Shown: positions 1 through 64,000 of the stretch, piece by piece
Layout: each line of letters opens with the position of its first letter
Position numbering within the stretch: the stretch's first letter is position 1
Origin: Natranaerobius thermophilus JW/NM-WN-LF
GTDB lineage: Bacteria; Bacillota; Natranaerobiia; Natranaerobiales; Natranaerobiaceae
Direction of reading: 5' to 3'
Assembly: GCF_000020005.1 (NCBI RefSeq)
Contig: NC_010718.1
Location: 1,679,001 to 1,743,000, forward strand
DNA: 64,000 nt
Notes under the pieces: generated by a model
Database searches by the model: none
Seen by the model: only the letters and a program-made list of their open reading frames with translations
What the model was told of the DNA's origin: nothing
Made by a program: the position numbers and the translations under genes

Positions 1-81
1 AGTTACATTGGAGATAGTCCAGCAGGGCTTTTTGACCCTGAAACCTGGAGAACTTTTATTCATAGGTTGAGATCTTTTTAA
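1..81 (+). CDS. 3' end of an unrecognised gene (partial)
   Basis: An open frame enters from the left edge and stops with TAA at 79-81. Only 26 residues are visible, ending in FIHRLRSF. The stop lies 36 bases before the start of the Mur-ligase-like gene on the same strand, so the two may be co-transcribed. No family can be assigned from so short a tail. Confidence 0.5.
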   Translation, partial: SYIGDSPAGLFDPETWRTFIHRLRSF

Positions 82-117
82 ACTCAACGAAGATTATTAT
101 ACTCTGAGGTGAATAAT

Positions 118-1740
118 ATGCCTGATAATGTTAGTTTAAGGGCTTTAATAGAAAATTATCCTATAAAAAGCATAGTCATGCCTGGTAATTCTGGAAATAT
201 TAAGCAAGCCCTAGACGATATCAAAATATCCGGTTTAAATTATCATTCCCAAAATGTTTCCCAAAATGAGTTATTTTTTTGTTTAACGGGCCATCAATAC
301 GATGGCCATGCTTTTGCAGAAAAAGCCTACAACAAAGGGGCAGTTGCATTAATAGTTGAGCGAGAAATCCCCCATATTCCTCTCTTGCAAGTAGTAGTTG
401 AAAATTCAAGACGAGCCCTTTCTCATCTTAGTGCTAAGTTTTATCAACATCCTTCCAAGTCTATGAATATGATAGGAATTACTTCTACTAATGGTAAAAC
501 AACTACCACTTACATGATTGATCAAATTCTTAGCAGCAACAAACCCACGGGCTTATTGGGAACTGTTATAGTAAAATTAGGAGAAGAGACAAAGGAATCG
601 GATTTAACCACCCCTGAATCTTTAGATCTCCAAAGATACTTAGCTTCTATGAAAAGAAAAAATATCAATTATTGTACTATGGAAGTATCTTCTTCAGGAT
701 TAGAACTGGAACGGGTTTCTGCCGTGGACTATGATATCGCTATAATTAATAACATCTCGAGGGACCATATTGACCAACACGGCTCTTTCGAAAACTATTT
801 TGCAGCTAAACAGCGTTTAGTAGAAGAAATTCAGGAAGATAAAAGGGCTGTTATTAATGTTGATTGTGAAAATGCCTGTAAAATGATTAATTACACTAAA
901 GCGAAAGTTATAACTTATAGTGTAAAAGGCATAGATGCTACAATTGGAATTGACAATCTGGATTTATCATCAGGAAGTGCCAGTTTTGATCTAGTTATCA
1001 ATAGAGGTTTCTCTACTCTATCGGGCAAATGGATAAAACCAGGTCGATTTAAAATCAAATTAAAAGTATTGGGCCTTCATAATGTCTATAATGCTACTTC
1101 TGCTGCTATATCGACATTATTATTGGATGAACCTATAACTCGGATACAGTCAGAGCTGGCTAAATTTTCAGGTGTAGAACGCAGATTCCAACTGATATTT
1201 GACAAAAAATTCAAAATTATAGATGATCACTTTGCCAATCCCGGAAATATTGAAGTCACCATGGAAACCCTAGGAAAGATGGATTTTAATAACCTAAAAA
1301 TTTTATATGCCATTAGAGGTGGTAGAGGTAAGACTGTTAATGAGGAAAATACTAAGGCTTTAATTAAATGGCTAAAAAAATTAAACCTTCAAGAAGTTTA
1401 TGTAACATCAAGTGATGAAATAGTGGGAATTGAGAATAAAGTTACGATGACAGAAAGAGATACCACCCTTTCTCTTTTGAAATCAGCTGGAATAAGGGTT
1501 AGATATTTCTCTCAACTAAGATCAGCTATTAAGTCTGTTATTATTGAAAGACATTTACAAACTGGCGATGTTCTCTTACTAGCTGGATGTCAAGGTATGG
1601 ATCCGGGTGCTAGACTAGTTTTAAATTTAATATACAATAGACTAACCAAAAATCAGCAAAAATACTGGGGTGACGAGATCTTAGCGCCTTTAAAGCATAG
1701 GGTCGCAGGTATGAATTGTAATATTTCTAAGCCGATATAA
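118..1740 (+). CDS. Mur ligase family protein (MurE-like paralogue)
   Basis: 540-residue relative of UDP-MurNAc-tripeptide synthetase, which joins an amino acid to a muropeptide precursor using ATP. Visible are the P-loop (STNGKTTTT, about residues 123-131), TTPESLDLQRYL, a MEVSSSG element and SRDHIDQHGSFENYF. The ATG at 118 is chosen because GAGGTGA (106-112) lies 6 bases ahead; an in-frame GTG at 109 overlaps that ribosome site. Several MurE hallmarks differ: AHTPD is replaced by FANPG, the usual His after MEVSS is Ser, and no DNPR-type substrate motif is seen. The fold is secure; the substrate is not, so I give no gene symbol. Confidence 0.8.
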   Translation: MPDNVSLRALIENYPIKSIVMPGNSGNIKQALDDIKISGLNYHSQNVSQNELFFCLTGHQYDGHAFAEKAYNKGAVALIVEREIPHIPLLQVVVENSRRALSHLSAKFYQHPSKSMNMIGITSTNGKTTTTYMIDQILSSNKPTGLLGTVIVKLGEETKESDLTTPESLDLQRYLASMKRKNINYCTMEVSSSGLELERVSAVDYDIAIINNISRDHIDQHGSFENYFAAKQRLVEEIQEDKRAVINVDCENACKMINYTKAKVITYSVKGIDATIGIDNLDLSSGSASFDLVINRGFSTLSGKWIKPGRFKIKLKVLGLHNVYNATSAAISTLLLDEPITRIQSELAKFSGVERRFQLIFDKKFKIIDDHFANPGNIEVTMETLGKMDFNNLKILYAIRGGRGKTVNEENTKALIKWLKKLNLQEVYVTSSDEIVGIENKVTMTERDTTLSLLKSAGIRVRYFSQLRSAIKSVIIERHLQTGDVLLLAGCQGMDPGARLVLNLIYNRLTKNQQKYWGDEILAPLKHRVAGMNCNISKPI

Positions 1741-1771
1741 TTTTTTTAAAATTTTTGATTCAATAAATCCC

Positions 1772-1800
1772 TTGACTATATTTATTGCATGAGTTATACT
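1772..1800 (+). promoter_or_regulatory. Sigma-A-type promoter of the tRNA array
   Basis: TTGACT at 1772-1777 and TATACT at 1795-1800 are separated by exactly 17 bases and lie about 50 bases before tRNA-Asp. This is a close match to the vegetative consensus. Confidence 0.75.
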
Positions 1801-1852
1801 AATAAATGTCGCGGCGGGATAAAATAATTCTGCGGCAAGACAACAACAATAT

Positions 1853-1929
1853 GGGGCTGTAGTGAAGTGGCTCAACACGCCGGCCTGTCACGCCGGAGAC
1901 CGCGGGTTCGAATCCCGTCAGCCCCGCCA
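1853..1929 (+). tRNA. tRNA-Asp (GTC)
   Basis: Acceptor stem GGGGCTG pairs with CAGCCCC, followed by discriminator G (1926) and an encoded CCA (1927-1929). The T arm contains GGTTCGAATCC. The anticodon loop reads CTGTCAC, anticodon GTC. First gene of a four-tRNA array. Confidence 0.95.
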
Positions 1930-1933
1930 ACAA

Positions 1934-2010
1934 GCTGACGTGGCTCAATTGGCTAGAGCAGCTGACTTGTAATCAGCAGGTTGTGGGTTCGAGTCCCACC
2001 GTCAGCTCCA
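1934..2010 (+). tRNA. tRNA-Thr (TGT)
   Basis: Acceptor stem GCTGACG pairs with CGTCAGC, with an encoded CCA at 2008-2010. The anticodon stem GCTGA/TCAGC encloses CTTGTAA, anticodon TGT. It starts only 4 bases after tRNA-Asp, so both are processed from one transcript. Confidence 0.95.
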
Positions 2011-2031
2011 TTTTTTATTTTAAATTTATTT

Positions 2032-2119
2032 GGAGAGGTACCCGAGTTTGGCCAAAGGGGGCAGACTGTAAATCTGCTGGCGCAAGCCTTCGGAGGTTCG
2101 AATCCTCCCCTCTCCACCA
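2032..2119 (+). tRNA. tRNA-Tyr (GTA)
   Basis: Class II tRNA with a long variable arm (CTGGCGCAAGCCTTC region). Acceptor GGAGAGG pairs with CCTCTCC; CCA is encoded at 2117-2119. The anticodon loop reads CTGTAAA, anticodon GTA. Confidence 0.95.
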
Positions 2120-2189
2120 TTAATTTAATTACTAACAAAAGTATAAAATTAAAAATATAGATTATAATATCTAATGTATACTAAATCGT

Positions 2190-2264
2190 TGGGGCGTAGC
2201 CAAGTGGTAAGGCACGGGGTTTTGGTCCCCGGACTCGCAGGTTCGATCCCTGCCGCCCCAGCCA
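2190..2264 (+). tRNA. tRNA-Gln (TTG)
   Basis: Acceptor TGGGGCG pairs with CGCCCCA, discriminator G, then encoded CCA at 2262-2264. The anticodon loop reads TTTTGGT, anticodon TTG. A 70-base AT-rich spacer separates it from tRNA-Tyr. Last of the array, with a terminator directly after. Confidence 0.95.
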
Positions 2265-2283
2265 ATTAATTATACTAAACGTA

Positions 2284-2312
2284 AAATAGCCCGATTACCG
2301 GGCTATTTTTTT
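2284..2312 (+). terminator. Intrinsic terminator of the tRNA array, probably bidirectional
   Basis: AAATAGCCCG (2284-2293) pairs with CGGGCTATTT (2299-2308) around ATTAC, followed by more T. It sits between the plus-strand tRNAs and the 3' end of minus-strand cheR, and has an A run on its left, so it can serve both. Confidence 0.85.
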
Positions 2313-2348
2313 ATGTTTAAATATTATTTTTAGTAGTGAATTCAAAAC

Positions 2349-3131
2349 TTATTTTTGATAGAAAAATGTGGCTATTGATTGAAATCCTAATTTACTGGCG
2401 TTAAATATTTGTTCAGTACTCCCTACAAATAAGACTCCCCCGGGAGCTAAAGCTTGGTAGAAATTTTTATATAGAATGCTTTTTGCTTCTTCCGTGAAGT
2501 AGATCATAACATTACGACAAAGTATGAGATCGAAGTTTTTATCATATGGGTCTTTTAAGAGATTGTGTTTTTTAAAATTGACACATTTTTTTATTTCGTC
2601 CTTAACGTGATATAGTTTATCTTCTTGATTAAAATATTTAAATAATCTGTCAGAGTTCACCTCTTTAATTCTTTCTTCTGAATAAACTCCTTTACGTGCT
2701 TGATTCAAAACAGTTTCATCTAGGTCAGTAGCTAAAATATCAAATTGTGATGGTGGAAAAAACTCTTTTAGAACCATCGCCAGAGAATATGGCTCTTCTC
2801 CTGTCGAACATGCAGCACTCCAAATTTTTAATTTCTCATCCTTCCCCTTTTGTTTAATTATTTTAGGTAAGATAGTTTCTTCTAATACATTCCATCTTTG
2901 GGGATTCCTAAAAAATTCTGATACGTTAATTGTAATCCGATCTAAAAATTCTCTATAAAGTTTTTCGTCCCTTTGTAATGCCAACCAATAGTCATCATAA
3001 GATGAGTATCCTCGTTTACTCATTAATGTTGTTAATCGCCTTTTCATCTGTTTTTGTTTATATTGATTAAGATCAATTCCTGTTTTTTGATAAACTTTAG
3101 ATTTAAATGTTTCAAAAGCTGTATCAGTCAA
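2349..3131 (-). CDS. cheR: CheR-type protein-glutamate methyltransferase
   Basis: 260 residues, normal length for CheR. It transfers methyl groups from S-adenosylmethionine to glutamates of chemoreceptors in the cytoplasm. An N-terminal helical CheR_N region (about 5-60) is followed by the SAM-binding fold with WSAACSTGEEPYSLA (about 104-118) and the CRNVMIYF segment. The start is TTG, behind a GGAGAG-rich ribosome site. No chemotaxis genes lie next to it, which is common for scattered cheR copies. The gene upstream is ndk, 45 bases away, so they may share a transcript. Confidence 0.9.
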   Translation of the reverse strand: MTDTAFETFKSKVYQKTGIDLNQYKQKQMKRRLTTLMSKRGYSSYDDYWLALQRDEKLYREFLDRITINVSEFFRNPQRWNVLEETILPKIIKQKGKDEKLKIWSAACSTGEEPYSLAMVLKEFFPPSQFDILATDLDETVLNQARKGVYSEERIKEVNSDRLFKYFNQEDKLYHVKDEIKKCVNFKKHNLLKDPYDKNFDLILCRNVMIYFTEEAKSILYKNFYQALAPGGVLFVGSTEQIFNASKLGFQSIATFFYQK

Positions 3132-3176
3132 TTATGAATCTCTCCTCTCCCTACTGATCATACTCAGTTCTATGCA

Positions 3177-3596
3177 TTAGTTCGTCGGTCGAAAAAATAA
3201 ATTAATTTCTCTTTTTGCAGTATCTTCACTATCAGACCCGTGAACTAAGTTATAAGTTATATCTAAAGCTAAATCACCTCTAATGGTACCTGGTGCAGCT
3301 TTTTTAGGGTCCGTATCCCCTATCAACTTACGAACAACCTCAATGACATTATCTCCCTCCCATACCATAGCAACCACTGGTCCACTTGTTATGTAATTGA
3401 TTAAATCGTTAAAAAAGGGTTTGTCCCTATGTTCTTGATAATGGGTTTGGGCTAACTCTTTAGAGACTTCTAACATGGTTATCTTCCTTAAGTTCAATCT
3501 CTTATTCTCTAGTCGAGAAATTATCTCTCCGACTAATCCCCTCTCTACCCCATCGGGTTTAACCATAACAAAGGTTTGTTCATTTTGTGATGACAT
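3177..3596 (-). CDS. ndk: Nucleoside diphosphate kinase
   Basis: 139 residues. It moves the gamma phosphate from ATP to other nucleoside diphosphates through a phosphohistidine. The phosphate-accepting His is H119 in NLVHGSDS; the N-terminal FVMVKPDGVERG and the RGDLALD segment are typical. AAGGAGG lies 8 bases before the ATG. No terminator is visible after it, so transcription may continue into cheR. Confidence 0.97.
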   Translation of the reverse strand: MSSQNEQTFVMVKPDGVERGLVGEIISRLENKRLNLRKITMLEVSKELAQTHYQEHRDKPFFNDLINYITSGPVVAMVWEGDNVIEVVRKLIGDTDPKKAAPGTIRGDLALDITYNLVHGSDSEDTAKREINLFFRPTN

Positions 3597-3742
3597 TCAA
3601 AAAACCTCCTTAACTGTTATGTAGGATTAGTGTTTAAAATTGTGTCTCGCTGTCTTTTTAATAATTATAACCAATAGTGTTTCATTAAATTGTAACTCAT
3701 TTTTTATGTACCTGCAAATATTCTTAATCACCATTGTCTTTT

Positions 3743-5278
3743 TTAATCTTCTTCTTGGAAATGTGAAACCGGTGGATTTACTAGTTCAGGTGGTTCAATC
3801 CCATATTTTTTTATTATTTCGTGCGCTACACTTCGACCAGCTTCGTAAGTTAAAGCCAGGTTATTTCCAGATATAGCTAAAGAGCCTGTTATCCATAAAT
3901 TGTTCCAAAACGTGAGGTTATTATTCACATTTATACCAAGTATTTCTTTTAAATTTGAAATTTTACCGAAACATGCCCCATAGGGGCTATTAAAGTTTTC
4001 GTACCAATCTTGGGGAGACTTAATATCTTGAAACTCAATATACTTTTCAATGTCTTTGATTTCTAAATGTTTTTCAACACAGTTAATTATCTTAGTTTGT
4101 AATTTTTTAATCAATATTTCATTCCAGTTAATATTAGTGTTCAAATTAGGTACAGCGACGGACAACTGCATTACAGACCTATCGCCCTCTGCCAAACTAG
4201 GATCTGTTACACAAGGGTTTTGGACGGATATAATAGGATCTTCTGGTATCTCACCTTTATTAAGTTCTTCAAAGGTATCCCAGAAATTTTCAGGGACAAT
4301 TATGCTGTGATGCATGAGATTATAGAAAGTTTTTGATAATCCCAGGTACATAACCATTTTTGAGTATGAATAGTTTACATCACTAGACACTTTCAGATCC
4401 TTTTTTCTTTCCGACTTATTGACTAACTTCATTATATGATTCAAATCGTTTGTAGCACATATCACTTCATCGAGCTCTTTGGACGAACCGTCTTTTAAAA
4501 CAATTTCCTTAGCTTGATTGTCACTTGTGTTTATTTGTTTTACTTCACAATTTAAATAAATTTGCCCTCCCAACTCTTCAATGACCTTTCCCATAGCTTT
4601 TGATAATTTATTTAGCCCTCCCATCACATGAAAAACACCCATACTATATTCAAGATATGAGAGAATGCTATATAATGAAGGGCATTTATGAAAGGATCTA
4701 CCAACATATTTAGTCTGAAATGTAAAACCAAATTTTACCTTGTCATTCTCAAAATACTGTTCTAAATCTTTCCAAAAATTAGTGAATGGTTTGAGATGTG
4801 CAAAATTACTAATTAAATTCCATTTTGGTAAGTTTTTAAAATTAGAGTAACCAGCTCTGAGAGCATAAAAAAGATTTTCATATTTTTTACTATTGTCATC
4901 TAAGAATTTATCCAGTCCGGAAACATCGGCACTGCTAAACTGATGAATATTTTCTTTTAATCGCTTATAGTTTCTGCGAGGATATAACCTGGAACCATCT
5001 TGATATATTATCTGATAAAAAGGTTCTAATAACTTTAAATCTACATAATTATGCAGATTTTTATTGCACTGCCAAAAAATATCTTCAAGAACAAAAGGCA
5101 TTATAAAATAAGTTGGGCCTAAATCAAAGGTGAATTTTCCGTCTTGGTCATTCATAACACTACATTTTCCACCAATCTGAGTATTTTTTTCATAGATAGA
5201 TACTTGAAAACCTTTTGAAGCTAATAACATTCCGGCAGCTAAACCGCTTGGACCTGCTCCAACAATACCAACACGCAA
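3743..5278 (-). CDS. FAD-dependent phytoene-desaturase-like oxidoreductase
   Basis: 511 residues of the CrtI/CrtN-type amine-oxidase superfamily. The N-terminal dinucleotide motif GIVGAGPSGLAAG and YEKNTQIGGKC bind FAD; the C-terminal region (WITGSLAISGNNL, AGRSVAHEI) matches the family's FAD-closing segment. The TTG at 5278 is chosen because GGAGGAGAG lies 5 bases ahead and the protein then begins directly with the beta strand of the Rossmann fold. A longer frame to 5341 would put that ribosome site inside the coding part. Family members desaturate carotenoids or related polyisoprenoids; no other carotenoid gene is nearby, so the substrate is open. Confidence 0.8.
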   Translation of the reverse strand: MRVGIVGAGPSGLAAGMLLASKGFQVSIYEKNTQIGGKCSVMNDQDGKFTFDLGPTYFIMPFVLEDIFWQCNKNLHNYVDLKLLEPFYQIIYQDGSRLYPRRNYKRLKENIHQFSSADVSGLDKFLDDNSKKYENLFYALRAGYSNFKNLPKWNLISNFAHLKPFTNFWKDLEQYFENDKVKFGFTFQTKYVGRSFHKCPSLYSILSYLEYSMGVFHVMGGLNKLSKAMGKVIEELGGQIYLNCEVKQINTSDNQAKEIVLKDGSSKELDEVICATNDLNHIMKLVNKSERKKDLKVSSDVNYSYSKMVMYLGLSKTFYNLMHHSIIVPENFWDTFEELNKGEIPEDPIISVQNPCVTDPSLAEGDRSVMQLSVAVPNLNTNINWNEILIKKLQTKIINCVEKHLEIKDIEKYIEFQDIKSPQDWYENFNSPYGACFGKISNLKEILGINVNNNLTFWNNLWITGSLAISGNNLALTYEAGRSVAHEIIKKYGIEPPELVNPPVSHFQEED

Positions 5279-5366
5279 AGAAATCTCTCCTCCATAATTT
5301 TTAACACTTGATACAATAATCATTAAAAATGTCAATGACATCTCAAGTTAAATTATACCACTTATG

Positions 5367-6758
5367 CTAGTAATTTTTAATATTTTCGGCTCTTTTCCTC
5401 ACTACAGTTTTAAATTTATAAGTCAGAATAACAGCTGAGATAACTTGTGTAACTGCAATGGCTAACCAAATACCTTTACTTTGCATCCCCATACTGAAAG
5501 TAAAAATGTATGCCAGAGGCACTCTAGCTCCTACTCCTGTTAATGCAGCAATTATAAAAGGTGTTTTTGCGTCCCCGGCTCCTTGCATTCCTCTTGAAAA
5601 GACAATTCCCAAAGCATGAACAGGCATAACAAGAGAAAGTGTTTTTAATAATGAGTCACCGATTTTAATTACAGATAAATCTTTAACGAAAAACTTTAAT
5701 AGTTCAGGTGCGAAAACTCGTGTAAGAATAGCTGTGAAAGTAATAACCATTGCACCGGTAATTGCACAGGTAAAACCACTAGAGATAGCCCTGTTTTGAT
5801 CTGAATTCCCCAAATTAACACCTACCATTGAAGCTGCTACAGTTGCTATTGAAGCTGCAGGAAATGTAGTTAAGCCAAATACAACCATTCCTACTGAATA
5901 TGCAGACACCACATCAGTACCTCCCGGGATACGAGTCATCATCATGATAAGTAAAATATTGCTACTCATCTGAATAAAACCATGTAAAGTAGCTGGTACA
6001 CCAATTTTAATTATTTTCTTCATAATTGCCAAACGTATCTTAAATAAATCATAAAAGCTGAGAACTAATCCCGAGATTTTTTTGGCTAATTCTCCTATAG
6101 CTCTCACAAGTATAACCGCATCAGCCAATACACTACCAACTGCAGCACCCGTTAATCCCAGAGAAGGGATTGGACCAAGGCCAAAAATAAAAGTATAATT
6201 TCCTGATACATTCAAAGCATTAGAAAAAAGATCCATTTTCATCGGAATCCTTGTATCACCTAATCCTTGAAAAATCCCCCAAAGTGGAAACTTGGTTATT
6301 AGAACAAAGGAAGCTGCAAACAAAATTTTTAAATAGTTATGGCTTAATTGTAATAATTGTTCTTCTGCTCCGAGTAATAATAAAATATTGTCACCGTATT
6401 TTAAACCGATAAAAGTTGTAAAACCAGATAATAATAGAGCTATTAATATAATTTGTCCAATTGCATATAAAGTTCCTGTGTAATTTTTTTCTCCGAAATA
6501 ATTTGCAACAACTGCAGTAGCACTCATAGATAACCCCATAGCTGGTACAGATACACCCATAAGGACTTGTTGTGCAATTCCTACTGCAGCAATTGCATCA
6601 GACCCTAAGACACCTACCATTTTAGTACCCGTAACTCTAACAACATTGTTCACTACTAATTGGATAGTTACAGGCCATGAAAGAAACCAAAGTACTTTTA
6701 ATAGATTGCCTTCCAAGATTAAATTTCTTCTCTTTTGTTCGCCTAAATCAAATCTCAT
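5367..6758 (-). CDS. MATE family multidrug/Na+ antiporter
   Basis: 463 residues with about 12 hydrophobic segments, the usual size for MATE (NorM/DinF) exporters, which drive cationic drugs or metabolites out with Na+ or H+. The N-terminal LWFLSWPVTIQLV and repeated half-protein pattern fit the family. The ATG at 6758 follows GGGAGAGG. Its stop is 88 bases before the flavoprotein start, so the two could form one unit, perhaps exporting a flavoprotein product; that link is inference. Confidence 0.9.
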   Translation of the reverse strand: MRFDLGEQKRRNLILEGNLLKVLWFLSWPVTIQLVVNNVVRVTGTKMVGVLGSDAIAAVGIAQQVLMGVSVPAMGLSMSATAVVANYFGEKNYTGTLYAIGQIILIALLLSGFTTFIGLKYGDNILLLLGAEEQLLQLSHNYLKILFAASFVLITKFPLWGIFQGLGDTRIPMKMDLFSNALNVSGNYTFIFGLGPIPSLGLTGAAVGSVLADAVILVRAIGELAKKISGLVLSFYDLFKIRLAIMKKIIKIGVPATLHGFIQMSSNILLIMMMTRIPGGTDVVSAYSVGMVVFGLTTFPAASIATVAASMVGVNLGNSDQNRAISSGFTCAITGAMVITFTAILTRVFAPELLKFFVKDLSVIKIGDSLLKTLSLVMPVHALGIVFSRGMQGAGDAKTPFIIAALTGVGARVPLAYIFTFSMGMQSKGIWLAIAVTQVISAVILTYKFKTVVRKRAENIKNY

Positions 6759-6887
6759 TTACGCCTCTCCCATTAAACCTATTTTTTCTAATTCCTCACT
6801 TTCTAAAACTATCATTATTTATTAATTTTCCATATTATACTTATTTAAAAACCATAATTGTTATTTTTTAATCACATTGAAATAGTT

Positions 6888-6925
6888 ATTAAACAAGAGT
6901 AAACTCTTTCTAATCTTGTTTAATC
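6888..6925. repeat. 11-bp inverted repeat upstream of the betaine-binding gene
   Basis: ATTAAACAAGA (6888-6898) is matched exactly by TCTTGTTTAAT (6915-6925), with a 16-base spacer. It ends 25 bases before the -35 element. There is no T run directly after it, so an operator seems likelier than a terminator. Confidence 0.55.
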
Positions 6926-6949
6926 AGGTTAAAGGAGTTTTCCAGAAAT

Positions 6950-6978
6950 TGCTTTTTATTGCTATCAAGTATATAATA
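6950..6978 (+). promoter_or_regulatory. Sigma-A-type promoter of the orphan betaine-binding gene
   Basis: TTGCTT (6950-6955) and a perfect TATAAT (6973-6978) are 17 bases apart. The implied leader is about 115 bases, long for a single gene. Confidence 0.7.
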
Positions 6979-7008
6979 GTCTTACTTGAAAACTAATTTT
7001 TTTAAAAC

Positions 7009-7028
7009 ACTAGTTCGTTAAACTAGTG
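7009..7028 (+). promoter_or_regulatory. Leader hairpin of the betaine-binding gene
   Basis: CACTAGTT (7009-7016) pairs fully with AACTAGTG (7021-7028) around CGTT. It lies inside the predicted leader, between promoter and ribosome site, and is not followed by a T run. It may stabilise the mRNA or bind a regulator. Confidence 0.5.
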
Positions 7029-7101
7029 ATTTCTAGCTAAATAAGCAAAAATCTACACTTTCGAAACAAAAAATAATTACGATTTATAGGAGGGGAAAGT
7101 T

Positions 7102-7965
7102 TTGAAAACAAAATTAGGTTTTATGTTAGTAGCTGTTATGATTATTGGCTTGTTGGTGATTGTAGCATGTAGTGAAGGTGAGGCAGAAGAAGTTCAAGAA
7201 GTTAAGATACCGTACGTAGACTGGGCTTGTGCTTCAGCTAAAACACATTTAGTAGCTGGTATCTTAGAAGAGATGGGATATGAAGTAGAATTAACTATGG
7301 CAGACCCTGGAGTAGTTTATACAGACCTAGCAAGAGGAAATCAAGATTTTTATGTAGCAGCCTGGTTACCAGTAACTCATGGTAGTTATTACGAGGAACA
7401 TGGAGAGAACTTATCAGATTTAGGTGCTATCTTTGAAGGCGCAAGAATAGGGTTAGTTGTACCTGATTACGTTGACATCGACTCAATTGATGAATTGAAA
7501 GAATACATTGCTGAATTTGATGGTGAAATTATTGGAATTGATTCTGGCGCAGGAATTATGGAAGCTACAGAAAACGCCCAAGAAGCTTATGAGAGTCTAG
7601 AAGATTATTCACTCATTACCAGCAGTGATTCTGGAATGACAGCTGAACTAAGAAGATCTATTCAAAATGAAGATTGGGTTGTAGTTACAGGCTGGACACC
7701 TCACTGGAAATTTGCAGAATGGGATTTAAAATTCTTGGATGACCCAGAAGGTATTTACGGTGAAGCTGAAGATATTCGTGTCATGGCACGAACAGATCTA
7801 GAAGAGGATATGCCAGAAGTAGTTGAATTATTAGAAAATATGTTTTTAACTGATGAAGAATTAGGTGAACTAATGGGAATGATTTCTGAATCAGGTGATG
7901 AAGCAGGTTCAGTAAAAGAATGGATGGAAAAATACGAAGATCAAGTTTCACAGTGGATTCCCTAA
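7102..7965 (+). CDS. Glycine betaine/choline-type ABC transporter substrate-binding lipoprotein (orphan)
   Basis: 287 residues, OpuAC/ProX-like. A signal peptide ends in a lipobox around VIVAC, so it should be lipid-anchored outside the membrane. Aromatic residues that form the quaternary-ammonium cage are visible in VDWACA, AAWLPVTH and GWTPHWKFAEW. The TTG start follows AGGAGGGG. It shares long stretches (ARIGLVVP.YVDIDSI; VVTGWTPHWKFAEWDL) with the operon protein at 19903-20784 but has no transporter genes beside it. It is strongly acidic. It probably delivers substrate to the permease encoded 13 kb away. Confidence 0.88.
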   Translation: MKTKLGFMLVAVMIIGLLVIVACSEGEAEEVQEVKIPYVDWACASAKTHLVAGILEEMGYEVELTMADPGVVYTDLARGNQDFYVAAWLPVTHGSYYEEHGENLSDLGAIFEGARIGLVVPDYVDIDSIDELKEYIAEFDGEIIGIDSGAGIMEATENAQEAYESLEDYSLITSSDSGMTAELRRSIQNEDWVVVTGWTPHWKFAEWDLKFLDDPEGIYGEAEDIRVMARTDLEEDMPEVVELLENMFLTDEELGELMGMISESGDEAGSVKEWMEKYEDQVSQWIP

Positions 7966-8002
7966 TTCAGTTAGATGAATTTTATATAGATTAGTAGAAT
8001 TT

Positions 8003-8042
8003 CCCCTTTAACCGAAGTACACATTGGTTAAAGGGGCTTTTT
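8003..8042 (+). terminator. Terminator after the orphan betaine-binding gene
   Basis: CCCCTTTAACC (8003-8013) pairs with GGTTAAAGGGG (8026-8036), followed by CTTTTT. Confidence 0.9.
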
Positions 8043-8074
8043 AAATAATAGTATGTAAAAGTTTATCTAAACCC

Positions 8075-8103
8075 TTGAAAAGTCAGTTGTGATAGTGTAT
8101 AAT
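8075..8103 (+). promoter_or_regulatory. Promoter of tRNA-Pro
   Basis: TTGAAA (8075-8080), 17-base spacer, perfect TATAAT (8098-8103). The tRNA begins 13 bases later, so the primary transcript has a very short leader. Confidence 0.8.
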
Positions 8104-8116
8104 ACAAAATGCACGT

Positions 8117-8193
8117 CGGGGCGTGGCGCAGCTTGGTAGCGCGCTACACTGGGGGTGTAGAGGTCGCGAGTTCAAATCTCGCCGCTCCGACCA
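8117..8193 (+). tRNA. tRNA-Pro (GGG)
   Basis: Acceptor CGGGGCG pairs with CGCTCCG (one G-T pair), discriminator A, encoded CCA at 8191-8193. Anticodon stem CTACA/TGTAG encloses CTGGGGG, anticodon GGG. It is a single-gene unit with its own promoter and terminator. Confidence 0.95.
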
Positions 8194-8206
8194 TACAACA
8201 ACCATA

Positions 8207-8238
8207 AAAAACCGCTGGTTTCTAACCAGCGGTTTTTT
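8207..8238 (+). terminator. Terminator after tRNA-Pro, bidirectional
   Basis: AAAAACCGCTGGTT pairs with AACCAGCGGTTTTT around TCT. It also lies just beyond the 3' end of the minus-strand nitrilase gene and can end that transcript. Confidence 0.9.
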
Positions 8239-8271
8239 AATATAATACTTTTCTTTTTTGAAAAGTATAAG

Positions 8272-9075
8272 CTACCATATCGGAGTGGGTATTTCCTCTC
8301 CTCCGGGAGTTAGCTTTGTTTTGTAATCTTCTAAATAAGAAACTTCGTCTCTCGCCCATAGTAGTGCTTCTTTGTCGATAGCCCTTATTAAAATTTCTTC
8401 TTTTCTGCCGGAAGCTTCTGCCAAAACATCTCCCATTGGGCTTAATAATTTACTTTTACCACAGCTATTGTTTCCTACTGTATTAACACCCAGGACAAAA
8501 ACTGTATTATCTAGAGCCCTTGCCGGTAGTTGAATTTCCCATCTATGGGCAGCAGACATACTCCATACTGACGGACAAACTATTACTTCAGCCCCTTCTA
8601 GTGCTAATAAACGACTTGTTTCAGGGAATTCCATTTCATAACAGATTAGGATACCTATTTTGCCAACTTTGGAGTCGAAAGTCGGATACTCCATTACACC
8701 AGCATTAAATATTTGTTGTTCTCTTCCCCAAAGTAAACTTTTACGGACTATTCCTCTAGTTTCCCCTTCTGTATCTATTACAGCAGCAGCTATATAAATT
8801 TTATCCCCTGCTTCCTCAACGAAGGGACATACTATTGATACTTCTCCCTGCTTGGCGATTTCTTGAAAAGTTGATACTGTTTTACCATCAGGTTTTTCGG
8901 CCAAGGCACGAAATGATTCTCTCGAAAGATGATATCCAGTAGTCCATAGTTCTGGAAATACGATTAAATCAGCTTCCTCTGCAATCGCATTTTTTGCCAA
9001 ATGTACTCCTCTTTTTATATTTCCGTCTACATCATTCATAATGGGAGTCATTTGAATAGCAGCTACTTGGAACAT
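8272..9075 (-). CDS. Carbon-nitrogen hydrolase (nitrilase/omega-amidase family)
   Basis: 267 residues. The Glu-Lys-Cys triad of the family is visible: Glu in FPELWTTGY, Lys in RKSLLWG, Cys in ILICYEMEFPE. Such enzymes cleave C-N bonds in amides or carbamoyl compounds in the cytoplasm. ATG at 9075 is chosen because AAGGAGGTG lies 7 bases ahead and the protein then starts FQVAAIQM as relatives do; the frame runs open to 9120 but without a ribosome site. The ATP-grasp gene ends 68 bases upstream, suggesting one operon. The exact amide substrate cannot be read from sequence. Confidence 0.87.
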   Translation of the reverse strand: MFQVAAIQMTPIMNDVDGNIKRGVHLAKNAIAEEADLIVFPELWTTGYHLSRESFRALAEKPDGKTVSTFQEIAKQGEVSIVCPFVEEAGDKIYIAAAVIDTEGETRGIVRKSLLWGREQQIFNAGVMEYPTFDSKVGKIGILICYEMEFPETSRLLALEGAEVIVCPSVWSMSAAHRWEIQLPARALDNTVFVLGVNTVGNNSCGKSKLLSPMGDVLAEASGRKEEILIRAIDKEALLWARDEVSYLEDYKTKLTPGGEEIPTPIW

Positions 9076-9143
9076 ATTATGCACCTCCTTGAACCCCAAT
9101 ACTCTCATCAATGGTATCATAGTCTCTTAGATTCTTAAAGGAG

Positions 9144-10415
9144 TTAATCTCTAAATTCATAGCCTAGTTGGCTGGTTACCTCTTCATATTTTTCTAATAC
9201 TTCTTTTTGACTATTGCCAGGTATGTCTAAAATACAGTATCTATAGCTTTCTAGGTTCTGTTTATAATCTGAAAGCCTGGTGTTAGCATTTACAAGGTTT
9301 TTTATTGTAACTTCAGGATACATTCTTTTAAGTTGTTCTAAGTCTGATGTCATTGGGACTCTGACAATTTCTTTATCGCTAAATTCGCGCAGTTCAAAAT
9401 TGTAACAATGTTTGTAGGTTAAATTCTCTCCTTCTTTAATATTTCGAGGTTGTTTTCCTACTGCCAGATCACAGAGCCACTGAATATAATTAATTCCCAT
9501 AATCGCTTCGGTCATTTTCGCAAATTGAAAGGCTGCTCTACTGTTCACCTCAATAATATTGATTTTTTCTAAATCTTCTTCTATTCTTAGTTCTACATTA
9601 AAGAAGGTGTTATCTAGTTGTAATCCCTTCACAAGTGTCGATACTGTATCTTGGATTTGTGCTTCCATTTCTTTTGAGAGATTTTCATAGGGCCATTCAT
9701 GATGGCTAAAGCTGATTTTATCTTCATGAAAAACAGCTTTTACTATACCGTATAAGTTTATCTCCCCGTTATAAATATAACCGTTAACTGTGGCTTGTTC
9801 ACCGGCGATAACTTCTTCACAGATGAATCTATTATAAGTTTCAAGATTCAACTGATTTTTTAAATGAGAAGAAACTGCTAAAGAATCTAGATAGTATTGA
9901 TTATATTCTGATAATTGTGCTGTGTTGGATCTGATTAATTCCCTCAATTCATCGTAAGCATGACATTTTTTACTTGAATAGGACACATTTGCACGAACAG
10001 GCTTTGCAAAAAATGGAGGGACTAATGGAAATTCTTTCAAAAAATTAGAATCCAGCCAAAAATCAGGCGTACTATTTGGTATGTATTTAGCTTGGATTGT
10101 TCTTGATATATATTTGTTTTGACAATTTATCATACTTTCTATGGAAGTTGCAGGTTTGCCTGTCATCTCACATATAACATTGGCAAAAACACTAGTTACA
10201 TCCCTGGTTCCTATAACACCGTCAAATATTGACTTATCTTCATTGATTGTATCTATCATTTCTTTTAAATACTCTTCTGGTCCCCTTAAAAATATATCTT
10301 CAGTTGTTTCTGTCTCCACTTCGTACTCTTCAATTTGTGATAAACTTTCCTCAACAATAGGTACTTCACTTTCCTGGCATAAAATCAACACTTTCTTTTT
10401 TTTAAAATTAGTCAT
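9144..10415 (-). CDS. ATP-grasp enzyme of unknown substrate
   Basis: 423 residues. An N-terminal Rossmann-like part (VLILCQESEVPIVEE; FDGVIGTRDVTS) precedes an ATP-grasp core. The metal and ATP ligands are visible in FFNVELRI and INIIEVNSRAAFQF; FAKPVRANVSYSS is the nucleotide-binding loop. ATP-grasp enzymes join a carboxylate to an amine or thiol through an acyl phosphate. It resembles carboxylate-amine ligases in outline, but I cannot name a product. It is followed by the amidase gene, so a make-and-break pair acting on one amide is possible. ATG at 10415 follows GAGGATG. Confidence 0.8.
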   Translation of the reverse strand: MTNFKKKKVLILCQESEVPIVEESLSQIEEYEVETETTEDIFLRGPEEYLKEMIDTINEDKSIFDGVIGTRDVTSVFANVICEMTGKPATSIESMINCQNKYISRTIQAKYIPNSTPDFWLDSNFLKEFPLVPPFFAKPVRANVSYSSKKCHAYDELRELIRSNTAQLSEYNQYYLDSLAVSSHLKNQLNLETYNRFICEEVIAGEQATVNGYIYNGEINLYGIVKAVFHEDKISFSHHEWPYENLSKEMEAQIQDTVSTLVKGLQLDNTFFNVELRIEEDLEKINIIEVNSRAAFQFAKMTEAIMGINYIQWLCDLAVGKQPRNIKEGENLTYKHCYNFELREFSDKEIVRVPMTSDLEQLKRMYPEVTIKNLVNANTRLSDYKQNLESYRYCILDIPGNSQKEVLEKYEEVTSQLGYEFRD

Positions 10416-10500
10416 TACACTTCATCCTCTCAAAAAAGCTTAATTAATATATTAATTTTAGCAGCATTTGGATGAAAAGTAAATCTTTTTTTTAAATAAT

Positions 10501-10526
10501 AAAAGCGCCCTCTTTTAGGCGCTTTT
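10501..10526 (-). terminator. Terminator between spoVAF-like gene and ATP-grasp gene
   Basis: AAAAGCGCC (10501-10509) pairs with GGCGCTTTT (10518-10526). The A run on its left becomes the T tail for the minus-strand gene ending at 10557. Confidence 0.85.
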
Positions 10527-10556
10527 AATGCTATTTAATATATTTAATTTTAAAAC

Positions 10557-12038
10557 TTAATTATTATCTTTGTCTTTTCGGTATTTGTCTTTAGACTTTA
10601 ATGCTTGAGGACGTTTAAAATTTCTCATGGGTACTGGTTTTCTGTACAGGATCGCTGTTAAAGCATCCCAATTCAGAGGAATTAAAGGCCATAAATAAGG
10701 GACTCCGAAAGATTTAGTTGTTGCCAAGAAAATTAAACCACCTAAGAGACCAATTAGGAGCCCGTAATAGCTAAATAATCCTATTAAAACTAAGAGAACT
10801 AAATGTGAAACTCTGTTTGCCATTTGAAACTCGTGACTTGGTGTAGAAAACATACCAACAGCGGCAATACTGATATACAATAAGACTTCAGGAACAAATA
10901 CTTGCACATCTACTGCAATTTCCCCTATCAAAATTGCCGCTACCAGTCCCAGGGCTGTAGCTAAAGGTGTTGGAGTATGTACAGATGCTAGTTTTACTAA
11001 ATCGACAAACACATGAGCCATAATAAATTGAATTGCTATGGGAATGGGTCCCACTTCTTCTGGTCCAATAAAAGCAAGAGCTTCTGGCAATAAATCAGGT
11101 TCTAGTGAAAACATTAGCCAAAGTGGTGCAAGAAATAAACTAATGAAAATTCCGATATATCTAATCCATCTAAGATAAGTTCCAACTAAAGCGTTTTGTC
11201 TATACTCTTCGGCATGTTGCATATGAGAAAACAAAGTTGTAGGTGCGATAATTGCAGATGGTGAAGTATCCACTAAGATAACCGCATGGCCTTCCATAAG
11301 ATGTATTGCTGCTACATCCGCTCTTTCTGTATAACGGACCTGAGGGTACGGATTTAAAAATTCACGAGTAATATATTCCTCTACGGTTTTTTCAGCCATT
11401 GGAATACCGTCTATATCAATACTATTTATCTCATCTTCAATATTCTCTATCAATTCCTGATTAGTAATGTCGTTCATGTACAGTAAAGCAATATCTGTTT
11501 TGGAACGTCGCCCTATCCTGTATGGCTTAACTCTAAGTCTTGGATCCCTAATTCTTCTTCTTATAAGGCCTATATTGAACATGATAGTTTCAACGAAACC
11601 ATCTCTAGACCCTCTTGTTATTCTTTCTACTTCAGGTTCTTCTGGGTCTCTTGCTGGATACCATCTTGTATCTAACACTATCACTTTATCTTCGCCATCA
11701 TTAAACAGCAACATCTGACCTGCGAGCATTTCGTCAACTGCATCCTGCAAATCGGTTAAAACTTCTGTTTCGGTGTATGGGATGGTTTTTTGAAGAATTT
11801 TATCGTGTGTATTAGGAACAATTTCTTTACGTTCAACCTTGACTAGGTTTTGCATAATCAAGGTTACTATTTGATCATCTCCGAAGGCATCAATATAACA
11901 AAGAGCTGCTTTATTGTCGCCAATTTCAAACTCTCTTATAACAACATCAAAACTCTCTTCAGTACCCAGATACTGTTTCAGAGTGTCTACGTTTTTTTCT
12001 ATATCTTTGTGAATTGAGGTATCCTTTAACTCATTCAA
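10557..12038 (-). CDS. SpoVAF/GerA-family spore germination protein
   Basis: 493 residues. A cytoplasmic N-terminal domain (about 1-270, with DEMLAGQMLLFNDG and VDTSPSAII) is followed by about five membrane segments and a basic tail. HTPTPLATALGLVAA, GEIAVDVQVFVPE and MFSTPSHEFQMANR are typical of the GerA A-subunit superfamily, and the short N-terminus and length fit SpoVAF rather than GerAA. It should sit in the spore inner membrane and assist nutrient germination. The TTG start follows AAGGAGGAAGG. The spoVA genes are 45 kb away and no gerB/gerC lie near it. It is flanked by terminators, so it is monocistronic. Confidence 0.8.
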   Translation of the reverse strand: MNELKDTSIHKDIEKNVDTLKQYLGTEESFDVVIREFEIGDNKAALCYIDAFGDDQIVTLIMQNLVKVERKEIVPNTHDKILQKTIPYTETEVLTDLQDAVDEMLAGQMLLFNDGEDKVIVLDTRWYPARDPEEPEVERITRGSRDGFVETIMFNIGLIRRRIRDPRLRVKPYRIGRRSKTDIALLYMNDITNQELIENIEDEINSIDIDGIPMAEKTVEEYITREFLNPYPQVRYTERADVAAIHLMEGHAVILVDTSPSAIIAPTTLFSHMQHAEEYRQNALVGTYLRWIRYIGIFISLFLAPLWLMFSLEPDLLPEALAFIGPEEVGPIPIAIQFIMAHVFVDLVKLASVHTPTPLATALGLVAAILIGEIAVDVQVFVPEVLLYISIAAVGMFSTPSHEFQMANRVSHLVLLVLIGLFSYYGLLIGLLGGLIFLATTKSFGVPYLWPLIPLNWDALTAILYRKPVPMRNFKRPQALKSKDKYRKDKDNN

Positions 12039-12183
12039 AATGCCTTCCTCCTTAATTTACAGACTTATTGTCTAGTTTTATTGTCCCAGTTTAATCATAT
12101 TATTATCACAATAGTTTACTCCTAGTTTATAGAAAGTTTTGCCATTTCATTTAAAAAGTTAATGTGAAAATTTATTTTAAAAA

Positions 12184-12215
12184 AATCCCGACTACTTATC
12201 TGAGTAATCGGGATT
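12184..12215 (-). terminator. Terminator after the FMN-binding-like lipoprotein gene
   Basis: AATCCCGA-C-TACT pairs with AGTA-A-TCGGGATT, one internal mismatch. The A run on the left is the T tail on the minus strand. Confidence 0.85.
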
Positions 12216-12239
12216 GGACCTAATGAATTTTATATAATA

Positions 12240-12848
12240 TTAATCTTCAGGAACATAAACCCCTTTATTTAAAGCATCTCGAATGGCATGAGTAATTTTG
12301 TTAGCCCTCATGGTCGCCGCAGTCCATGTGTCTAATATTTCCCCAGTACCTTCCTTATCTTCAGCTACATCACCTGGTTCAAATAGATCAGTTATATCAG
12401 TAATATGTCGACCTTCTAAATATTCCAAAGCCTCTTCATACTGTTCTCGTAAAACATCTAAATCTTCTTTAGGCCATTCATTATTTGGATCATCTGGTAC
12501 CATGTAGTTATCTCCACCCCAGGCTAAAACCCTAAATTCCAAGTCTTGCATTTCATTATCTTCTAAGGTAAATTGAACGCCCACTTGCTGTATTCCGATT
12601 TGATCACCTAAATATGTACCCCTGTCGTGAAAGGCACCGCGATATGTACCATCAGGATAAACACCTTTCCGTTCAGGAGGTAGAGCTTCGTCTTCATTGT
12701 TTTGTTCTTCTTCGTCTTCATTAACACCAGCATAATCCTCTTTATTAGCATCGTTTTCAGGTGGTACATCTTCTTCTGGTTCGCAACCCATCATAATTGG
12801 CGTGATCAAAACGATCAGGGCGATCATTAATACCCCTATCTTTCTCAA
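12240..12848 (-). CDS. Lipoprotein with FMN-binding-like domain
   Basis: 202 residues. A signal peptide with lipobox PIMMGC is followed by a very acidic linker (about 22-58) and then a domain beginning YPDGTYRGAFHDRG and ending DTWTAATMRANKITHAIRDAL. That order resembles FMN_bind domains, where D-x-x-(S/T)-G-A-T marks covalent FMN attachment to Thr; here the motif reads DTWTAAT. It is likely an extracellular, membrane-anchored electron-transfer or sensing protein. The TTG start follows AGGAGG. It is alone between two terminators. Without a profile search the domain call is moderate. Confidence 0.65.
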   Translation of the reverse strand: MRKIGVLMIALIVLITPIMMGCEPEEDVPPENDANKEDYAGVNEDEEEQNNEDEALPPERKGVYPDGTYRGAFHDRGTYLGDQIGIQQVGVQFTLEDNEMQDLEFRVLAWGGDNYMVPDDPNNEWPKEDLDVLREQYEEALEYLEGRHITDITDLFEPGDVAEDKEGTGEILDTWTAATMRANKITHAIRDALNKGVYVPED

Positions 12849-12927
12849 TTTTCATACCTCCTATTATCTTGATAAGTTACAATTTATTGTTACCAAAAAT
12901 ATACTGTCGTATACTGGGGTTAATAAA

Positions 12928-12958
12928 AAAAAGCCAACCTGGATCAGGCTGGCTTTTT
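12928..12958 (-). terminator. Terminator after the SurA-like lipoprotein gene
   Basis: AAAAAGCCA-A-CCTG pairs with CAGG-C-TGGCTTTTT around GAT. An A run extends left, giving the T tail for the minus strand. Confidence 0.9.
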
Positions 12959-13014
12959 ACAATCTTACGATCTTATAGAACTCTTCTAAGTTAATCGTAT
13001 TCAGTTCTCTTTTA

Positions 13015-13782
13015 TTATATTTTAACTTCAACTTCTCCTTCTTCTCTTAATTCGTCAATGTATTCCATTAATTTTTCGTGTTCTAGTTGTTGTATTTTTT
13101 GTTGTTCAGCCATTTCTTCCATCTCTTGACGTTCTTCTTCTTCTAAATCTTCGAAGTCTGGTAAGTCGGCATCTTCTTCTTTTTCTCCCATCATCATCTG
13201 CATTTGAGCTTGTTGTTGTTGATATACTTCTCGAACTTCTTCTTCGGATACATCTACATCTTCATCAACTTCTATCTTCTCATCCATGATTTCTGTGATC
13301 ATTAAAGATTGTGTTACATCTTCTCTTAAATCTTCCATTGTTAAATCTTCTTGGGCTAAGTTTTCTTCAATCTCTTCTTCACTTTCGCCAAATTGAGCAG
13401 TATATTGTTCAAGGTTCTTTTCAACTTCTTCTTCATCTGGCGTTAAACCTTCTGCTTCAGCTTCTTGTGCTAGAAGAGTTCCTCCAATAAGTTCTTCCAT
13501 AGCCATATCACGAAGTTCATTCATCATTTCATCGTCTTGTTCTTCTAGCTGATCAATGGGCATTTGCATTTGAAATGCCAACTGTTCTTTGGTTTGGCTA
13601 AGTTCTTCGTACATAATTTCTTCTCCATTAACAACGGCTACTACATCCTGTTCTATTTCTCCTTCTACATCTTGAGATTCCTTAGGCTCTGCTTCATCTT
13701 TAGGTGCTTCTTCTCCACATGCTGCAAAGGTTACTAGAATGATTAACGACAGTGCAGTCAATATTAATTTTCGTAATTTCAA
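13015..13782 (-). CDS. SurA-N/PrsA-like extracellular chaperone lipoprotein
   Basis: 255 residues. A signal peptide ends in a lipobox at FAACG, then an acidic linker, then a SurA N-terminal chaperone domain (VVAVVNGEEIMYEEL onwards) and a highly charged helical tail. The rotamase (parvulin) domain that PrsA carries is absent. The role is most likely folding of exported proteins at the outer face of the membrane. TTG at 13782 is preferred because GGGAGG lies 8 bases ahead and the signal peptide then starts properly; a frame open to 13914 would hide it behind 44 residues. Glu/Asp content is extreme, as expected for a protein exposed to salt. Confidence 0.75.
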   Translation of the reverse strand: MKLRKLILTALSLIILVTFAACGEEAPKDEAEPKESQDVEGEIEQDVVAVVNGEEIMYEELSQTKEQLAFQMQMPIDQLEEQDDEMMNELRDMAMEELIGGTLLAQEAEAEGLTPDEEEVEKNLEQYTAQFGESEEEIEENLAQEDLTMEDLREDVTQSLMITEIMDEKIEVDEDVDVSEEEVREVYQQQQAQMQMMMGEKEEDADLPDFEDLEEEERQEMEEMAEQQKIQQLEHEKLMEYIDELREEGEVEVKI

Positions 13783-13943
13783 AAAAATACCTCCCATAAT
13801 ATTATTTAAAATAGTTGTTGTAGAAATCAAGTTACTTATATAAAATGCTGACTTCAACCCTCCCTTAATTAGTAGTCGAGATTTACAATAACAGAAAGGT
13901 TGAGCCGGTGTCAATCAACAAAAAGTAAACATTTGTTTAAGTT

Positions 13944-14942
13944 TTAACCTTGAGCTTGCACTGAAGTTATTGCTGCAATGTCAACTATATCTTGAACACT
14001 ACAACCTCTTGATAAGTCATTTACGGGCATGGCAAATCCCTGAGTTACTGGACCAACCGCTCTAGCACCTGCAAGCCTTTGAACTAATTTGTATCCAATA
14101 TTACCTGATTGTAGATCAGGGAATATTAGAGTGTTAGCATTTCCAGCAACTTCACTGCCAGGCGCTTTTTTCTCACCTACTGAAGGCATAATAGCAGCAT
14201 CCAATTGTAGTTCACCATCTATCATCATATCTGGCTCTTTATCTTTAGCAATTTTTGTTGCTTCAACGACCTTTTGTGCTAGTTCATGATCCGCACTTCC
14301 CTTGGTAGAGAAGGATAGCATACCAACCTTAGGATCAATTCCAGCTAGATTTTTAGCAGTTTCAGCAGTTGTTATAGCTATTTCAGCCATCTGGTTTTTA
14401 TCAGGATTTGGATTCAAAGCACAATCAGAAAATACAAATACTCCATTATCACCGTACTCACAATCAGGAACTAGCATGATAAAACTACTTGAAACTACAG
14501 AGATTCCTGGTGCGGTTTTGATAATTTGTAAAGCCGGCCTAAAAGTATCACCAGTGGTATTTACTGCCCCTCCTACATATCCATCTGCATCGCCAGCTTT
14601 GACCATCAATGCAGCAAAATAGAGAGGATCTTCTACAATTTTCTGTGCATCTTCCATGGTTATTCCTTTATGTTGTCTTAACTCAAATAACTTTTCAGCG
14701 TAATCATCATTCTTATCAGTTTCTTTAGGATTTAAAATTTCGGCTCCAGATAAGTCTACTCCTTCATTATTTGCCACTTTTTCAATTTCATCTTGATCAC
14801 CTATTAAGGTGATATCTGCAAAACCTTCCTGTAAAATTTGTTGAGTTGCTTTTACCATTCGAGGTTCAGTTGCCTCAGGTAAAGCAATCATTTTCTTTTG
14901 TTGAGAAGCCTTATTTTTGATTTGTGTTAACAATTCACTCAT
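13944..14942 (-). CDS. pta: Phosphate acetyltransferase
   Basis: 332 residues, the short single-domain form. It converts acetyl-CoA and phosphate to acetyl phosphate, the ATP-yielding branch of fermentation together with acetate kinase. Family segments are visible: ALPEATEPRMVKATQQIL, VGGAVNTTGDTFRPALQII, VFSDCALNPNPDKNQMAEIA and the C-terminal GFAMPVNDLSRGCSVQDIV. AGGAGGG lies ahead of the ATG. No ackA is adjacent. Phosphate butyryltransferases are related, but these motifs fit Pta better. Confidence 0.95.
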   Translation of the reverse strand: MSELLTQIKNKASQQKKMIALPEATEPRMVKATQQILQEGFADITLIGDQDEIEKVANNEGVDLSGAEILNPKETDKNDDYAEKLFELRQHKGITMEDAQKIVEDPLYFAALMVKAGDADGYVGGAVNTTGDTFRPALQIIKTAPGISVVSSSFIMLVPDCEYGDNGVFVFSDCALNPNPDKNQMAEIAITTAETAKNLAGIDPKVGMLSFSTKGSADHELAQKVVEATKIAKDKEPDMMIDGELQLDAAIMPSVGEKKAPGSEVAGNANTLIFPDLQSGNIGYKLVQRLAGARAVGPVTQGFAMPVNDLSRGCSVQDIVDIAAITSVQAQG

Positions 14943-15074
14943 TTAAAGTACCCTCCTATTTAATCATTTTATTTTGTCACTCATAAATTTTTCTAGATTA
15001 GTCGTTATTATCCTTCCTCATGAACCTAATTTCACATTTTTAATTAATTAAAGAAAATTTACACATATTTGTCT

Positions 15075-16667
15075 TTAGCGTCGCTTTAAACGCATAGTTC
15101 GGTAGTCGTAAGGTTCTTCATGGGCACCAACTAATTCACTACTGAACCTAACAAAGATATACCCATCACCATTAGGGTGACTGACACTAGTGAAACCTCC
15201 TGAGTTTTTTGAGGCCTCAATTGGCCAGCTAATAGTTTCTTGCCAAGTTTGTCCTCGATTTTCGGATGTGTATATTCTGGCATTTTGGTCTTCCATTGTA
15301 GTTCCTTCTGCCAATGTGCCAATTCCCCAAATATCGCTAAACTGCCAATAAACATAAGCTGGAGCCGGTAAACGAAAATCTTTACTAATATTTTCTGGGT
15401 TATCCTTATCTACGGAGCTAATAAAATTTTGACCATAGCCCCAAAGAGGATTATCTGATCCCCATATGTATTGGTCTTGTGAAAATAGTAATCCTAACGT
15501 TCGGTAATCTTGATTTCCTTCATTAGGTGAATCAGCTCCTAAAATTGCTTCCCATGTGTCACCATCATCAGTTGATTCCCACCACTCAATTTCATTATCC
15601 AAGTCTCCTGTGGTGGCAATCCAATTACCACTGTAAGGGTCAACTTGTACAGAATGCCAATGACGGATATCATCACCGGTCCTAGTCAAAACTTGTTCCC
15701 AATTCCTTCCGTCATCTGTTGACTTATATAAACTAATTTCGCCATCTGGACCAGTAAAACTAGGATATTCACCAAAAATTATTGTACCAGTTTCTGAGTT
15801 CTGATGAATAGAATCAAAAGCTCGCCACCTAACAATATCCGTTAATACTGTCTCAAAACTTTTGCCATCATCAGTACTCCTTAGAACATTCCCTTCACTT
15901 GTTGTAATTAATAATGAGCCATCCATTGTATAGAACATAGATTGTACTAGTTTATCTTCAAAGGTAGCTTTCTTAATCCAACTACCATAATCCCCACTAT
16001 CCTTATTCTTATAGATTGCATCCCCTCTAGATGCAAAGACTTTGGAAGATTGTCGGTCTACAGCCATAACATCAAATTGTACAGGTCTGATTTCATTAAA
16101 AACAGGTTGATGTTCTGTTGTACTGTTAATATCTATTTCTCCTCCAACAATCATTTGAATATCTACAGTAGCAGCCAAAGACCGATAATAAATTCTTTCT
16201 GGTTCATTATTGATTGTAATAGCATCCCCAGGTTTAATTTCAAAAATCTTTGATTGATTATCCAGACTCTCCTTTGAATCTATAAAACTCTCATCTATAG
16301 AGATTTCTACAGGTATTTCTAAATCGTTGTTTTGAATAGTAACAGAACCGAATTCCTCTTCATCAATTGTATATGATTGTTCTGTGATATTTGCTTCAAG
16401 ATTTTTAGTATAAGATACTTCATTATTTTTATCCTTTACTTGTATATTTTTCTCAGAGAAATCACATTTATGTAAACTGTTTGTTGTACCTGTTATAAGT
16501 CGGTAAAAAGGTCGTTGATATAGTGATATAGCTCCATTAGTTAACTTAGCCATTTCATAGGATTTAATTTCATTTTCCGTGTCTGTTGTGGAAATAACTG
16601 TATTAATAGGTACAGTTATAATAAGGGATACTAATAAAAAAAATAAGTATTTAGATGGCTTGTCCAA
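15075..16667 (-). CDS. Secreted Asp-box (BNR) repeat protein
   Basis: 530 residues with an N-terminal signal peptide (about 1-27), no lipobox. Residues after about 200 carry at least four Asp-box repeats: STDDGKSFE, STDDGRNWE, STDDGDTWE and SENRGQTWQ. These mark beta-propellers such as sialidases, sortilin-like proteins and photosystem-assembly factors. No sialidase RIP motif or catalytic Tyr/Glu pattern is evident, so binding rather than catalysis is possible. The TTG start follows AAAGGAGG. It seems to be a single gene with its own promoter. Function unknown. Confidence 0.75.
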   Translation of the reverse strand: MDKPSKYLFFLLVSLIITVPINTVISTTDTENEIKSYEMAKLTNGAISLYQRPFYRLITGTTNSLHKCDFSEKNIQVKDKNNEVSYTKNLEANITEQSYTIDEEEFGSVTIQNNDLEIPVEISIDESFIDSKESLDNQSKIFEIKPGDAITINNEPERIYYRSLAATVDIQMIVGGEIDINSTTEHQPVFNEIRPVQFDVMAVDRQSSKVFASRGDAIYKNKDSGDYGSWIKKATFEDKLVQSMFYTMDGSLLITTSEGNVLRSTDDGKSFETVLTDIVRWRAFDSIHQNSETGTIIFGEYPSFTGPDGEISLYKSTDDGRNWEQVLTRTGDDIRHWHSVQVDPYSGNWIATTGDLDNEIEWWESTDDGDTWEAILGADSPNEGNQDYRTLGLLFSQDQYIWGSDNPLWGYGQNFISSVDKDNPENISKDFRLPAPAYVYWQFSDIWGIGTLAEGTTMEDQNARIYTSENRGQTWQETISWPIEASKNSGGFTSVSHPNGDGYIFVRFSSELVGAHEEPYDYRTMRLKRR

Positions 16668-16718
16668 TTTTAATACCTCCTTTTACATTTATTGTATTTA
16701 TTAGCAAATTCACAATAA

Positions 16719-16747
16719 ATATTACATTAATATACTTTTATTGACAA
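16719..16747 (-). promoter_or_regulatory. Candidate promoter of the Asp-box protein gene
   Basis: On the minus strand TTGTCA (16742-16747) and TAATAT (16719-16724) are 17 bases apart, about 50 bases before the start. The -35 lies in a palindrome TTGACA-N10-TGTCAA (16741-16762), which could be an operator. Confidence 0.5.
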
Positions 16748-16819
16748 GTTTAAGTATGTCAACATTTGGGGTAATTAGATATAGTTTTTTGAGTTAAACT
16801 AAAAACAGGGGTGAGTACC

Positions 16820-16984
16820 ATGATGAACATGATGAATACAAGTAAAGTTGTAATTGCATTAGGTTCTATCGTTTCAGGTGTCGGTAAAAAACTGGGCGGT
16901 AAACTTGGTGCTGGCCTTGTAGGATTTGGTCTGGCCCACATTGTGTTAGGTATGCTTGATAAAGCCAGATCACCTTGGCGTTAA
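16820..16984 (+). CDS. Small glycine-rich hydrophobic protein, 54 residues
   Basis: A short frame starts MMNMMNTSKVV and ends DKARSPWR. The middle (about 9-46) is glycine-rich and hydrophobic with two Lys pairs, and could be one amphipathic membrane helix hairpin. GGGGTGAG (16808-16815) is a ribosome site 4 bases before the first ATG (16820) and 7 before the second (16823). A strong hairpin follows at once. It is the only plus-strand gene for several kb. I do not recognise it; the composition recalls small spore or membrane-associated peptides, but that is only a comparison. Confidence 0.6.
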   Translation: MMNMMNTSKVVIALGSIVSGVGKKLGGKLGAGLVGFGLAHIVLGMLDKARSPWR

Positions 16985-16995
16985 AAATCAATGGT

Positions 16996-17015
16996 TCCGG
17001 GGTTTTAACCCCGGA
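16996..17015 (+). terminator. GC-rich hairpin after the 54-residue gene
   Basis: TCCGGGGTT (16996-17004) pairs with AACCCCGGA (17007-17015). There is no T run, so it may be a transcript-end stabiliser or a factor-dependent stop rather than a classic terminator. Confidence 0.5.
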
Positions 17016-17063
17016 CTTACATATTAAATGTAGTATTTATCGGTACTCACCCCATTTAAATAT

Positions 17064-17237
17064 TTAGACTACATTATTATTTTGCTTTCTCACGATAATT
17101 GTTCCACTTTTATTGATACGACTTTTTAAGAAGTTATATTTTTTACATGCTTTATTGTAAGAAAGTCCGGATTCAATTACTCTTTCTCTTGAACCAAGTC
17201 GTCCTAATAATACCAACTCCCATTTCGCTTTACTCAA
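17064..17237 (-). CDS. Small basic protein, 57 residues, unrecognised
   Basis: A TTG start at 17237 lies just after a GGGGGGAGAAAGG ribosome site. The product begins MSKAKWELVLLGRLGS and has the basic segment CKKYNFLKSRINKSG, then ends KQNNNVV. The pattern (W-E-L-V-L-L-G-R-L; S-Y-N-K-A-C) suggests a small helix-turn-helix-like or RNA-binding fold, but I cannot name a family. Its 5' side faces the end of the group II intron 100 bases away. The strong ribosome site argues that it is translated. Confidence 0.5.
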   Translation of the reverse strand: MSKAKWELVLLGRLGSRERVIESGLSYNKACKKYNFLKSRINKSGTIIVRKQNNNVV

Positions 17238-17387
17238 CCTTTCTCCCCCCTCGATTAAACTAAAATTAAGTTAATTTATTATATGAATACATTGGCTTTT
17301 TCGAGAAGTATAAAAAGCAAAAAATAAAAAAAGTTAATCGAGTAGGTAGAAGCCACAGTAATTAGCTGTGGCTTCGTTCCTCTCACA

Positions 17388-17418
17388 GAACCGTGCTTAC
17401 GGGCCACGTACACGGCTC
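17388..17418 (-). ncRNA. Group II intron domain V
   Basis: An 8-bp lower helix GAGCCGTG/CACGGTTC contains the catalytic AGC triad, followed by a two-base AG bulge and a short apical helix TACG/CGTA. The total is 31 bases, slightly less than the usual 34, because the apical part is short. Confidence 0.75.
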
Positions 17419-17432
17419 CTAGTAGACCTCGA

Positions 17433-18701
17433 TCACTTTCTAAAGTGATGCAAAATACCAACTTGATAGGTACTAATATTAATTAGACCTATCTCGTCAA
17501 ACCACTTATTGGGTAGTGCTAAACTTATGAGAGGACTTGATGAGTTTCTCCATTTATTCATGGAGATTTTCTCAAATTCCCCTTTGTAGCCTTTTCTGCG
17601 AAGAGTTTTGTGTAGTTGTTTCCAACTTTTCCATTCTCGCATTTTCTTCATCCTAAGTCTTCTTCTAATCCATTTCATTAAGTTCTCAAATTGTTTCTTA
17701 CAATTGGCTATTCGGAAGTAATTTGCCCATCCTCTTAATACTGGATTTAGCTCTTTTATGATTTCGGATAGATTTCTACCATGATTTCTTGGTGTAAGAG
17801 TTCTGACTTTTTCTTTGAATTTCTGTATCTTTTCAGGCTGGATGGATATGTTTTGACTCCTTATGATAACTCCTAGGTAGGGAACACCTTTGCGGTCATT
17901 TGTTATGTGAGTTTTCTCTTTATTAACTGTTAGTTTTAATTCGTCTTCTAATATTTCAGTAGCTATATCTTTATATCTTTTCGCTTGTCTTGGTGTGTAG
18001 GCGAATATTAAAATATCATCGGCATATCTTACTATTCGGATATTGCGACTCTTCATTTCTTTATCAAATCTGTCTAGGTAAATGTTGGTTAGTAGTGGTG
18101 ATATCACTCCACCTTGAGGGCTCCCTATTTCTGTGTCTTCTATGGCTCCATCTTCCATTACTCCGGACTTCAAAAACTTCTTTATTAATTTGAGAACACT
18201 TCCATCACTAACTTTCTTGGCTACTTCTTCGATAATCAACTCATGGTTTAATTTATCAAAGCATTTAGATAGGTCCATATCTACTACATGTCTTAGATTG
18301 TATTTATTAATGAACTGTTCTGATTTAGCTATTGCTTTGTGACATGAGCGATTAGGCCTGTATCCGTAGCTTGACGGGTGGAAGTCTGGATCAAAAATCG
18401 GTTGAAGTATATTTAAGGTTGCTTGTTGGACTACCCTGTCTTTTACGGTTGGAATCCCTAATGGGCGAGTACTTCCATCTGGTTTGGGTATCTTAACTCG
18501 CCTCACAGGTTGTGGTTTGTATGCGCCAATTTTAAGGTCATGATGAAGGGTTTCCAGATTTTCTTCTAGGTTGGAGCCATAAGCCTCCACGGTTACCTGG
18601 TCTATGCCGGGTTTACCTTTGTTAGCTCTGACCCTGCGGTAGGCGTCTTCTAGATTCTTTTTGGAATAAATCTTGTCTATTAAACTGTACCATTTCTTCA
18701 T
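17433..18701 (-). CDS. ltrA: Group II intron reverse transcriptase/maturase
   Basis: 422 residues. Reverse transcriptase blocks are visible in order: IPKPDGSTRPLGIPTVKDR, YGYRPNRSCHKAI, DMDLSKCFDKLNH, GSPQGGVISPLLTNIYL and catalytic RYADDILIF. The maturase X domain follows (LNPVLRGWANYFR). There is no C-terminal HNH endonuclease, as usual for class C. It helps the intron splice and inserts it by reverse transcription. ATG at 18701 follows AAGGTG at 5 bases; an in-frame GTG at 18710 overlaps that site. The frame is intact, so the element could still be active. Confidence 0.93.
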   Translation of the reverse strand: MKKWYSLIDKIYSKKNLEDAYRRVRANKGKPGIDQVTVEAYGSNLEENLETLHHDLKIGAYKPQPVRRVKIPKPDGSTRPLGIPTVKDRVVQQATLNILQPIFDPDFHPSSYGYRPNRSCHKAIAKSEQFINKYNLRHVVDMDLSKCFDKLNHELIIEEVAKKVSDGSVLKLIKKFLKSGVMEDGAIEDTEIGSPQGGVISPLLTNIYLDRFDKEMKSRNIRIVRYADDILIFAYTPRQAKRYKDIATEILEDELKLTVNKEKTHITNDRKGVPYLGVIIRSQNISIQPEKIQKFKEKVRTLTPRNHGRNLSEIIKELNPVLRGWANYFRIANCKKQFENLMKWIRRRLRMKKMREWKSWKQLHKTLRRKGYKGEFEKISMNKWRNSSSPLISLALPNKWFDEIGLINISTYQVGILHHFRK

Positions 18702-19442
18702 CAATTGCACCTTCTTTCGCTGTGTGCCTTCCCTCTTTCTACACTTTTAGTTGTGGTTTCTTTGAACGTGCTTAACGGTGTCTCTAGCTCTTTGGCAATC
18801 TTACCTATCAGGGTACGCTCTACTTCCACTAGGCGGACGGTAAAGCAAGTAAGCTCGTCACCACCTGACTTTCCGTTCCCTTTAGCATTTCAGCTTCAGT
18901 TTTCTTCCTACCTAAAGTGTCTACTCGAGTTCTTGCTACACTCTTTGGTCTACTTTCACCCCTTCACACTACATAATTCCCCTTTCGGTCATTATGCACC
19001 ACTACAACCAGGTGTAGTGTCCTTTCGGTTTTATCCTCCAGACTGTTACCAGCTTTCTTTGGCCGAAAGTTCTTCACTACTACGGGTTCATCTGCCTCCT
19101 GCACTGCTTTAGTTAAAACTCATGTTTCCACTTGTCTTAACTTTACTTGTCGTCACAAGACAATACAGGTATCTCCCCGGTTAAGTCTGCTTGCCTGAAT
19201 TTGAACGCATCCGTCCTAACCTTTTAGGTTATCCAGCTTTCGGGCTTTCCCATAATTTGCAAGGTTACCCACCTAAAAGGCCATCCTCGGTTTGTTCTCA
19301 CTATGTTCCAAATTCCCCCTTCAGCTTCCTTCAGACTCCACCGTCACCGGTGACGCCCTTGCCTTATGGTTGTCTTCCTGCTGGTTAGGTGACAGGGTTT
19401 CTTTCAACCCATCGGCGCGGCAGGCATGCCGGGCAAACAAAT

Positions 19443-19470
19443 AAAAAAGGCCCCGTTTATGGAGCCTTTT
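19443..19470 (-). terminator. Terminator used as the intron insertion site
   Basis: On the minus strand AAAAGGCTCC pairs with GGGGCCTTTT (one G-T pair), then TTATTT. It ends the small membrane-protein gene above it; the intron begins only a few bases after the T run. Confidence 0.85.
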
Positions 19471-19491
19471 ATTAATATTCCAGGGAGTTTT

Positions 19492-19695
19492 TCATTCCTT
19501 ATCTTCATCTTCATATTCTTCCTGAGTTTTTTCTCCAGATTCGTCTATTAAAGTCCAATTAGGACAACCTTCTATATTTTCTCCGGGATGTTTTTCGGAA
19601 ACTCTCCGACAAGCATTGAAATGAGCCGAAAATCTTAAAAATAAAAAAACACCGATTATCACCAAGAATATAATTACCATTACACTATAGGGCAT
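19492..19695 (-). CDS. Small membrane protein, 67 residues, unrecognised
   Basis: One strongly hydrophobic segment (about residues 5-22, VMVIIFLVIIGVFLFL) is followed by a short soluble part with two Cys (FNACRR, EGCPNW) and a very acidic tail ending EDEDKE. The likely topology is a single membrane anchor. The ATG follows GGCGGTGATAG. The gene stands alone, ended by the terminator that hosts the intron. No family is recognised. Confidence 0.65.
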   Translation of the reverse strand: MPYSVMVIIFLVIIGVFLFLRFSAHFNACRRVSEKHPGENIEGCPNWTLIDESGEKTQEEYEDEDKE

Positions 19696-19855
19696 ACTAT
19701 CACCGCCTTTAATCTATTACTTACTATACTATATTCTATAAAGACTAGTAATTTCCTCTTTTTAATTTAAAGTCTGTTATTTGAGTGTAATTGATATTTT
19801 ACAGTTATCAAAATTCAAACACCTCAAACCACATTAATTTATAAAATATTATAAT

Positions 19856-19887
19856 AAAAAAAGCTGGCCTAATGGCCAGCTTTTTTT
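19856..19887 (-). terminator. Terminator of the OpuA-like operon
   Basis: AAAAAAAGCTGGCC (19856-19869) pairs with GGCCAGCTTTTTTT (19874-19887) around TAAT, a very strong stem with T tails on both sides. Confidence 0.92.
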
Positions 19888-19902
19888 ATTAATTTGATTA
19901 GA

Positions 19903-20784
19903 TTAATCTAACCATTCTTGAACAACATCTTGATTCTCTTCAACCCATTCTTCGGCAGATGCTTCAGGGTCATCAGTTTCTTCAATCATACCCATTACCT
20001 CACCAATCTGATCGTCATCCATGATGTAGTTATCAAGGAATTCGTAAACATCTGGGGCATCATCTTCTAGCCCTTGTCTTGCAACTGCAGCTATATGTTC
20101 TTCTTCTCCGTATACATTCAATGGATCTTCTAAGAATTCAAGATCCCACTCGGCAAATTTCCAATGTGGTGTCCATCCTGTAACAACAATTGGCTCTTCA
20201 TTGTCTACAGCATCACTTAAAGATGTAGTCATTCCTGCATCGGAACTATCAATCAATTCAAACTCGGCTAGACTGTCGTACTCTTCAAGTGCTTCATCAG
20301 TATTAATCATAATTCCTGCACCGGGTTCGATTCCAACTATTTCATTATCTAATTCATCAGCGATTTCATCCATCTCTTCAATACTATCGATATCTACGTA
20401 TTCAGGAACAACTAAGCCAATTCTAGCTCCTTCATAAACTGGTCCTAAGTTGTCTACATCGCCATCATATTCATCATCGTACTCACCTTGCGTTACTGGT
20501 AACCAAGCACAAACCATTCCGTCTTGGTTTCCTGCAGCTACGTCAGCCCAAATAGGACCAGCATCTGCCATTGTAATCTCCACATCGTATCCCAATTCGC
20601 TTTCAATTACTTCTTGGGCTACATGTGTTTGGGCTTCAGCACATGCCCAGTTAACATACGCTAATTCAATCTCCTCTTGGGTTCCTTCTGGGTCCCCATC
20701 TTGAGCTGGCTCATCACAACCAGCTAAACCAATAGTTCCTACTAAAAATACTGTTGCTAAAACTAAAATCAGCTTCTTACTCAT
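19903..20784 (-). CDS. opuAC: Glycine betaine ABC transporter substrate-binding lipoprotein
   Basis: 293 residues. A signal peptide with lipobox GLAGC, then an OpuAC-type binding domain. The ligand-cage aromatics appear in VNWACAEAQTH, CAWLPVTQGEY and GWTPHWKFAEW. It captures glycine betaine or a similar osmolyte outside the cell and passes it to the permease encoded 99 bases upstream. The mature protein is strongly acidic, fitting high external salt. AAGGGAGGGG precedes the ATG. The substrate could also be proline betaine or carnitine. Confidence 0.9.
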   Translation of the reverse strand: MSKKLILVLATVFLVGTIGLAGCDEPAQDGDPEGTQEEIELAYVNWACAEAQTHVAQEVIESELGYDVEITMADAGPIWADVAAGNQDGMVCAWLPVTQGEYDDEYDGDVDNLGPVYEGARIGLVVPEYVDIDSIEEMDEIADELDNEIVGIEPGAGIMINTDEALEEYDSLAEFELIDSSDAGMTTSLSDAVDNEEPIVVTGWTPHWKFAEWDLEFLEDPLNVYGEEEHIAAVARQGLEDDAPDVYEFLDNYIMDDDQIGEVMGMIEETDDPEASAEEWVEENQDVVQEWLD

Positions 20785-20882
20785 GATTCTAACCCCTCCC
20801 TTTTTTTGATACTGAACTTCATAGATTGATTGAAAACTATATGTTCACCTTTTAAAAAGGTGTTTTCACTCATTTTGAAACA

Positions 20883-21719
20883 TTATTGAAGACTTTGAGT
20901 GATTCTATCTAAGAATATTGCTAAAATAACTACAGATAAACCACCTTCAAAACCTGTTCCTATGTCCAGCTGTGTTATACCTCTTAATACAATATTACCT
21001 AAACCACCGGCACCGATCATGGATGCGATAACAACCATGGAAAGTGACAGCATAATTGTTTGGTTAACACCAGCCATAATTGTTGGGACAGCCAAAGGCA
21101 GTTGTACTTTAAATAATAGCTGACTTGATGTTGATCCAAAAGCTCGACCTGCCTCAATTACTTCCTTATCCACTTGCCTAATTCCAAAGTTAGTTAGCCT
21201 AATTGCAGGAGGCATAGCAAAGATAACTGTGGCTATAACTCCTGGAACCAAACCAAGGCTAAAGAATATAACTGCCGGAATCAGATAGACGAAAGCTGGC
21301 ATGGTCTGCATAAAGTCGAGAACCGGTCGTACAATTGTATTTACTACTTCATTTTTTGATGCCAGAATACCAATGGGTATTCCAAGTCCTAAAGCCACAA
21401 TACCTGCAGTTAAGATCATTGAAAAGGTAACCATAGTCGGTTCCCATAGGTCCATACTTACTATAAGGCTAAAGCCCAGTAAAGTGAAAATTCCAACTCC
21501 TAGTCCACTTAATCTCCATGCTAAAGCTGCTAGCAAAATAATTACTACGAATGGTGATAATTGAACTGAAATTGTATCGAAAACGTACATGAAAGATCCA
21601 ACGATAGCTTCAATCACAACATCAATAATATCAAACAAGACAGCAAAAACTTCTTCTATCCAGTCTATAATACTTTCAAACCAGTCTCCAATAGGTATTC
21701 TAGGAATCATCGTTATCAC
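20883..21719 (-). CDS. opuAB: Glycine betaine ABC transporter permease
   Basis: 278 residues with about six membrane segments. The N-terminal amphipathic stretch (IGDWFESIIDWIEEVF) is the OpuAB/ProW-type regulatory segment; the EAA-type loop is EAGRAFGSTSSQLLFKVQLPLA. It forms the membrane channel. The GTG at 21719 is chosen because AAGGAG lies 6 bases ahead; an ATG at 21710 is an alternative. It overlaps the end of the ATPase gene by 20 bases, so the two are translationally coupled. Confidence 0.92.
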   Translation of the reverse strand: MITMIPRIPIGDWFESIIDWIEEVFAVLFDIIDVVIEAIVGSFMYVFDTISVQLSPFVVIILLAALAWRLSGLGVGIFTLLGFSLIVSMDLWEPTMVTFSMILTAGIVALGLGIPIGILASKNEVVNTIVRPVLDFMQTMPAFVYLIPAVIFFSLGLVPGVIATVIFAMPPAIRLTNFGIRQVDKEVIEAGRAFGSTSSQLLFKVQLPLAVPTIMAGVNQTIMLSLSMVVIASMIGAGGLGNIVLRGITQLDIGTGFEGGLSVVILAIFLDRITQSLQ

Positions 21720-22911
21720 TTCCTTCTCCTTCAGCTAATGAGGCCAGAACTGATACCCTGACAATCAGCCCTTGCAATTTATCTTCTTCATCTACGACTG
21801 CTATAGGGTAGTCTGACTCCGAAGCTGTTTGTAACAGTTCATTAAGTGGAGTATCTTCTGATGTTGATGGATAATCAGTGATCAGATAGTTTTCAATTGT
21901 TTTTTCATTGTTTTTTAGAGCCTCTAAAGCTCCAGTATCTTTAATTACACCTTTAACTCGTTTTTGACGATCTACAACATAAGCATTGGAGAAACCTTCT
22001 TTTTCCAATACTCGAAGAACTTTTCTAGGACCGTCGCTGATATTTACTGTTACATCAGGTTTCTCCATTATACTTCCTGCAGTAAGTATTTTTAGTCTGT
22101 TAACATCTCTGACAAAGTTTTCTACATACTCATTAGCAGGATTTGAAAGAATTTCTTCTGGCTCACCAATTTGCACTATAACGCCATCTCTCATGATAGC
22201 GATTCTGTCCCCTAGTTTCAAAGCCTCGTCCAAGTCGTGTGTAATGAATAAAATTGTTTTATTAACTCTTGATTGTAATTCTAACAATTCACTCTGCATA
22301 TCGCGCCTAATCAGCGGGTCTAAGGCACTAAATGGTTCATCCATTAGTAAAATGTCTGGATCTAATGCTAATGCCCTGGCAAGGCCGACACGCTGTTGCA
22401 TTCCACCACTCAAGCCGCTTGGTTTTGATTTTGCATAATCTTTTAAGCCAACTTGATCTAATGCCTTCATGCCTACTTCTTGGCGTTTTTCTTGATCAAC
22501 ATTTTGAACTTCTAAACCGTAGGTAACATTATCAAGTACAGTTCTGTGAGGAAACAAAGCGAAGTGCTGAAATACCATGCCAAGTTTGGCACGTCTTACT
22601 TGTCTAAGTTTTTCATTATCCATCTGTAAAATATCTTCTCCACCGATCAGGACTTCGCCTCTAGTTGGTTCAATGAGTCGATTAATACACCTAATAAGTG
22701 TTGACTTGCCACTACCAGATAAACCCATGATTACAAAGATTTCGCCTTCTTTAACATCAAAGCTTGCATCGTTTACTCCGACAGTGTTTCCTGTTTTTCT
22801 TAAAATTTCATCTTTGGTCATACCTTTTTCAAGTAGTGGAAAGACTCGATCTGGTCTTGGTCCAAAAATTTTGTAAACATTGTTCACTTCGATTTGCGTT
22901 TTTGTCACCAT
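21700..22911 (-). CDS. opuAA: Glycine betaine ABC transporter ATPase with CBS domains
   Basis: 403 residues. Walker A GLSGSGKST (about 63-71), signature LSGGMQQRVGLARALA, Walker B ILLMDEPFSALDP, and His in FITHDLDEAL. A C-terminal pair of CBS motifs (about 275-395) is the ionic-strength sensor of OpuA-type transporters. It drives osmolyte import from the cytoplasmic face. The N-terminal extension before Walker A (KIFGPRPDRVFPLLEKG) is typical of the OpuAA/ProV branch. First gene of the operon, behind tandem promoters. Confidence 0.95.
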   Translation of the reverse strand: MVTKTQIEVNNVYKIFGPRPDRVFPLLEKGMTKDEILRKTGNTVGVNDASFDVKEGEIFVIMGLSGSGKSTLIRCINRLIEPTRGEVLIGGEDILQMDNEKLRQVRRAKLGMVFQHFALFPHRTVLDNVTYGLEVQNVDQEKRQEVGMKALDQVGLKDYAKSKPSGLSGGMQQRVGLARALALDPDILLMDEPFSALDPLIRRDMQSELLELQSRVNKTILFITHDLDEALKLGDRIAIMRDGVIVQIGEPEEILSNPANEYVENFVRDVNRLKILTAGSIMEKPDVTVNISDGPRKVLRVLEKEGFSNAYVVDRQKRVKGVIKDTGALEALKNNEKTIENYLITDYPSTSEDTPLNELLQTASESDYPIAVVDEEDKLQGLIVRVSVLASLAEGEGSDNDDS

Positions 22912-22976
22912 ATCATCTCCCTTTTCAATTTTCCCTCCTCAGAATTTGCTATCTTTAAGTTTGCAAACAATAAAGA

Positions 22977-23005
22977 ATTGTAACAAACTAATAATCGCAA
23001 GTCAA
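22977..23005 (-). promoter_or_regulatory. Proximal opuA promoter
   Basis: On the minus strand TTGACT (23000-23005) and TACAAT (22977-22982) are 17 bases apart, about 65 bases before the ATPase start. Confidence 0.7.
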
Positions 23006-23053
23006 AAAATCCCAAGGTTAAAACCCATACTTTATTCTACCCTTACCACATGT

Positions 23054-23082
23054 ATTTTATCACTTCCACCATTAAAAGCCAA
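23054..23082 (-). promoter_or_regulatory. Distal opuA promoter
   Basis: On the minus strand TTGGCT (23077-23082) and TAAAAT (23054-23059) are 17 bases apart. Together with the proximal site it gives a tandem arrangement. Confidence 0.5.
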
Positions 23083-23252
23083 ATCTTATTAGAGAATATT
23101 AATCGTTCTCACAGACTGTTAGTCAAAACCATTTCGAATTACCAAGAAGTTACTGTATAAATGGGCATTATTAACACCTCACTGCATTGACTGATTTTAT
23201 AATTTTTTATGTGAATTATTTGTTACACAAATGTTATTGTAACAACAAATAA

Positions 23253-23287
23253 AAATCCTGAAAAGACCCAAGCTCTTTTCAGGATTT
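23253..23287 (-). terminator. Terminator after the CAP-protein gene
   Basis: AAATCCTGAAAAGA (23253-23266) pairs perfectly with TCTTTTCAGGATTT (23274-23287) around CCCAAGC; an A run on the left forms the minus-strand T tail. Confidence 0.9.
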
Positions 23288-23331
23288 AACCTATTACCGC
23301 CACAGGGCTTTATGATGGCCATTTGAGTATT

Positions 23332-24111
23332 TTATTTTTTTCCAAATAATTGCGTTATCATGACTCCTCCACGTTCAGTTTCTACTACTCCAATACCAAC
23401 ATAAGTGTAATTACTACCTAGAATAGCAGATCTATGTGCAGAACTTGCCATTAATTGTGCATGTGCAGTTGTAATGCTTCCAGCAGTTGCGATATTTTCT
23501 CTAATTAGAGAAAATTGATATCCTTGATTTCGTACCATTTCCCCGGGGCTACCATATGTAGGTGATTCATGATCAAAATAATCATTTTCTACCATATCTA
23601 AAGACTTTTTGCGGGCAACTTCACTGAGTTCAGGACTAAATTCATAAGGTTCAAGCCCTTGTTGTGCTCTTTCTTTATTAACTTTTTCAAACATTTTTTG
23701 TTCTTCTTCTGTCATACCATCAACCCCATTACCTACATCAGCATGGGAATCTTTTTTACCTTTTTGAGATTCTTCTTGATTATCCTTTGAATTATCTTTA
23801 TTAAATAATTCATTAATTAACCAATTAAATCTTCCAGAGTATGATTGGGTGTCGTCGTCCTTTTCTTCTTTTTGTTTTTCTTCGTCTTGTTCATTAGAAG
23901 CATTATCTTGATAATCCTTCTCTACTTCTTTTACTTCTTCCTCATCACTAGTCTCTTCAGGTTCTTGATCTACACTACTAGTATCAAAGCCCCTACTCCA
24001 CCATTGAGACCATTCCTCTCTTGTTAAAGAATCGGAATAAGCTGATACAGTGCTTCCAAAGGTTAAACCTAATACTAAAGTCATTATTAAAGTTAAAACT
24101 ACTTTTTTCAA
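23332..24111 (-). CDS. Secreted CAP/SCP-domain protein (YkwD-like)
   Basis: 259 residues. A signal peptide (about 1-25) is followed by a long acidic, Lys/Gln-rich linker (about 45-130) and a C-terminal CAP domain starting MTEEEQKMFEKVNKERA. CAP signature parts are visible: YFDHESPTYGSP, ENIATA, SSAHRSAIL and the final GGVMITQLFGKK. In spore formers such proteins are often envelope or coat proteins; the enzymatic role is unknown. The TTG start at 24111 lies 7 bases after AGGAGG, which is itself part of an inverted repeat. Confidence 0.85.
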   Translation of the reverse strand: MKKVVLTLIMTLVLGLTFGSTVSAYSDSLTREEWSQWWSRGFDTSSVDQEPEETSDEEEVKEVEKDYQDNASNEQDEEKQKEEKDDDTQSYSGRFNWLINELFNKDNSKDNQEESQKGKKDSHADVGNGVDGMTEEEQKMFEKVNKERAQQGLEPYEFSPELSEVARKKSLDMVENDYFDHESPTYGSPGEMVRNQGYQFSLIRENIATAGSITTAHAQLMASSAHRSAILGSNYTYVGIGVVETERGGVMITQLFGKK

Positions 24112-24112
24112 A

Positions 24113-24225
24113 ACTATCCCTCCTACACCTTAATTTTTTATCAGCTTAACTAAAACAAATCGTTATTGCAAAATAGTTATTTGTTACTATGGTTGTCTTA
24201 TTGAAAATTGTGTAGGAGGAATAGT
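24113..24225. repeat. Nested inverted repeat carrying the CAP-gene ribosome site
   Basis: ACTATCCCTCCTACAC (24113-24128) matches the inverted GTGTAGGAGGAATAGT (24210-24225) with one mismatch. An inner pair AACAAAT (24154-24160) / ATTTGTT (24179-24185) shares the same centre near 24169. Both arms contain a good ribosome site pointing outward. Confidence 0.65.
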
Positions 24226-24292
24226 AATATTGTCCTTTAGACCTAGTAATGTTGATTTATGTTATTTATGAACAAAATATGGTTAATTTAGG

Positions 24293-25774
24293 TCATCTAA
24301 ACAATTTGCTCCAAAGAGATTTTTTATTATTATTTTCTTCTTGTATATTATTCAACTGTTCTTCTAGTCCGTTAATTTTGTTAATTAACTCTTCTTTTTC
24401 AGCTTCTATAGTCTCAAGTTTTTGATTTAACTTATCATAATTATCTGCCAGAATTTGCTTTTCTTTTTGTAGAGAATGTAATTGCTTAGAGAGTTTTTTT
24501 AATTCTTTATTTGGAGTTTGACTGTTCGGTCTGTTGGTTTTTTCCATGTTTGAAATCTGTTTTGAATACCCTTTAGATTTAAGAGTTTCAGTGAGCATTT
24601 TTCTAGGGTTTTTTGGAGAGGGCCCTCCATACCAGCTTGTTTTGCTTTGTCTAGTCTTAGTATTATAATTATTCTTTTCCGAATGTTGAACATCTTTTTT
24701 GTTTCGAGCAAAATTTAAAGAAGACTGGGATAATTTTTTTTGTTTCGGTTGATAATTACTATCCCTCTCTTGGGAGTTATATCCATTTTCCATTCCCGGT
24801 TTCCATAATTCATCTTCATATAGATTTGCTAAAGCTCTCTGACTGCAATTATTTTCAATAAGCTGGCAACTTCTTATTTCTTTAAGATTTTTAGGAATAT
24901 TAATTTGTTGCCATTCACCATCACTTGCTTTTTTGATATATCCTTCTCTGTAAGTACTGGTCTTGTAAACTACCCATAGTTCTTTATTTGAGCATCCTGG
25001 GGTTAAATAGACAAGAGTATTGTTACCCTGCACCTGTTTGATACAATTAGGCTCATTCCAGTTGAAGTAATTATCTTTACTTGTTTCAGTATAGTATAGT
25101 TGTTTCTTCGCTCCCCTATCTCCAATCCAAAAGGTAATTAACTTATTATCATAATTAAGTAGAACAGGTTCGTGTAAACTTTCACTGACATTATTTTGAG
25201 TAATCACAATTGGATTACTCCATTTACGATTTTGTGACAATTGCCGCTGTAGTAGTAATTCTTGATGACCGTTTTTTATTACATATACTAAATGAGCATT
25301 ACCCTTTTCATCTATCTGACACGATGAATTAGTTAGAATAATATCCTGCCCACTAGCAATGTTTATTGGACCGGTCCATTTATCTTTTTTTTCCCAGTAG
25401 AGCAGTTTGGTTGTATCCTGATCTTTGGAAGTACAAAAAAGCAAAGTATTTGCGGGAGAGTGTTTAGAATTCGAAACAAATGTCCCTAAACTTAAATTTT
25501 CATAACCTTTTTGAAATAGTGGTGTAAATTGTAATGAAGTTTGGGGATTTGTTAAGTCTTGCAGTTCCCCATTCCATACTTTATCTTCTTTCAATATTAA
25601 AAAGTTAAAATAATTATCTCTTGGACAAATTAAAAATTCATCCACAGAATCTGTTAGTGATACTTCAGAGTTATCAGATGATTTCAAAAGAAGTTGTTGC
25701 TGACTAAGTTTAGCAATATATTTTTGTGAGTCTTGCAACAATAGATATGGCAATCTATTTTCATTAATTTTCAT
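24293..25774 (-). CDS. Unrecognised protein with propeller-like repeats and C-terminal coiled coil
   Basis: 493 residues. No signal peptide with the ATG at 25774, which follows AAGGAGG; a longer frame to 25840 lacks such a site. Residues 1-320 contain repeated blocks of about 45-50 residues of the type W-...-I/L-T-...-S (LLYWEKKDKWTGPINI, NRKWSNPIVITQ, NYFNWNEPNCI), suggesting a beta-propeller. A basic, Gln/Asn-rich linker follows, then a coiled coil (about 425-480, LQKEKQILADNYDKLNQKLE) and the tail SLWSKLFR. It is downstream of spoIVA on the same strand, about 155 bases away. A spore-coat or scaffold role is possible but unproven. Confidence 0.6.
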   Translation of the reverse strand: MKINENRLPYLLLQDSQKYIAKLSQQQLLLKSSDNSEVSLTDSVDEFLICPRDNYFNFLILKEDKVWNGELQDLTNPQTSLQFTPLFQKGYENLSLGTFVSNSKHSPANTLLFCTSKDQDTTKLLYWEKKDKWTGPINIASGQDIILTNSSCQIDEKGNAHLVYVIKNGHQELLLQRQLSQNRKWSNPIVITQNNVSESLHEPVLLNYDNKLITFWIGDRGAKKQLYYTETSKDNYFNWNEPNCIKQVQGNNTLVYLTPGCSNKELWVVYKTSTYREGYIKKASDGEWQQINIPKNLKEIRSCQLIENNCSQRALANLYEDELWKPGMENGYNSQERDSNYQPKQKKLSQSSLNFARNKKDVQHSEKNNYNTKTRQSKTSWYGGPSPKNPRKMLTETLKSKGYSKQISNMEKTNRPNSQTPNKELKKLSKQLHSLQKEKQILADNYDKLNQKLETIEAEKEELINKINGLEEQLNNIQEENNNKKSLWSKLFR

Positions 25775-25900
25775 TAAAATCCTCCTTGTACAATTAGTCT
25801 TTTTATAATACTTATGCATAATAAAAAAAGTTATTATCAAATGAATATCATATTAAATCGATTTACCGACCTTTTTGTAATGAACATATAAATGAAAATT

Positions 25901-25928
25901 CCCTGCGTCAGGAAAGACGCAGGGTTTT
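25901..25928 (-). terminator. Terminator after spoIVA
   Basis: CCCTGCGTC (25901-25909) pairs with GACGCAGGG (25916-25924) around AGGAAA. On the minus strand it is followed by AATTTTC, a weak T tail. Confidence 0.75.
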
Positions 25929-25930
25929 AA

Positions 25931-27409
25931 TTATAAGATGATGGCAATCAATCCGCCACTTCCTTCATTGATCACTTTTTCCAGAGTCTCTTTTAATTTT
26001 TCTCTAGCATTAGGAGGCATATTATCTAATTTCTTTCCTATTCCGTCTTGAACTACACTGTGTAAACTCTTACCAAATATATCCCGTTCCCAGATCTTTT
26101 CGGGATTTTCTTCAAATTCTTCCATGATATAATTTACTAAATCTTCACTTTGTTTTTCTGTACCTACAATTGGTGAAAATTCGCTTTGAACGTTGACTCT
26201 AACCATGTGTATACTTGGTGCGCTTGCTTTTAGTCGAACTCCAAATCTATTACCATGTCTAACAATTTCAGGTTCTTCTAATGTCATTTCTTCTAAACTA
26301 GGTGGTACAACTCCATATCCCGAGTCTTTAACAGTTTCTAAAGCTTCTTCCACTTTGTCAAATTCTTTCTTTGCATGGGCAAACTCTTGGAAAATTCGCA
26401 ATAAATCTCCCTTACTATCAATTTGTTCACCACTGATTTCAGATAATATTTGTTCAAATAATTCTTCAGATGCCAAGATATCAATCACAGCATGACCGCT
26501 GCCTAAATCCATTTGTTCAAGATCTACCTGTTCGGAGTATTCTAGTTCTTCAAGATCATCAACTACTTGGTTTATATCTCTTAACCGAGTAACCTTTTCT
26601 ATGCTTTCTTTAATGGAAGACTCAAAACTCTCTCTAAGCCAGTGGTCAGGCTCTAACTCTTCAACCCAATTGGGCAGGTTAATACTAACTTCTTTTACAG
26701 GAAATTCATAAAGTACTTCTTGTAAAATTTGATTTATTTCTTCTTCTCTCATCTCTAATATATTAACAGGAATTACTGGTACATTGTGTTTTTCCGTTAA
26801 TTCTTCCTTAATTTCTAAAGCATCCTCACTATATGGATCGGTACTGTTCAAGACAACAACAAAAGGTTTGCCAATTTCTTTTAACTCTTCAATTACTTGA
26901 TCTTCTGCTTCTAAATAATTTTCTCTAGAAATTCCTGTAATAGAACCATCAGTAGTAACTACAATGCCCATAGTAGAATGTTCTTGGATTACTTTTTGAG
27001 TTCCAATTTCCGCCGCTTCTTCGAAAGGTATTTCCTCATCAAACCAAGGAGTTGATACCATCCTTGGCCCCTCTTCATCTTCATATCCGATAGCTCCTTC
27101 AACCATATAACCAACACAATCGATCATTTTTACCTTCATGGTAATATTTTCACCTATTACGACATCAACAGCTTCATCGGGAATGAATTTGGGCTCAGTT
27201 GTCATAATTTGTTTGCCACCACTGCTTTGAGGAAGCTCATCTCTTGCCCTCTCTAATTGATTAGAGTCCTGAATATATGGCATCACTATAGTCTCCATGA
27301 ATCTTTTAATAAAAGTGGATTTGCCTGTTCGAACGGGACCTACTAAACCTAGGTATATGTCTCCTTCCGTTCTTTTGGCAATATCCTCATACAGGTCAAA
27401 TTTGTTCAT
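25931..27409 (-). CDS. spoIVA: Stage IV sporulation protein A
   Basis: 492 residues, the normal length. It is the ATPase that polymerises on the forespore surface to form the basal layer of the spore coat, made in the mother cell. The N-terminal P-loop GPVRTGKST (about 24-32) sits in a TRAFAC GTPase-like fold; WFDEEIPFEEAAEIGT and the conserved C-terminus (GKKLDNMPPNAREKLKETL; GGLIAIIL) match SpoIVA throughout. GGAGGGGAGAGG precedes the ATG. Expression by sigma-E is expected from the family; I could not place that promoter with confidence. Confidence 0.98.
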   Translation of the reverse strand: MNKFDLYEDIAKRTEGDIYLGLVGPVRTGKSTFIKRFMETIVMPYIQDSNQLERARDELPQSSGGKQIMTTEPKFIPDEAVDVVIGENITMKVKMIDCVGYMVEGAIGYEDEEGPRMVSTPWFDEEIPFEEAAEIGTQKVIQEHSTMGIVVTTDGSITGISRENYLEAEDQVIEELKEIGKPFVVVLNSTDPYSEDALEIKEELTEKHNVPVIPVNILEMREEEINQILQEVLYEFPVKEVSINLPNWVEELEPDHWLRESFESSIKESIEKVTRLRDINQVVDDLEELEYSEQVDLEQMDLGSGHAVIDILASEELFEQILSEISGEQIDSKGDLLRIFQEFAHAKKEFDKVEEALETVKDSGYGVVPPSLEEMTLEEPEIVRHGNRFGVRLKASAPSIHMVRVNVQSEFSPIVGTEKQSEDLVNYIMEEFEENPEKIWERDIFGKSLHSVVQDGIGKKLDNMPPNAREKLKETLEKVINEGSGGLIAIIL

Positions 27410-27685
27410 TCACCTCTCCCCTCCTTTAAATATAATTAAATAATCAACATCTTAATTTCAGATTGGCTTATCCCTCCTGTTTTTCTATTAATCGCATTTA
27501 CCAGACCACTAAATATATATTTATATTAATGGACAATTATTCTTGCTTGATTAAAATCTTATAAATATAAATTTTAATTTAGAACAAAATTTATAAAATC
27601 TCATTTAATCTCGAAAAGTTAACAAATTTTTTCCCCTCTACATAAAGTGAATTATTACAATTTATATGTATGGAGGGGGAACTAA

Positions 27686-28984
27686 ATGATAAGAGATAGT
27701 GCTTGGATACCAAATTACAATTATAAATTATGCCCCAAGTTAAAAAATGAGCTATACGAGAATTATAAGCCATCTAAGATGGTGCCTACTGTTTTTTACA
27801 ATTCATATAAGCAGATAAAGAAAAAAATTCGTAAGTTTCCTGTGATCGTACAAGTTAAATTTACTAAGGATAATCTGACAATTATGGACCAAGTAGCAAG
27901 TCTGGCTCAATGTCGTATTAAGAAGAAATATTATACTATTTTCTCTTTTTCTACCGACCTCACTGAAGTGCAATTAAAGAAATTGCTTGCAGATGACAAA
28001 GTTATTAAAGTTTGGTACGACGGCGAAGTCACTGGATTACTCGAAAAAGCTTCTAAAACAGTAAATGCCAATAAACTGTGGGATTTAGAATTGACTGGAG
28101 AGAAAGTTACAATTGCTGTCTTGGATACTGGTGTTTATGAACATCCTTGTTTTGAAAATAGAATCAAAAAGTTTCGGGATTTCGTAAATAATGGCAAGAA
28201 AACTTACGATGACAACGGGCACGGAACTCATGTAGCAGGTTGCATTGCTAGCAAACAAAATGAAGATTTTGGAGGGGTAGCCCCAAAGGCTGAAATTGTA
28301 GGAGTAAAAGTTTTAAACAAACTTGGGTCTGGCAGACTTTCAAATGTTTTAGATGGAATCCAATGGTGTATTGAAAACAAAGAAAATCTAAACTTACAAA
28401 TTATGAATTTATCCCTTGGTTTTCCTACTCAAGAGTCTTACCGTGACGATCCTCTTTGCCAAATGGTTGAAAAGGCTTGGGAAGCAGGTATTGTTGTCTG
28501 CGCTGCTGCCGGCAACAGCGGACCAGATAACGAAACTATAAATTCGCCAGGTATTCATCCTCAGATTATTACTGTTGGTGCTTCAAATGATAGGAATGCT
28601 GATTATCCCGAAGATAATATAATAGCTGATTTTTCAAGTCGTGGACCCACTAGAGATGGTCACAAAAAACCCGATGTAGTCGCCCCTGGAGTTGACATAG
28701 TTTCATTAAGATCTCCAAGTTCATTCCTAGATAAAGTTGAACCAGGTTCTAGAATAGGTGAAGATCGTTTCATCTTCTCTGGAACTTCTATGGCTACTCC
28801 TATTTGTGTGGGAGCTATAGCACAACTACTTCATTATAATAAAGACCTTGAGCCAGATGAGATAAAGTCATTGTTGATGGGTAATGCCAGGGAAATTCCC
28901 GGTGTGAATAGAGAAAGTCAAGGTACAGGTATCATAGATTCCAAAGAAATTCAAAGCAATATCAGGGAATTTTCTGATAGTTGA
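27686..28984 (+). CDS. Subtilisin-like serine peptidase (S8, AprX-like)
   Basis: 432 residues. The catalytic triad is visible: Asp in AVLDTGVYEHP (about 147), His in DNGHGTHVAGC (about 180), Ser in FSGTSMATPIC (about 370), plus the oxyanion Asn in AAAGNSGP. There is no signal peptide; an N-terminal propeptide-like part of about 120 residues resembles an I9-type inhibitor (PVIVQVKF; FSTDLTEVQLKKLLADDKV). That combination fits AprX-like intracellular or spore-associated subtilases. ATG follows GGAGGGGG. The adjacent LysM gene suggests a shared transcript and a sporulation link. Confidence 0.93.
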   Translation: MIRDSAWIPNYNYKLCPKLKNELYENYKPSKMVPTVFYNSYKQIKKKIRKFPVIVQVKFTKDNLTIMDQVASLAQCRIKKKYYTIFSFSTDLTEVQLKKLLADDKVIKVWYDGEVTGLLEKASKTVNANKLWDLELTGEKVTIAVLDTGVYEHPCFENRIKKFRDFVNNGKKTYDDNGHGTHVAGCIASKQNEDFGGVAPKAEIVGVKVLNKLGSGRLSNVLDGIQWCIENKENLNLQIMNLSLGFPTQESYRDDPLCQMVEKAWEAGIVVCAAAGNSGPDNETINSPGIHPQIITVGASNDRNADYPEDNIIADFSSRGPTRDGHKKPDVVAPGVDIVSLRSPSSFLDKVEPGSRIGEDRFIFSGTSMATPICVGAIAQLLHYNKDLEPDEIKSLLMGNAREIPGVNRESQGTGIIDSKEIQSNIREFSDS

Positions 28985-29069
28985 GATAACATTAGTTTCC
29001 TTCATCAGAAAAAGTTCACTATTCAAAAGTGAATAGCATAGTTTGTAATAAAAATCAGGAGGTGATTTT

Positions 29070-29693
29070 TTGAGTAGACACTGGAAAGAACGTGGACGCA
29101 GGAAGCCACCTGAGTGTCCAGGTTTCATTTACACGGTTAGACCTACTGATACACTTTTTAAAATAGCCCGACGGTTTTGCGTAGATTTAGACCGTTTAAT
29201 TGAATTAAATCCTCAAATTGATGATCCAGATTTAATTTTTCCAGGAGATCAAATTTGCATCCCAAAGAAAGTAGAAGATAGAATTCCTAAAGTTGAAGAC
29301 GTTGAATTCTTTGATAAGAAAAAACGCGAATTACCAGAAAAAAGAAATCGTGTCCTCTTAGCTCCAAAAACTATTGTAAAAGCCACCTTTTCCATTCCAG
29401 TAGATGAAGCGTTTTTACTGTTTACTCCAGAACAAGAAGATACAGAATTAATTCAAGCAGTTACCGTTGATGAAGAAAGGCAGGTTAAATTCTTCTGGAA
29501 GGTACCGAAAGGTATTAAAGGGGTAGTTTTCGTTATCGGATGTGCTAATCAAGTTTGTGGCAGATCAGAGGATATACCAGTTATATCAAAACGCCGAAGA
29601 AGAAGGAAACCATACTCCGCCGGTGAAGAGAATTATCAAGATGAAATAGAAATAGACGAAAGTGAATACTTTGAAGACGATGAAGAATATTAA
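29070..29693 (+). CDS. LysM-domain protein with charged C-terminus (SafA-like spore protein?)
   Basis: 207 residues. A basic N-terminus (RHWKERGRRKPP) is followed by one LysM peptidoglycan-binding domain (about 18-66, FIYTVRPTDTLFKIARRFC to PGDQICIP). The middle holds a beta-rich region of unknown type, then a run of basic residues (SKRRRRRK) and a very acidic tail ending EDDEEY. There is no signal peptide, so it is likely placed inside the sporangium, as SafA and SpoVID are. TTG at 29070 lies just after AGGAGGTGA. It is 85 bases downstream of the subtilase. Confidence 0.8.
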   Translation: MSRHWKERGRRKPPECPGFIYTVRPTDTLFKIARRFCVDLDRLIELNPQIDDPDLIFPGDQICIPKKVEDRIPKVEDVEFFDKKKRELPEKRNRVLLAPKTIVKATFSIPVDEAFLLFTPEQEDTELIQAVTVDEERQVKFFWKVPKGIKGVVFVIGCANQVCGRSEDIPVISKRRRRRKPYSAGEENYQDEIEIDESEYFEDDEEY

Positions 29694-29697
29694 TTAC

Positions 29698-29728
29698 AAA
29701 AAGCCCATCTCAAAGAGATGGGCTTTTT
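29698..29728 (+). terminator. Terminator between the LysM gene and gpsA, bidirectional
   Basis: AAAAAGCCCATCTC pairs with GAGATGGGCTTTTT around AAA. It lies between convergent genes and has T tails for both. Confidence 0.93.
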
Positions 29729-29759
29729 AATGTCTAACTCTAAAACTCTACACTTTAGA

Positions 29760-30806
29760 TTACTCTTCCCATAATTCCCAATCAACTACTTCTTCCATTT
29801 CATTAGTTCTCACTCTTTCCATCAAACTGCTAACTCCATATTCAGGAGACTTATCGTGAAAAAGGATATTATAAATTTCTTTGGTAATAGGCATTTCAGT
29901 ACCTGTTTTCTCAGCCAAATAATAAGCGGCTTTTGTAGTCTTCACACCTTCAACTACCATATTAGTAGTTGCTAGGATGTCTTCTAGTTTTTTACCACTT
30001 CCCAAAAGCTTTCCTGCTCTTCGATTACGTGAATGATCACTTGTACATGTAACTATTAAATCACCGATACCAGATAAACCCGCAAAAGTCATAGGACGTG
30101 CACCTTGAGTTATTCCCAACCGCGATATTTCGTAAATCCCTCTAGTCATAAAAGCAGCTTTAGTGTTATCCCCGAAACCAAGCCCATCGGAAATTCCTGA
30201 ACCTAAAGCCATAATATTTTTTAGAGCTCCTCCCATTTCCACTCCAATGACATCGGGATTTGTATAAACTCTAAATCTAGAACTCATAAAAATACCTTGT
30301 AATTTTTCAGCCACAGAGCGTTTTTTTGATGCGATCACAGTAGCTGATGGTATTTCTTTGCTGACTTCTTCAGCATGATTTGGACCTGATAAAACTGCAA
30401 TTCTAGAATTATCTCCTTTAAATAAAGTATCTGCTAAAACTTGACTCATGGTATGTAAAGTTTCGATCTCAAACCCTTTAGAGGCGCTTATTATCAAGGT
30501 ATCATCTTCTAGAAACTGTTTAACTTGTTCAGCAGTCTCGCGCATTGCATGGGTCGGAACTACAAAAATTAAAACTTGTTTATCTTTTACAGCTTGTTCA
30601 AGTTCATAAGTCACTTGTATATTTTCAGGAAGCTTTATATTCGGTAAATACTCTTTGTTTTCCCTAGTAGCTGTAAGAGTTTCACACAATTCTTCACGTC
30701 TAGTCCACAAAGTTACTGAGTGATTATTTTTTGCTAATAAGATAGATAAGGCCGTACCCCAACTTCCTGAACCAATAACTCCAATTCTTTCCCTAAACAC
30801 AGACAC
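29760..30806 (-). CDS. gpsA: Glycerol-3-phosphate dehydrogenase [NAD(P)+]
   Basis: 348 residues. It reduces dihydroxyacetone phosphate to sn-glycerol 3-phosphate for phospholipid synthesis. The NAD(P) motif is GVIGSGSWGTALSILL; the catalytic Lys lies in VGVEMGGALKNIMALG and the substrate loop is GFGDNTKAA. The GTG start follows GGGGGTGAG and lies 2 bases after the plsY stop, so the two are coupled. It makes the acceptor that the upstream plsY product acylates. Confidence 0.97.
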   Translation of the reverse strand: MSVFRERIGVIGSGSWGTALSILLAKNNHSVTLWTRREELCETLTATRENKEYLPNIKLPENIQVTYELEQAVKDKQVLIFVVPTHAMRETAEQVKQFLEDDTLIISASKGFEIETLHTMSQVLADTLFKGDNSRIAVLSGPNHAEEVSKEIPSATVIASKKRSVAEKLQGIFMSSRFRVYTNPDVIGVEMGGALKNIMALGSGISDGLGFGDNTKAAFMTRGIYEISRLGITQGARPMTFAGLSGIGDLIVTCTSDHSRNRRAGKLLGSGKKLEDILATTNMVVEGVKTTKAAYYLAEKTGTEMPITKEIYNILFHDKSPEYGVSSLMERVRTNEMEEVVDWELWEE

Positions 30807-30808
30807 AA

Positions 30809-31420
30809 CTACTCACCCCCATTTTCTCGAACATTTGCATTCTCTTTTTCATTAAGCTTACGTTCAGTTCCTGCTAATAACCTTTTGATATTAGGTATAT
30901 GTCTGATAATGGCCATAATGCTCATAACAAATGCAAAGATAACATATGCAATGGGATTACCGTATAAATACATTACAAAGGGAAAAATTACAGCCCCTGT
31001 GACAGAGCCCAGGGATACATACTTAGTAATTATGATAGGTATAACACCAATTAAAACAACTGTTAAAAATACCTGCCAAGATAATCCAACCATAATACCT
31101 ATACTGGTGGCTATACCTCGTCCACCATGAAATTTGAAAAAGATAGGCCAGTTATGTCCTATTATCACTGCGATCCCAGATATGACCACCAATAGAGACG
31201 ATAATTCCAATGCTTGAGCAATGGTGATTATTATATACCCTTTAAATCCATCAATAATCAGGGTCATTATTGCTTCTTTTTTTCCTAAAGTACGTAGTAC
31301 ATTAGTAGCTCCTGCATTTTTGCTACCATAATTGCGAATATCGATTCCTTGAGTTAATTTTCCTATTATATAACCACCGGGTATAGACCCTAATAAATAG
31401 GCTAAAAGAATTAACCACAT
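30809..31420 (-). CDS. plsY: Glycerol-3-phosphate acyltransferase
   Basis: 203 residues with five membrane segments. PlsY moves the acyl group from acyl phosphate to glycerol 3-phosphate, the first step of phosphatidic acid synthesis. Signature loops are YGSKNAGATNVLRTLG and FHGGRGIATSIG, with GHNWPIFF. It lies between der and gpsA with 4- and 2-base gaps, a tight operon. Confidence 0.97.
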   Translation of the reverse strand: MWLILLAYLLGSIPGGYIIGKLTQGIDIRNYGSKNAGATNVLRTLGKKEAIMTLIIDGFKGYIIITIAQALELSSLLVVISGIAVIIGHNWPIFFKFHGGRGIATSIGIMVGLSWQVFLTVVLIGVIPIIITKYVSLGSVTGAVIFPFVMYLYGNPIAYVIFAFVMSIMAIIRHIPNIKRLLAGTERKLNEKENANVRENGGE

Positions 31421-31424
31421 TTTA

Positions 31425-32747
31425 TTACCTCCTCTGTTTCACTCTTTCTAGGATGCGAATAGGAGTTCCTTCAAATCCAAAAGCCCTTCTTAATTGATTC
31501 TGAAGATATCTCTTATAAGAATTTTTCATTAGTTCTGGATTGTTAACAAACAATACAAAAGTTGGAGGCCGTGTACGCACTTGGGTAGCATAATATATTT
31601 TTAATCTTTTTCCCTTTTTAGATGGCGGTGGAGTATAATTGACGGCATCCTCAATGACACGGTTTACATCAGCAGTGGTTATCCTTTTACTGTGTTCTTT
31701 TGATACTTTATCAATTACAGGAAATATTTTCTCAACATTTTTACCAGTTTGAGCAGATAAAAACATTATCGGTGCATAATTAACACTAGGTAGCTCTAGC
31801 CTGACTGTTTCATAATACTTGTCACCAGCTTTACCATCTTTTTCAATGGCATCCCATTTATTTAATAGGATTATTAAACCTTTCCCTTTTTCTTCAGCTA
31901 AGCCGGCAATTTTTTTATCTTGTTCTAAAATTCCTTTAGTAACATCAATTAATAACAATGCAATATTACTTCTTTCCATTCCTTTGATACTTCTAATGAC
32001 ACTATACTTTTCTAACCTTTCATCAATTTTAGATTTTTTCCTCAACCCTGCTGTGTCAATAAAGACATACTTTTGGTCTTCCCTTTCAATAACAGTGTCA
32101 ATTGCGTCTCTAGTTGTACCAGGCATATTACTAACAATCAAACGTTCTTTATTCAAGATCTTATTAATCAGAGAAGACTTCCCTACATTTGGTCTACCAA
32201 TTACAGAGAGCATAATATCGTCTTCATGATAATTTAGTTCTTCGTATTCCTGTTCCGGTAACAATTCAACAATTTCATCCAGTAATTGGCCGGTATTTGT
32301 ACCATGCAATGCTGATATTGATATTACTTGTTCAAAACCAAGTTGATAAAATTCCATAGCATATTGGTCGTAGTTTCCTTCACTTTTGTTGACAGCGACA
32401 AGGACGGGTTTTTTGGTTTTTCTTAAAGTAGCAGCCACCTCTTCATCAGCTGGAGTTATTCCATCTCGTCCATCTGTCACAAAAACAATTACATCTGCCT
32501 CATCAATAGCAACTTCAGCTTGTATAACAACCTGTTTTAAAATGTCATCTTCCTCGTCAAAAATTCCCCCAGTGTCTATTAGATTAAAAGAATGTCCACT
32601 CCATTCACCTTTACCGTCTATTCGATCTCTAGTAACTCCAGGGGTATCGTCTACAATGGAAATTCTCTGACCAACAATTCTATTAAATAGAGCAGATTTA
32701 CCTACATTAGGTCTTCCTACTAAAGCTACTGTAGCTTTTACTGACAT
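31425..32747 (-). CDS. der: Ribosome-assembly GTPase Der (EngA)
   Basis: 440 residues. Two tandem GTPase domains: first P-loop GRPNVGKSALF with DTPGVTRD and VNKSE, second GRPNVGKSSLI with NMPGTTRD and LNKWD; then a KH-like C-terminal domain ending in a basic tail. It assists maturation of the large ribosomal subunit. ATG at 32747 is chosen, 9 bases after AAGGAG; an in-frame TTG at 32756 would touch the ribosome site. Confidence 0.97.
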   Translation of the reverse strand: MSVKATVALVGRPNVGKSALFNRIVGQRISIVDDTPGVTRDRIDGKGEWSGHSFNLIDTGGIFDEEDDILKQVVIQAEVAIDEADVIVFVTDGRDGITPADEEVAATLRKTKKPVLVAVNKSEGNYDQYAMEFYQLGFEQVISISALHGTNTGQLLDEIVELLPEQEYEELNYHEDDIMLSVIGRPNVGKSSLINKILNKERLIVSNMPGTTRDAIDTVIEREDQKYVFIDTAGLRKKSKIDERLEKYSVIRSIKGMERSNIALLLIDVTKGILEQDKKIAGLAEEKGKGLIILLNKWDAIEKDGKAGDKYYETVRLELPSVNYAPIMFLSAQTGKNVEKIFPVIDKVSKEHSKRITTADVNRVIEDAVNYTPPPSKKGKRLKIYYATQVRTRPPTFVLFVNNPELMKNSYKRYLQNQLRRAFGFEGTPIRILERVKQRR

Positions 32748-32762
32748 TTTTATCAACTCCTT

Positions 32763-34127
32763 CTAGAGGCCAGTATAGTAAAAATCTCTTAGGGTCTTTA
32801 CAAATTTTTCACCGTTAACAGGAACAATTATAGTTTTAATATCTAGCTCTGTTTCCAGGGCCTCAATAGACAAATCATCTAAAAAAACATTTTCTCCGTC
32901 CTTTAACATAACATTAGGTATCAATAATGGTGTTTGTATCTCCCCTTTTTCTAACTTGGGTTTAATTTGATCAATTATATCCCTGCCTGTTACTAGTCCA
33001 GCCACAGTTACCTGGGGACCAAAAAAGTTATTATTGATGGGGATAATTTTAAGGCTTGTTTCTCCCCAGCTGTTTTCAATTTGTGTGATAATATTTTGCA
33101 TAATCTGTTCACCTAGTTCTCCTGTGACAACAGTGCCTGTGACAGTTTCTTTAACTTTCATGTTATCCTGGCAAGTTAGACTGTTTAATGATTCTCTAAC
33201 TTCCTGTTCAAATTTTCTTATCAATCCTACACCATTATCAATTTGCGGAAAATTTTCATAATCTTGATTTGATGGTAATTCATGTCCTGCCATTAAATAG
33301 AACTCGTCTGCTAAAAATACAAATCGAGTGCCTAGATTCATTAGTAATTGGTTTTGCAGGGCTTCAACTTGTTGGATAACTTCTTGTGACTGTTCGGATG
33401 TTACAGGCCTTAAAGTAGTATTTCCCTCTCTATGCTTTGTTAAACCTACAGGTACTACTGCTAGGCTTTGAAATTCAGGATAATAGTTTGATAAATCTAC
33501 TATTGTTTTCTCAAGCTCTTTTCCATCATTAACACCAGGACACATTACAATCTGCCCGTGTATTTCAATGCCAGCATTTTTGAGTTTGGATAGATAATTA
33601 TTAATTTGAGATGCTCTAGGATTGTTAAGCATATACTGCCTTAACTCAGGGTTGGTAGTATGAACAGATATAAACATAGGTGATATCCTATAGTTAACAA
33701 GTCTTTCTAATTCCGTTTCATTAATATTTGTCAAAGTTATATAATTGCCATGAAAAGGGCTCAATCTGTAATCATCATCTTTGACATATAAACTTTTACG
33801 CATACCACTGGGTAGCTGATTTACAAAACAAAAAATACAGTTATTCTGGCAGTTCTTTATTGGCGAGATAGTCGGAGAATCAAAAATTAATCCTAATGGC
33901 TCGTCAAACTCCTTATCTATTTCAATTAACCAATTTTCACCTGAATCTTTTTCAATTAAAATTTCAATAAAATCATCACTAGTCAAAAAATAATAATCTA
34001 AAATATCTTTAATTTCGCATTCATTAATACTTATCAGTGCATCTCCAGGTTTGATTCCAACTTCTTTAGCTATTGACTCATTCCAAACTTCTGAGATTAT
34101 ATGTTTTTTCGTAGTGTCATTACTCAT
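32763..34127 (-). CDS. PDZ-radical SAM protein (DUF512)
   Basis: 454 residues. An N-terminal PDZ-like domain (about 1-75, SIAKEVGIKPGDALISIN) is followed by a radical SAM-type cluster motif CQNNCIFCFVNQLP (about 94-107) and the DUF512 C-terminal part. Such proteins are widespread beside der in Firmicutes, and are often called FeS-containing oxidoreductases. The substrate is unknown. ATG follows GAAGGTGAT. The gene is 15 bases upstream of der and is probably the first gene of the der-plsY-gpsA operon. Confidence 0.88.
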   Translation of the reverse strand: MSNDTTKKHIISEVWNESIAKEVGIKPGDALISINECEIKDILDYYFLTSDDFIEILIEKDSGENWLIEIDKEFDEPLGLIFDSPTISPIKNCQNNCIFCFVNQLPSGMRKSLYVKDDDYRLSPFHGNYITLTNINETELERLVNYRISPMFISVHTTNPELRQYMLNNPRASQINNYLSKLKNAGIEIHGQIVMCPGVNDGKELEKTIVDLSNYYPEFQSLAVVPVGLTKHREGNTTLRPVTSEQSQEVIQQVEALQNQLLMNLGTRFVFLADEFYLMAGHELPSNQDYENFPQIDNGVGLIRKFEQEVRESLNSLTCQDNMKVKETVTGTVVTGELGEQIMQNIITQIENSWGETSLKIIPINNNFFGPQVTVAGLVTGRDIIDQIKPKLEKGEIQTPLLIPNVMLKDGENVFLDDLSIEALETELDIKTIIVPVNGEKFVKTLRDFYYTGL

Positions 34128-34238
34128 ATATTATCACCTTCAACCTTCTTATTCTTGTAAATTTTATTTTATATTTGCCATCAACTGTCAGTAAGCTATA
34201 TTAGATTATCCTACAATTAAAATTGTGAGTCAAGAAAA

Positions 34239-34264
34239 AAGAAGAGGTTATTGAACCTCTTCTT
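34239..34264 (-). terminator. Terminator overlapping the 3' end of the DUF3189 gene
   Basis: AAGAAGAGGTT pairs with AACCTCTTCTT around ATTG. The stop codon (34248-34250) lies inside the stem; the left A run is the T tail. Confidence 0.88.
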
Positions 34265-34727
34265 GTGTATTACCCAGTAATTCTTGGCGTGTATTATGAA
34301 CAGTTTTTTCTATATCTTGATAGGCTTTTAATGACCCCCTGATTACCAATGGTCTACCTATACTGGTGAGATTTAATCTTTGGCTGGTGTACCCACCTAT
34401 TCTCATCATTAAATTTACACAAGGTAAAGTGTTTACAAATTTCAGTTCACCTGAGTCAAGTCCGTATTTTTCCATAACATCTATTATGGCATTTTTAACA
34501 ACATGAGAGTTATTTTTCATGCCACAGGAATAAATTTCGTTTTGCTGTTCATCCTCACCAAAGAAATGTAAACGACCTGGAATGATATTTTTAGGGCTGT
34601 CAAAAATTCTGATAGAGTCCAATTCATCTATATCGGGTATTGAACCTTGAGGCAATAAACCCACATGAATTGCAGCAGCTATCACAGAAGAATGAGTACC
34701 TCCAAAACAATGATAGACTATTTTCAT
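34248..34727 (-). CDS. DUF3189 family protein
   Basis: 159 residues. The N-terminus KIVYHCFGGTHSSVIAAAIH and the segment IFDSPKNIIPGRLHFFGEDE are typical of DUF3189, found in spore-forming Firmicutes and of unknown function. C- and H-containing motifs at the start could bind a metal or phosphate. ATG at 34727 is preferred; the frame also has an in-frame TTG at 34739. It is the last gene of the spoIIP cluster, 70 bases after the capping-subunit gene. Confidence 0.8.
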   Translation of the reverse strand: MKIVYHCFGGTHSSVIAAAIHVGLLPQGSIPDIDELDSIRIFDSPKNIIPGRLHFFGEDEQQNEIYSCGMKNNSHVVKNAIIDVMEKYGLDSGELKFVNTLPCVNLMMRIGGYTSQRLNLTSIGRPLVIRGSLKAYQDIEKTVHNTRQELLGNTQEEVQ

Positions 34728-34798
34728 GTTATCACCCAAACTTTCACATTTAATTTTTGTTTGATTGTTTGGACTGTTTCTGTTAAATCAAATATAAA

Positions 34799-34981
34799 TC
34801 AACTAGAAATTATTAAAACACCATTATCCAAACTATGTACTATTCCTCGAGTAATTCTGGCAACTATTCTTGCTGTTCTTTCAGCATCCTCTTTAGAATT
34901 TTCATAGAAAATCGGAATGGTTCCACTAGAAACTTTTTCCGGGTATATAGTCACTAAAGCAACAATAATGTTTTCTCTCAT
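34799..34981 (-). CDS. Capping complex subunit for YIEGIA (small protein)
   Basis: 60 residues beginning MRENIIVALVTIYPEKVSSG and ending HSLDNGVLIISS. Length and sequence fit the small partner family annotated as capping complex subunit for YIEGIA. The ATG overlaps the stop of the YIEGIA gene by 4 bases (ATGA), so translation is coupled and the two probably act together. Biochemical function is not established. Confidence 0.75.
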   Translation of the reverse strand: MRENIIVALVTIYPEKVSSGTIPIFYENSKEDAERTARIVARITRGIVHSLDNGVLIISS

Positions 34982-35907
34982 TTGTCATTCCCTGCCTTAT
35001 AACCAGGTCTTGATTTCAAAGGATAGCGTAGAGCACTTTCTAATATTGGAACATATTTAACTGCTTCAATTAAATAATCAGGATTTCCCTCTAGTGGGAT
35101 GATAACCATAGCTAATCTCCCAGTATCTAGATCTCTCCGGATAACAGGAGTAAACTCTTCGGTATTTACATCTTTATAGACTCCTAGCATTGAAGCCACA
35201 TCATGAACAATTGCCATTCTTTGACCAGTATTGGTAAGTGTAGCACCGGCATTGTCGTTCTTAGGTGTTATGATTAAGCCAAATCCTTTATTTAAAATGG
35301 TTTCTTGAACCTGAGAATCACCGTAATTAACCATTGGAATATCTTCAACAAATAGTAGTGAATCGTCAAAAGATAGCTCTCCTAATTGAATATCAGCAAA
35401 ATCTCCAACTTTTTTACCTCTCATAATTCTGAATGTGGCCAAAGTAGCAGAAACTCCTATAATCCCGCCAATTAAGGAGCTTACTGTCAAATAAGTAGCA
35501 GTACTAGTTAACAAGGCAGCAGCCATAACCAGATAATTCCTGGCTTCAAAAACTTTAGAAATTCCTTCTATATATTGATTTCCTCTTGGAACTAATTCTG
35601 TACTTTCTAAGTTAGTTAGAGTTTCTCTTTCCATATTTCTTATTTCTCTGAACTGTTGAGCTGCTAGAGCCAAAAAGGTTACTGCTGTGTATTCTTCTTC
35701 CAAAAGTGCAGGAATAGCTACTGCTCCTAAAAAGGCTGCAACGAATCCTAGTGATAAATGAATGACATTACCATGGGGATAGGATGGATATATGCGAAAG
35801 TCCGATCTTAGTAATATGTAACGAGCCCCTGTACCGATAACTGTACCTAATGCTATTGCTTGGAGTTGTATTTCTATTTCAGGAATCATCATCCTCAACC
35901 CGGTCAT
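34978..35907 (-). CDS. YIEGIA family membrane protein
   Basis: 309 residues with several hydrophobic segments (about 13-30, 50-85, 125-165) and a cytoplasmic C-terminal part (about 175-300). The family motif appears as NQYIEGISKVF. It is found in spore formers, near spoIIP or spoIVA. Its first 29 bases overlap spoIIP. The start is uncertain: in-frame ATGs at 35907, 35892 and 35889 are all possible. A role in sporulation is inferred only from neighbours. Confidence 0.75.
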   Translation of the reverse strand: MTGLRMMIPEIEIQLQAIALGTVIGTGARYILLRSDFRIYPSYPHGNVIHLSLGFVAAFLGAVAIPALLEEEYTAVTFLALAAQQFREIRNMERETLTNLESTELVPRGNQYIEGISKVFEARNYLVMAAALLTSTATYLTVSSLIGGIIGVSATLATFRIMRGKKVGDFADIQLGELSFDDSLLFVEDIPMVNYGDSQVQETILNKGFGLIITPKNDNAGATLTNTGQRMAIVHDVASMLGVYKDVNTEEFTPVIRRDLDTGRLAMVIIPLEGNPDYLIEAVKYVPILESALRYPLKSRPGYKAGNDK

Positions 35908-37222
35908 CTAAATTTTGTGAGTTATGGTCCTTATCCTTGGCATCAGTTTTTTGATCGCTGTTGCTTTCATTCTTATTCTTGGTTTTAAATAATGGACCCA
36001 GATAGTTGGCAAATTCAGTGGATACAAATTGGCTTAGTTTGCGTTTAATATCGTCGAAACTGCCAGCATTGATAGCCACAAATATAATGCCTCCTAAAAC
36101 AACGGCTCCAATTATCCATAAGATAGAACTACCGATACGGCCCATAATGCCACCACCATTACCGGCACCACCACCGTTAATCAGTCCTCCGGCAGCGCCA
36201 TTAAGATCATCATCGCCGTTACCGCCGTTTAGTTCTTCCACAACTACACTACCGAAGAGTTCGGCAGATTCTTCAGCTCCTTCTCTGGTAGTTTCTTGAC
36301 TACCAATTTCCGCCAGAATATTCCTTGGATGCATATCCTGATTGTAATTTCCTTCAGCGTATAAAATGCCTTTAACTAAATTCGGGTGCATTTCGTCGGC
36401 AGTAGCTTTTAACCTTTGTGCATATTCTTCTGTTTCTTGGATATTTTGTTGCTGTTGACCTATGACTAACAGCACTTGTACTCCTTCTTCGCCTTCAATT
36501 TCAGCTTTGTACTCCTCTCTCGGTGCAGCGTCTCTGTGAACATCAATCAATGCTGAAGGGTTTTCCTGCATAATTTCTTCAACTGTTCTTCTAGATCTGT
36601 CATAGGCACCAGCGTCATGGGGGACATGGGTCTCTTGGGACCAAATTACCGGTACATTTTCTTCTTCTATTGAATTGGCCATGGATTCGCCTACTTCTAG
36701 GATACCACCACCTTCTTCAATAGACTCTTCACCCTCACTGGGAACAAAACTCTCTGCTCCATGACTGTGATAAATACCCACTGGTCCTTCGTTATCTTCA
36801 TCCTGTACGGTAATTACCACATCACGCTTGACGAAATTATCTTCTAATGGGTCATGCTGATTTTCTTCCTCAATTTGTTGACCTGCCAGCTCTATCTCTT
36901 CTACAAATTCTGCATGAGCTGTGTCCTCTGAGATTTCTGTGATTTCATATAATTCATTGTCCTGATTGAGGTATTTATTTCCTGGTGATAAAAGACGACC
37001 TGTCTTTAATATTGTATTATCATCTTCATCTACAACCGTATAATACCCTTCTTCTCTCTCATAAAGTGGTTGTGCCTGTAAGGTTCCAGAAAAACAAGAA
37101 GTAATCAGGAACAAGAAACAAAAAGCAATATATATCATTGTTTTAACTTTCGAATTGTGATCTAAATAATCATACGAGTTGGCTGTATGTATTTTAAGTA
37201 TCGTCGGAGTTTTTATCCTCAT
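35879..37222 (-). CDS. spoIIP: Stage II sporulation protein P
   Basis: 447 residues. SpoIIP is the amidase/endopeptidase that cuts septal peptidoglycan so the mother-cell membrane can engulf the forespore. A late N-terminal signal/anchor lies at about 28-50 (MIYIAFCFLFLITSCF). The catalytic region shows IYHSHGAESFVP (zinc His and Glu), IDVHRDAAPREEY and a long alpha/beta core. An extra hydrophobic segment near 365-390 (ILWIIGAVVLGGIIFVAI) and a charged tail follow, after a glycine/asparagine-rich linker. ATG at 37222 follows GAGGTG by 7 bases, inside the end of the DUF1614 gene. Confidence 0.9.
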   Translation of the reverse strand: MRIKTPTILKIHTANSYDYLDHNSKVKTMIYIAFCFLFLITSCFSGTLQAQPLYEREEGYYTVVDEDDNTILKTGRLLSPGNKYLNQDNELYEITEISEDTAHAEFVEEIELAGQQIEEENQHDPLEDNFVKRDVVITVQDEDNEGPVGIYHSHGAESFVPSEGEESIEEGGGILEVGESMANSIEEENVPVIWSQETHVPHDAGAYDRSRRTVEEIMQENPSALIDVHRDAAPREEYKAEIEGEEGVQVLLVIGQQQQNIQETEEYAQRLKATADEMHPNLVKGILYAEGNYNQDMHPRNILAEIGSQETTREGAEESAELFGSVVVEELNGGNGDDDLNGAAGGLINGGGAGNGGGIMGRIGSSILWIIGAVVLGGIIFVAINAGSFDDIKRKLSQFVSTEFANYLGPLFKTKNKNESNSDQKTDAKDKDHNSQNLDDRVEDDDS

Positions 37223-37943
37223 CTTCTTTCACCTCGCTTTGGGTCAGTTCTTCACTTGTCTCTTGTAGAGATAGGTCTGGTTTGAAATCTTGAGTTTGGG
37301 ATCTATCTCTATCACCTAAGTTGTCATCATCTTTTTGGTCTGGCCCACCAGTTAAACGTTCATAACTTTCACCAACAATTTCAGCTAAACCAACAGAGAT
37401 TAAGCCAGCCAAAACTACTGCATCAAATATTCCAGCTCCACCTATGATAGTGGTGCCTTGAACCCCTCTTATAAAAACATCGGCCATGGCAAAAATATCA
37501 CTTAATACAATTCCCGTAATACCAGCAATAAAAGCTCCCCGGCGGGATCTACCTGCTATATAAGCAATGACACCGGCAATTATCCCAAACGTAAATGTTG
37601 GATCAAGAATTCCAGCGTAAGTTGGCTCCAATGGTAAAATTCTCATTGCATAAAATATAGCTATTCCAGTTATTACAGCAGCTAATGCACTTCGCAAACG
37701 TTCTCTATTGTCCGCTTTATAAAATAAATATCCAACTAAAACCAGTGGAACAATACCACCACCTATGTTAATAGCAAAATTATCGGCCAGTGGTATGTCT
37801 GGCAGAAAGCCACCAATAATCATAGCTGCGATAAACCATAAGGCAATTTTGTCCGTAAGTCCCATTCTATCCAAAACTCGCTGTAAAACACCAAAATAAA
37901 CTAATGCGGCTACAGCGAGCAATAACACATAACCATAAAACAA
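37194..37943 (-). CDS. DUF1614-like integral membrane protein
   Basis: 249 residues with about seven hydrophobic segments in the first 200, then a very acidic cytoplasmic tail (KEDEDKNSDD). Glycine-rich loops (MIIGGFLPDIPLADNF; GGAGIFDAVVLAGLISVG) match DUF1614. Function unknown. It is the first gene of the cluster and overlaps spoIIP by 29 bases, so it should be made together with SpoIIP. Confidence 0.7.
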   Translation of the reverse strand: MFYGYVLLLAVAALVYFGVLQRVLDRMGLTDKIALWFIAAMIIGGFLPDIPLADNFAINIGGGIVPLVLVGYLFYKADNRERLRSALAAVITGIAIFYAMRILPLEPTYAGILDPTFTFGIIAGVIAYIAGRSRRGAFIAGITGIVLSDIFAMADVFIRGVQGTTIIGGAGIFDAVVLAGLISVGLAEIVGESYERLTGGPDQKDDDNLGDRDRSQTQDFKPDLSLQETSEELTQSEVKEDEDKNSDDT

Positions 37944-38045
37944 CTATCTCACTCCCTTTACTTATCAATAATTGATTTGGCATCTTTTATAGTAACCTAA
38001 ATGTTTTGAAATTATTCTATTATTATTTAATAACTAGCAATAAAA

Positions 38046-38069
38046 AAAACGCGCTAGTTAGCGCGTTTT
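38046..38069 (-). terminator. Terminator after fni
   Basis: AAAACGCGCTA (38046-38056) pairs with TAGCGCGTTTT (38059-38069) around GT, with a long A run on the left that is the minus-strand T tail. Confidence 0.9.
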
Positions 38070-38074
38070 TCTAC

Positions 38075-39127
38075 CTATCTGCGTGCGTATTTTTTGACGT
38101 CTATACCTCTAAGATCAGCATGTTCCCTTAGTTTTCCAGTGATTAGTAAGGGAGTCTGGCATAATTGAGATATACTGGTGGCACCACACATTAACATCAT
38201 TGACCTCAACTCAGTTAGCAGTTGCTCTAGTTGAGAAATCAGTTCATCTTGGCCATAATGCCACAAAATGTGTAAGGGATAGCCAGCTAAAGCAACACAC
38301 CTGGCACCTAAGGCTAAAGCTTTAGTTATTTCTATTGACCTGGAGAAGCCTCCTGAAGCAATAATATCCAAATTATGATAACTACTTTCTACAGCTTCTA
38401 AAAGTGAACTTCCAGTGTCAATCCCCCAATCTTTAGCTGATGGCAGGTTAGGTTGTTCTAACCGACTATTTTCTAAATTTATGAAATTGGTACCACCACA
38501 ACCTGAAATATCTACAGCTTTTACGCCAATATCCATCAGTTTCGATATTTCTTCTTTTTTAACTCCAAAGCCCACTTCTTTTACAATAACTGGAATATCT
38601 ACATAGTCAATTATCTTAGCTATGTTATTTGCATAACCTTGAAATGATCGATCCCCTTCACCCATGGCCAACTCCTGTGGAATATTTAAATGTATTTGCA
38701 AGCCATCAGCTTTTATCATTTCACATATCTGTTGAGCCATTTGGGGAGTAGCATAAGCCCCAATATTGGCAAATATGACTCCACGGGGATTTTCCCTTCG
38801 AACTACTTCAAATGTATCTTGATAATTTTGGTCTTCAAGGGCTATCTTCTGGCTACCAACAGCCATGGGTATATTAACTTCCCTTGCTACACTAGCAATT
38901 TTCTTATTTAATTGATAAGCTTCTTGGGTCCCTCCAGTAATGGCGTTAATCATAATTGGATTATTAAAATTGAGACCACAAAGAGATGTAGATAAATTAA
39001 TTTCATCGTAATTACATTCAGGTAAACAATTATGAAGTAACTTTATGTCTTCTAGAATATTTTGAGTATCATATTGGTTAATTGCTAGATGTAAATGATC
39101 TGATTTCCTATCACTTCGATTTATCAT
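38075..39127 (-). CDS. fni: Type 2 isopentenyl-diphosphate delta-isomerase
   Basis: 350 residues. An FMN-dependent isomerase interconverting isopentenyl and dimethylallyl diphosphate. Typical segments: RKSDHLHLA at the N-terminus, NPIMINAITGG, AVGSQK, VKEVGFG, DISGCGGTNF and ASGGFSRSIEI. It overlaps the upstream IspH-S1 gene, so both are isoprenoid functions on one message. The ATG at 39127 fits AAGGAAG better than the ATG at 39136, but both are in frame. Confidence 0.95.
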   Translation of the reverse strand: MINRSDRKSDHLHLAINQYDTQNILEDIKLLHNCLPECNYDEINLSTSLCGLNFNNPIMINAITGGTQEAYQLNKKIASVAREVNIPMAVGSQKIALEDQNYQDTFEVVRRENPRGVIFANIGAYATPQMAQQICEMIKADGLQIHLNIPQELAMGEGDRSFQGYANNIAKIIDYVDIPVIVKEVGFGVKKEEISKLMDIGVKAVDISGCGGTNFINLENSRLEQPNLPSAKDWGIDTGSSLLEAVESSYHNLDIIASGGFSRSIEITKALALGARCVALAGYPLHILWHYGQDELISQLEQLLTELRSMMLMCGATSISQLCQTPLLITGKLREHADLRGIDVKKYARR

Positions 39128-41228
39128 CCTTATCATCTTCCTTTATTTCCTCTAGTACATCACCAAACATATCTCCTAATTTCACACCTTCTTCTTCCTC
39201 TTGACTATCCTGATATTTTGCAAACTCTTCTTGTTCTTGTTCTTTTTTGCTTTTTCCCTGAGCTTCTTTGATACTTAAACTAACCTTTTTCTGCTGATCA
39301 TCTATACTTAATATTTTGACGGTAACTTGATCACCCTCATTAACTACATCTTGGGTTTTAGCAACATGATCATCGGATAATTGAGAAATATGACAAAGTC
39401 CTTCAACACCTGGTGTGATTTCAATAAATGCACCAAAATTAACAGTTCTAACAACCTTGCCTTGAACGATATCTCCAGATTTATACTGTTTCATAAAAGT
39501 TTCAAAGGGATCAGGCTGTGCTTCTTTAATACTTAATGATATACGTTCATTTTCAGGATCTAAGCTTAATACTTTTACCTTAACATTTTCCCCAGTTTCT
39601 AATTCACTTTCAGGATGGTCAATTCTACTATGTGAAATTTGAGAAATATGACATAAACCATCAATTCCACCGATATCGATGAAGGCTCCAAAATCGGTTA
39701 ACCTTTTAACGGTTCCGTCGACGATATCACCTTCTGTAATAGTTTCCATGGTTTTATTTTTCTTTTCTTCCTGTTCCTGTTCTAAAATATTTTTCTGGCT
39801 TAGTACTATCTTATTTCTAGAACGATCCAATTCTATGGGTTTCAGTCTCAATTCTTCTCCCACATACTTGCTTAAATCGGGTACATAATGTATGTCTACG
39901 TGGGAGGCTGGTATAAACCCTTGTAATTGACCTAAATCAACGACCAAACCACCTTTGACTTCCTCTGTCACTTGTGCTTTGATTTCTTCATCATTTTCCA
40001 TAAGCTGTTCCAATTGCTCCCATTGTTTATCTTTGTCAGCCCATTTTTTAGAAAGTATTAATTGTCCTTCTTCGTCATCAACTTTCACCACTTTAACATC
40101 AATTTCGTCTCCCTCAGAAAGTAAATCCTCTAGAGATTCTCCTTCCTTTATTGGCATTTCGTTAACTGGTACTGAGCCTTCAAATTTATAACCTACATCA
40201 ATCATTGCTTCATCTTCTGTTACTTTAACTACCTTTCCTTTAACGACTTGTCCCCTGTCAAGTTTGTCAGCCGAATCTTCTGTTGCTTTCATTAATTCAT
40301 CTTGGCTTTCTTGAGTTGACTCATCTGAATTAGTATTAAGGTTTTCATTTTGCTCTTCAAATTCTCTCATTTTACCAACTACCTCCTTTATAGTCCAATC
40401 AGGTGTCGAGGCCCCTGCCGTCACACCTATCTTTTTACAGCCCAAAAACCAATCTGTTTTTAGTTCCTTAGCTGTCTCAATATGATAAGTAGGTACACCT
40501 TCCTTGACAGCTAACTCTTTTAGTTTTTTGGTATTTGAGCTGTTATATCCTCCAACGACAATCATGACATCCACTTGCCCTGCTAACTCTTTAGTGGCAG
40601 TTTGTCGTTTTTGAGTGGCATCACATATAGTGTTATGAACTATTGTATTTGGGTTTCTATCAAGTATTTTTTCCACAATTTCATTAAATTTTTCTTCTCT
40701 TAATGTAGTTTGAGCAACTACAGCAGTTTTATTAGATATTTCTATATCATTAACTTGTTCAGGTTTTTCAATCACAATGGCATTATTATCAGTCCATTCT
40801 TTAATTCCTTTCACTTCCGGATGATTAGGATCACCTACTATGAAAATTTGATACCCATCTTGATATAATTTACTTGCTTTCTGTTGTACCTTCCTAACAA
40901 AAGGACAAGTAGCGTCAATCACATCCGTATTACTTAAATTATTCAGCATCTTAAAAGTTTCCGGTCCAACTCCATGACTTCTAATAACGACATAATTATT
41001 AGTTTCTTCACTTAAACATTTCTTCGATTGGAGCTGGGTTAAATTTTCGATAATACCTATTCCTTTTTCTGTTAAGTTTTGTATAACCTCTTTATTATGT
41101 ACAATGGGGCCAAGGGTAAAAACTTGAATGTCCCGTGATGTATCAGTTTGTACAGCTTGGATTGTCTTATCTAAGGCTCTATTAACACCGCTACAGAAAC
41201 CAGCACCTTTTGCAACCAATATTTCCAA
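39111..41228 (-). CDS. ispH: IspH (LytB)-ribosomal protein S1 fusion
   Basis: 705 residues. The N-terminal half (1-275) is HMBPP reductase, with the three Fe-S cysteines in GAGFCSGVN, DATCPFVRK and NTICDATQK; it makes IPP and DMAPP in the last step of the MEP pathway. An acidic linker follows, then four S1 RNA-binding repeats (from about 315, e.g. RGQVVKGKVVKVTEDEAMID, KRLTDFGAFIDIGGIDGLCH, RTVNFGAFIEITPGVEGLCH). The TTG at 41228 gives MEILVAKGAGFCSG, like other IspH proteins, behind GAGGTGGGG. Such fusions occur in Clostridia. Confidence 0.95.
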   Translation of the reverse strand: MEILVAKGAGFCSGVNRALDKTIQAVQTDTSRDIQVFTLGPIVHNKEVIQNLTEKGIGIIENLTQLQSKKCLSEETNNYVVIRSHGVGPETFKMLNNLSNTDVIDATCPFVRKVQQKASKLYQDGYQIFIVGDPNHPEVKGIKEWTDNNAIVIEKPEQVNDIEISNKTAVVAQTTLREEKFNEIVEKILDRNPNTIVHNTICDATQKRQTATKELAGQVDVMIVVGGYNSSNTKKLKELAVKEGVPTYHIETAKELKTDWFLGCKKIGVTAGASTPDWTIKEVVGKMREFEEQNENLNTNSDESTQESQDELMKATEDSADKLDRGQVVKGKVVKVTEDEAMIDVGYKFEGSVPVNEMPIKEGESLEDLLSEGDEIDVKVVKVDDEEGQLILSKKWADKDKQWEQLEQLMENDEEIKAQVTEEVKGGLVVDLGQLQGFIPASHVDIHYVPDLSKYVGEELRLKPIELDRSRNKIVLSQKNILEQEQEEKKNKTMETITEGDIVDGTVKRLTDFGAFIDIGGIDGLCHISQISHSRIDHPESELETGENVKVKVLSLDPENERISLSIKEAQPDPFETFMKQYKSGDIVQGKVVRTVNFGAFIEITPGVEGLCHISQLSDDHVAKTQDVVNEGDQVTVKILSIDDQQKKVSLSIKEAQGKSKKEQEQEEFAKYQDSQEEEEGVKLGDMFGDVLEEIKEDDKDDKSK

Positions 41229-41286
41229 TAATCCCCACCTCAACTTCTAGATAATTGTCTTAATCTAAATTATTTTTGTCAATTAT

Positions 41287-41874
41287 CTAATTTAATTCAC
41301 TGTTAATTGTGTCCATTATATACTGACTAAAACCTAGCAGTGGATCCTCCGATTTTGCAAAATCTAGTTCATCATAATTGACAGGTTGATGAACAACTAC
41401 ACGAGTTTTTCGAAACAATCTATAAGGACCTATTATAGTAACTGGTACTACGTGAGCTTTACTTCTAGCCGCTAGAAATCCTACACCTTTTAAAGGTTTT
41501 TTGTCTTCACTATGTCTTGTTCCCTCGGGGAAAATACCAAAAACACAATTTTTTGATAACTGTTTCAAAGATAATTTTATAGCATTCCTATCAACTTGTC
41601 CTCTTTTTACAGGTAAAGCGCCTAATAAGTAAATTATCCTTCCAATCACAGGGATGTTAAATAATTCTTCTTTAGCCATAAAAGTTACATGAGGTTCAGA
41701 TATACATCCTAGTAAAATCGGATCGAGAAGTGATATATGATTAGAGCAAATAATAGCCGGACCATTGTGAGGTAGATTTTGTTTACCTTCAAGTTTAATT
41801 GGATAAACAACTTTAAATAATAGTCTAAATAAAAAGCGAAGTACTATATACAATGAAGTTCTTTTATTTTCCAT
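41287..41874 (-). CDS. plsC: 1-acyl-sn-glycerol-3-phosphate acyltransferase
   Basis: 195 residues. It adds the second acyl chain to lysophosphatidic acid at the membrane. The HX4D motif is NHISLLDP and the acceptor motif FPEGTRHS; an N-terminal hydrophobic segment anchors it. The ATG at 41874 has better spacing to AGGGTGA than the one at 41880. The start lies within cmk, so the two are coupled. Confidence 0.93.
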   Translation of the reverse strand: MENKRTSLYIVLRFLFRLLFKVVYPIKLEGKQNLPHNGPAIICSNHISLLDPILLGCISEPHVTFMAKEELFNIPVIGRIIYLLGALPVKRGQVDRNAIKLSLKQLSKNCVFGIFPEGTRHSEDKKPLKGVGFLAARSKAHVVPVTIIGPYRLFRKTRVVVHQPVNYDELDFAKSEDPLLGFSQYIMDTINSELN

Positions 41875-42559
41875 AGTCATTCACCCTGTTTTCAATGTGA
41901 CTAATCATTTGCTGTAAAACTTTTTCAGTTGACATATTAGTAGTATCAATTAAAATTGCATCTTCCGCCTTTTTAAGAGGGCTTAATTCTCTATTTTCAT
42001 CAATATTATCCCTTTTTTCTAGATCGGCCTGCACACTGTGCCAATTTTGATAGTGACCTTGGTCTTTTAACTCTATCCAGCGCCTATTAGCTCGTTCGTG
42101 TAAACTTGCAGTTAAGTAAAATTTGAAATCTGCATCTGGTAAAACATAAGTCCCAATATCTCGTCCGTCTACTACAGAACCTTTTTTACCAATTTCTCGT
42201 TGTTTTTCGATTAAAAACTCTCTAACTTCGTAATTACTAGCAACATAAGAAACGGCCTCAGAAACTTCAGGCCGGCGCAATTCCTTAGTAATATCCTTAC
42301 CATTAATATAAATTAGATTTTGACCATTTTGTGTAGTTTTAATATCCATTTGGATAGGTGAAAGAACATTTTTAACTGCTTCCTGTTCTTTTGGGTCAAT
42401 ACCACTGCTTAGAACAATCCAAGCAATGGCCCTGTACATAGCTCCCGTATCCAAGTATTTAAGTCCCAGTCGACTTGCTAACATCTTTGCTATAGTACTT
42501 TTACCCGCTCCTGCAGGACCATCTATTGCAATTACTAGATCTCCTTTATTAACTCTCAT
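41864..42559 (-). CDS. cmk: Cytidylate kinase
   Basis: 231 residues. It phosphorylates CMP and dCMP with ATP. P-loop AIDGPAGAGKSTIAK near the N-terminus, LDTGAMYRA, and VDGRDIGTYVLPDAD are typical. GAGAGG precedes the ATG. The order cmk-plsC-ispH/S1 is a common Clostridial arrangement. The 200-base gap upstream contains only an AT-rich stretch with a small palindrome (TAGATAG-ACA-CTATCTA at 42640-42656). Confidence 0.97.
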   Translation of the reverse strand: MRVNKGDLVIAIDGPAGAGKSTIAKMLASRLGLKYLDTGAMYRAIAWIVLSSGIDPKEQEAVKNVLSPIQMDIKTTQNGQNLIYINGKDITKELRRPEVSEAVSYVASNYEVREFLIEKQREIGKKGSVVDGRDIGTYVLPDADFKFYLTASLHERANRRWIELKDQGHYQNWHSVQADLEKRDNIDENRELSPLKKAEDAILIDTTNMSTEKVLQQMISHIENRVNDYGK

Positions 42560-42763
42560 TATATCAGACCTCTCACTTTCTCTATAATTGCTTAATTGAT
42601 TTTAATAATTAGATAAAAATATATCTTTGAATTTATATGTAGATAGACACTATCTATCAGTTTATTCGACAAAAATTTTCTTTATCCTCCTAGCAAAATT
42701 AAAAATCAAATAACTGACACGTCCTTAATTATAATAAGATAAAAAAATAAATTAAATTTTGAT

Positions 42764-43138
42764 TTATTCGTTGATTAAATCGGGTCTTAATTTACGAGCA
42801 TCTTTTAAGTATACTGCTTGGGGAGAGTGGTCTTCCGGTGCATAATATTGAATTAATACCCTAATACACTTGGGAAGACTATCGTCAACATCTATTTCCT
42901 GTGCACACATCAAAGGTGTGTTTGTCCAACCTAATTTTCTTGCAGCTTTTGCAGGAAAACAAGCCGTTAAGTCTTTAGTGGCTGTAAACATAACACTTAC
43001 AATGTCTTGTTCTCGTGACAAATCATTTTTATCTATTAATTCTTGTAATAAAGTTTTGGTTTGGGAAAGAATCTCTTGTTCTGTGTTTCTTTCAGTAGTT
43101 GTAGCACCTCGTACAGCAAATAATCTTTTTCCACTCAA
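42764..43138 (-). CDS. aroH: Chorismate mutase, AroH type
   Basis: 124 residues, the trimeric monofunctional form. It rearranges chorismate to prephenate for Phe and Tyr synthesis. N-terminal FAVRGATTTERNT and the later Arg in IRVLIQYYA contribute to the active site. The TTG start follows AGGAGGGG. Other shikimate genes are not in the window. Confidence 0.93.
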   Translation of the reverse strand: MSGKRLFAVRGATTTERNTEQEILSQTKTLLQELIDKNDLSREQDIVSVMFTATKDLTACFPAKAARKLGWTNTPLMCAQEIDVDDSLPKCIRVLIQYYAPEDHSPQAVYLKDARKLRPDLINE

Positions 43139-43172
43139 AAAGCATCCCCTCCTATATTTTCTATATTATCAT

Positions 43173-43625
43173 TCAAGAATCAGTATTTTTTTTAACAAAA
43201 GAAAGTCTGTAATTTAATTCTTCATTAATTCTGCTAAAAAAACGTTCAATTCCTGGCTTATTAAAATCAATGGACTCAGGGTGATACAATTCAATCTTTC
43301 TATACTCTTCTCTCATGATAAATGGTACGATTTCTTCTGGTGAATCGGCATTAACAATCAATTCAACAGGTGCGTAGGCAACTTCCTCCCCTAGTTCTTC
43401 ATCAAATACTGAATAAGTTTCTTTTTGTTCAATATGTTCTATTTCAACCCCTTGCAATGGTACATTTTGCCAGTTTTCTACTTGGTTTTGTCTCTTTTCT
43501 TCAGCTACTTCAAAAGTGTCTCGACCTCCAAATATAAATCGACCAGGTTTTCTGAATCCAGGGAAATCAAATCTTACCCGACAGCGAATCCTTTCCATAG
43601 TATCATTACCTATTTTTAATTTCAA
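43173..43625 (-). CDS. Unrecognised conserved-looking protein, about 150 residues
   Basis: A soluble protein without a signal peptide or membrane segment. It begins KLKIGNDTMERIRCRVRFDF, contains PGRFIFGGRDTFEV, and a charged middle (VEIEHIEQKETYSVFDEE) and an aromatic, Arg-rich end. TTG at 43625 is preferred: AGGGGG lies 6 bases ahead. An ATG at 43643 overlaps nothing but has no ribosome site. It lies between aroH and rluB. I cannot name a family. Confidence 0.6.
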   Translation of the reverse strand: MKLKIGNDTMERIRCRVRFDFPGFRKPGRFIFGGRDTFEVAEEKRQNQVENWQNVPLQGVEIEHIEQKETYSVFDEELGEEVAYAPVELIVNADSPEEIVPFIMREEYRKIELYHPESIDFNKPGIERFFSRINEELNYRLSFVKKNTDS

Positions 43626-43727
43626 TGACATCCCCCTTTCCATACTAGTATAATTATTTTCATTATTACCAATAGAAAGACCATTAATACTAGCAGCTTG
43701 AGCGTATAGGATAGTTATATCTTTATA

Positions 43728-44444
43728 TTAATTATCAGTCAAACCAGCTAATTTTTTTATGTTATCTATTTCATCTTTTGTTAATTTTCTATAATTACCC
43801 TCAGATAAGTCTTTTAAAGTTAAAGTTCCTAAGCTGTCCCTTTTTAAATCCTTAACTTCTATTCCTAAACTAGCTAACATGCGTCTAATCTGTCTCTTTC
43901 TTCCTTCTGATAATATAATTTTTAATATATTATTTTTAGTATCTAGTATTTCCACATGATCTGCTTTACATAGTCCTTCTTCTAAATAAATCCCATTAAC
44001 TAGATTATCAAGTTTATCCTGTAAAGGAAGTTTGTCTACTTTAACCATATAAGTTTTGGGGATATTGTATTTAGGATGCATTAATCTATTTGCTAATTCT
44101 CCATCATTGGTAAGTAAAACTAATCCTCTTGAATCGTAATCTAACCTACCTACTGGGTAAACTCTTTCTTTCACCTGAATTAAATCCATGACAGTTTTTC
44201 TCCCTTGAGGGTCATCTTTACTGGTTATATAATCTTTGGGCTTGTTCAACATGATATAAACATTAGATTCCTCTTGAGTTATTGGTTCGCCATCAACTTT
44301 AACCGTATCCGTATCAGGGTTTATTTTAGTTCCTAAACGTGTAATAACTTGTCCATTAACTGTAACTCTTCCCTGCTGGATGAGTTCTTCTGACTTGCGT
44401 CTAGATGCTATTCCAGCCCTTGACATGAATTTTTGTAAGCGCAT
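43728..44444 (-). CDS. rluB: Pseudouridine synthase RluB family
   Basis: 238 residues. An N-terminal S4 RNA-binding domain (RLQKFMSRAGIASRRKSEEL) precedes the RsuA/RluB catalytic domain, with the catalytic Asp in GRLDYDSRGLVLLTNDG and the C-terminal EGRKRQIRRMLASLG. It converts a uridine of 23S rRNA. ATG at 44444 follows GGGAGG; a frame to 44489 adds only basic residues and no ribosome site. Confidence 0.93.
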   Translation of the reverse strand: MRLQKFMSRAGIASRRKSEELIQQGRVTVNGQVITRLGTKINPDTDTVKVDGEPITQEESNVYIMLNKPKDYITSKDDPQGRKTVMDLIQVKERVYPVGRLDYDSRGLVLLTNDGELANRLMHPKYNIPKTYMVKVDKLPLQDKLDNLVNGIYLEEGLCKADHVEILDTKNNILKIILSEGRKRQIRRMLASLGIEVKDLKRDSLGTLTLKDLSEGNYRKLTKDEIDNIKKLAGLTDN

Positions 44445-44495
44445 TAGTTTACCTCCCTTTTTAGTTGCTCTATTTCTATTATTAGCCAATATAAT

Positions 44496-45857
44496 TTAAT
44501 TAATTATACAAGCAAATAAAGTGCTAAAAATTAATCCTATCATAACAGGAATGAAATTTTTTCTAGCTAATTCCACAGGATCTACTCCCACTACTCCTGC
44601 CGTAGTAACTAAGCCAAAGGCCCAAGAAATCAATGTACCCCCACCTGTCCAAATAGCGCCCATCTGACCTATAGCCGCTAGAGATTCCAAATCTACATCC
44701 ACAATTCTTTCCATAGATTGAGCAAAATTCGCAGTTAAAGCGATTCCAGAAAATCCTGAACCATCTAAACCTGAAATAATTCCCAAAAACATATTACCAA
44801 AATACAGTGTAATAGATGTTAAAGGAATTATCTCTGAAAAATATTCAGCTATATCATACAATAGAATTGGTGCGTTTTCATCAATTATTTGTTGGCTTTG
44901 ATCTGATCCTATAAAGAAAAAACCCGTTATAGGAATTACTTTACCGAAAATTTTCATGGCAAATATAAATCCTTGATTTAAATAATCGGCTATTTGATCC
45001 CAAAAAGTACTTGATCCAGTCATAATGGTTATAGCAATAGTTACGATTAATGCAAAACCACCCAAAAGGGCAGTCGCTTCTTGACCCTTAATATTTTGGG
45101 TAATCATAATGTACAAAACACTCAGCAAAGCTATTAATACAAAGGCGGATATCAAAACTCTTTTCCAAGTTAAGTTTTGAGTAGAGTGCTCTGTATTCAA
45201 TTTAGTATTTGATTTAAATTTTCCAGTTATAAAATCTTGTCTATACATAATGAAAGCTACTAATGAAGCTAAAATTCCTGCTATGGTGGAATAAAGTACT
45301 GCTTCAGAGACTATTGAACCCGGAGCTAACCCAATAGCCCGTTCACTAAAACCTGGAGCACCCTGGATAATTGGGTCACTACTTAAAGCTATTCCATGGC
45401 CTGAAATATTGATAGCTACAGCTGCTCCCATAAGAGATAAACCGGTTTTTATAGCAGCTGGTACCAATATAGCGCCAATTAAAGCTGTAGCCGGAGTGGG
45501 CCAAAAAAATATCGAAGCCAAATACATAGAAATTATCAAAACGAGGTAAGAAGTACCAGGAGATATCATCATATATTGAAAAGGACGCACAATTAATTCA
45601 TCTATTCCTAGAGACCTGATAGCAGAAATCATGGCAGTCATCATAGCAATTAATAAAATCAAATCAAGTAATTTTGAACTAGCCGTTAAAAAAGCCCAAA
45701 AAATTGTTTGAATACCTTGAAGGACTGAAAGGTCGTGATAAACAAACCCCATGATAAAAGTTCCTATTATACATATGAGTGTTACATTTTTACGAAAACA
45801 CATAGCTAAAATAACTAAAGCTATTATCCCTAAATACATCAAGTGAAAGCCCGACAT
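44496..45857 (-). CDS. Large transporter of the ion-transporter (IT) superfamily
   Basis: 453 residues with about twelve membrane segments. Conserved-looking loops (MYLASIFFWPTPATALIGA; GDPxxG-like GSDQSQQII; SGLDGSGFSGIALTANF) and a tail with GTLISWAFGLVTTAGVVGV fit the arsB/DcuC/GntP type of carriers, which move organic anions or amino acids. The substrate cannot be told. ATG follows AAGGAG. It is 52 bases upstream of rluB and has a 170-base gap before it. Confidence 0.7.
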   Translation of the reverse strand: MSGFHLMYLGIIALVILAMCFRKNVTLICIIGTFIMGFVYHDLSVLQGIQTIFWAFLTASSKLLDLILLIAMMTAMISAIRSLGIDELIVRPFQYMMISPGTSYLVLIISMYLASIFFWPTPATALIGAILVPAAIKTGLSLMGAAVAINISGHGIALSSDPIIQGAPGFSERAIGLAPGSIVSEAVLYSTIAGILASLVAFIMYRQDFITGKFKSNTKLNTEHSTQNLTWKRVLISAFVLIALLSVLYIMITQNIKGQEATALLGGFALIVTIAITIMTGSSTFWDQIADYLNQGFIFAMKIFGKVIPITGFFFIGSDQSQQIIDENAPILLYDIAEYFSEIIPLTSITLYFGNMFLGIISGLDGSGFSGIALTANFAQSMERIVDVDLESLAAIGQMGAIWTGGGTLISWAFGLVTTAGVVGVDPVELARKNFIPVMIGLIFSTLFACIIN

Positions 45858-45966
45858 CTCTAGAACTCCTTATTTAAATGATGCTTATCCCCTTATACTC
45901 CCTACTAAAAAATATGTGAGATGCGGGTAAAGGATTCTTGAAAGTCTAAATTTAGCCATAAATAAT

Positions 45967-46008
45967 AAGGCCACCAAAGCCTTAAAAATAAGCTTTGATG
46001 GCCTTTGT
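45967..46008 (-). terminator. Terminator after the RidA-family gene
   Basis: AAGGCCACCAAAGC pairs with GCTTTGATGGCCTT, one mismatch, around an 11-base loop. Confidence 0.75.
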
Positions 46009-46027
46009 ATTAATTGTGAGTCATTCT

Positions 46028-46498
46028 TTATTCTTCGATTTCTACTATCATATCAACTTCAACTGGGCTATTTAACGGCAATTCACTAACACCCACGGCA
46101 GCTCTTGAATGTTCCCCTACTTCGCCAAAAACTTCACCTAAAAAGTCACTTGAGCCGTTTATTACCTGAGGCTGTTTATTAAATCCAGATTCGCTACTTA
46201 CATATCCGGTGACCTTAACTATTTTCTTGATTTTTGATAAATCTCCGATTTCACCTTTTACTACACTTAAACAATTAATGGTGCAAAGTTTAGCAGCTTC
46301 ATAAGCATCCTCTAAACTAACCTCTCCTCCAACTTTTCCTTCATACTGCAAGTTACCTTGTACTAAAGGTATTTGTCCGGACACAAACACCATATTTCCT
46401 GATTTGACTGATGGTACGTATGAAGCTACAGGCTTTGGTGGTTCTGGTAGTTCAATCCCCAGTTCTTGTAACTTTTTTTCTGGATTTGGTTTATTCAA
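46028..46498 (-). CDS. RidA/YjgF family enamine-imine deaminase
   Basis: 156 residues. RidA proteins hydrolyse reactive enamines made by PLP enzymes. Core segments: SVKSGNMVFVSGQIPL, CTINCLSVVKGEIG, FNKQPQVINGS, and HSRAAVGVSELPLNSPVEVDMI with the substrate Arg. TTG at 46498 is chosen because AAAGGAGG lies 9 bases ahead; a 171-residue frame extends upstream. It carries a 20-residue N-terminal extension (LQELGIELPEPPKPVAS). Located next to spmB but probably separate. Confidence 0.88.
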   Translation of the reverse strand: MNKPNPEKKLQELGIELPEPPKPVASYVPSVKSGNMVFVSGQIPLVQGNLQYEGKVGGEVSLEDAYEAAKLCTINCLSVVKGEIGDLSKIKKIVKVTGYVSSESGFNKQPQVINGSSDFLGEVFGEVGEHSRAAVGVSELPLNSPVEVDMIVEIEE

Positions 46499-46568
46499 TA
46501 TGTAGACCTCCTTTATTATTTTTTGCATAGTTAATTTTATCAATTTGGTTGGATTTTCTCAAATATAT

Positions 46569-47102
46569 TTAAGTAAAAACTGCAAGGCAAATAAACACTG
46601 AAACTATAAAACCTACAAAATCCCCCACTAGGCCTACTCCCATGGCATGTCTAGTTTTTTTAATTCCAACGGCTCCGAAATATACAGTTAATACAAAAAG
46701 AGTTGTATCAGTACTTCCTTGCATTGTGGAAGCGATTCGTCCTACTAGAGAATCTGGTCCATGACTGTGAATTAATTCTGTAGTCATTGCGAAAGTACTA
46801 GATCCAGAAATCGGTCTCATTAATGCCAAGGGGACAACTTCTGTAGGAATATTAAATGTATCCATAACAGGCTCTATGATTTCTAAGATAAAATCCATAC
46901 CACCACTGGCTCTAAAAATACCGAGAGCACTTAACATAGCCACTAAAGAAGGGATTAATTTAACTGATGTCTCAAAACCTTCTTTAGCACCTTCTATAAA
47001 AACATCGAAGACATTTATCTTCTTAAAATAACCATACAGAAGGGTGATGGTTATCATTGCAGGAACTGCCCATTTTGAAATAAAGTTAACAACTTCAAAC
47101 AC
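46569..47102 (-). CDS. spmB: Spore maturation protein B
   Basis: 177 residues, integral membrane. With SpmA it promotes spore core dehydration and cortex maturation. The nucleoside-transporter-like Gate domain shows MLSALGIFRASGGMD and SGSSTFAMTTELI. It is 15 bases downstream of spmA, in the operon dacB-spmA-spmB, the same order as in Bacillus. Confidence 0.92.
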   Translation of the reverse strand: MFEVVNFISKWAVPAMITITLLYGYFKKINVFDVFIEGAKEGFETSVKLIPSLVAMLSALGIFRASGGMDFILEIIEPVMDTFNIPTEVVPLALMRPISGSSTFAMTTELIHSHGPDSLVGRIASTMQGSTDTTLFVLTVYFGAVGIKKTRHAMGVGLVGDFVGFIVSVFICLAVFT

Positions 47103-47117
47103 GGATTAGCCTCCTAT

Positions 47118-47693
47118 TCAGCTAAACTTTTGGGCAATTTTATCCGTAACAATAGCTGCTAAGGATGAACAAAAAGTAGCTATTACAGTAGTACCAACAA
47201 TCTCAGCTGGTTCTTTTGAATCCGCTGCACTTCGGATCCCAATTACTGCTGTTGGAATTAAGGTTAAACTTGATGTATTTACAGCCAAAAATGTACACAT
47301 TGCATTAGTAGCTTCTTCTTTTTTCTCATTTAACTCTTGTAATTGTTCCATAGCTTTGATTCCAAAGGGGGTTGCTGCATTCCCCATACCCAGTAAATTT
47401 GCGCTCATATTCATTAAAATTAAGTTCATGGCAGGATGATCTCTTGGTACACTAGGAAATAATAATCTCGCTAAAGGGGTTAGGGCTTTATTGATTAAAT
47501 TTATCAAGCCTGATCTTTCAATTATTTTCATAATTCCTAACCAAAAAGTCATAATACTAATAAGTCCGATGGCCAAGCTCACTGCTTGATCTGCAGAATC
47601 AAAAAGAGCTTGAGTAACTTCTTCTACATTGTCATTAATAAAAGCAAAAATAAAACCACCTATTATAAAGGTGAGCCATATAATATTTATCAA
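47118..47693 (-). CDS. spmA: Spore maturation protein A
   Basis: 191 residues with four to five membrane segments. Family parts: SIMTFWLGIMKIIERSGL, GNAATPFGIKAMEQLQ, and NTSSLTLIPTAVIGIR. The TTG start at 47693 follows GGGGTGAG. It starts 15 bases after dacB and is followed closely by spmB. Confidence 0.92.
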   Translation of the reverse strand: MINIIWLTFIIGGFIFAFINDNVEEVTQALFDSADQAVSLAIGLISIMTFWLGIMKIIERSGLINLINKALTPLARLLFPSVPRDHPAMNLILMNMSANLLGMGNAATPFGIKAMEQLQELNEKKEEATNAMCTFLAVNTSSLTLIPTAVIGIRSAADSKEPAEIVGTTVIATFCSSLAAIVTDKIAQKFS

Positions 47694-47708
47694 ATCTACT
47701 CACCCCAT

Positions 47709-48872
47709 TTATGGCAGAAATCTTCTGTAAAAGGGTTCATCAACTTCTTTTGAAGTTAAAAGTTCAGTTTCAGCTAAAGTGCATTTGCCAGATAATATTT
47801 GCAACGTACCTATCTCTTCTCCTTTCTCCAAAGGAGCTTGTAATTTTTTGGGAATTTTTATATGATAGTTTAAATCTCGATACTCCTGTGATTCTAAAGG
47901 TAAAACAATTTCACTACCAGCTACCACAGGAACAGTTGAATATTTCCCTTTTTCCACCGGAACTTCCCGCACTAATTGTCCTTTTTGAATTACCTGTTTC
48001 TCATTAAATTGATATATTCCGTACTCAAGTAAGTTTTCTGCATCTTGATACATTTTTGGAGCCTTTAAAACTGTTCCCACTACCTGCCTTTCATCTTTTG
48101 TTCCTGAAAAAATGAGACATCTTCCAGCAGCTTCTGTCCATCCAGTTTTAACACCGTCGGCTTCACTCAACTCATCCAACAGTTTATTATCATTGTTTAA
48201 GTATCTCCAGTCAGCATCTCCTTTTTCCCAAGGAATAAGTTTTTCCTTGGTACTTACAATTTCAGCAAACTTACTTTTCTTTAGAGCTTCTTTAGCAATA
48301 ATAGTCATATCATAAGCCGTGGAATAATGATTGTCGGAAGGTAAACCATGAGGATTTTGAAAGTTTGTATTTTTCGCTCCCAGGGATTCAGCTCTGTCCG
48401 TCATATTTCGTGCGAAACTTTCTATATCACCATCAATGTGTTCCGCAATGGCATGTGCCGCATCATTGCCCGATTCTAGCATTAATCCATACAACATAGC
48501 TTCTAGAGTTAACTGTTCATCTTCCTGTAAGTAAATTGAAGACCCTTCCACCTCTGAAGCAGCTTCACTGGCTGTCACTACTTCGTTTAAATTACCACGT
48601 TCTAAAGATAATAAAGCTGTCATTACCTTTGTAGTACTCGCCATAGGTAATTGTTTATGACTATTTTGTTCGTATAGAACTCTACCAGTTTTGACATCAA
48701 CTAAACATGCGCTAGTGGCTGTAATTTCTTCTTCTAGTTCTTCTATTTCTTTTAGCTCATATAAATCTTCTTCGGGTAGAGCATTAGTCAAATTGGAATT
48801 AGCCAATACCAGTAATCCAATAATTAAACCAGCTATTAATTTAACTAGTACTGGTTCATGCTTCACAGGCAT
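47709..48872 (-). CDS. dacB: Sporulation D-alanyl-D-alanine carboxypeptidase (DacB type)
   Basis: 387 residues. A signal peptide (about 1-30) precedes a serine-type DD-peptidase domain: S-x-x-K in ASTTKVMTAL, S-x-N in ESGND, and KTG in DGVKTGWTEAAG; a C-terminal beta domain follows. It trims cortex peptidoglycan to set crosslinking. Its position before spmA-spmB identifies it as the sporulation DacB rather than vegetative DacA. AAGGAG precedes the ATG. Confidence 0.93.
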   Translation of the reverse strand: MPVKHEPVLVKLIAGLIIGLLVLANSNLTNALPEEDLYELKEIEELEEEITATSACLVDVKTGRVLYEQNSHKQLPMASTTKVMTALLSLERGNLNEVVTASEAASEVEGSSIYLQEDEQLTLEAMLYGLMLESGNDAAHAIAEHIDGDIESFARNMTDRAESLGAKNTNFQNPHGLPSDNHYSTAYDMTIIAKEALKKSKFAEIVSTKEKLIPWEKGDADWRYLNNDNKLLDELSEADGVKTGWTEAAGRCLIFSGTKDERQVVGTVLKAPKMYQDAENLLEYGIYQFNEKQVIQKGQLVREVPVEKGKYSTVPVVAGSEIVLPLESQEYRDLNYHIKIPKKLQAPLEKGEEIGTLQILSGKCTLAETELLTSKEVDEPFYRRFLP

Positions 48873-48941
48873 GAACTCAACTCCTTATTTTTTAAGCTAT
48901 ATTTCTGATTTTAAATATATTAACTATTATAAAAAAATATG

Positions 48942-48965
48942 CCCTCGAGTCATTGAACTCGAGGG
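48942..48965 (-). terminator. Terminator at the 3' end of ytfJ
   Basis: CCCTCGAGT (48942-48950) pairs perfectly with ACTCGAGGG (48957-48965). The ytfJ stop codon lies inside the loop side; a left A run forms the T tail. Confidence 0.85.
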
Positions 48966-49414
48966 TCATTAGGAGAATCCGGATTGGTATTTGTACCTTC
49001 CTGTGAATTTTGGTCTTCATCACTCTGAGAGGTCATTGATTTTATAGAATCAAATAAATTCGGTGCCACATCTATAAGTCTATCCCATAGAGGATAGTCA
49101 TCTACAGTAAGAAGTCTTACCTGATCATCTCCTACTACTAAGAAAGCCACGGGTTGAACAGAAACTCCTGCTCCACTGCCACCTCCAAATGGTAATGAAT
49201 CGCTATTATCTTGTGGTTTTTGTTCATTCTGTGTTTCAAACTCGCTTCCTCCTGCAGCAAATCCAAAACTAACTCTTGATATTGGAATAATCACTTTTCC
49301 ATCAGGTGTTTCTACTGCATCTCCTACAATTGTATTAACTTCAACCATACCTTTAATACTTTCCATAGCCGTTTTCATCAAGCTTTGTATGGGGTGCTCT
49401 TGGTGATCTTCCAT
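48950..49414 (-). CDS. ytfJ: Sporulation protein YtfJ/GerW
   Basis: 154 residues. Family features: HPIQSLMKTAMESIKGMVEV near the start, TPDGKVIIPISRVSFGFAAGGSEF, GGGSGAGVSVQPVAFLVV and a C-terminal extension rich in Asn/Ser/Asp. It is needed for efficient germination of spores in Bacillus. ATG at 49414 follows AAAGGAGG, within the end of the DUF2953 gene (37-base overlap). Made in the forespore in relatives. Confidence 0.93.
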   Translation of the reverse strand: MEDHQEHPIQSLMKTAMESIKGMVEVNTIVGDAVETPDGKVIIPISRVSFGFAAGGSEFETQNEQKPQDNSDSLPFGGGSGAGVSVQPVAFLVVGDDQVRLLTVDDYPLWDRLIDVAPNLFDSIKSMTSQSDEDQNSQEGTNTNPDSPNDPRVQ

Positions 49415-50034
49415 TGATAAATCCTCCTTTTGATTTCGTATACAAGATTACTGATTCCAATCATTACAAAATGAATTCCCCTCATGCTAAAAACAAACTC
49501 TGTCTCCATTTCAAAACAGCTAAAATCGTAGTTGGGATTCAACTGATAAAATTTGTCATAATCACGGCTTTTATGCATTTTTTTTAACAGGAATTCTAAA
49601 TTGCCTAAAAAAATCCAAGCCAAACCTCCTACAATTCCAGTTTGAAATGCATTTTGTAGACCAAAATTAACTTTCACACTTAGCTTGTGTAATCTAGCGT
49701 ATTTTAAAAATATATTAGAAAATATCTTTGCTTTAGCAATTTTGTGCGTAAATTGATTCATTTGTTGCATTGGTGAGGGCTGTTGAAACTTTAGCTTTGT
49801 GCCTGATTCTATTCTTTGTTTTTCACTTGAGAGTTTAACTTCTGTTGAAACTTGTTTTCCTTTTTTTCGAAAGTAAGGTATCCTGAAATTAAAGCCAAGG
49901 GAATTTCGAAATAAACCAATCCGTGCGTATAAATCCTCTCTCGTTGAGTTTTTGACAAAAACTATACTCACGAAAATTGGGCAGATTAAACAAGTCAAGT
50001 ACAGTGCCGGGATAATTAACAATAAATATTTCAT
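49378..50034 (-). CDS. DUF2953 membrane protein
   Basis: 218 residues. An N-terminal membrane anchor (LLLIIPALYLTCLICPIF) and the core GLQNAFQTGIVGGLAWI, plus FVMIGISNLVYEIKR at the end, fit DUF2953. It is regularly found beside ytfJ in Firmicutes. Function unknown. It overlaps ytfJ, so the pair is coupled. Confidence 0.8.
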   Translation of the reverse strand: MKYLLLIIPALYLTCLICPIFVSIVFVKNSTREDLYARIGLFRNSLGFNFRIPYFRKKGKQVSTEVKLSSEKQRIESGTKLKFQQPSPMQQMNQFTHKIAKAKIFSNIFLKYARLHKLSVKVNFGLQNAFQTGIVGGLAWIFLGNLEFLLKKMHKSRDYDKFYQLNPNYDFSCFEMETEFVFSMRGIHFVMIGISNLVYEIKRRIYQWKITKSTPYKA

Positions 50035-50106
50035 TTAATTCTCACCTACAAAGACAGGGATTATCTTCCTATTTATTATAATAACCAAATTATAGGAAAA
50101 TATAAA

Positions 50107-50143
50107 AAACTCTTCCAAATCATATTATGATTGGAAGAGTTTA
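50107..50143 (-). terminator. Terminator at the 3' end of scpB
   Basis: AAACTCTTCCAAATCA pairs with TGATTGGAAGAGTTT with one bulged A. The scpB stop codon is at its right edge; the left A run is the T tail. Confidence 0.8.
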
Positions 50144-50692
50144 ATTGTTTTCGGTATATTGATTGTCAAATAAAGTTTGTGAAAAATCTTCCGGTCTAGG
50201 AAGTTCTTCAATAGAGTTCAATCCGAAATGTAATAAAAATTTATCAGTAGTTCCAAAAAGTATAGGTTTACCTGGGACATCCTTTCTTCCTACAGATCTA
50301 ATCAGTTCTCTTTCCATTAACGAGTATAAGACCCGATCAACTCTTACTCCTCTAATTTCTTCGATCTCAACTCTAGTTATTGGTTGTCGATAAGCAATTA
50401 TTGCTAAGGTTTCTAGTGCAGCCTGACTCAATCCCCTTTGAGATTCGTTACCCATCATTTTTTTAATATACGGGTTTAATTCCGGTTTTGTTGTTAATTG
50501 ATACCCACCAGCCACCTGTGTAATTTGCAGTCCAGATTTTGATTCATTTAGATCTGATTGTAAATCTTTAATTACTTCTCTGATCATAGCTTGATCTTTC
50601 TCAATAATTCTAGCAAGTTCTTGTAGTGAAACTGCTTCACCTTTTGCAAATAATATTCCTTGAATAATCCCTTTAAGTTCTTCGCCTTTCAA
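50141..50692 (-). CDS. scpB: Segregation and condensation protein B
   Basis: 183 residues. A winged-helix partner of SMC-ScpA in chromosome condensation. Typical: IIQGILFAKGEAVSL, TQVAGGYQLTTKP, SQAALETLAIIAYRQPITR and GRKDVPGKPILFGTT. TTG at 50692 follows GGAGGGAGAG; a frame to 50737 adds an aromatic stretch without a ribosome site. It directly follows scpA. Confidence 0.95.
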   Translation of the reverse strand: MKGEELKGIIQGILFAKGEAVSLQELARIIEKDQAMIREVIKDLQSDLNESKSGLQITQVAGGYQLTTKPELNPYIKKMMGNESQRGLSQAALETLAIIAYRQPITRVEIEEIRGVRVDRVLYSLMERELIRSVGRKDVPGKPILFGTTDKFLLHFGLNSIEELPRPEDFSQTLFDNQYTENN

Positions 50693-50718
50693 TACACTCT
50701 CCCTCCACCAAAATAAAT

Positions 50719-51441
50719 TTAAGACAATTCGATCCACAATGGACTTTTTATTCCCTGTTGTGAAACTGAAAGTTTACCTTCTTTTACAAGATCTAATAAA
50801 GCTATGAAAGTTGCGATAATTTCTAAACGAGTTGGGAATTGTTCAAACAATTCTTGAAAATGCATAGTCTGCTTTTCTCTATTTTTCAATAGTTTCATTA
50901 ACACATCCTTCTGTTCTGATATCGATACTTCATTAGTGTCTATAGTCTCAACCTTATTATCTAAAGCCTGTTTTTTTAGTACATTCTGAAATGCTTTTAG
51001 TAAATCATGCATACCGACATTCCCAATGGGAATTTCCTCTTGTTCCTGAAAAGGAATTTTAGGTTGTTCTCTCCAGTATACCTGAAATCTTTCTTGTTCT
51101 TTTTCTTTAAGATGATAAGCTATTTCTTTGAAATAGCGATATTCCATAATCTTAGTCAACAGCTCTTCCTTGGGGTCTGTTTCTTCTTCATCTTCAGTTT
51201 CTTTATTAGTCTGTTTAGGAAGAAGCTCTCTTGATTTCAATTCCATTAATCTAGCAGCCATAACCAGAAATTCACTGGCAATTTCCAAGTTGAATCTTTC
51301 CCATTCTTCTAAATAAGATAAGTATTGGTCAGTTATCTCTGATATGGATATATCATATATGTCTACTTCCGCTTTTTTAACCAGGTGATATAAAAGATCC
51401 AAAGGACCTTCAAAATTAGGTAAAGAAACCTGGTATTTCAA
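50719..51441 (-). CDS. scpA: Segregation and condensation protein A
   Basis: 240 residues. The kleisin subunit that bridges the SMC heads. N-terminal FEGPLDLLYHLVKKAEVDIYD and C-terminal winged helix (ATFIALLDLVKEGKLSVSQ) are typical. The start is ambiguous: three GTG codons (from 51453) precede the TTG at 51441, which has the best spacing to the GGTGGTG site. The scpB gene follows. Confidence 0.95.
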   Translation of the reverse strand: MKYQVSLPNFEGPLDLLYHLVKKAEVDIYDISISEITDQYLSYLEEWERFNLEIASEFLVMAARLMELKSRELLPKQTNKETEDEEETDPKEELLTKIMEYRYFKEIAYHLKEKEQERFQVYWREQPKIPFQEQEEIPIGNVGMHDLLKAFQNVLKKQALDNKVETIDTNEVSISEQKDVLMKLLKNREKQTMHFQELFEQFPTRLEIIATFIALLDLVKEGKLSVSQQGIKSPLWIELS

Positions 51442-51456
51442 AGTCACCACCACCTG

Positions 51457-52119
51457 TTATATCAACTGAAAAGGTAAATACAAGATAGATAATATAATTA
51501 TGGTTAGAGGCCACAAAATTGCTCTAATGGCCCCGGAAACAATTAGTAGTATTAAGATTATAAAACCATACTGGTCTAAATAATTAAAGTACTCTTCAAA
51601 TCTTCTTGGTACTATTGCTCGCAAGATTCTCGACCCATCCAATGGAGGAACCGGGAGCAAATTAAAAATCGCCAAAAAAATATTAAACAAGACAATATAA
51701 TATAAGACAGGATGATTGTAATTCGGATTCAAAGCAACACCGGGACCAATACCACCAAGTCCCTGTGTAAATCTCAAATAAAAGTCAGATACGCCCAAAA
51801 ATATAAAAGCCATAATAAGATTGCTAACAGGTCCTGCCAGTGAAACAAGTAACATCCCATGTCGCATATCAACATCTCTTCTAAAATTTACTGGATTTAC
51901 AGGAACAGGTTTAGCCCATCCAAACCCAGCAATGGCAACCATTAGAAAACCTATGGGATCCAAGTGATCTAATGGATTTAAAGTTAACCGCCCTTGGGCT
52001 TTAGCGGTCTCATCACCTAAATAATAGGCTATTCTACCATGAGAGTATTCATGAACAGTTAAAGCAATTAAAAGTGCCGGAATTATATGCAAAATGTCTC
52101 CTATAAATATATTATCCAT
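51457..52119 (-). CDS. Site-2 protease family zinc metallopeptidase (M50)
   Basis: 220 residues, integral membrane. The zinc motif is TVHEYSHGRIAYYLGD (about 22-37) and the distal ligand motif PPLDGSRIL. This short YwhC-like form has no PDZ domain and may cleave membrane proteins. ATG at 52119 follows AAGGAGAAG and overlaps the end of the upstream fusion gene by 8 bases. The gap to scpA is 15 bases, so all are one operon. Confidence 0.9.
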   Translation of the reverse strand: MDNIFIGDILHIIPALLIALTVHEYSHGRIAYYLGDETAKAQGRLTLNPLDHLDPIGFLMVAIAGFGWAKPVPVNPVNFRRDVDMRHGMLLVSLAGPVSNLIMAFIFLGVSDFYLRFTQGLGGIGPGVALNPNYNHPVLYYIVLFNIFLAIFNLLPVPPLDGSRILRAIVPRRFEEYFNYLDQYGFIILILLIVSGAIRAILWPLTIIILSILYLPFQLI

Positions 52120-54784
52120 GCATATCTTCTCCTTTCTGTTCAAAAAAATCTAGCACATATTCTAATTCTTCTTCAGGAGTTGTAACCAGTCCGTCTAATC
52201 TTGCTTTTCTAACTTCTTCTAAAGCCGTTTTATAAACAGGACCTGGCTTTATCCCTAGAGTTTTAAGATCTTCCCCAGTAATACTAACTCCAGCTCCAAT
52301 TAACTCCTCTAGATAGTAATATATTTTGTTCTTTATTTTTTGATTCTCCTTATCAGCTAACACAAATAGAATAGTTTCCAGAGGAATCTCTTCTAAATTT
52401 TGTACTAGTTCACTATTTTTCTCGGTATACTCTAATTTACTAGAAAGGGATTCCGTTTCTTTAACTGTTGTTATAATTACATCCCTTATTTTTTGTGGCA
52501 CTTTTAAACGTTCTAAAATCGAGCTAATTATCGGTAACGGTTGATCCTGCAACAAGCATGAAAATACCATAGCTTCTTTACTGACAAACTTTTCTTGTTT
52601 TTGTTTATTTTCTCGTTCATACCAGTTCAAAATATCATAAATGTTTTGCAATTTTACTAACTTATCTTGAGATACATTTAAATTTGGAAATATTTTTGTA
52701 AATATCCCCAGTTCATCCATACGGCGAAAAGTGTTTACGGCTTCATCTTCGTCAACTATATTTCGCAGTTCTTCATACAATCTCTCACCAGGTAGTTTAT
52801 CAAGTACACCTGTTTCCAAGCTATTTTTTATGAAAATTAGAGTTTGCTCTTCAATATTGAAATTGAATCGTGATTCAAACCTAATAGCACGAAAAATTCT
52901 TGTAGGATCTTCTACAAAACTTAGATTATATAATACCCTGATAACTCCTTTTTTTAGATCTTTTGTTCCACCAAAGAAATCCAATAATTTCCCAAAGGAA
53001 TTACAATTTAACTCTACAGCTAATGTATTTATGGTAAAATCTCGCCTGTATAGATCTTGTTTTATGGTACTTTCTTCAACTTCCGGTGATGCTGCAGGAA
53101 AAGCATAATATTCTATTCTAGCTGTGGCAAAATCTATTCTCGTGCCTGAACGCAAGGTTAAACGAGCAGTTTGAAATTGAGAAAATGTTTTTAAATCTCC
53201 ATTCAAGTGTTTACTGACTAATTTTGCAAAACTAATGGCATCTTGTTCTATGACTAAATCTATATCCAAATTATCTTTACCTAAAAGTAAATCTCTTATA
53301 AATCCGCCAACACCATAAACTTTAAAACCTTCTTTATCTGCCTTTTGGCCAATTAAATATAAAACTCCAAGAATTTTGCTAGGTAACCGACGTGCCATTA
53401 ATTCAGTAATATCTTCAGAAAATTCATCAAGTTCTTTTAAGTATAAATTAGTTCGCTCTTGTTCCTCAGTTAATTGACCGTGCTGTATTTTTAATAAATT
53501 CGTTCTAGTAACTATTCCTATCAAATTGGCATTTGAATCAATAACTGGCAAACGTCCGATATCATTAGATACCATTAAGTGTTGAATTTCCTTAATAGAA
53601 GTGTCCGGTGAAATAGAAATAACTTTTTGAGACATATACCCCTTGACCGGAGAATGACCAAATCCATGATGTTTAGCTTTTTCTATATCTCTTCTAGAAA
53701 TAACTCCAACAATTTTACCAGCTTCATCATCAATATCATTCTGTTTATCTTGTACTACTGGTAAACCACTATGACCGTATTTATGTAATAAATGATCAGC
53801 TTCTTGTATTGTAGTAGATGACGAAATTGTTTTAACTGGAGCTGACATGATAGCTTTAGCAGTTAATAGAACAGGTAAATGCAATTTTAAGGATTCAATA
53901 AGTTCAGTTTCGATATGTTGTAGATCACCATGTTTTATAGTAGCAGAGGCAGCTTGATCATGTCCTTTTCCACTAAAAGGAGACAAGATCCTGCTGACAT
54001 TAATTTCTTCTCTTCGACTTCTACCAATAACGAATACTTTCTTGTCCATTTTTACTATAATAAAAAATAAGTCTACATCTTCAATTTCCATTAACTTATG
54101 TACTAAAGCTGCCGCTCCACTGAAATATTCTTCCCGTTCTGTTATAGAAAGTCCAATTTCATAATCATTAATATTTAAATACTTGGTATTAGATATAAGT
54201 TCATCTAATAGACCTCTTTGAGCTTGTGTTAAAATGATGGTTACATAGTCCCTGATAATATCCACATCTGCTCCCCACTCTAGGAGTTGGGCAACGGCTC
54301 TCACATCCCTAGCAGTAACATGAGAAAATGTCAGGTTCCCTGTATCTTCATAAATCCCCATGGCTATTACAGTTGCTTCCAAGGGAGATAATTCAATTTC
54401 TTTGTTCATTAATTCTTCAACAAGAATTGTACTTGTTGCCCCTACTTCATGATTAATCTCTATTGTAGGGTTTTGAGAAAGATTTTTGTATTCATGATGG
54501 TCGTAGATGATTAGCTGTTCCACTTGCGGTAAAATAGATGATAATTTTCCAATGCGTTTTTCATCACTAGTATCTACCATGGTCAAGGTATTTACTTTAT
54601 GTAAATCAAAATTGATTCTTTCAACAAATGAAAAAGTATCTTTGTATAGTGAGTAAAAAGCTCTGACATTTTGATTTAATTTTGGTGGTAGTACCATTTT
54701 AGTGTCAGGATTCAATTTATTATAAGCTAACATTGCGGCTAATCCATCGAAATCTAAATTTTGATGTGATGTCACTACTTTCAT
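52112..54784 (-). CDS. DHH-CBS-tRNA nucleotidyltransferase fusion
   Basis: 890 residues with three modules. First a DHH/DHHA1 phosphoesterase (about 1-300: TSHQNLDFDGLAAML, VDTSDE, YDHHEYK). Then two CBS domains (about 310-430: MSAPVKTI..., YMSQKVISI). Last a class II poly(A) polymerase/tRNA nucleotidyltransferase head (about 460-890: GVGGFIRDLLLGKDNLDIDLVIE, RRDFTINTLAVEL, DPTRIFRAIRFESRF). It may build or trim tRNA 3' ends and turn over small nucleotides. All four tRNA genes here encode CCA, so repair rather than synthesis is likely. The A-adding or CCA-adding type cannot be told. Confidence 0.9.
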   Translation of the reverse strand: MKVVTSHQNLDFDGLAAMLAYNKLNPDTKMVLPPKLNQNVRAFYSLYKDTFSFVERINFDLHKVNTLTMVDTSDEKRIGKLSSILPQVEQLIIYDHHEYKNLSQNPTIEINHEVGATSTILVEELMNKEIELSPLEATVIAMGIYEDTGNLTFSHVTARDVRAVAQLLEWGADVDIIRDYVTIILTQAQRGLLDELISNTKYLNINDYEIGLSITEREEYFSGAAALVHKLMEIEDVDLFFIIVKMDKKVFVIGRSRREEINVSRILSPFSGKGHDQAASATIKHGDLQHIETELIESLKLHLPVLLTAKAIMSAPVKTISSSTTIQEADHLLHKYGHSGLPVVQDKQNDIDDEAGKIVGVISRRDIEKAKHHGFGHSPVKGYMSQKVISISPDTSIKEIQHLMVSNDIGRLPVIDSNANLIGIVTRTNLLKIQHGQLTEEQERTNLYLKELDEFSEDITELMARRLPSKILGVLYLIGQKADKEGFKVYGVGGFIRDLLLGKDNLDIDLVIEQDAISFAKLVSKHLNGDLKTFSQFQTARLTLRSGTRIDFATARIEYYAFPAASPEVEESTIKQDLYRRDFTINTLAVELNCNSFGKLLDFFGGTKDLKKGVIRVLYNLSFVEDPTRIFRAIRFESRFNFNIEEQTLIFIKNSLETGVLDKLPGERLYEELRNIVDEDEAVNTFRRMDELGIFTKIFPNLNVSQDKLVKLQNIYDILNWYERENKQKQEKFVSKEAMVFSCLLQDQPLPIISSILERLKVPQKIRDVIITTVKETESLSSKLEYTEKNSELVQNLEEIPLETILFVLADKENQKIKNKIYYYLEELIGAGVSITGEDLKTLGIKPGPVYKTALEEVRKARLDGLVTTPEEELEYVLDFFEQKGEDMHG

Positions 54785-54853
54785 GTCCGGATCAGCCCCC
54801 CCTTTTATTTACTCGTTACATTATATCACAGTTATACAGGGAACAAAAGAAAA

Positions 54854-54888
54854 GCAACCCCTTTAAACAGTAGCTCTAAAGGGGTTGC
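54854..54888 (-). terminator. Terminator at the 3' end of the HgdB-like pair
   Basis: GCAACCCCTTTA pairs with TAAAGGGGTTGC around an 11-base loop. The stop codon of the downstream gene (54876-54878) lies in the hairpin. Confidence 0.85.
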
Positions 54889-55985
54889 TCGACTTTTGAT
54901 TTTTGATTTGTGTTGTTTTGGTTTATCAGTAAATCGCAAAATGCTTCCAATCTTGTATTTAATCCTGCAAAACCTTTATGTTCATCTAAAATTACTGTTA
55001 ACACAGGAATATCATAGTCATGGGAAACCTTATTCATAATTCCTTGAGCTATGATTTCAGGTGTACATGTAAACGGAAATAAGTGAACTATTCCACTGCA
55101 ACCTTCTTTAGCTTTTAAAACAGCTTCACCAATGGATTCCTGACCATGGCCACCAACAAATCTTTTTATATATGGTCTAGCCTCCTTAATAACTGAATTA
55201 CTCCTGTTTAAACCAAAAGGACCTAATATAATATTATCTCTAATCCAATCGCTGAGATAAATTCCTCTTTCTACTTCTACACCATATTGCCCTAAAACCT
55301 TTTCAATTTCCATATTGGCTGTATTTTCAATGATCATAAAAATTTCCCCTACTAAAGCAACTTTTACTGGATTATTGTCCTTATTAACTAGCTTTAATAA
55401 TTCTGTTCTAGTTGTTTGATACCCCTCATTTAACGCTGATACATTTTGAAAATCTACAATTTTTTCTTTAAATTGATTTTCAAGGTAATCCACATCTTTA
55501 TGCATATTGGTTCTCGGTCTAACATAGTTTAACAATTTATTAAGATCATCTAAAATTTTTATTTTATGGAAGGTTGTTCGTAAAGCATGTATAATAGTTT
55601 TCCAGTCATTATTATTACGTAGTTTGCCTAAATCTTTAATTGTTTTGTTAAAATTTCCGGCAGCAGGTGGGTCTACCACTATTATATCAAAATTGTAGTT
55701 CAGGCTTTCTAGAATTTGCTTTTCAACTACTGCGTAATATCCGAATCTACAAGGACCTACACCACCTAACATGGCAATAGTATCGGCACCTTGCTCAAAA
55801 GCTTCAATAAAGTTTCCTACATTAATTTTCAAAGGGAAACAAGCAAATTCTGGAGAATACTTTGAACCTAATTCTATTGTTTTTTGAGTAATGGGTGGTG
55901 GAGGTATAACTTCAAAGCCTAAACTCTTAAATAATGACATCATAGGTAAAAATAAGCTGCCCATATGGGGAAAAGTTATTTTCAT
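54876..55985 (-). CDS. HgdB/CoA-dehydratase-like Fe-S protein, member 1
   Basis: 369 residues. The fold and motifs recall the DUF2229 and 2-hydroxyacyl-CoA dehydratase component families: PEFACFPLKINVGNFIEA, GGVGPCRFGYYA and GCSGIVHLFPFTCTPE. The conserved cysteines could bind an Fe-S cluster. Its start overlaps the gene upstream by 4 bases (ATGA). No activase gene or other dehydratase component is present. Function unknown; it might handle CoA-linked or two-electron chemistry linked to sporulation. Confidence 0.7.
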   Translation of the reverse strand: MKITFPHMGSLFLPMMSLFKSLGFEVIPPPPITQKTIELGSKYSPEFACFPLKINVGNFIEAFEQGADTIAMLGGVGPCRFGYYAVVEKQILESLNYNFDIIVVDPPAAGNFNKTIKDLGKLRNNNDWKTIIHALRTTFHKIKILDDLNKLLNYVRPRTNMHKDVDYLENQFKEKIVDFQNVSALNEGYQTTRTELLKLVNKDNNPVKVALVGEIFMIIENTANMEIEKVLGQYGVEVERGIYLSDWIRDNIILGPFGLNRSNSVIKEARPYIKRFVGGHGQESIGEAVLKAKEGCSGIVHLFPFTCTPEIIAQGIMNKVSHDYDIPVLTVILDEHKGFAGLNTRLEAFCDLLINQNNTNQKSKVEQPL

Positions 55986-56956
55986 ATAGCTTGTTTCCTC
56001 CTTCTCAGCATATCGATAAAAGCTTCTAAACGTGTAATAACTCCTGATTTTCCCGTGTGTTCATCTAAAGTGAGTATCAATAAGGGAATGTTATGTTTTG
56101 CGCATTCTCGTTCACATATCTCGATAATAAGTGAATCTGGACCACAACCAAAGGCAACCGGGATAATAATTCCATCTACTTCTCTAGTTTCAACCTGTCT
56201 TAAGACAGCCCCCAATATTTCTTCACCAAAAGTCCAAAAAGTTGGTTTGTAAAGTAATGACAGACCATTTTTCAGTTCTTCTCTAGTATACATTTCACAT
56301 GTAATAGCTTTAATATTACAGTCAGATAGATAATTTATTAGACCCATATTAATAAAATCATCATTGACATTATATGTATGGCCAAAAACTCCTATCCTCA
56401 TCTCGGGAGCTCGCTCTAATATCTCCCTCCTATTTTTGTCAATACTTTGTGACAACAACTCAGAAGGTAATTGGCCCTCTTTTAACTTGTTTGTGTAAAT
56501 GGATTGATTTTTTTTTGCTTTTTGGAATGCAGACCATAGCTGATATTTTGGACTTTGCAACAAATCACTTAGATACATTAACTGTTTTGCAAAATGCCAG
56601 TTCCCTTTTTTAAAATTGATCTCTATATCGATAATTGACTCTGGTGAGATTGTGTTTGAGGAAATTAAAATATCTGATAATGCAAAGAGTTTGGGACAAT
56701 AAAAAGTGTTTTTGTCCACACTTACTACTCGCGGCATAAAAACTCGATCAACATTACCTACCAGGTCTAAAACGTGACCAAAATAAACCTTTACAGGCAA
56801 ACATACATCGTCAACTGCAGTTTTAACGCCTTTATTTAAAATCTCTTTATTCGTTTTTTTAGATATATGTACTTTGTGACCTAAGCTCTCAAAAAAAGTC
56901 TTCCAAAATGGAAAATAATCATAGTACAGTAAAGCTCTTGGAATTCCTATATTCAT
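55982..56956 (-). CDS. HgdB/CoA-dehydratase-like Fe-S protein, member 2
   Basis: 325 residues. The N-terminus MNIGIPRALLYYDYFPFWKTFF and the cysteines in VDDVCLPVKVYFGH, DKNTFYCPKLF and VAFGCGPDSLIIEICERECA fit the same superfamily as the gene that follows; the two probably form a heterodimer. ATG at 56956 follows CAGGAGG. It begins about 50 bases downstream of spoVAE with no terminator between, so read-through from the spoVA operon is possible. Confidence 0.7.
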   Translation of the reverse strand: MNIGIPRALLYYDYFPFWKTFFESLGHKVHISKKTNKEILNKGVKTAVDDVCLPVKVYFGHVLDLVGNVDRVFMPRVVSVDKNTFYCPKLFALSDILISSNTISPESIIDIEINFKKGNWHFAKQLMYLSDLLQSPKYQLWSAFQKAKKNQSIYTNKLKEGQLPSELLSQSIDKNRREILERAPEMRIGVFGHTYNVNDDFINMGLINYLSDCNIKAITCEMYTREELKNGLSLLYKPTFWTFGEEILGAVLRQVETREVDGIIIPVAFGCGPDSLIIEICERECAKHNIPLLILTLDEHTGKSGVITRLEAFIDMLRRRKQAI

Positions 56957-57007
56957 CACTATTCCTCCTGTAATAACATCGCCTCTGCATTGCCTTAGCC
57001 TAAGTGC

Positions 57008-57361
57008 TTATCCTTTGGGATCAAAAATCAGGGCCATAAAAAAACCAAATATAATTGCTGCTGTGATGCCAGTACTAGTTAATTCAAACATTCCTGTTAG
57101 CACTCCGATAACACCAAATCTAGCAGCTTCGGCAATTGCACCCTGTACTAAAGAATTTCCAAAACTAGCTATCGGAATAAAGGCTCCAGCACCAGCAAAT
57201 TCAATTAAAGGTTCATAAAGATTTAATCCTGAAGCAATTCCACCACCTACGACAAAGGTTACTAAAACATGAGCTGGAGTCATTCTAGTTAGATCTAACA
57301 ATAACTGACCAACTATACAGAATAAACCTCCCACAAAAAAAGCTGTTAAATAACTACCCAT
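57008..57361 (-). CDS. spoVAE: Stage V sporulation protein AE (SpoVAEb)
   Basis: 117 residues, four hydrophobic segments. It belongs to the SpoVA channel that moves Ca-dipicolinate into the forespore and out on germination. Family parts: FFVGGLFCIVGQLLLDLT, GGGIASGLNLYEPLIEFAGAGAFIPI and NSLVQGAIAE. ATG at 57361 is preferred; a frame to 57373 exists. Last of spoVAC-AD-AE, overlapping spoVAD. Confidence 0.95.
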   Translation of the reverse strand: MGSYLTAFFVGGLFCIVGQLLLDLTRMTPAHVLVTFVVGGGIASGLNLYEPLIEFAGAGAFIPIASFGNSLVQGAIAEAARFGVIGVLTGMFELTSTGITAAIIFGFFMALIFDPKG

Positions 57362-58397
57362 TTGAATCACCAATCTTTTGTTGTTCTAAAGCAACTGCAT
57401 GACAAATTGTGGGAATAGTTATATTTTGTTGAACAATTTGAGGGTTATGTAAAGCACCAGTAGCCATAACAAGAGCCCGATTTATTTTATTGTTCTGAAA
57501 TAAATTGTAGATATAGCTGTAAGTAACTACTGCTGAACAAGCACATCCGCTAGCCCCAGCGTGTACATCTTGATTACTATCAAAAATCATAACACCACAA
57601 TCATAATGGTTATCTTGAACATTTATTCCATCATTTTCACAAAGTTCTTTAAACATAGTAGTACCCTGTATTCCCAAATCTCCAGTCACGATCATGTCGT
57701 AGTCAGTTACGTTCTGTCCAGTATCAGATAAATGTTGTTTTAAAGTATCATAAGCAGCTGGAGCCATGGCTGATCCTAGGTCATAGGCATCTGAAACTCC
57801 CCAATCCATTACTTTACCTGGTGTAACATAGGAAACATAAGGTCCATTACCTTGATGAGAAATTATGGCAGCTCCGCCACCTGAAACTGTCCATTGAGCA
57901 TAAGGTGGTCGCTGACCTCCATATTCAGTCGGAAATCTAAACTGTCTCTCTAAACCTTTATTATGGCTAGATGTGGCTGTTAAAACATTTGAAGCCATTC
58001 CTCCATCAACCATGATTGAGGATAGTAGTAAACCCTCGGCCATAGTAGAACAAGCACCAAATAACCCAAAATATGGTATTTGTAATTTTTTTGCTACTAA
58101 ATTAGATGATACTGTCTGATTTAATAAGTCACCAGAGAAAAGATAATCTATTTGATTTAAGTCGAGTTTCGCATTTCCCAAAGCATGCTGGCAAGCTCTA
58201 TACAAAAATTCACTTTCTGCTTGTTCCCAACTTGACATTCCAAGTAGCTCATCTTGAGTTATCTCATGAAAATTTATAGCTAAAGGACCATTCCCTTCCT
58301 TTGGTCCAACTACTGTTCCCGTACCTTTAATCGTCGGACTATATTGTAGATAACTAGTCTGTTGACCAATTTTTTTCCTGGCGGCATGTGAACTCAT
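57354..58397 (-). CDS. spoVAD: Stage V sporulation protein AD
   Basis: 347 residues, thiolase-like fold that binds dipicolinate without catalysis. Typical: FLYRACQHALGNAKLDL, GACSTMAEGLL, SGGGAAIISHQG and ACSAVVTYSYI. AAAGGAG precedes the ATG. It sits between spoVAC and spoVAE with short gaps. Confidence 0.97.
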   Translation of the reverse strand: MSSHAARKKIGQQTSYLQYSPTIKGTGTVVGPKEGNGPLAINFHEITQDELLGMSSWEQAESEFLYRACQHALGNAKLDLNQIDYLFSGDLLNQTVSSNLVAKKLQIPYFGLFGACSTMAEGLLLSSIMVDGGMASNVLTATSSHNKGLERQFRFPTEYGGQRPPYAQWTVSGGGAAIISHQGNGPYVSYVTPGKVMDWGVSDAYDLGSAMAPAAYDTLKQHLSDTGQNVTDYDMIVTGDLGIQGTTMFKELCENDGINVQDNHYDCGVMIFDSNQDVHAGASGCACSAVVTYSYIYNLFQNNKINRALVMATGALHNPQIVQQNITIPTICHAVALEQQKIGDSNG

Positions 58398-58416
58398 CTT
58401 ACTGCTCCTTTCAATA

Positions 58417-58854
58417 TTAAATTATTGCTGAAATCAGACCAATAATAAAAGCTGTCACCACTCCATAGACGATGACAGAACCGGCCAATATAAACATTTT
58501 CGAAGCGACTCCTAGAACATATCCTTCTCTTTTAAATTCTAAAGCAGACGATGTTATTGAATTAGCAAAACCAGTTACTGGTACAGCAGTACCTGCACCC
58601 GCAAATTTGGCTATTTTATCAAAAACTCCTAATCCAGTTGCTAAAGCTGCTAAAAATATAATTGTTGCCACAGCTGGGTCTACCGCATCTTCTTGACTAT
58701 AACCGATATACATATAAAGATTATATATTGCCTGACCTAGAACACAAATTAATCCACCAACTACAAAAGCATTTAAAACATTCTTCAATAATGGAGGTTT
58801 GGGATGTTTTTCTTTTGCTAACTGACTATAATTTTGTTGAATGCGTTTATCCAT
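58417..58854 (-). CDS. spoVAC: Stage V sporulation protein AC
   Basis: 145 residues. SpoVAC is the mechanosensitive channel part of the SpoVA complex. NAFVVGGLICVLGQAIYNLY, GLGVFDKIAKFAGAGTAVPVTGFANSI are typical. The ATG at 58854 follows GAGGTG by 6 bases; the frame runs open to 58893 without a ribosome site. A sigma-G promoter is expected from relatives but not visible clearly in the 57-base gap. Confidence 0.95.
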   Translation of the reverse strand: MDKRIQQNYSQLAKEKHPKPPLLKNVLNAFVVGGLICVLGQAIYNLYMYIGYSQEDAVDPAVATIIFLAALATGLGVFDKIAKFAGAGTAVPVTGFANSITSSALEFKREGYVLGVASKMFILAGSVIVYGVVTAFIIGLISAII

Positions 58855-58910
58855 AATCATCACCTCTACAATATATTCTTTCATGGTATCCATGAACTAT
58901 ACATAAAAAA

Positions 58911-58934
58911 GCACCCAACTAAATATTTGGGTGC
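58911..58934 (-). terminator. Terminator between dodecin and spoVAC
   Basis: GCACCCAA (58911-58918) pairs with TTGGGTGC (58927-58934); a left A run gives the T tail. It ends the dodecin transcript and so separates the spoVA operon from sigF. Confidence 0.88.
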
Positions 58935-58957
58935 GCTTACATTTCAGATAAGTTAAA

Positions 58958-59161
58958 TTATTTTTTTATACCAAAAGCTACTTTTACATTAGCTTTATAT
59001 TCTACCAATCTACCATTATCTACATCTGCTGTCATATTGTAAACTTCCACACCAGCGATATTGTCAATGGTTTTAGAAGCTTCATGAACAGCATTTTCAA
59101 TAGCTTGTTCCCAACTTTCCGTTGATTCGCCAACTAATTCTACTACTTTTACGGTATCCAA
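58958..59161 (-). CDS. Dodecin family flavin-binding protein
   Basis: 67 residues. Dodecins form dodecamers that store or shield riboflavin, FMN or CoA. The dodecin pattern is visible: VKVVELVGESTESWEQAIENA, then VYNMTADVDNGRLVEYKANVKVAF. The TTG at 59161 follows AAGGAGG by 7 bases; a frame to 59191 adds a Gly-rich head. It lies immediately downstream of sigF, about 65 bases away without a terminator, and so may be forespore-expressed. Confidence 0.85.
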   Translation of the reverse strand: MDTVKVVELVGESTESWEQAIENAVHEASKTIDNIAGVEVYNMTADVDNGRLVEYKANVKVAFGIKK

Positions 59162-59227
59162 ATTGTTACCTCCTTTGCCATCTTTATTCATAGTTTTTCA
59201 CATAAAGTTCTAGTTATACTATAATAA

Positions 59228-59989
59228 TTAATTATCAATTAAATCACGCTGTAAGTTATTGAGAATACGGCGTTCCATTCTCGAAACCTGAACTTGTGAC
59301 ATCCCTAGTATTACTCCAGTCTCTTGTTGACTTTTTTCCAAAAAATATCTCAAAACAATTAATCTTCTCTTTTTTTGATCCAGTTTTTTCAGTAATTCTT
59401 GAATTGTTAATTCATTATGAATTTTAGCATCAAAAGAGTTATCGGGAATAGTATCAATCAGAGCTTTCTCGCTTTCGTGATTATGCTCATCAGATACTGG
59501 TTTATCTAAAGAAATCAATTCTTGATTAGCTTCTTCAGCAGTTGCCAGTTCTTCTTTTGATACTTCTAACTCGTCTGCTACTTCACTAATAGTTGGCTCT
59601 CTACGCAATTTAAGAGTTAACCATCTTTTGACTTCTTTAGAGCGATTAAATAATTCTTTAAGATTTCTACTTACTTTTATTGGATGGTCATCACGCAAAA
59701 AAGTTTTAATTTCACCAATAATCAAAGGAACTGCATAGGTCGAAAATCTCACTTCTTTACGATAATCAAATTTATCAATAGCCTTAATCAATCCCATTAA
59801 ACCAAGTTGAGTTAAATCTTCTTCTTCGATGCCAGAACCTACAAATCTTTTCACAACTGATTTTACCAAATTAATGTTTTCCTCTATAATTATCTTTCTC
59901 GCTTCTCTATCTCCTTTTTGTTGCCATTTCTTGATTAATTCAATAGTATTATCAGTTGCTTTATGATATTTATGAGTATTTGCCCTCAT
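59228..59989 (-). CDS. sigF: RNA polymerase sigma-F factor (SpoIIAC)
   Basis: 253 residues. The first forespore-specific sigma factor. Region 2 shows EEDLTQLGLMGLIKAIDKFDYRKEVRFSTYA, and region 4 ends in an HTH (QQETGVILGMSQVQVSRMERRIL). AAGGAGTAATTG precedes the ATG. It is the last gene of spoIIAA-spoIIAB-sigF and is held inactive by SpoIIAB. Confidence 0.98.
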   Translation of the reverse strand: MRANTHKYHKATDNTIELIKKWQQKGDREARKIIIEENINLVKSVVKRFVGSGIEEEDLTQLGLMGLIKAIDKFDYRKEVRFSTYAVPLIIGEIKTFLRDDHPIKVSRNLKELFNRSKEVKRWLTLKLRREPTISEVADELEVSKEELATAEEANQELISLDKPVSDEHNHESEKALIDTIPDNSFDAKIHNELTIQELLKKLDQKKRRLIVLRYFLEKSQQETGVILGMSQVQVSRMERRILNNLQRDLIDN

Positions 59990-59994
59990 AACAA

Positions 59995-60435
59995 TTACTC
60001 CTTAATTGAAGAACTAAATTTTTTCTTCATTCTCACAGTTGTTCCCTGATTCAAATTAGAAGTGATCTCCACAGAATCCATAAAATTTTCCATTATAGTG
60101 AAGCCCATTCCCGAACGTTCTAATTCTGGCCTAGTGGTATATAAAGGTTCTTTGACTTTATTCAAGTTGCTAATGCCTACTCCATAATCTTGAATTTCTA
60201 AAAATAATTCATCGTCTTCAATTTTTGCAATAATCTTTATTTCACCAATTTCATCGGGATATCCATGAATAGTACTGTTTGTTACTGCCTCACTAACTGC
60301 AGTTTTAACATCATTAATCTCCTCAATGGTCGGGTCTATCCTGGAAACAAAAGCAGCCACAACAACCCGACAAAAGGATTCATTTTGAGAATTACTGGAT
60401 ACTTTTAATTCCATATAGTTATTAGTTGTAGTCAT
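59995..60435 (-). CDS. spoIIAB: Anti-sigma-F factor/serine kinase SpoIIAB
   Basis: 146 residues. A GHKL-fold kinase that holds sigma-F and phosphorylates SpoIIAA. The ATP-binding N, G1 and G2 boxes appear as SEAVTNSTIHGY, DYGVGI and RSGMGFTIMEN. AGGGGAG precedes the ATG. It follows spoIIAA by 18 bases and precedes sigF by 5. Confidence 0.98.
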   Translation of the reverse strand: MTTTNNYMELKVSSNSQNESFCRVVVAAFVSRIDPTIEEINDVKTAVSEAVTNSTIHGYPDEIGEIKIIAKIEDDELFLEIQDYGVGISNLNKVKEPLYTTRPELERSGMGFTIMENFMDSVEITSNLNQGTTVRMKKKFSSSIKE

Positions 60436-60453
60436 ATTCTCTCCCCTCTCTCC

Positions 60454-60789
60454 TTATAATTTTTCATCAACCTCAGATAATGAGTCATAACATTTAACTA
60501 ACTTTAATAAACCAGAAAATTTAGCGATTTTGGTCACCTGAGAATTCATGCCACTGACAATGACTTGTCCATTAAGTGATGAAACTTTTTTATAGCGTCC
60601 TAGAATCACTCCTACTCCGGAACTATCCATAAATTGTAATTGAGACATGTCCAAAATTAGCTCATCAAAAATTCCCTTATTGAGTTCATTATCAATTACA
60701 TCCCTAAAGTATTCAGATGAATGATGGTCTAATTCACCGCTCATCTTTACAATTAACTTGTTTCCCCGTTTTTTTAATTCCATTTCCAT
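60454..60789 (-). CDS. spoIIAA: Anti-anti-sigma-F factor SpoIIAA
   Basis: 111 residues, STAS domain. The regulatory serine is in FMDSSGVGVILGRY. Dephosphorylation by SpoIIE lets it release sigma-F from SpoIIAB. ATG at 60789 follows GGGAGGGG; a TTG at 60804 overlaps that site. First gene of the operon proper, downstream of dacF. Confidence 0.97.
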   Translation of the reverse strand: MEMELKKRGNKLIVKMSGELDHHSSEYFRDVIDNELNKGIFDELILDMSQLQFMDSSGVGVILGRYKKVSSLNGQVIVSGMNSQVTKIAKFSGLLKLVKCYDSLSEVDEKL

Positions 60790-60843
60790 ATATTCCCCTC
60801 CCAAAGGTATAGTAATTAAATTACAACGTTTTCAGGTAAAGTT

Positions 60844-60873
60844 TTGTTCTACTCCTGTAAAGAAAACTCCTTC
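60844..60873 (-). promoter_or_regulatory. Candidate sigma-H promoter of spoIIAA-AB-sigF
   Basis: On the minus strand GAAGGAGTT (about 60865-60873) and GTAGAACAA (60844-60852) resemble the sigma-H elements RNAGGAWWW and RNNGAATWW with one mismatch in each, 12 bases apart. The ATG of spoIIAA is about 55 bases further on. Confidence 0.45.
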
Positions 60874-60879
60874 CATAAG

Positions 60880-60910
60880 AGGAAAAATTGCACAAAGTGC
60901 AATTTTTCCT
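60880..60910 (-). terminator. Hairpin at the end of dacF
   Basis: AGGAAAAATTGCAC (60880-60893) pairs with GTGCAATTTTTCCT (60897-60910). The inner stem TTGCAC/GTGCAA is followed by T5 on the minus strand. It overlaps the dacF stop codon and may end or attenuate read-through into spoIIAA. Confidence 0.65.
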
Positions 60911-62097
60911 CATTTTTCGCCAGTCCAAAAACTCATCCAATTTTTAATTAATCTAGAAAAGTGGTCTGTTATCCCTGCTTCCTTAACATCTTCACCTGCA
61001 ATTAAAGCCACTTGGGATTCCTTATTCCCATATGAAATTTGATATTCACCAACTTTATCACCTTCAACTATGGGAGGGGAAAGATCATCAGGAATTTGAT
61101 GTTCTTCTTCTATTTCAATTTCATCTGATTCCTCAGTCACCGCAACGAGTTCTTCCTTAACTAATAATGGAAGATACTCTTGATCACCTTTGTTAATTTT
61201 TACTCTGGCAACCAAATCCCCTTTTTCAAGGATTGTATTTGTTTGATAATTAGCAAAACCATAATCCAGCAGGTTCATAGCTTCTTCAAATCTTCCATCT
61301 GAATCCTCATGACTCATGATAATTGCTATATAACGTTCACCGTTTTGTTTTGCTGTCGCAGTAATGGAGTGTTTGGATTCTTCAGTAAATCCGGTCTTAA
61401 ATCCATCACAGCCAGGGTATTGATTAACTAATCTGTTGGTATTACTCAAAAAAATTCCCTCTTCATCATCTTCAACCACTTTTTTGCCCTGTAAGAAATC
61501 TTCAATTAGCCAAATTTCAAGCCAATCGTGAATTTCTTCATATTTTCCCAGTTCAGACGCCATAATAAATATATCCTCGGCTGTGGTTACATGTTCGTCA
61601 TGATGGAGGCCATGGGGATTTTCAAAATTAGTGTTTTTCATTCCTAGTTCTCTAGCTTTATCATTCATTTCATCTACGAAATTATCTACAGTACCAGAGA
61701 TATGCTTAGCTATTGCAATTGAAGCATCGTTTGCCGAACCAACTGCTATGGCTGTTATTAGATCATCTACCGTTATTTTTTCACCTTGTTGCAAAAATAT
61801 TGTGGTACCGGGAATGTCTTCGGCTTCTCTAGGAACAATAACTTCTTCTTCCAAAGCTATTTGCTCATTTTCTAAAGCTTCCATAGTCAGCAGCAATGTC
61901 ATTATTTTAGTTATACTAGCTGGATATACTTGTTCCTGTTTATCTTGTTCTAAGAGAATCTCACCCGATTTCGGTTCACCTAAAAGATAGACAGGTGCCT
62001 CTAATTCGTCTTCCGGACTTGTTTTTGCAGTTGATCCTTGAAAAACTAAACTTATTGCTAAAAATAAAACTAAAACTAAACTAATTTTCCTGACCAA
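60910..62097 (-). CDS. dacF: D-alanyl-D-alanine carboxypeptidase DacF
   Basis: 395 residues. A signal peptide, then DD-peptidase motifs: S-x-x-K in PASITKIMTLL, S-x-N in GSANDAS, K-T-G in DGFKTGFTEE. The C-terminal beta domain is followed by an amphipathic anchor ending FSRLIKNWMSFWTGEK. Its place ahead of spoIIAA-spoIIAB-sigF matches Bacillus dacF, made in the forespore to set cortex crosslinks. The TTG start follows AAGGGGG. Confidence 0.93.
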   Translation of the reverse strand: MVRKISLVLVLFLAISLVFQGSTAKTSPEDELEAPVYLLGEPKSGEILLEQDKQEQVYPASITKIMTLLLTMEALENEQIALEEEVIVPREAEDIPGTTIFLQQGEKITVDDLITAIAVGSANDASIAIAKHISGTVDNFVDEMNDKARELGMKNTNFENPHGLHHDEHVTTAEDIFIMASELGKYEEIHDWLEIWLIEDFLQGKKVVEDDEEGIFLSNTNRLVNQYPGCDGFKTGFTEESKHSITATAKQNGERYIAIIMSHEDSDGRFEEAMNLLDYGFANYQTNTILEKGDLVARVKINKGDQEYLPLLVKEELVAVTEESDEIEIEEEHQIPDDLSPPIVEGDKVGEYQISYGNKESQVALIAGEDVKEAGITDHFSRLIKNWMSFWTGEK

Positions 62098-62222
62098 CTT
62101 AGTTACCCCCTTGAAATGTCGTAAATGGTTGATCGGTTTGTGAATTTAACTTGTTACTAATTCTCTAATATTTGTTATCTATAGTGTGGAAAAAATACCG
62201 AAAAAAAATGCGCAAAAAAAAT

Positions 62223-62252
62223 AAAAGGTCTCTGGTAATTGAGACCTTTTAT
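62223..62252 (-). terminator. Terminator after the pyrimidine nucleoside phosphorylase gene
   Basis: AAAAGGTCTC (62223-62232) pairs with GAGACCTTTT (62241-62250). Further A's on the left form the minus-strand T tail. Confidence 0.88.
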
Positions 62253-62301
62253 TACAAGTTATAACATGAAAATTCTGATGATTTTGTTGTATGGTATCAA
62301 T

Positions 62302-63636
62302 TTAAATGCTATCTAATTCACCTGGATTTGTATTTTCAGTTATCATGCCATAAATAAGTGACTTTCCTGAAGCACTTTCTGAAATATCAAAAGCATCTTC
62401 TAGAATAGGTGCGGCTTGTAATAATTTATCTTCATCGTTATACCATATTTTTGCTAATTCATCACCTGTACTAACTTCATCACCTAGTTTTTTATTTAAT
62501 TCTATCCCAACGGATAAGTCAATTTTATCTTCTTTGGTTGCCCTGCCAGCTCCTAAATTTACACTGGCTAGTCCTACTTTTTTAGCATCTAAATTTGTAA
62601 TAAATCCAGATTTATCTGCTGTTAATATTTTATAGTGCTTGGCTTGAGGCAGATTTTCTGTATTATGTATACCTGATGTATCTCCATTCTGAGCCTTTAC
62701 TAATTGCTCGAGCTTAGCTAAAGCCTCTCCACTGTTTATTTTATTTGATAATAACTTTTTGCCTTCTGTAACTGTGGTAACTTTTTCGGCCATATTCAAT
62801 AAGATGGCTCCTAAATTGAGACATAATTCTTTAAAATCTTCTGGTCCATTGCCCTTCAATGTAGCGATGGCTTCTTGTACTTCTAAGGAATTTCCAACCT
62901 TTCTTCCCAAAGGCTGGTTCATATCACTAATCACTGCCACCGTTTTTCTTCCTAAATTTTTGCCGATATTAACCATCTCATGTCCGAGGGCAGTTGCATC
63001 TTCAAGATTCTCCATAAAAGCCCCTTTGCCTACTTTTACATCCAATACAATCATATTGGTACCAGCTGCAAGTTTTTTACTCATTATTGAGCTTGCTATT
63101 AACGGAATTGAATCTACAGTAGCAGTTACATCTCTTAACGAATAAATTTTGCCATCAGCTGGAGCCAGCTGTTTTGTTTGCCCCACAATAGCTAGGTTAT
63201 GCTTTTGTACCTGTTCAATAAAGTTTTCCATTGACAGTTCAGGGGTAAAACCCAAAAATGCTTCTAATTTGTCAATGGTTCCACCAGAATGACCTAGACC
63301 TCTACCAGACATCTTTGCCACGTTGAGATCTGCTGATGCTACCAGAGGAGCAAGTGCAAGTGTAGTTTTATCCCCTACTCCACCAGTACTGTGTTTGTCA
63401 ACCTTGATACCGGAAATCCTGCTAAGATCTAAAACTTCACCTGAGTGTACCATAGATTTAGTTAATTGGGCAGTTTCTTGGCTATTCAATCCCTGTAAAA
63501 AAGCTGCCATTAAAAAGGATGACATCTGATAGTCAGGTATTTCACCCCTAGTATATCCTTGTACTAAAAAGTCGATTTCACTAGAAGATAATTCTCCACC
63601 TTCACGTTTTTTTACAATGACTTCATAAGCTCGCAT
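62302..63636 (-). CDS. pdp: Pyrimidine-nucleoside phosphorylase
   Basis: 444 residues. It splits thymidine, deoxyuridine or uridine with phosphate. The family signature appears as SGRGLGHSGGTIDKLEA, with KVDKHSTGGVGDKTTL upstream and SIMSKKLAAGTN. ATG at 63636 follows GGGAGG; a frame to 63663 lacks a better site. The purine phosphorylase gene upstream is 75 bases away, giving a salvage pair. Confidence 0.95.
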   Translation of the reverse strand: MRAYEVIVKKREGGELSSSEIDFLVQGYTRGEIPDYQMSSFLMAAFLQGLNSQETAQLTKSMVHSGEVLDLSRISGIKVDKHSTGGVGDKTTLALAPLVASADLNVAKMSGRGLGHSGGTIDKLEAFLGFTPELSMENFIEQVQKHNLAIVGQTKQLAPADGKIYSLRDVTATVDSIPLIASSIMSKKLAAGTNMIVLDVKVGKGAFMENLEDATALGHEMVNIGKNLGRKTVAVISDMNQPLGRKVGNSLEVQEAIATLKGNGPEDFKELCLNLGAILLNMAEKVTTVTEGKKLLSNKINSGEALAKLEQLVKAQNGDTSGIHNTENLPQAKHYKILTADKSGFITNLDAKKVGLASVNLGAGRATKEDKIDLSVGIELNKKLGDEVSTGDELAKIWYNDEDKLLQAAPILEDAFDISESASGKSLIYGMITENTNPGELDSI

Positions 63637-63710
63637 TCTAAGGCCTCCCTGTAATAACGCCATCTCAAGTAGTTTGAATATTTCCTTTAATAGCAGTTGT
63701 TATAGTAAAT

Positions 63711-64000
63711 TTACATTGATGCTAACACTTTTCTTACTAAACTCTGAAATTCGCCCCGAACTCTAGTTGTAACTTCTTCAACTTCTTTATGAGTTAAACG
63801 TTTATCTTGAATTCCTGCAGCCATATTCGTTATACATGAAATCCCTAATACATTCATATTACCGTGATTGGCGGCTATCACTTCTGGCACTGTAGACATA
63901 CCCACTGCACTTGCTCCTATGGTTCGAGCCATTTTGATCTCAGCAGGAGTTTCATAAGAGGGACCAGGTACTCCTAAATATACGCCTTCATAAAGTCCTA
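63711..64000 (-). CDS. punA: Purine nucleoside phosphorylase, 5' end outside the window
   Basis: About 96 C-terminal residues are visible; the frame runs on to the right edge. [21 protein letters not shown] and [13 protein letters not shown] are typical of the trimeric PNP family that cleaves guanosine and inosine. It is followed by the pyrimidine phosphorylase gene with no visible terminator. A symbol is given by family; deoD-type hexamers look different. Confidence 0.9.

Follow-up and report, generated by a model that had tools for sequence, protein, structure and literature searches.

An exact 12-bp inverted repeat encloses one of two tiny, oppositely oriented open reading frames (ORFs) in the 64,000-nt stretch of Natranaerobius thermophilus JW/NM-WN-LF DNA analyzed here (the window). 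What does such a repeat do, and are the two ORFs genes? An earlier note on this DNA had suggested a toxin-antitoxin pair, a small membrane peptide with its regulator, or a spore peptide.

Two small ORFs and their surroundings

Both ORFs have the claimed lengths and strands, 54 aa on the plus strand and 57 aa on the minus strand, and both carry the ribosome sites attributed to them: GGGGTG lies 6 nt 5' of the ATG at 16820, and the TTG start of the 57-aa ORF is preceded by GGGGGGAG. The repeat is likewise exact, with GGGGTGAGTACC at 16808–16819 on the plus strand and its inverted copy at 17042–17053. The description of the site as gene-poor holds for a short stretch but not beyond it: the end of a group II intron lies about 100 bp past the 57-aa ORF. 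The features of the locus are as follows.

16748–16777, plus strand: candidate sigma-F-like promoter, GTTTA-N15-GGGGTAATTA, 52 nt before the ATG, matching 11 of 12 consensus positions
16808–16819, plus strand: 5' arm of the predicted long-range helix, the Shine-Dalgarno region (GGGGUGAGUACC)
16820–16984, plus strand: gene for the 54-aa protein, Gly-rich, with two predicted helices and the motif ..GFGLAHIVLGxLD.., of an uncurated Bacillota family
16996–17015, plus strand: conserved GC hairpin of the 3' UTR (TCCGGGGTTTTAACCCCGGA), perfect, between the stop codon and the right arm, covarying in 20 homologues
17042–17053, plus strand: 3' arm of the predicted long-range helix, anti-Shine-Dalgarno (GGUACUCACCCC)
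17064–17237, minus strand: gene for the 57-aa basic protein, the convergent neighbour, with a 51% identical convergent homologue in a genome of the same family (G001)
17337–19440, minus strand: group II intron (RF00029 at 17337–17420, RF02001 at 19186–19353, reverse transcriptase at 17433–18710)

The intron sits just behind a terminator hairpin at about 19435–19466. In two other genomes, putative group II intron 3' ends also lie, antisense, within about 10 nt of the stop codon of the gene of the 54-aa family (L013:1380-1471 and L008:1260-1490), and introns may have landed repeatedly at the terminator that follows such genes. On the other side of the locus, 15075–16667 (minus strand) encodes a divergent, secreted-looking protein of 530 aa with BNR/sortilin-type repeats that score below curated cut-offs. 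G001 lacks this gene at the syntenic position, which is occupied by a BON-type protein.

The repeat arms lie at the two ends of one gene

The left arm is the Shine-Dalgarno (SD) sequence of the 54-aa gene, and the right arm, 222 nt away, falls within what is predicted to be that gene's 3' UTR. Across the genome (3.19 Mb in three contigs, of which the window's contig comprises 3,165,557 bases), GGGGTGAGTACC occurs in these two exact copies and in no others. It forms the only exact 12-bp inverted repeat of the window with arms 30 to 300 nt apart. Dinucleotide shuffles (n = 30) contained 3.6 such repeats on average, never one with 7 or more G/C. The chance of finding a 12-mer complementary to the SD region within 300 nt 3' of the stop codon was 4/5,000.

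The hairpin at 16996–17015 has no U tract on the plus strand, and terminator calling found none in the window. At the gathering score, Rfam 15 returned only group II introns and tRNAs, with no known RNA family for the panhandle that the two arms would form. A hidden minus-strand ORF behind the right arm was considered and rejected, none being conserved on reading the window and locus L003.

Both ORFs are conserved, but over very different ranges

The earlier note had named a lack of conservation, with stop codons in relatives, as the outcome that would speak against the two peptides. In tblastn-type searches, both ORFs proved to be conserved, and a related genus keeps both arms, the intergenic hairpin and both ORFs. 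Homologues of the 54-aa protein were 71% identical in G001, 43% identical in G002 (a genome of the same order) and about 45 to 60% identical elsewhere. Between the window and G001, changes in the 54-aa gene fell 15, 13 and 32 times at codon positions 1, 2 and 3, a third-position bias. Judged by these comparisons, the 54-aa ORF is a real gene.

A family profile built from 15 rows matched 130 of 398 Bacillota genomes (122 without weak matches), nearly always in small open frames. Members are Gly-rich, two-helix proteins of 50 to 65 aa, found in about one third of the Bacillota genomes sampled, with the consensus MKxxTTSWxVxGLGAxVxGxG...GAGIxGFGLAHIVLGxLDMFRPxVR. GTDB genomes held at least 297 family loci, 80 of them named; Syntrophaceticus, Desulfotruncus, Thermoanaerobacterium, Fervidicola and many Paenibacillus are among the carriers. 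In Paenibacillus, the homologue has a fixed gene neighbourhood, whose members we take from their sequences to be rodZ-like, yajQ-like and pgsA-like. Presence is patchy inside one order, in 10 of 20 genomes.

No profile in Pfam, NCBIfam, PHROGs, PADLOC or PDB matched the family above curated cut-offs. No mention of it was found in the open-access literature, a search that cannot prove the family undescribed. AlphaFold placed helices at residues 3–25 and 27–49 in a helical hairpin (mean pLDDT, 76). The suggestion of a small membrane peptide fits both the sequence and this model, from which the protein is probably a membrane hairpin.

The 57-aa ORF is, from the same kind of comparison, also a real gene, specific to the window's family and present in two genomes. 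Its sole credible homologue, in G001, occupies the same convergent place with 51% identity and in-frame conservation. Beyond G001, nothing other than chance matches was found in the 398 genomes or in viral contigs. Being lineage-specific, the 57-aa gene cannot be a general partner of the 54-aa family, and it is probably not part of the RNA device described below.

These distributions do not support the proposed toxin-antitoxin pair. Only within one bacterial family are the two ORFs found side by side, neither protein matches PADLOC, and the 54-aa family was absent from the plasmids and phages searched, with four weaker matches in viral contigs. Membership of the 54-aa gene in a toxin-antitoxin family is not supported by this comparison.

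Pairing of the SD sequence with the 3' UTR is conserved by compensatory change

The corresponding arms of G001 read GGGGTGAGTGCC and GGTACTCACCTC. Both changes preserve pairing, as G-U, in the plus-strand RNA, and the helix is extended to 15 bp. Family genes were surveyed in sets of 102, later 176 and 198. Distant members have the same design: an SD arm GGGGGUGAAUGC, the start codon, the ORF, the stop codon, a GC hairpin, a short linker and an arm GCAUUCACCCCC. The helix spans 12 bp in the window and 11 to 17 bp in relatives, and the two arms change in step (GAGUAC/GUACUC in the window, GAAUAC/GUAUUC in L103 and GAACACC/GGUGUUU in L277).

Twenty homologous transcripts from several families were aligned with MAFFT, blind to structure, and from this alignment RNAalifold by itself predicted both the SD:3'UTR helix and the hairpin. 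Pairing was kept in 91.9% of 420 cells; 11 of the 21 pairs showed two-sided changes, and 29 cells were doubly changed. None of 500 shuffles reached any of the observed pairing values, and sliding the alignment by one to three columns lowered pairing to 38–54%. The automatic register was wrong for some members (L084, L098, L258, L217, and L075 or L088), whose arms were instead taken from the sequence itself and from the structure-blind alignment. L084, L088, L098 and L258 are related, which means that the cell counts of the 20 rows are not independent events; the types of compensatory change nevertheless arise in separate lineages. A composite of the arms only (17 rows) was 96.6% paired, with two-sided changes in 6 of 12 pairs and no shuffle of 500 reaching it, but this is the weaker test because its register was chosen for pairing.

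Within the helix, 39 cells were G-U and 5 were A-C. This excess argues that what is conserved is the plus-strand RNA, and not a DNA site or the minus strand. When whole transcripts were folded by partition function, the SD core was paired in 20 of 20 with a probability of 0.98 to 1.00, mostly with the 3' arm. Minimum free energies gave z-scores of -5.0 for the window and -5.3 for G001. In L096, L206 and L263, and by eye in L075, the terminator follows the arm and does not precede it; there, the arm thus lies inside the mRNA. Separately, folding of 16800–17020, which lacks the 3' arm, predicted that the SD sequence would pair inside the ORF, recalling the metastable hairpins of aapA3.

The strong helix is confined to part of the family

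A general screen showed a modest excess of pairing: SD:3'UTR complementarity over 110 nt reached p ≤ 0.01 in 7.1% of family genes versus 2.5% of 244 neighbour genes. A null based on the 3' UTRs of other genes was too conservative because relatives share arms, and it was replaced by shuffles and neighbour genes. The strong form of the helix is found in one branch (the families labelled f29 and f54 and a few others) and in the window's family. Elsewhere in the family, an anti-SD sequence within 16 nt of the stop codon scored at least 16 in 25% of genes versus 4.6% of shuffles. L101 illustrates this shorter form, directly behind the stop codon (GCAGGAGGUG with CAUCUCCUGC). In another branch, L184 and L162 have 11 to 12 bp of SD:anti-SD pairing (GGAGGUGUUUAC with GUAAACACCUC) two nucleotides past the stop. 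Among the few genomes covered from the window's order, the next relative, G002, has neither type of arm, but the end of a group II intron now lies at the stop codon of its gene.

Many family genes carry sigma-F-type promoters

Promoters were scored with the motif GYWTA-N14-16-GGNNANAHTR, which we take to be the sigma-F consensus of B. subtilis. Sites with at least 10 of 12 matches, and a -10 element starting 26 to 36 nt before the start codon, preceded 40% of 166 family genes, as opposed to 3.1% in shuffled and 4.2% in reverse-complement controls. At 11 or more of 12 matches, the values were 31.5% for the family and 3.1% for neighbour genes. The family sites show a clear GCATA...GGAAANAATA pattern. 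Of the six sigma-factor motifs compared upstream of the family, sigma-A, sigma-E, sigma-K and sigma-H were without comparable excess. In C. difficile, sigma-F promoters are distinguished from sigma-G promoters by a G upstream of the -10 element (PMC3789822).

The family also follows Spo0A. It was present in 120 of 342 genomes with a strong Spo0A match and in 2 of 56 without one (p = 2e-7, uncorrected for phylogeny). These sequence patterns make forespore expression of the family likely, and our best guess is that it encodes a small membrane protein of the forespore.

In the window itself, the canonical slot about 30 nt 5' of the ATG scores lower than the site at 16748–16777; a sigma-A-like site (TTCACA-N16-TATACT) lies at 16709–16736, and the sigma-F score in G001 is 9 of 12. 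N. thermophilus has been reported to be non-sporogenous, yet it keeps sporulation genes (PMC3533761). Because of that report, the forespore step may no longer operate in the window's species, and forespore expression there is uncertain. For the family as such, the spore peptide of the earlier note is supported by the constant spacing of the sigma-F-type promoters and by how strongly family presence goes together with Spo0A.

A self-silencing mRNA is the preferred reading

With a probability of roughly 0.74, we read the locus from these comparisons as encoding a self-silencing mRNA for a small, mostly forespore, membrane protein, whose SD sequence would be hidden by pairing of the 5' and 3' ends. 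The leader of the 54-aa mRNA would carry the SD arm, and the GC hairpin and then the anti-SD arm would follow the stop codon. Once transcribed by RNA polymerase, the 3' arm would pair with the SD sequence in the cell, closing a panhandle, blocking 30S binding and lowering translation. Synthesis of the protein would then be limited to nascent mRNA, to mRNA trimmed at its 3' end, or to times when some trigger opened the helix. Repression need not be strong because the SD sequence could be translated before the 3' arm exists. In most of the family, transcription by sigma-F would be combined with pairing that limits or times the synthesis of a two-helix protein, presumably located in the membrane of the developing spore. 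The sigma-F slot would place the start of transcription approximately where the SD arm begins, and the helix would therefore join both ends of the mRNA.

An extension of this reading is more tentative, and in its full breadth we consider it unlikely: a phylum-wide set of forespore proteins on panhandle mRNAs, made early by sigma-F and silent until a developmental cue or 3' processing, might act during spore formation or germination, either as a timer or as a stored message.

Pairing may instead mainly protect the mRNA ends, or, as in icaR, direct an RNase III cleavage from which decay begins, with the effect on ribosomes being secondary. The panhandle would include the predicted 5' end, and the icaR pairing both blocks the SD sequence and creates an RNase III substrate (PMC3868564). 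However, the conserved part corresponds exactly to the segment between the SD core and the start codon, and protecting the ends would not by itself require this. We regard this alternative as possible but rather unlikely.

It is improbable that the gene encodes a type I toxin-like, membrane-toxic peptide, with a full-length mRNA kept inert by 5'-3' pairing and activated by 3' trimming, and with an antisense RNA as the other half of the pair, a role that the 3' end of the convergent 57-aa transcript might fill. The small hydrophobic peptide, an SD sequence blocked by the 3' end, as in the logic of AapA3 and AapA1 (PMC6733600, PMC8167048), and the patchy presence within the order noted above (10/20) would all suit such a system. 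Against it stand a single chromosomal gene conserved over the phylum, fixed synteny in Paenibacillus, the lack of plasmid and phage copies, a convergent partner conserved in two genomes only, and the sigma-F promoters of the family. Inspection of sequences, which may miss antisense RNAs, revealed no conserved antisense gene, the convergent partner being limited to two genomes.

On the minus strand, 17042–17053 reads as a second copy of the SD arm; it would fall in the 3' UTR of the 57-aa gene and could pair with the anti-SD arm. Within the window's family, this copy could free the SD sequence as an anti-anti-SD and so couple the two small genes. In G001, the convergent order and the shared sequence are kept, and the intergenic hairpin, read on the 57-aa strand, makes a good terminator that leaves the SD copy within the 57-aa transcript. 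Such complementarity is, however, an automatic consequence of convergence, and the 57-aa gene is missing from all other helix-bearing genomes, making this coupling distinctly improbable.

Paired DNA sites of a regulator, or the terminal repeats of a small mobile element, are hardly credible and were rejected, in spite of the exact inverted copies 222 bp apart, on the orthologous position in other species, compensatory two-sided arm changes with G-U but not A-C exchanges, and the presence of only two copies in the genome.

Comparison with known systems

Self-silencing through an SD-hiding pairing of 5' and 3' UTRs has so far been known from a few single mRNAs and from type I toxins. New here is covariation support across several Bacillota orders, tied to an unnamed, widespread small-protein family with forespore-type promoters. 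The locus points to an unannotated sporulation-associated protein and lends itself to tests of long-range translational silencing. It is also an example of how what looks like a palindrome may turn out to be both ends of a single message.

In the icaR mRNA of Staphylococcus aureus, an anti-SD in the 3' UTR pairs with the mRNA's own SD sequence, and this has been shown to block initiation and feed RNase III (PMC3868564). From its sequence, the 54-aa gene resembles icaR in that part of its 3' UTR is complementary to its own SD sequence, over 12 bp in the window. However, icaR is a regulator gene that uses a 7-nt motif in a long 3' UTR, whereas the pairing here covers 11 to 17 bp, lies 30 to 60 nt past the stop codon with a hairpin in front of it, and is conserved across orders in an unrelated family of small proteins.

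The full-length mRNAs of the type I toxin systems aapA/isoA and hok/sok are inert, with the 3' end covering the SD region (PMC6733600, PMC8167048). A short hydrophobic peptide and a similarly covered SD region are predicted here as well, but no antisense antitoxin was found, and the family is chromosomal, phylum-wide, not on plasmids and preceded by a sigma-F-type promoter. The sigG leader of Bacillus subtilis belongs to a forespore mRNA transcribed by sigma-F, with a ribosome site occluded by RNA structure (PMC5942855). The 54-aa gene is predicted to share the forespore-type message and the occluded ribosome site, through a long-range helix to the 3' UTR as opposed to the local 5-bp leader hairpin of sigG, with its two- to four-fold effect. 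By analogy, our best reading is that the 54-aa mRNA would work like the icaR or the hok and aapA mRNAs while being unrelated to them.
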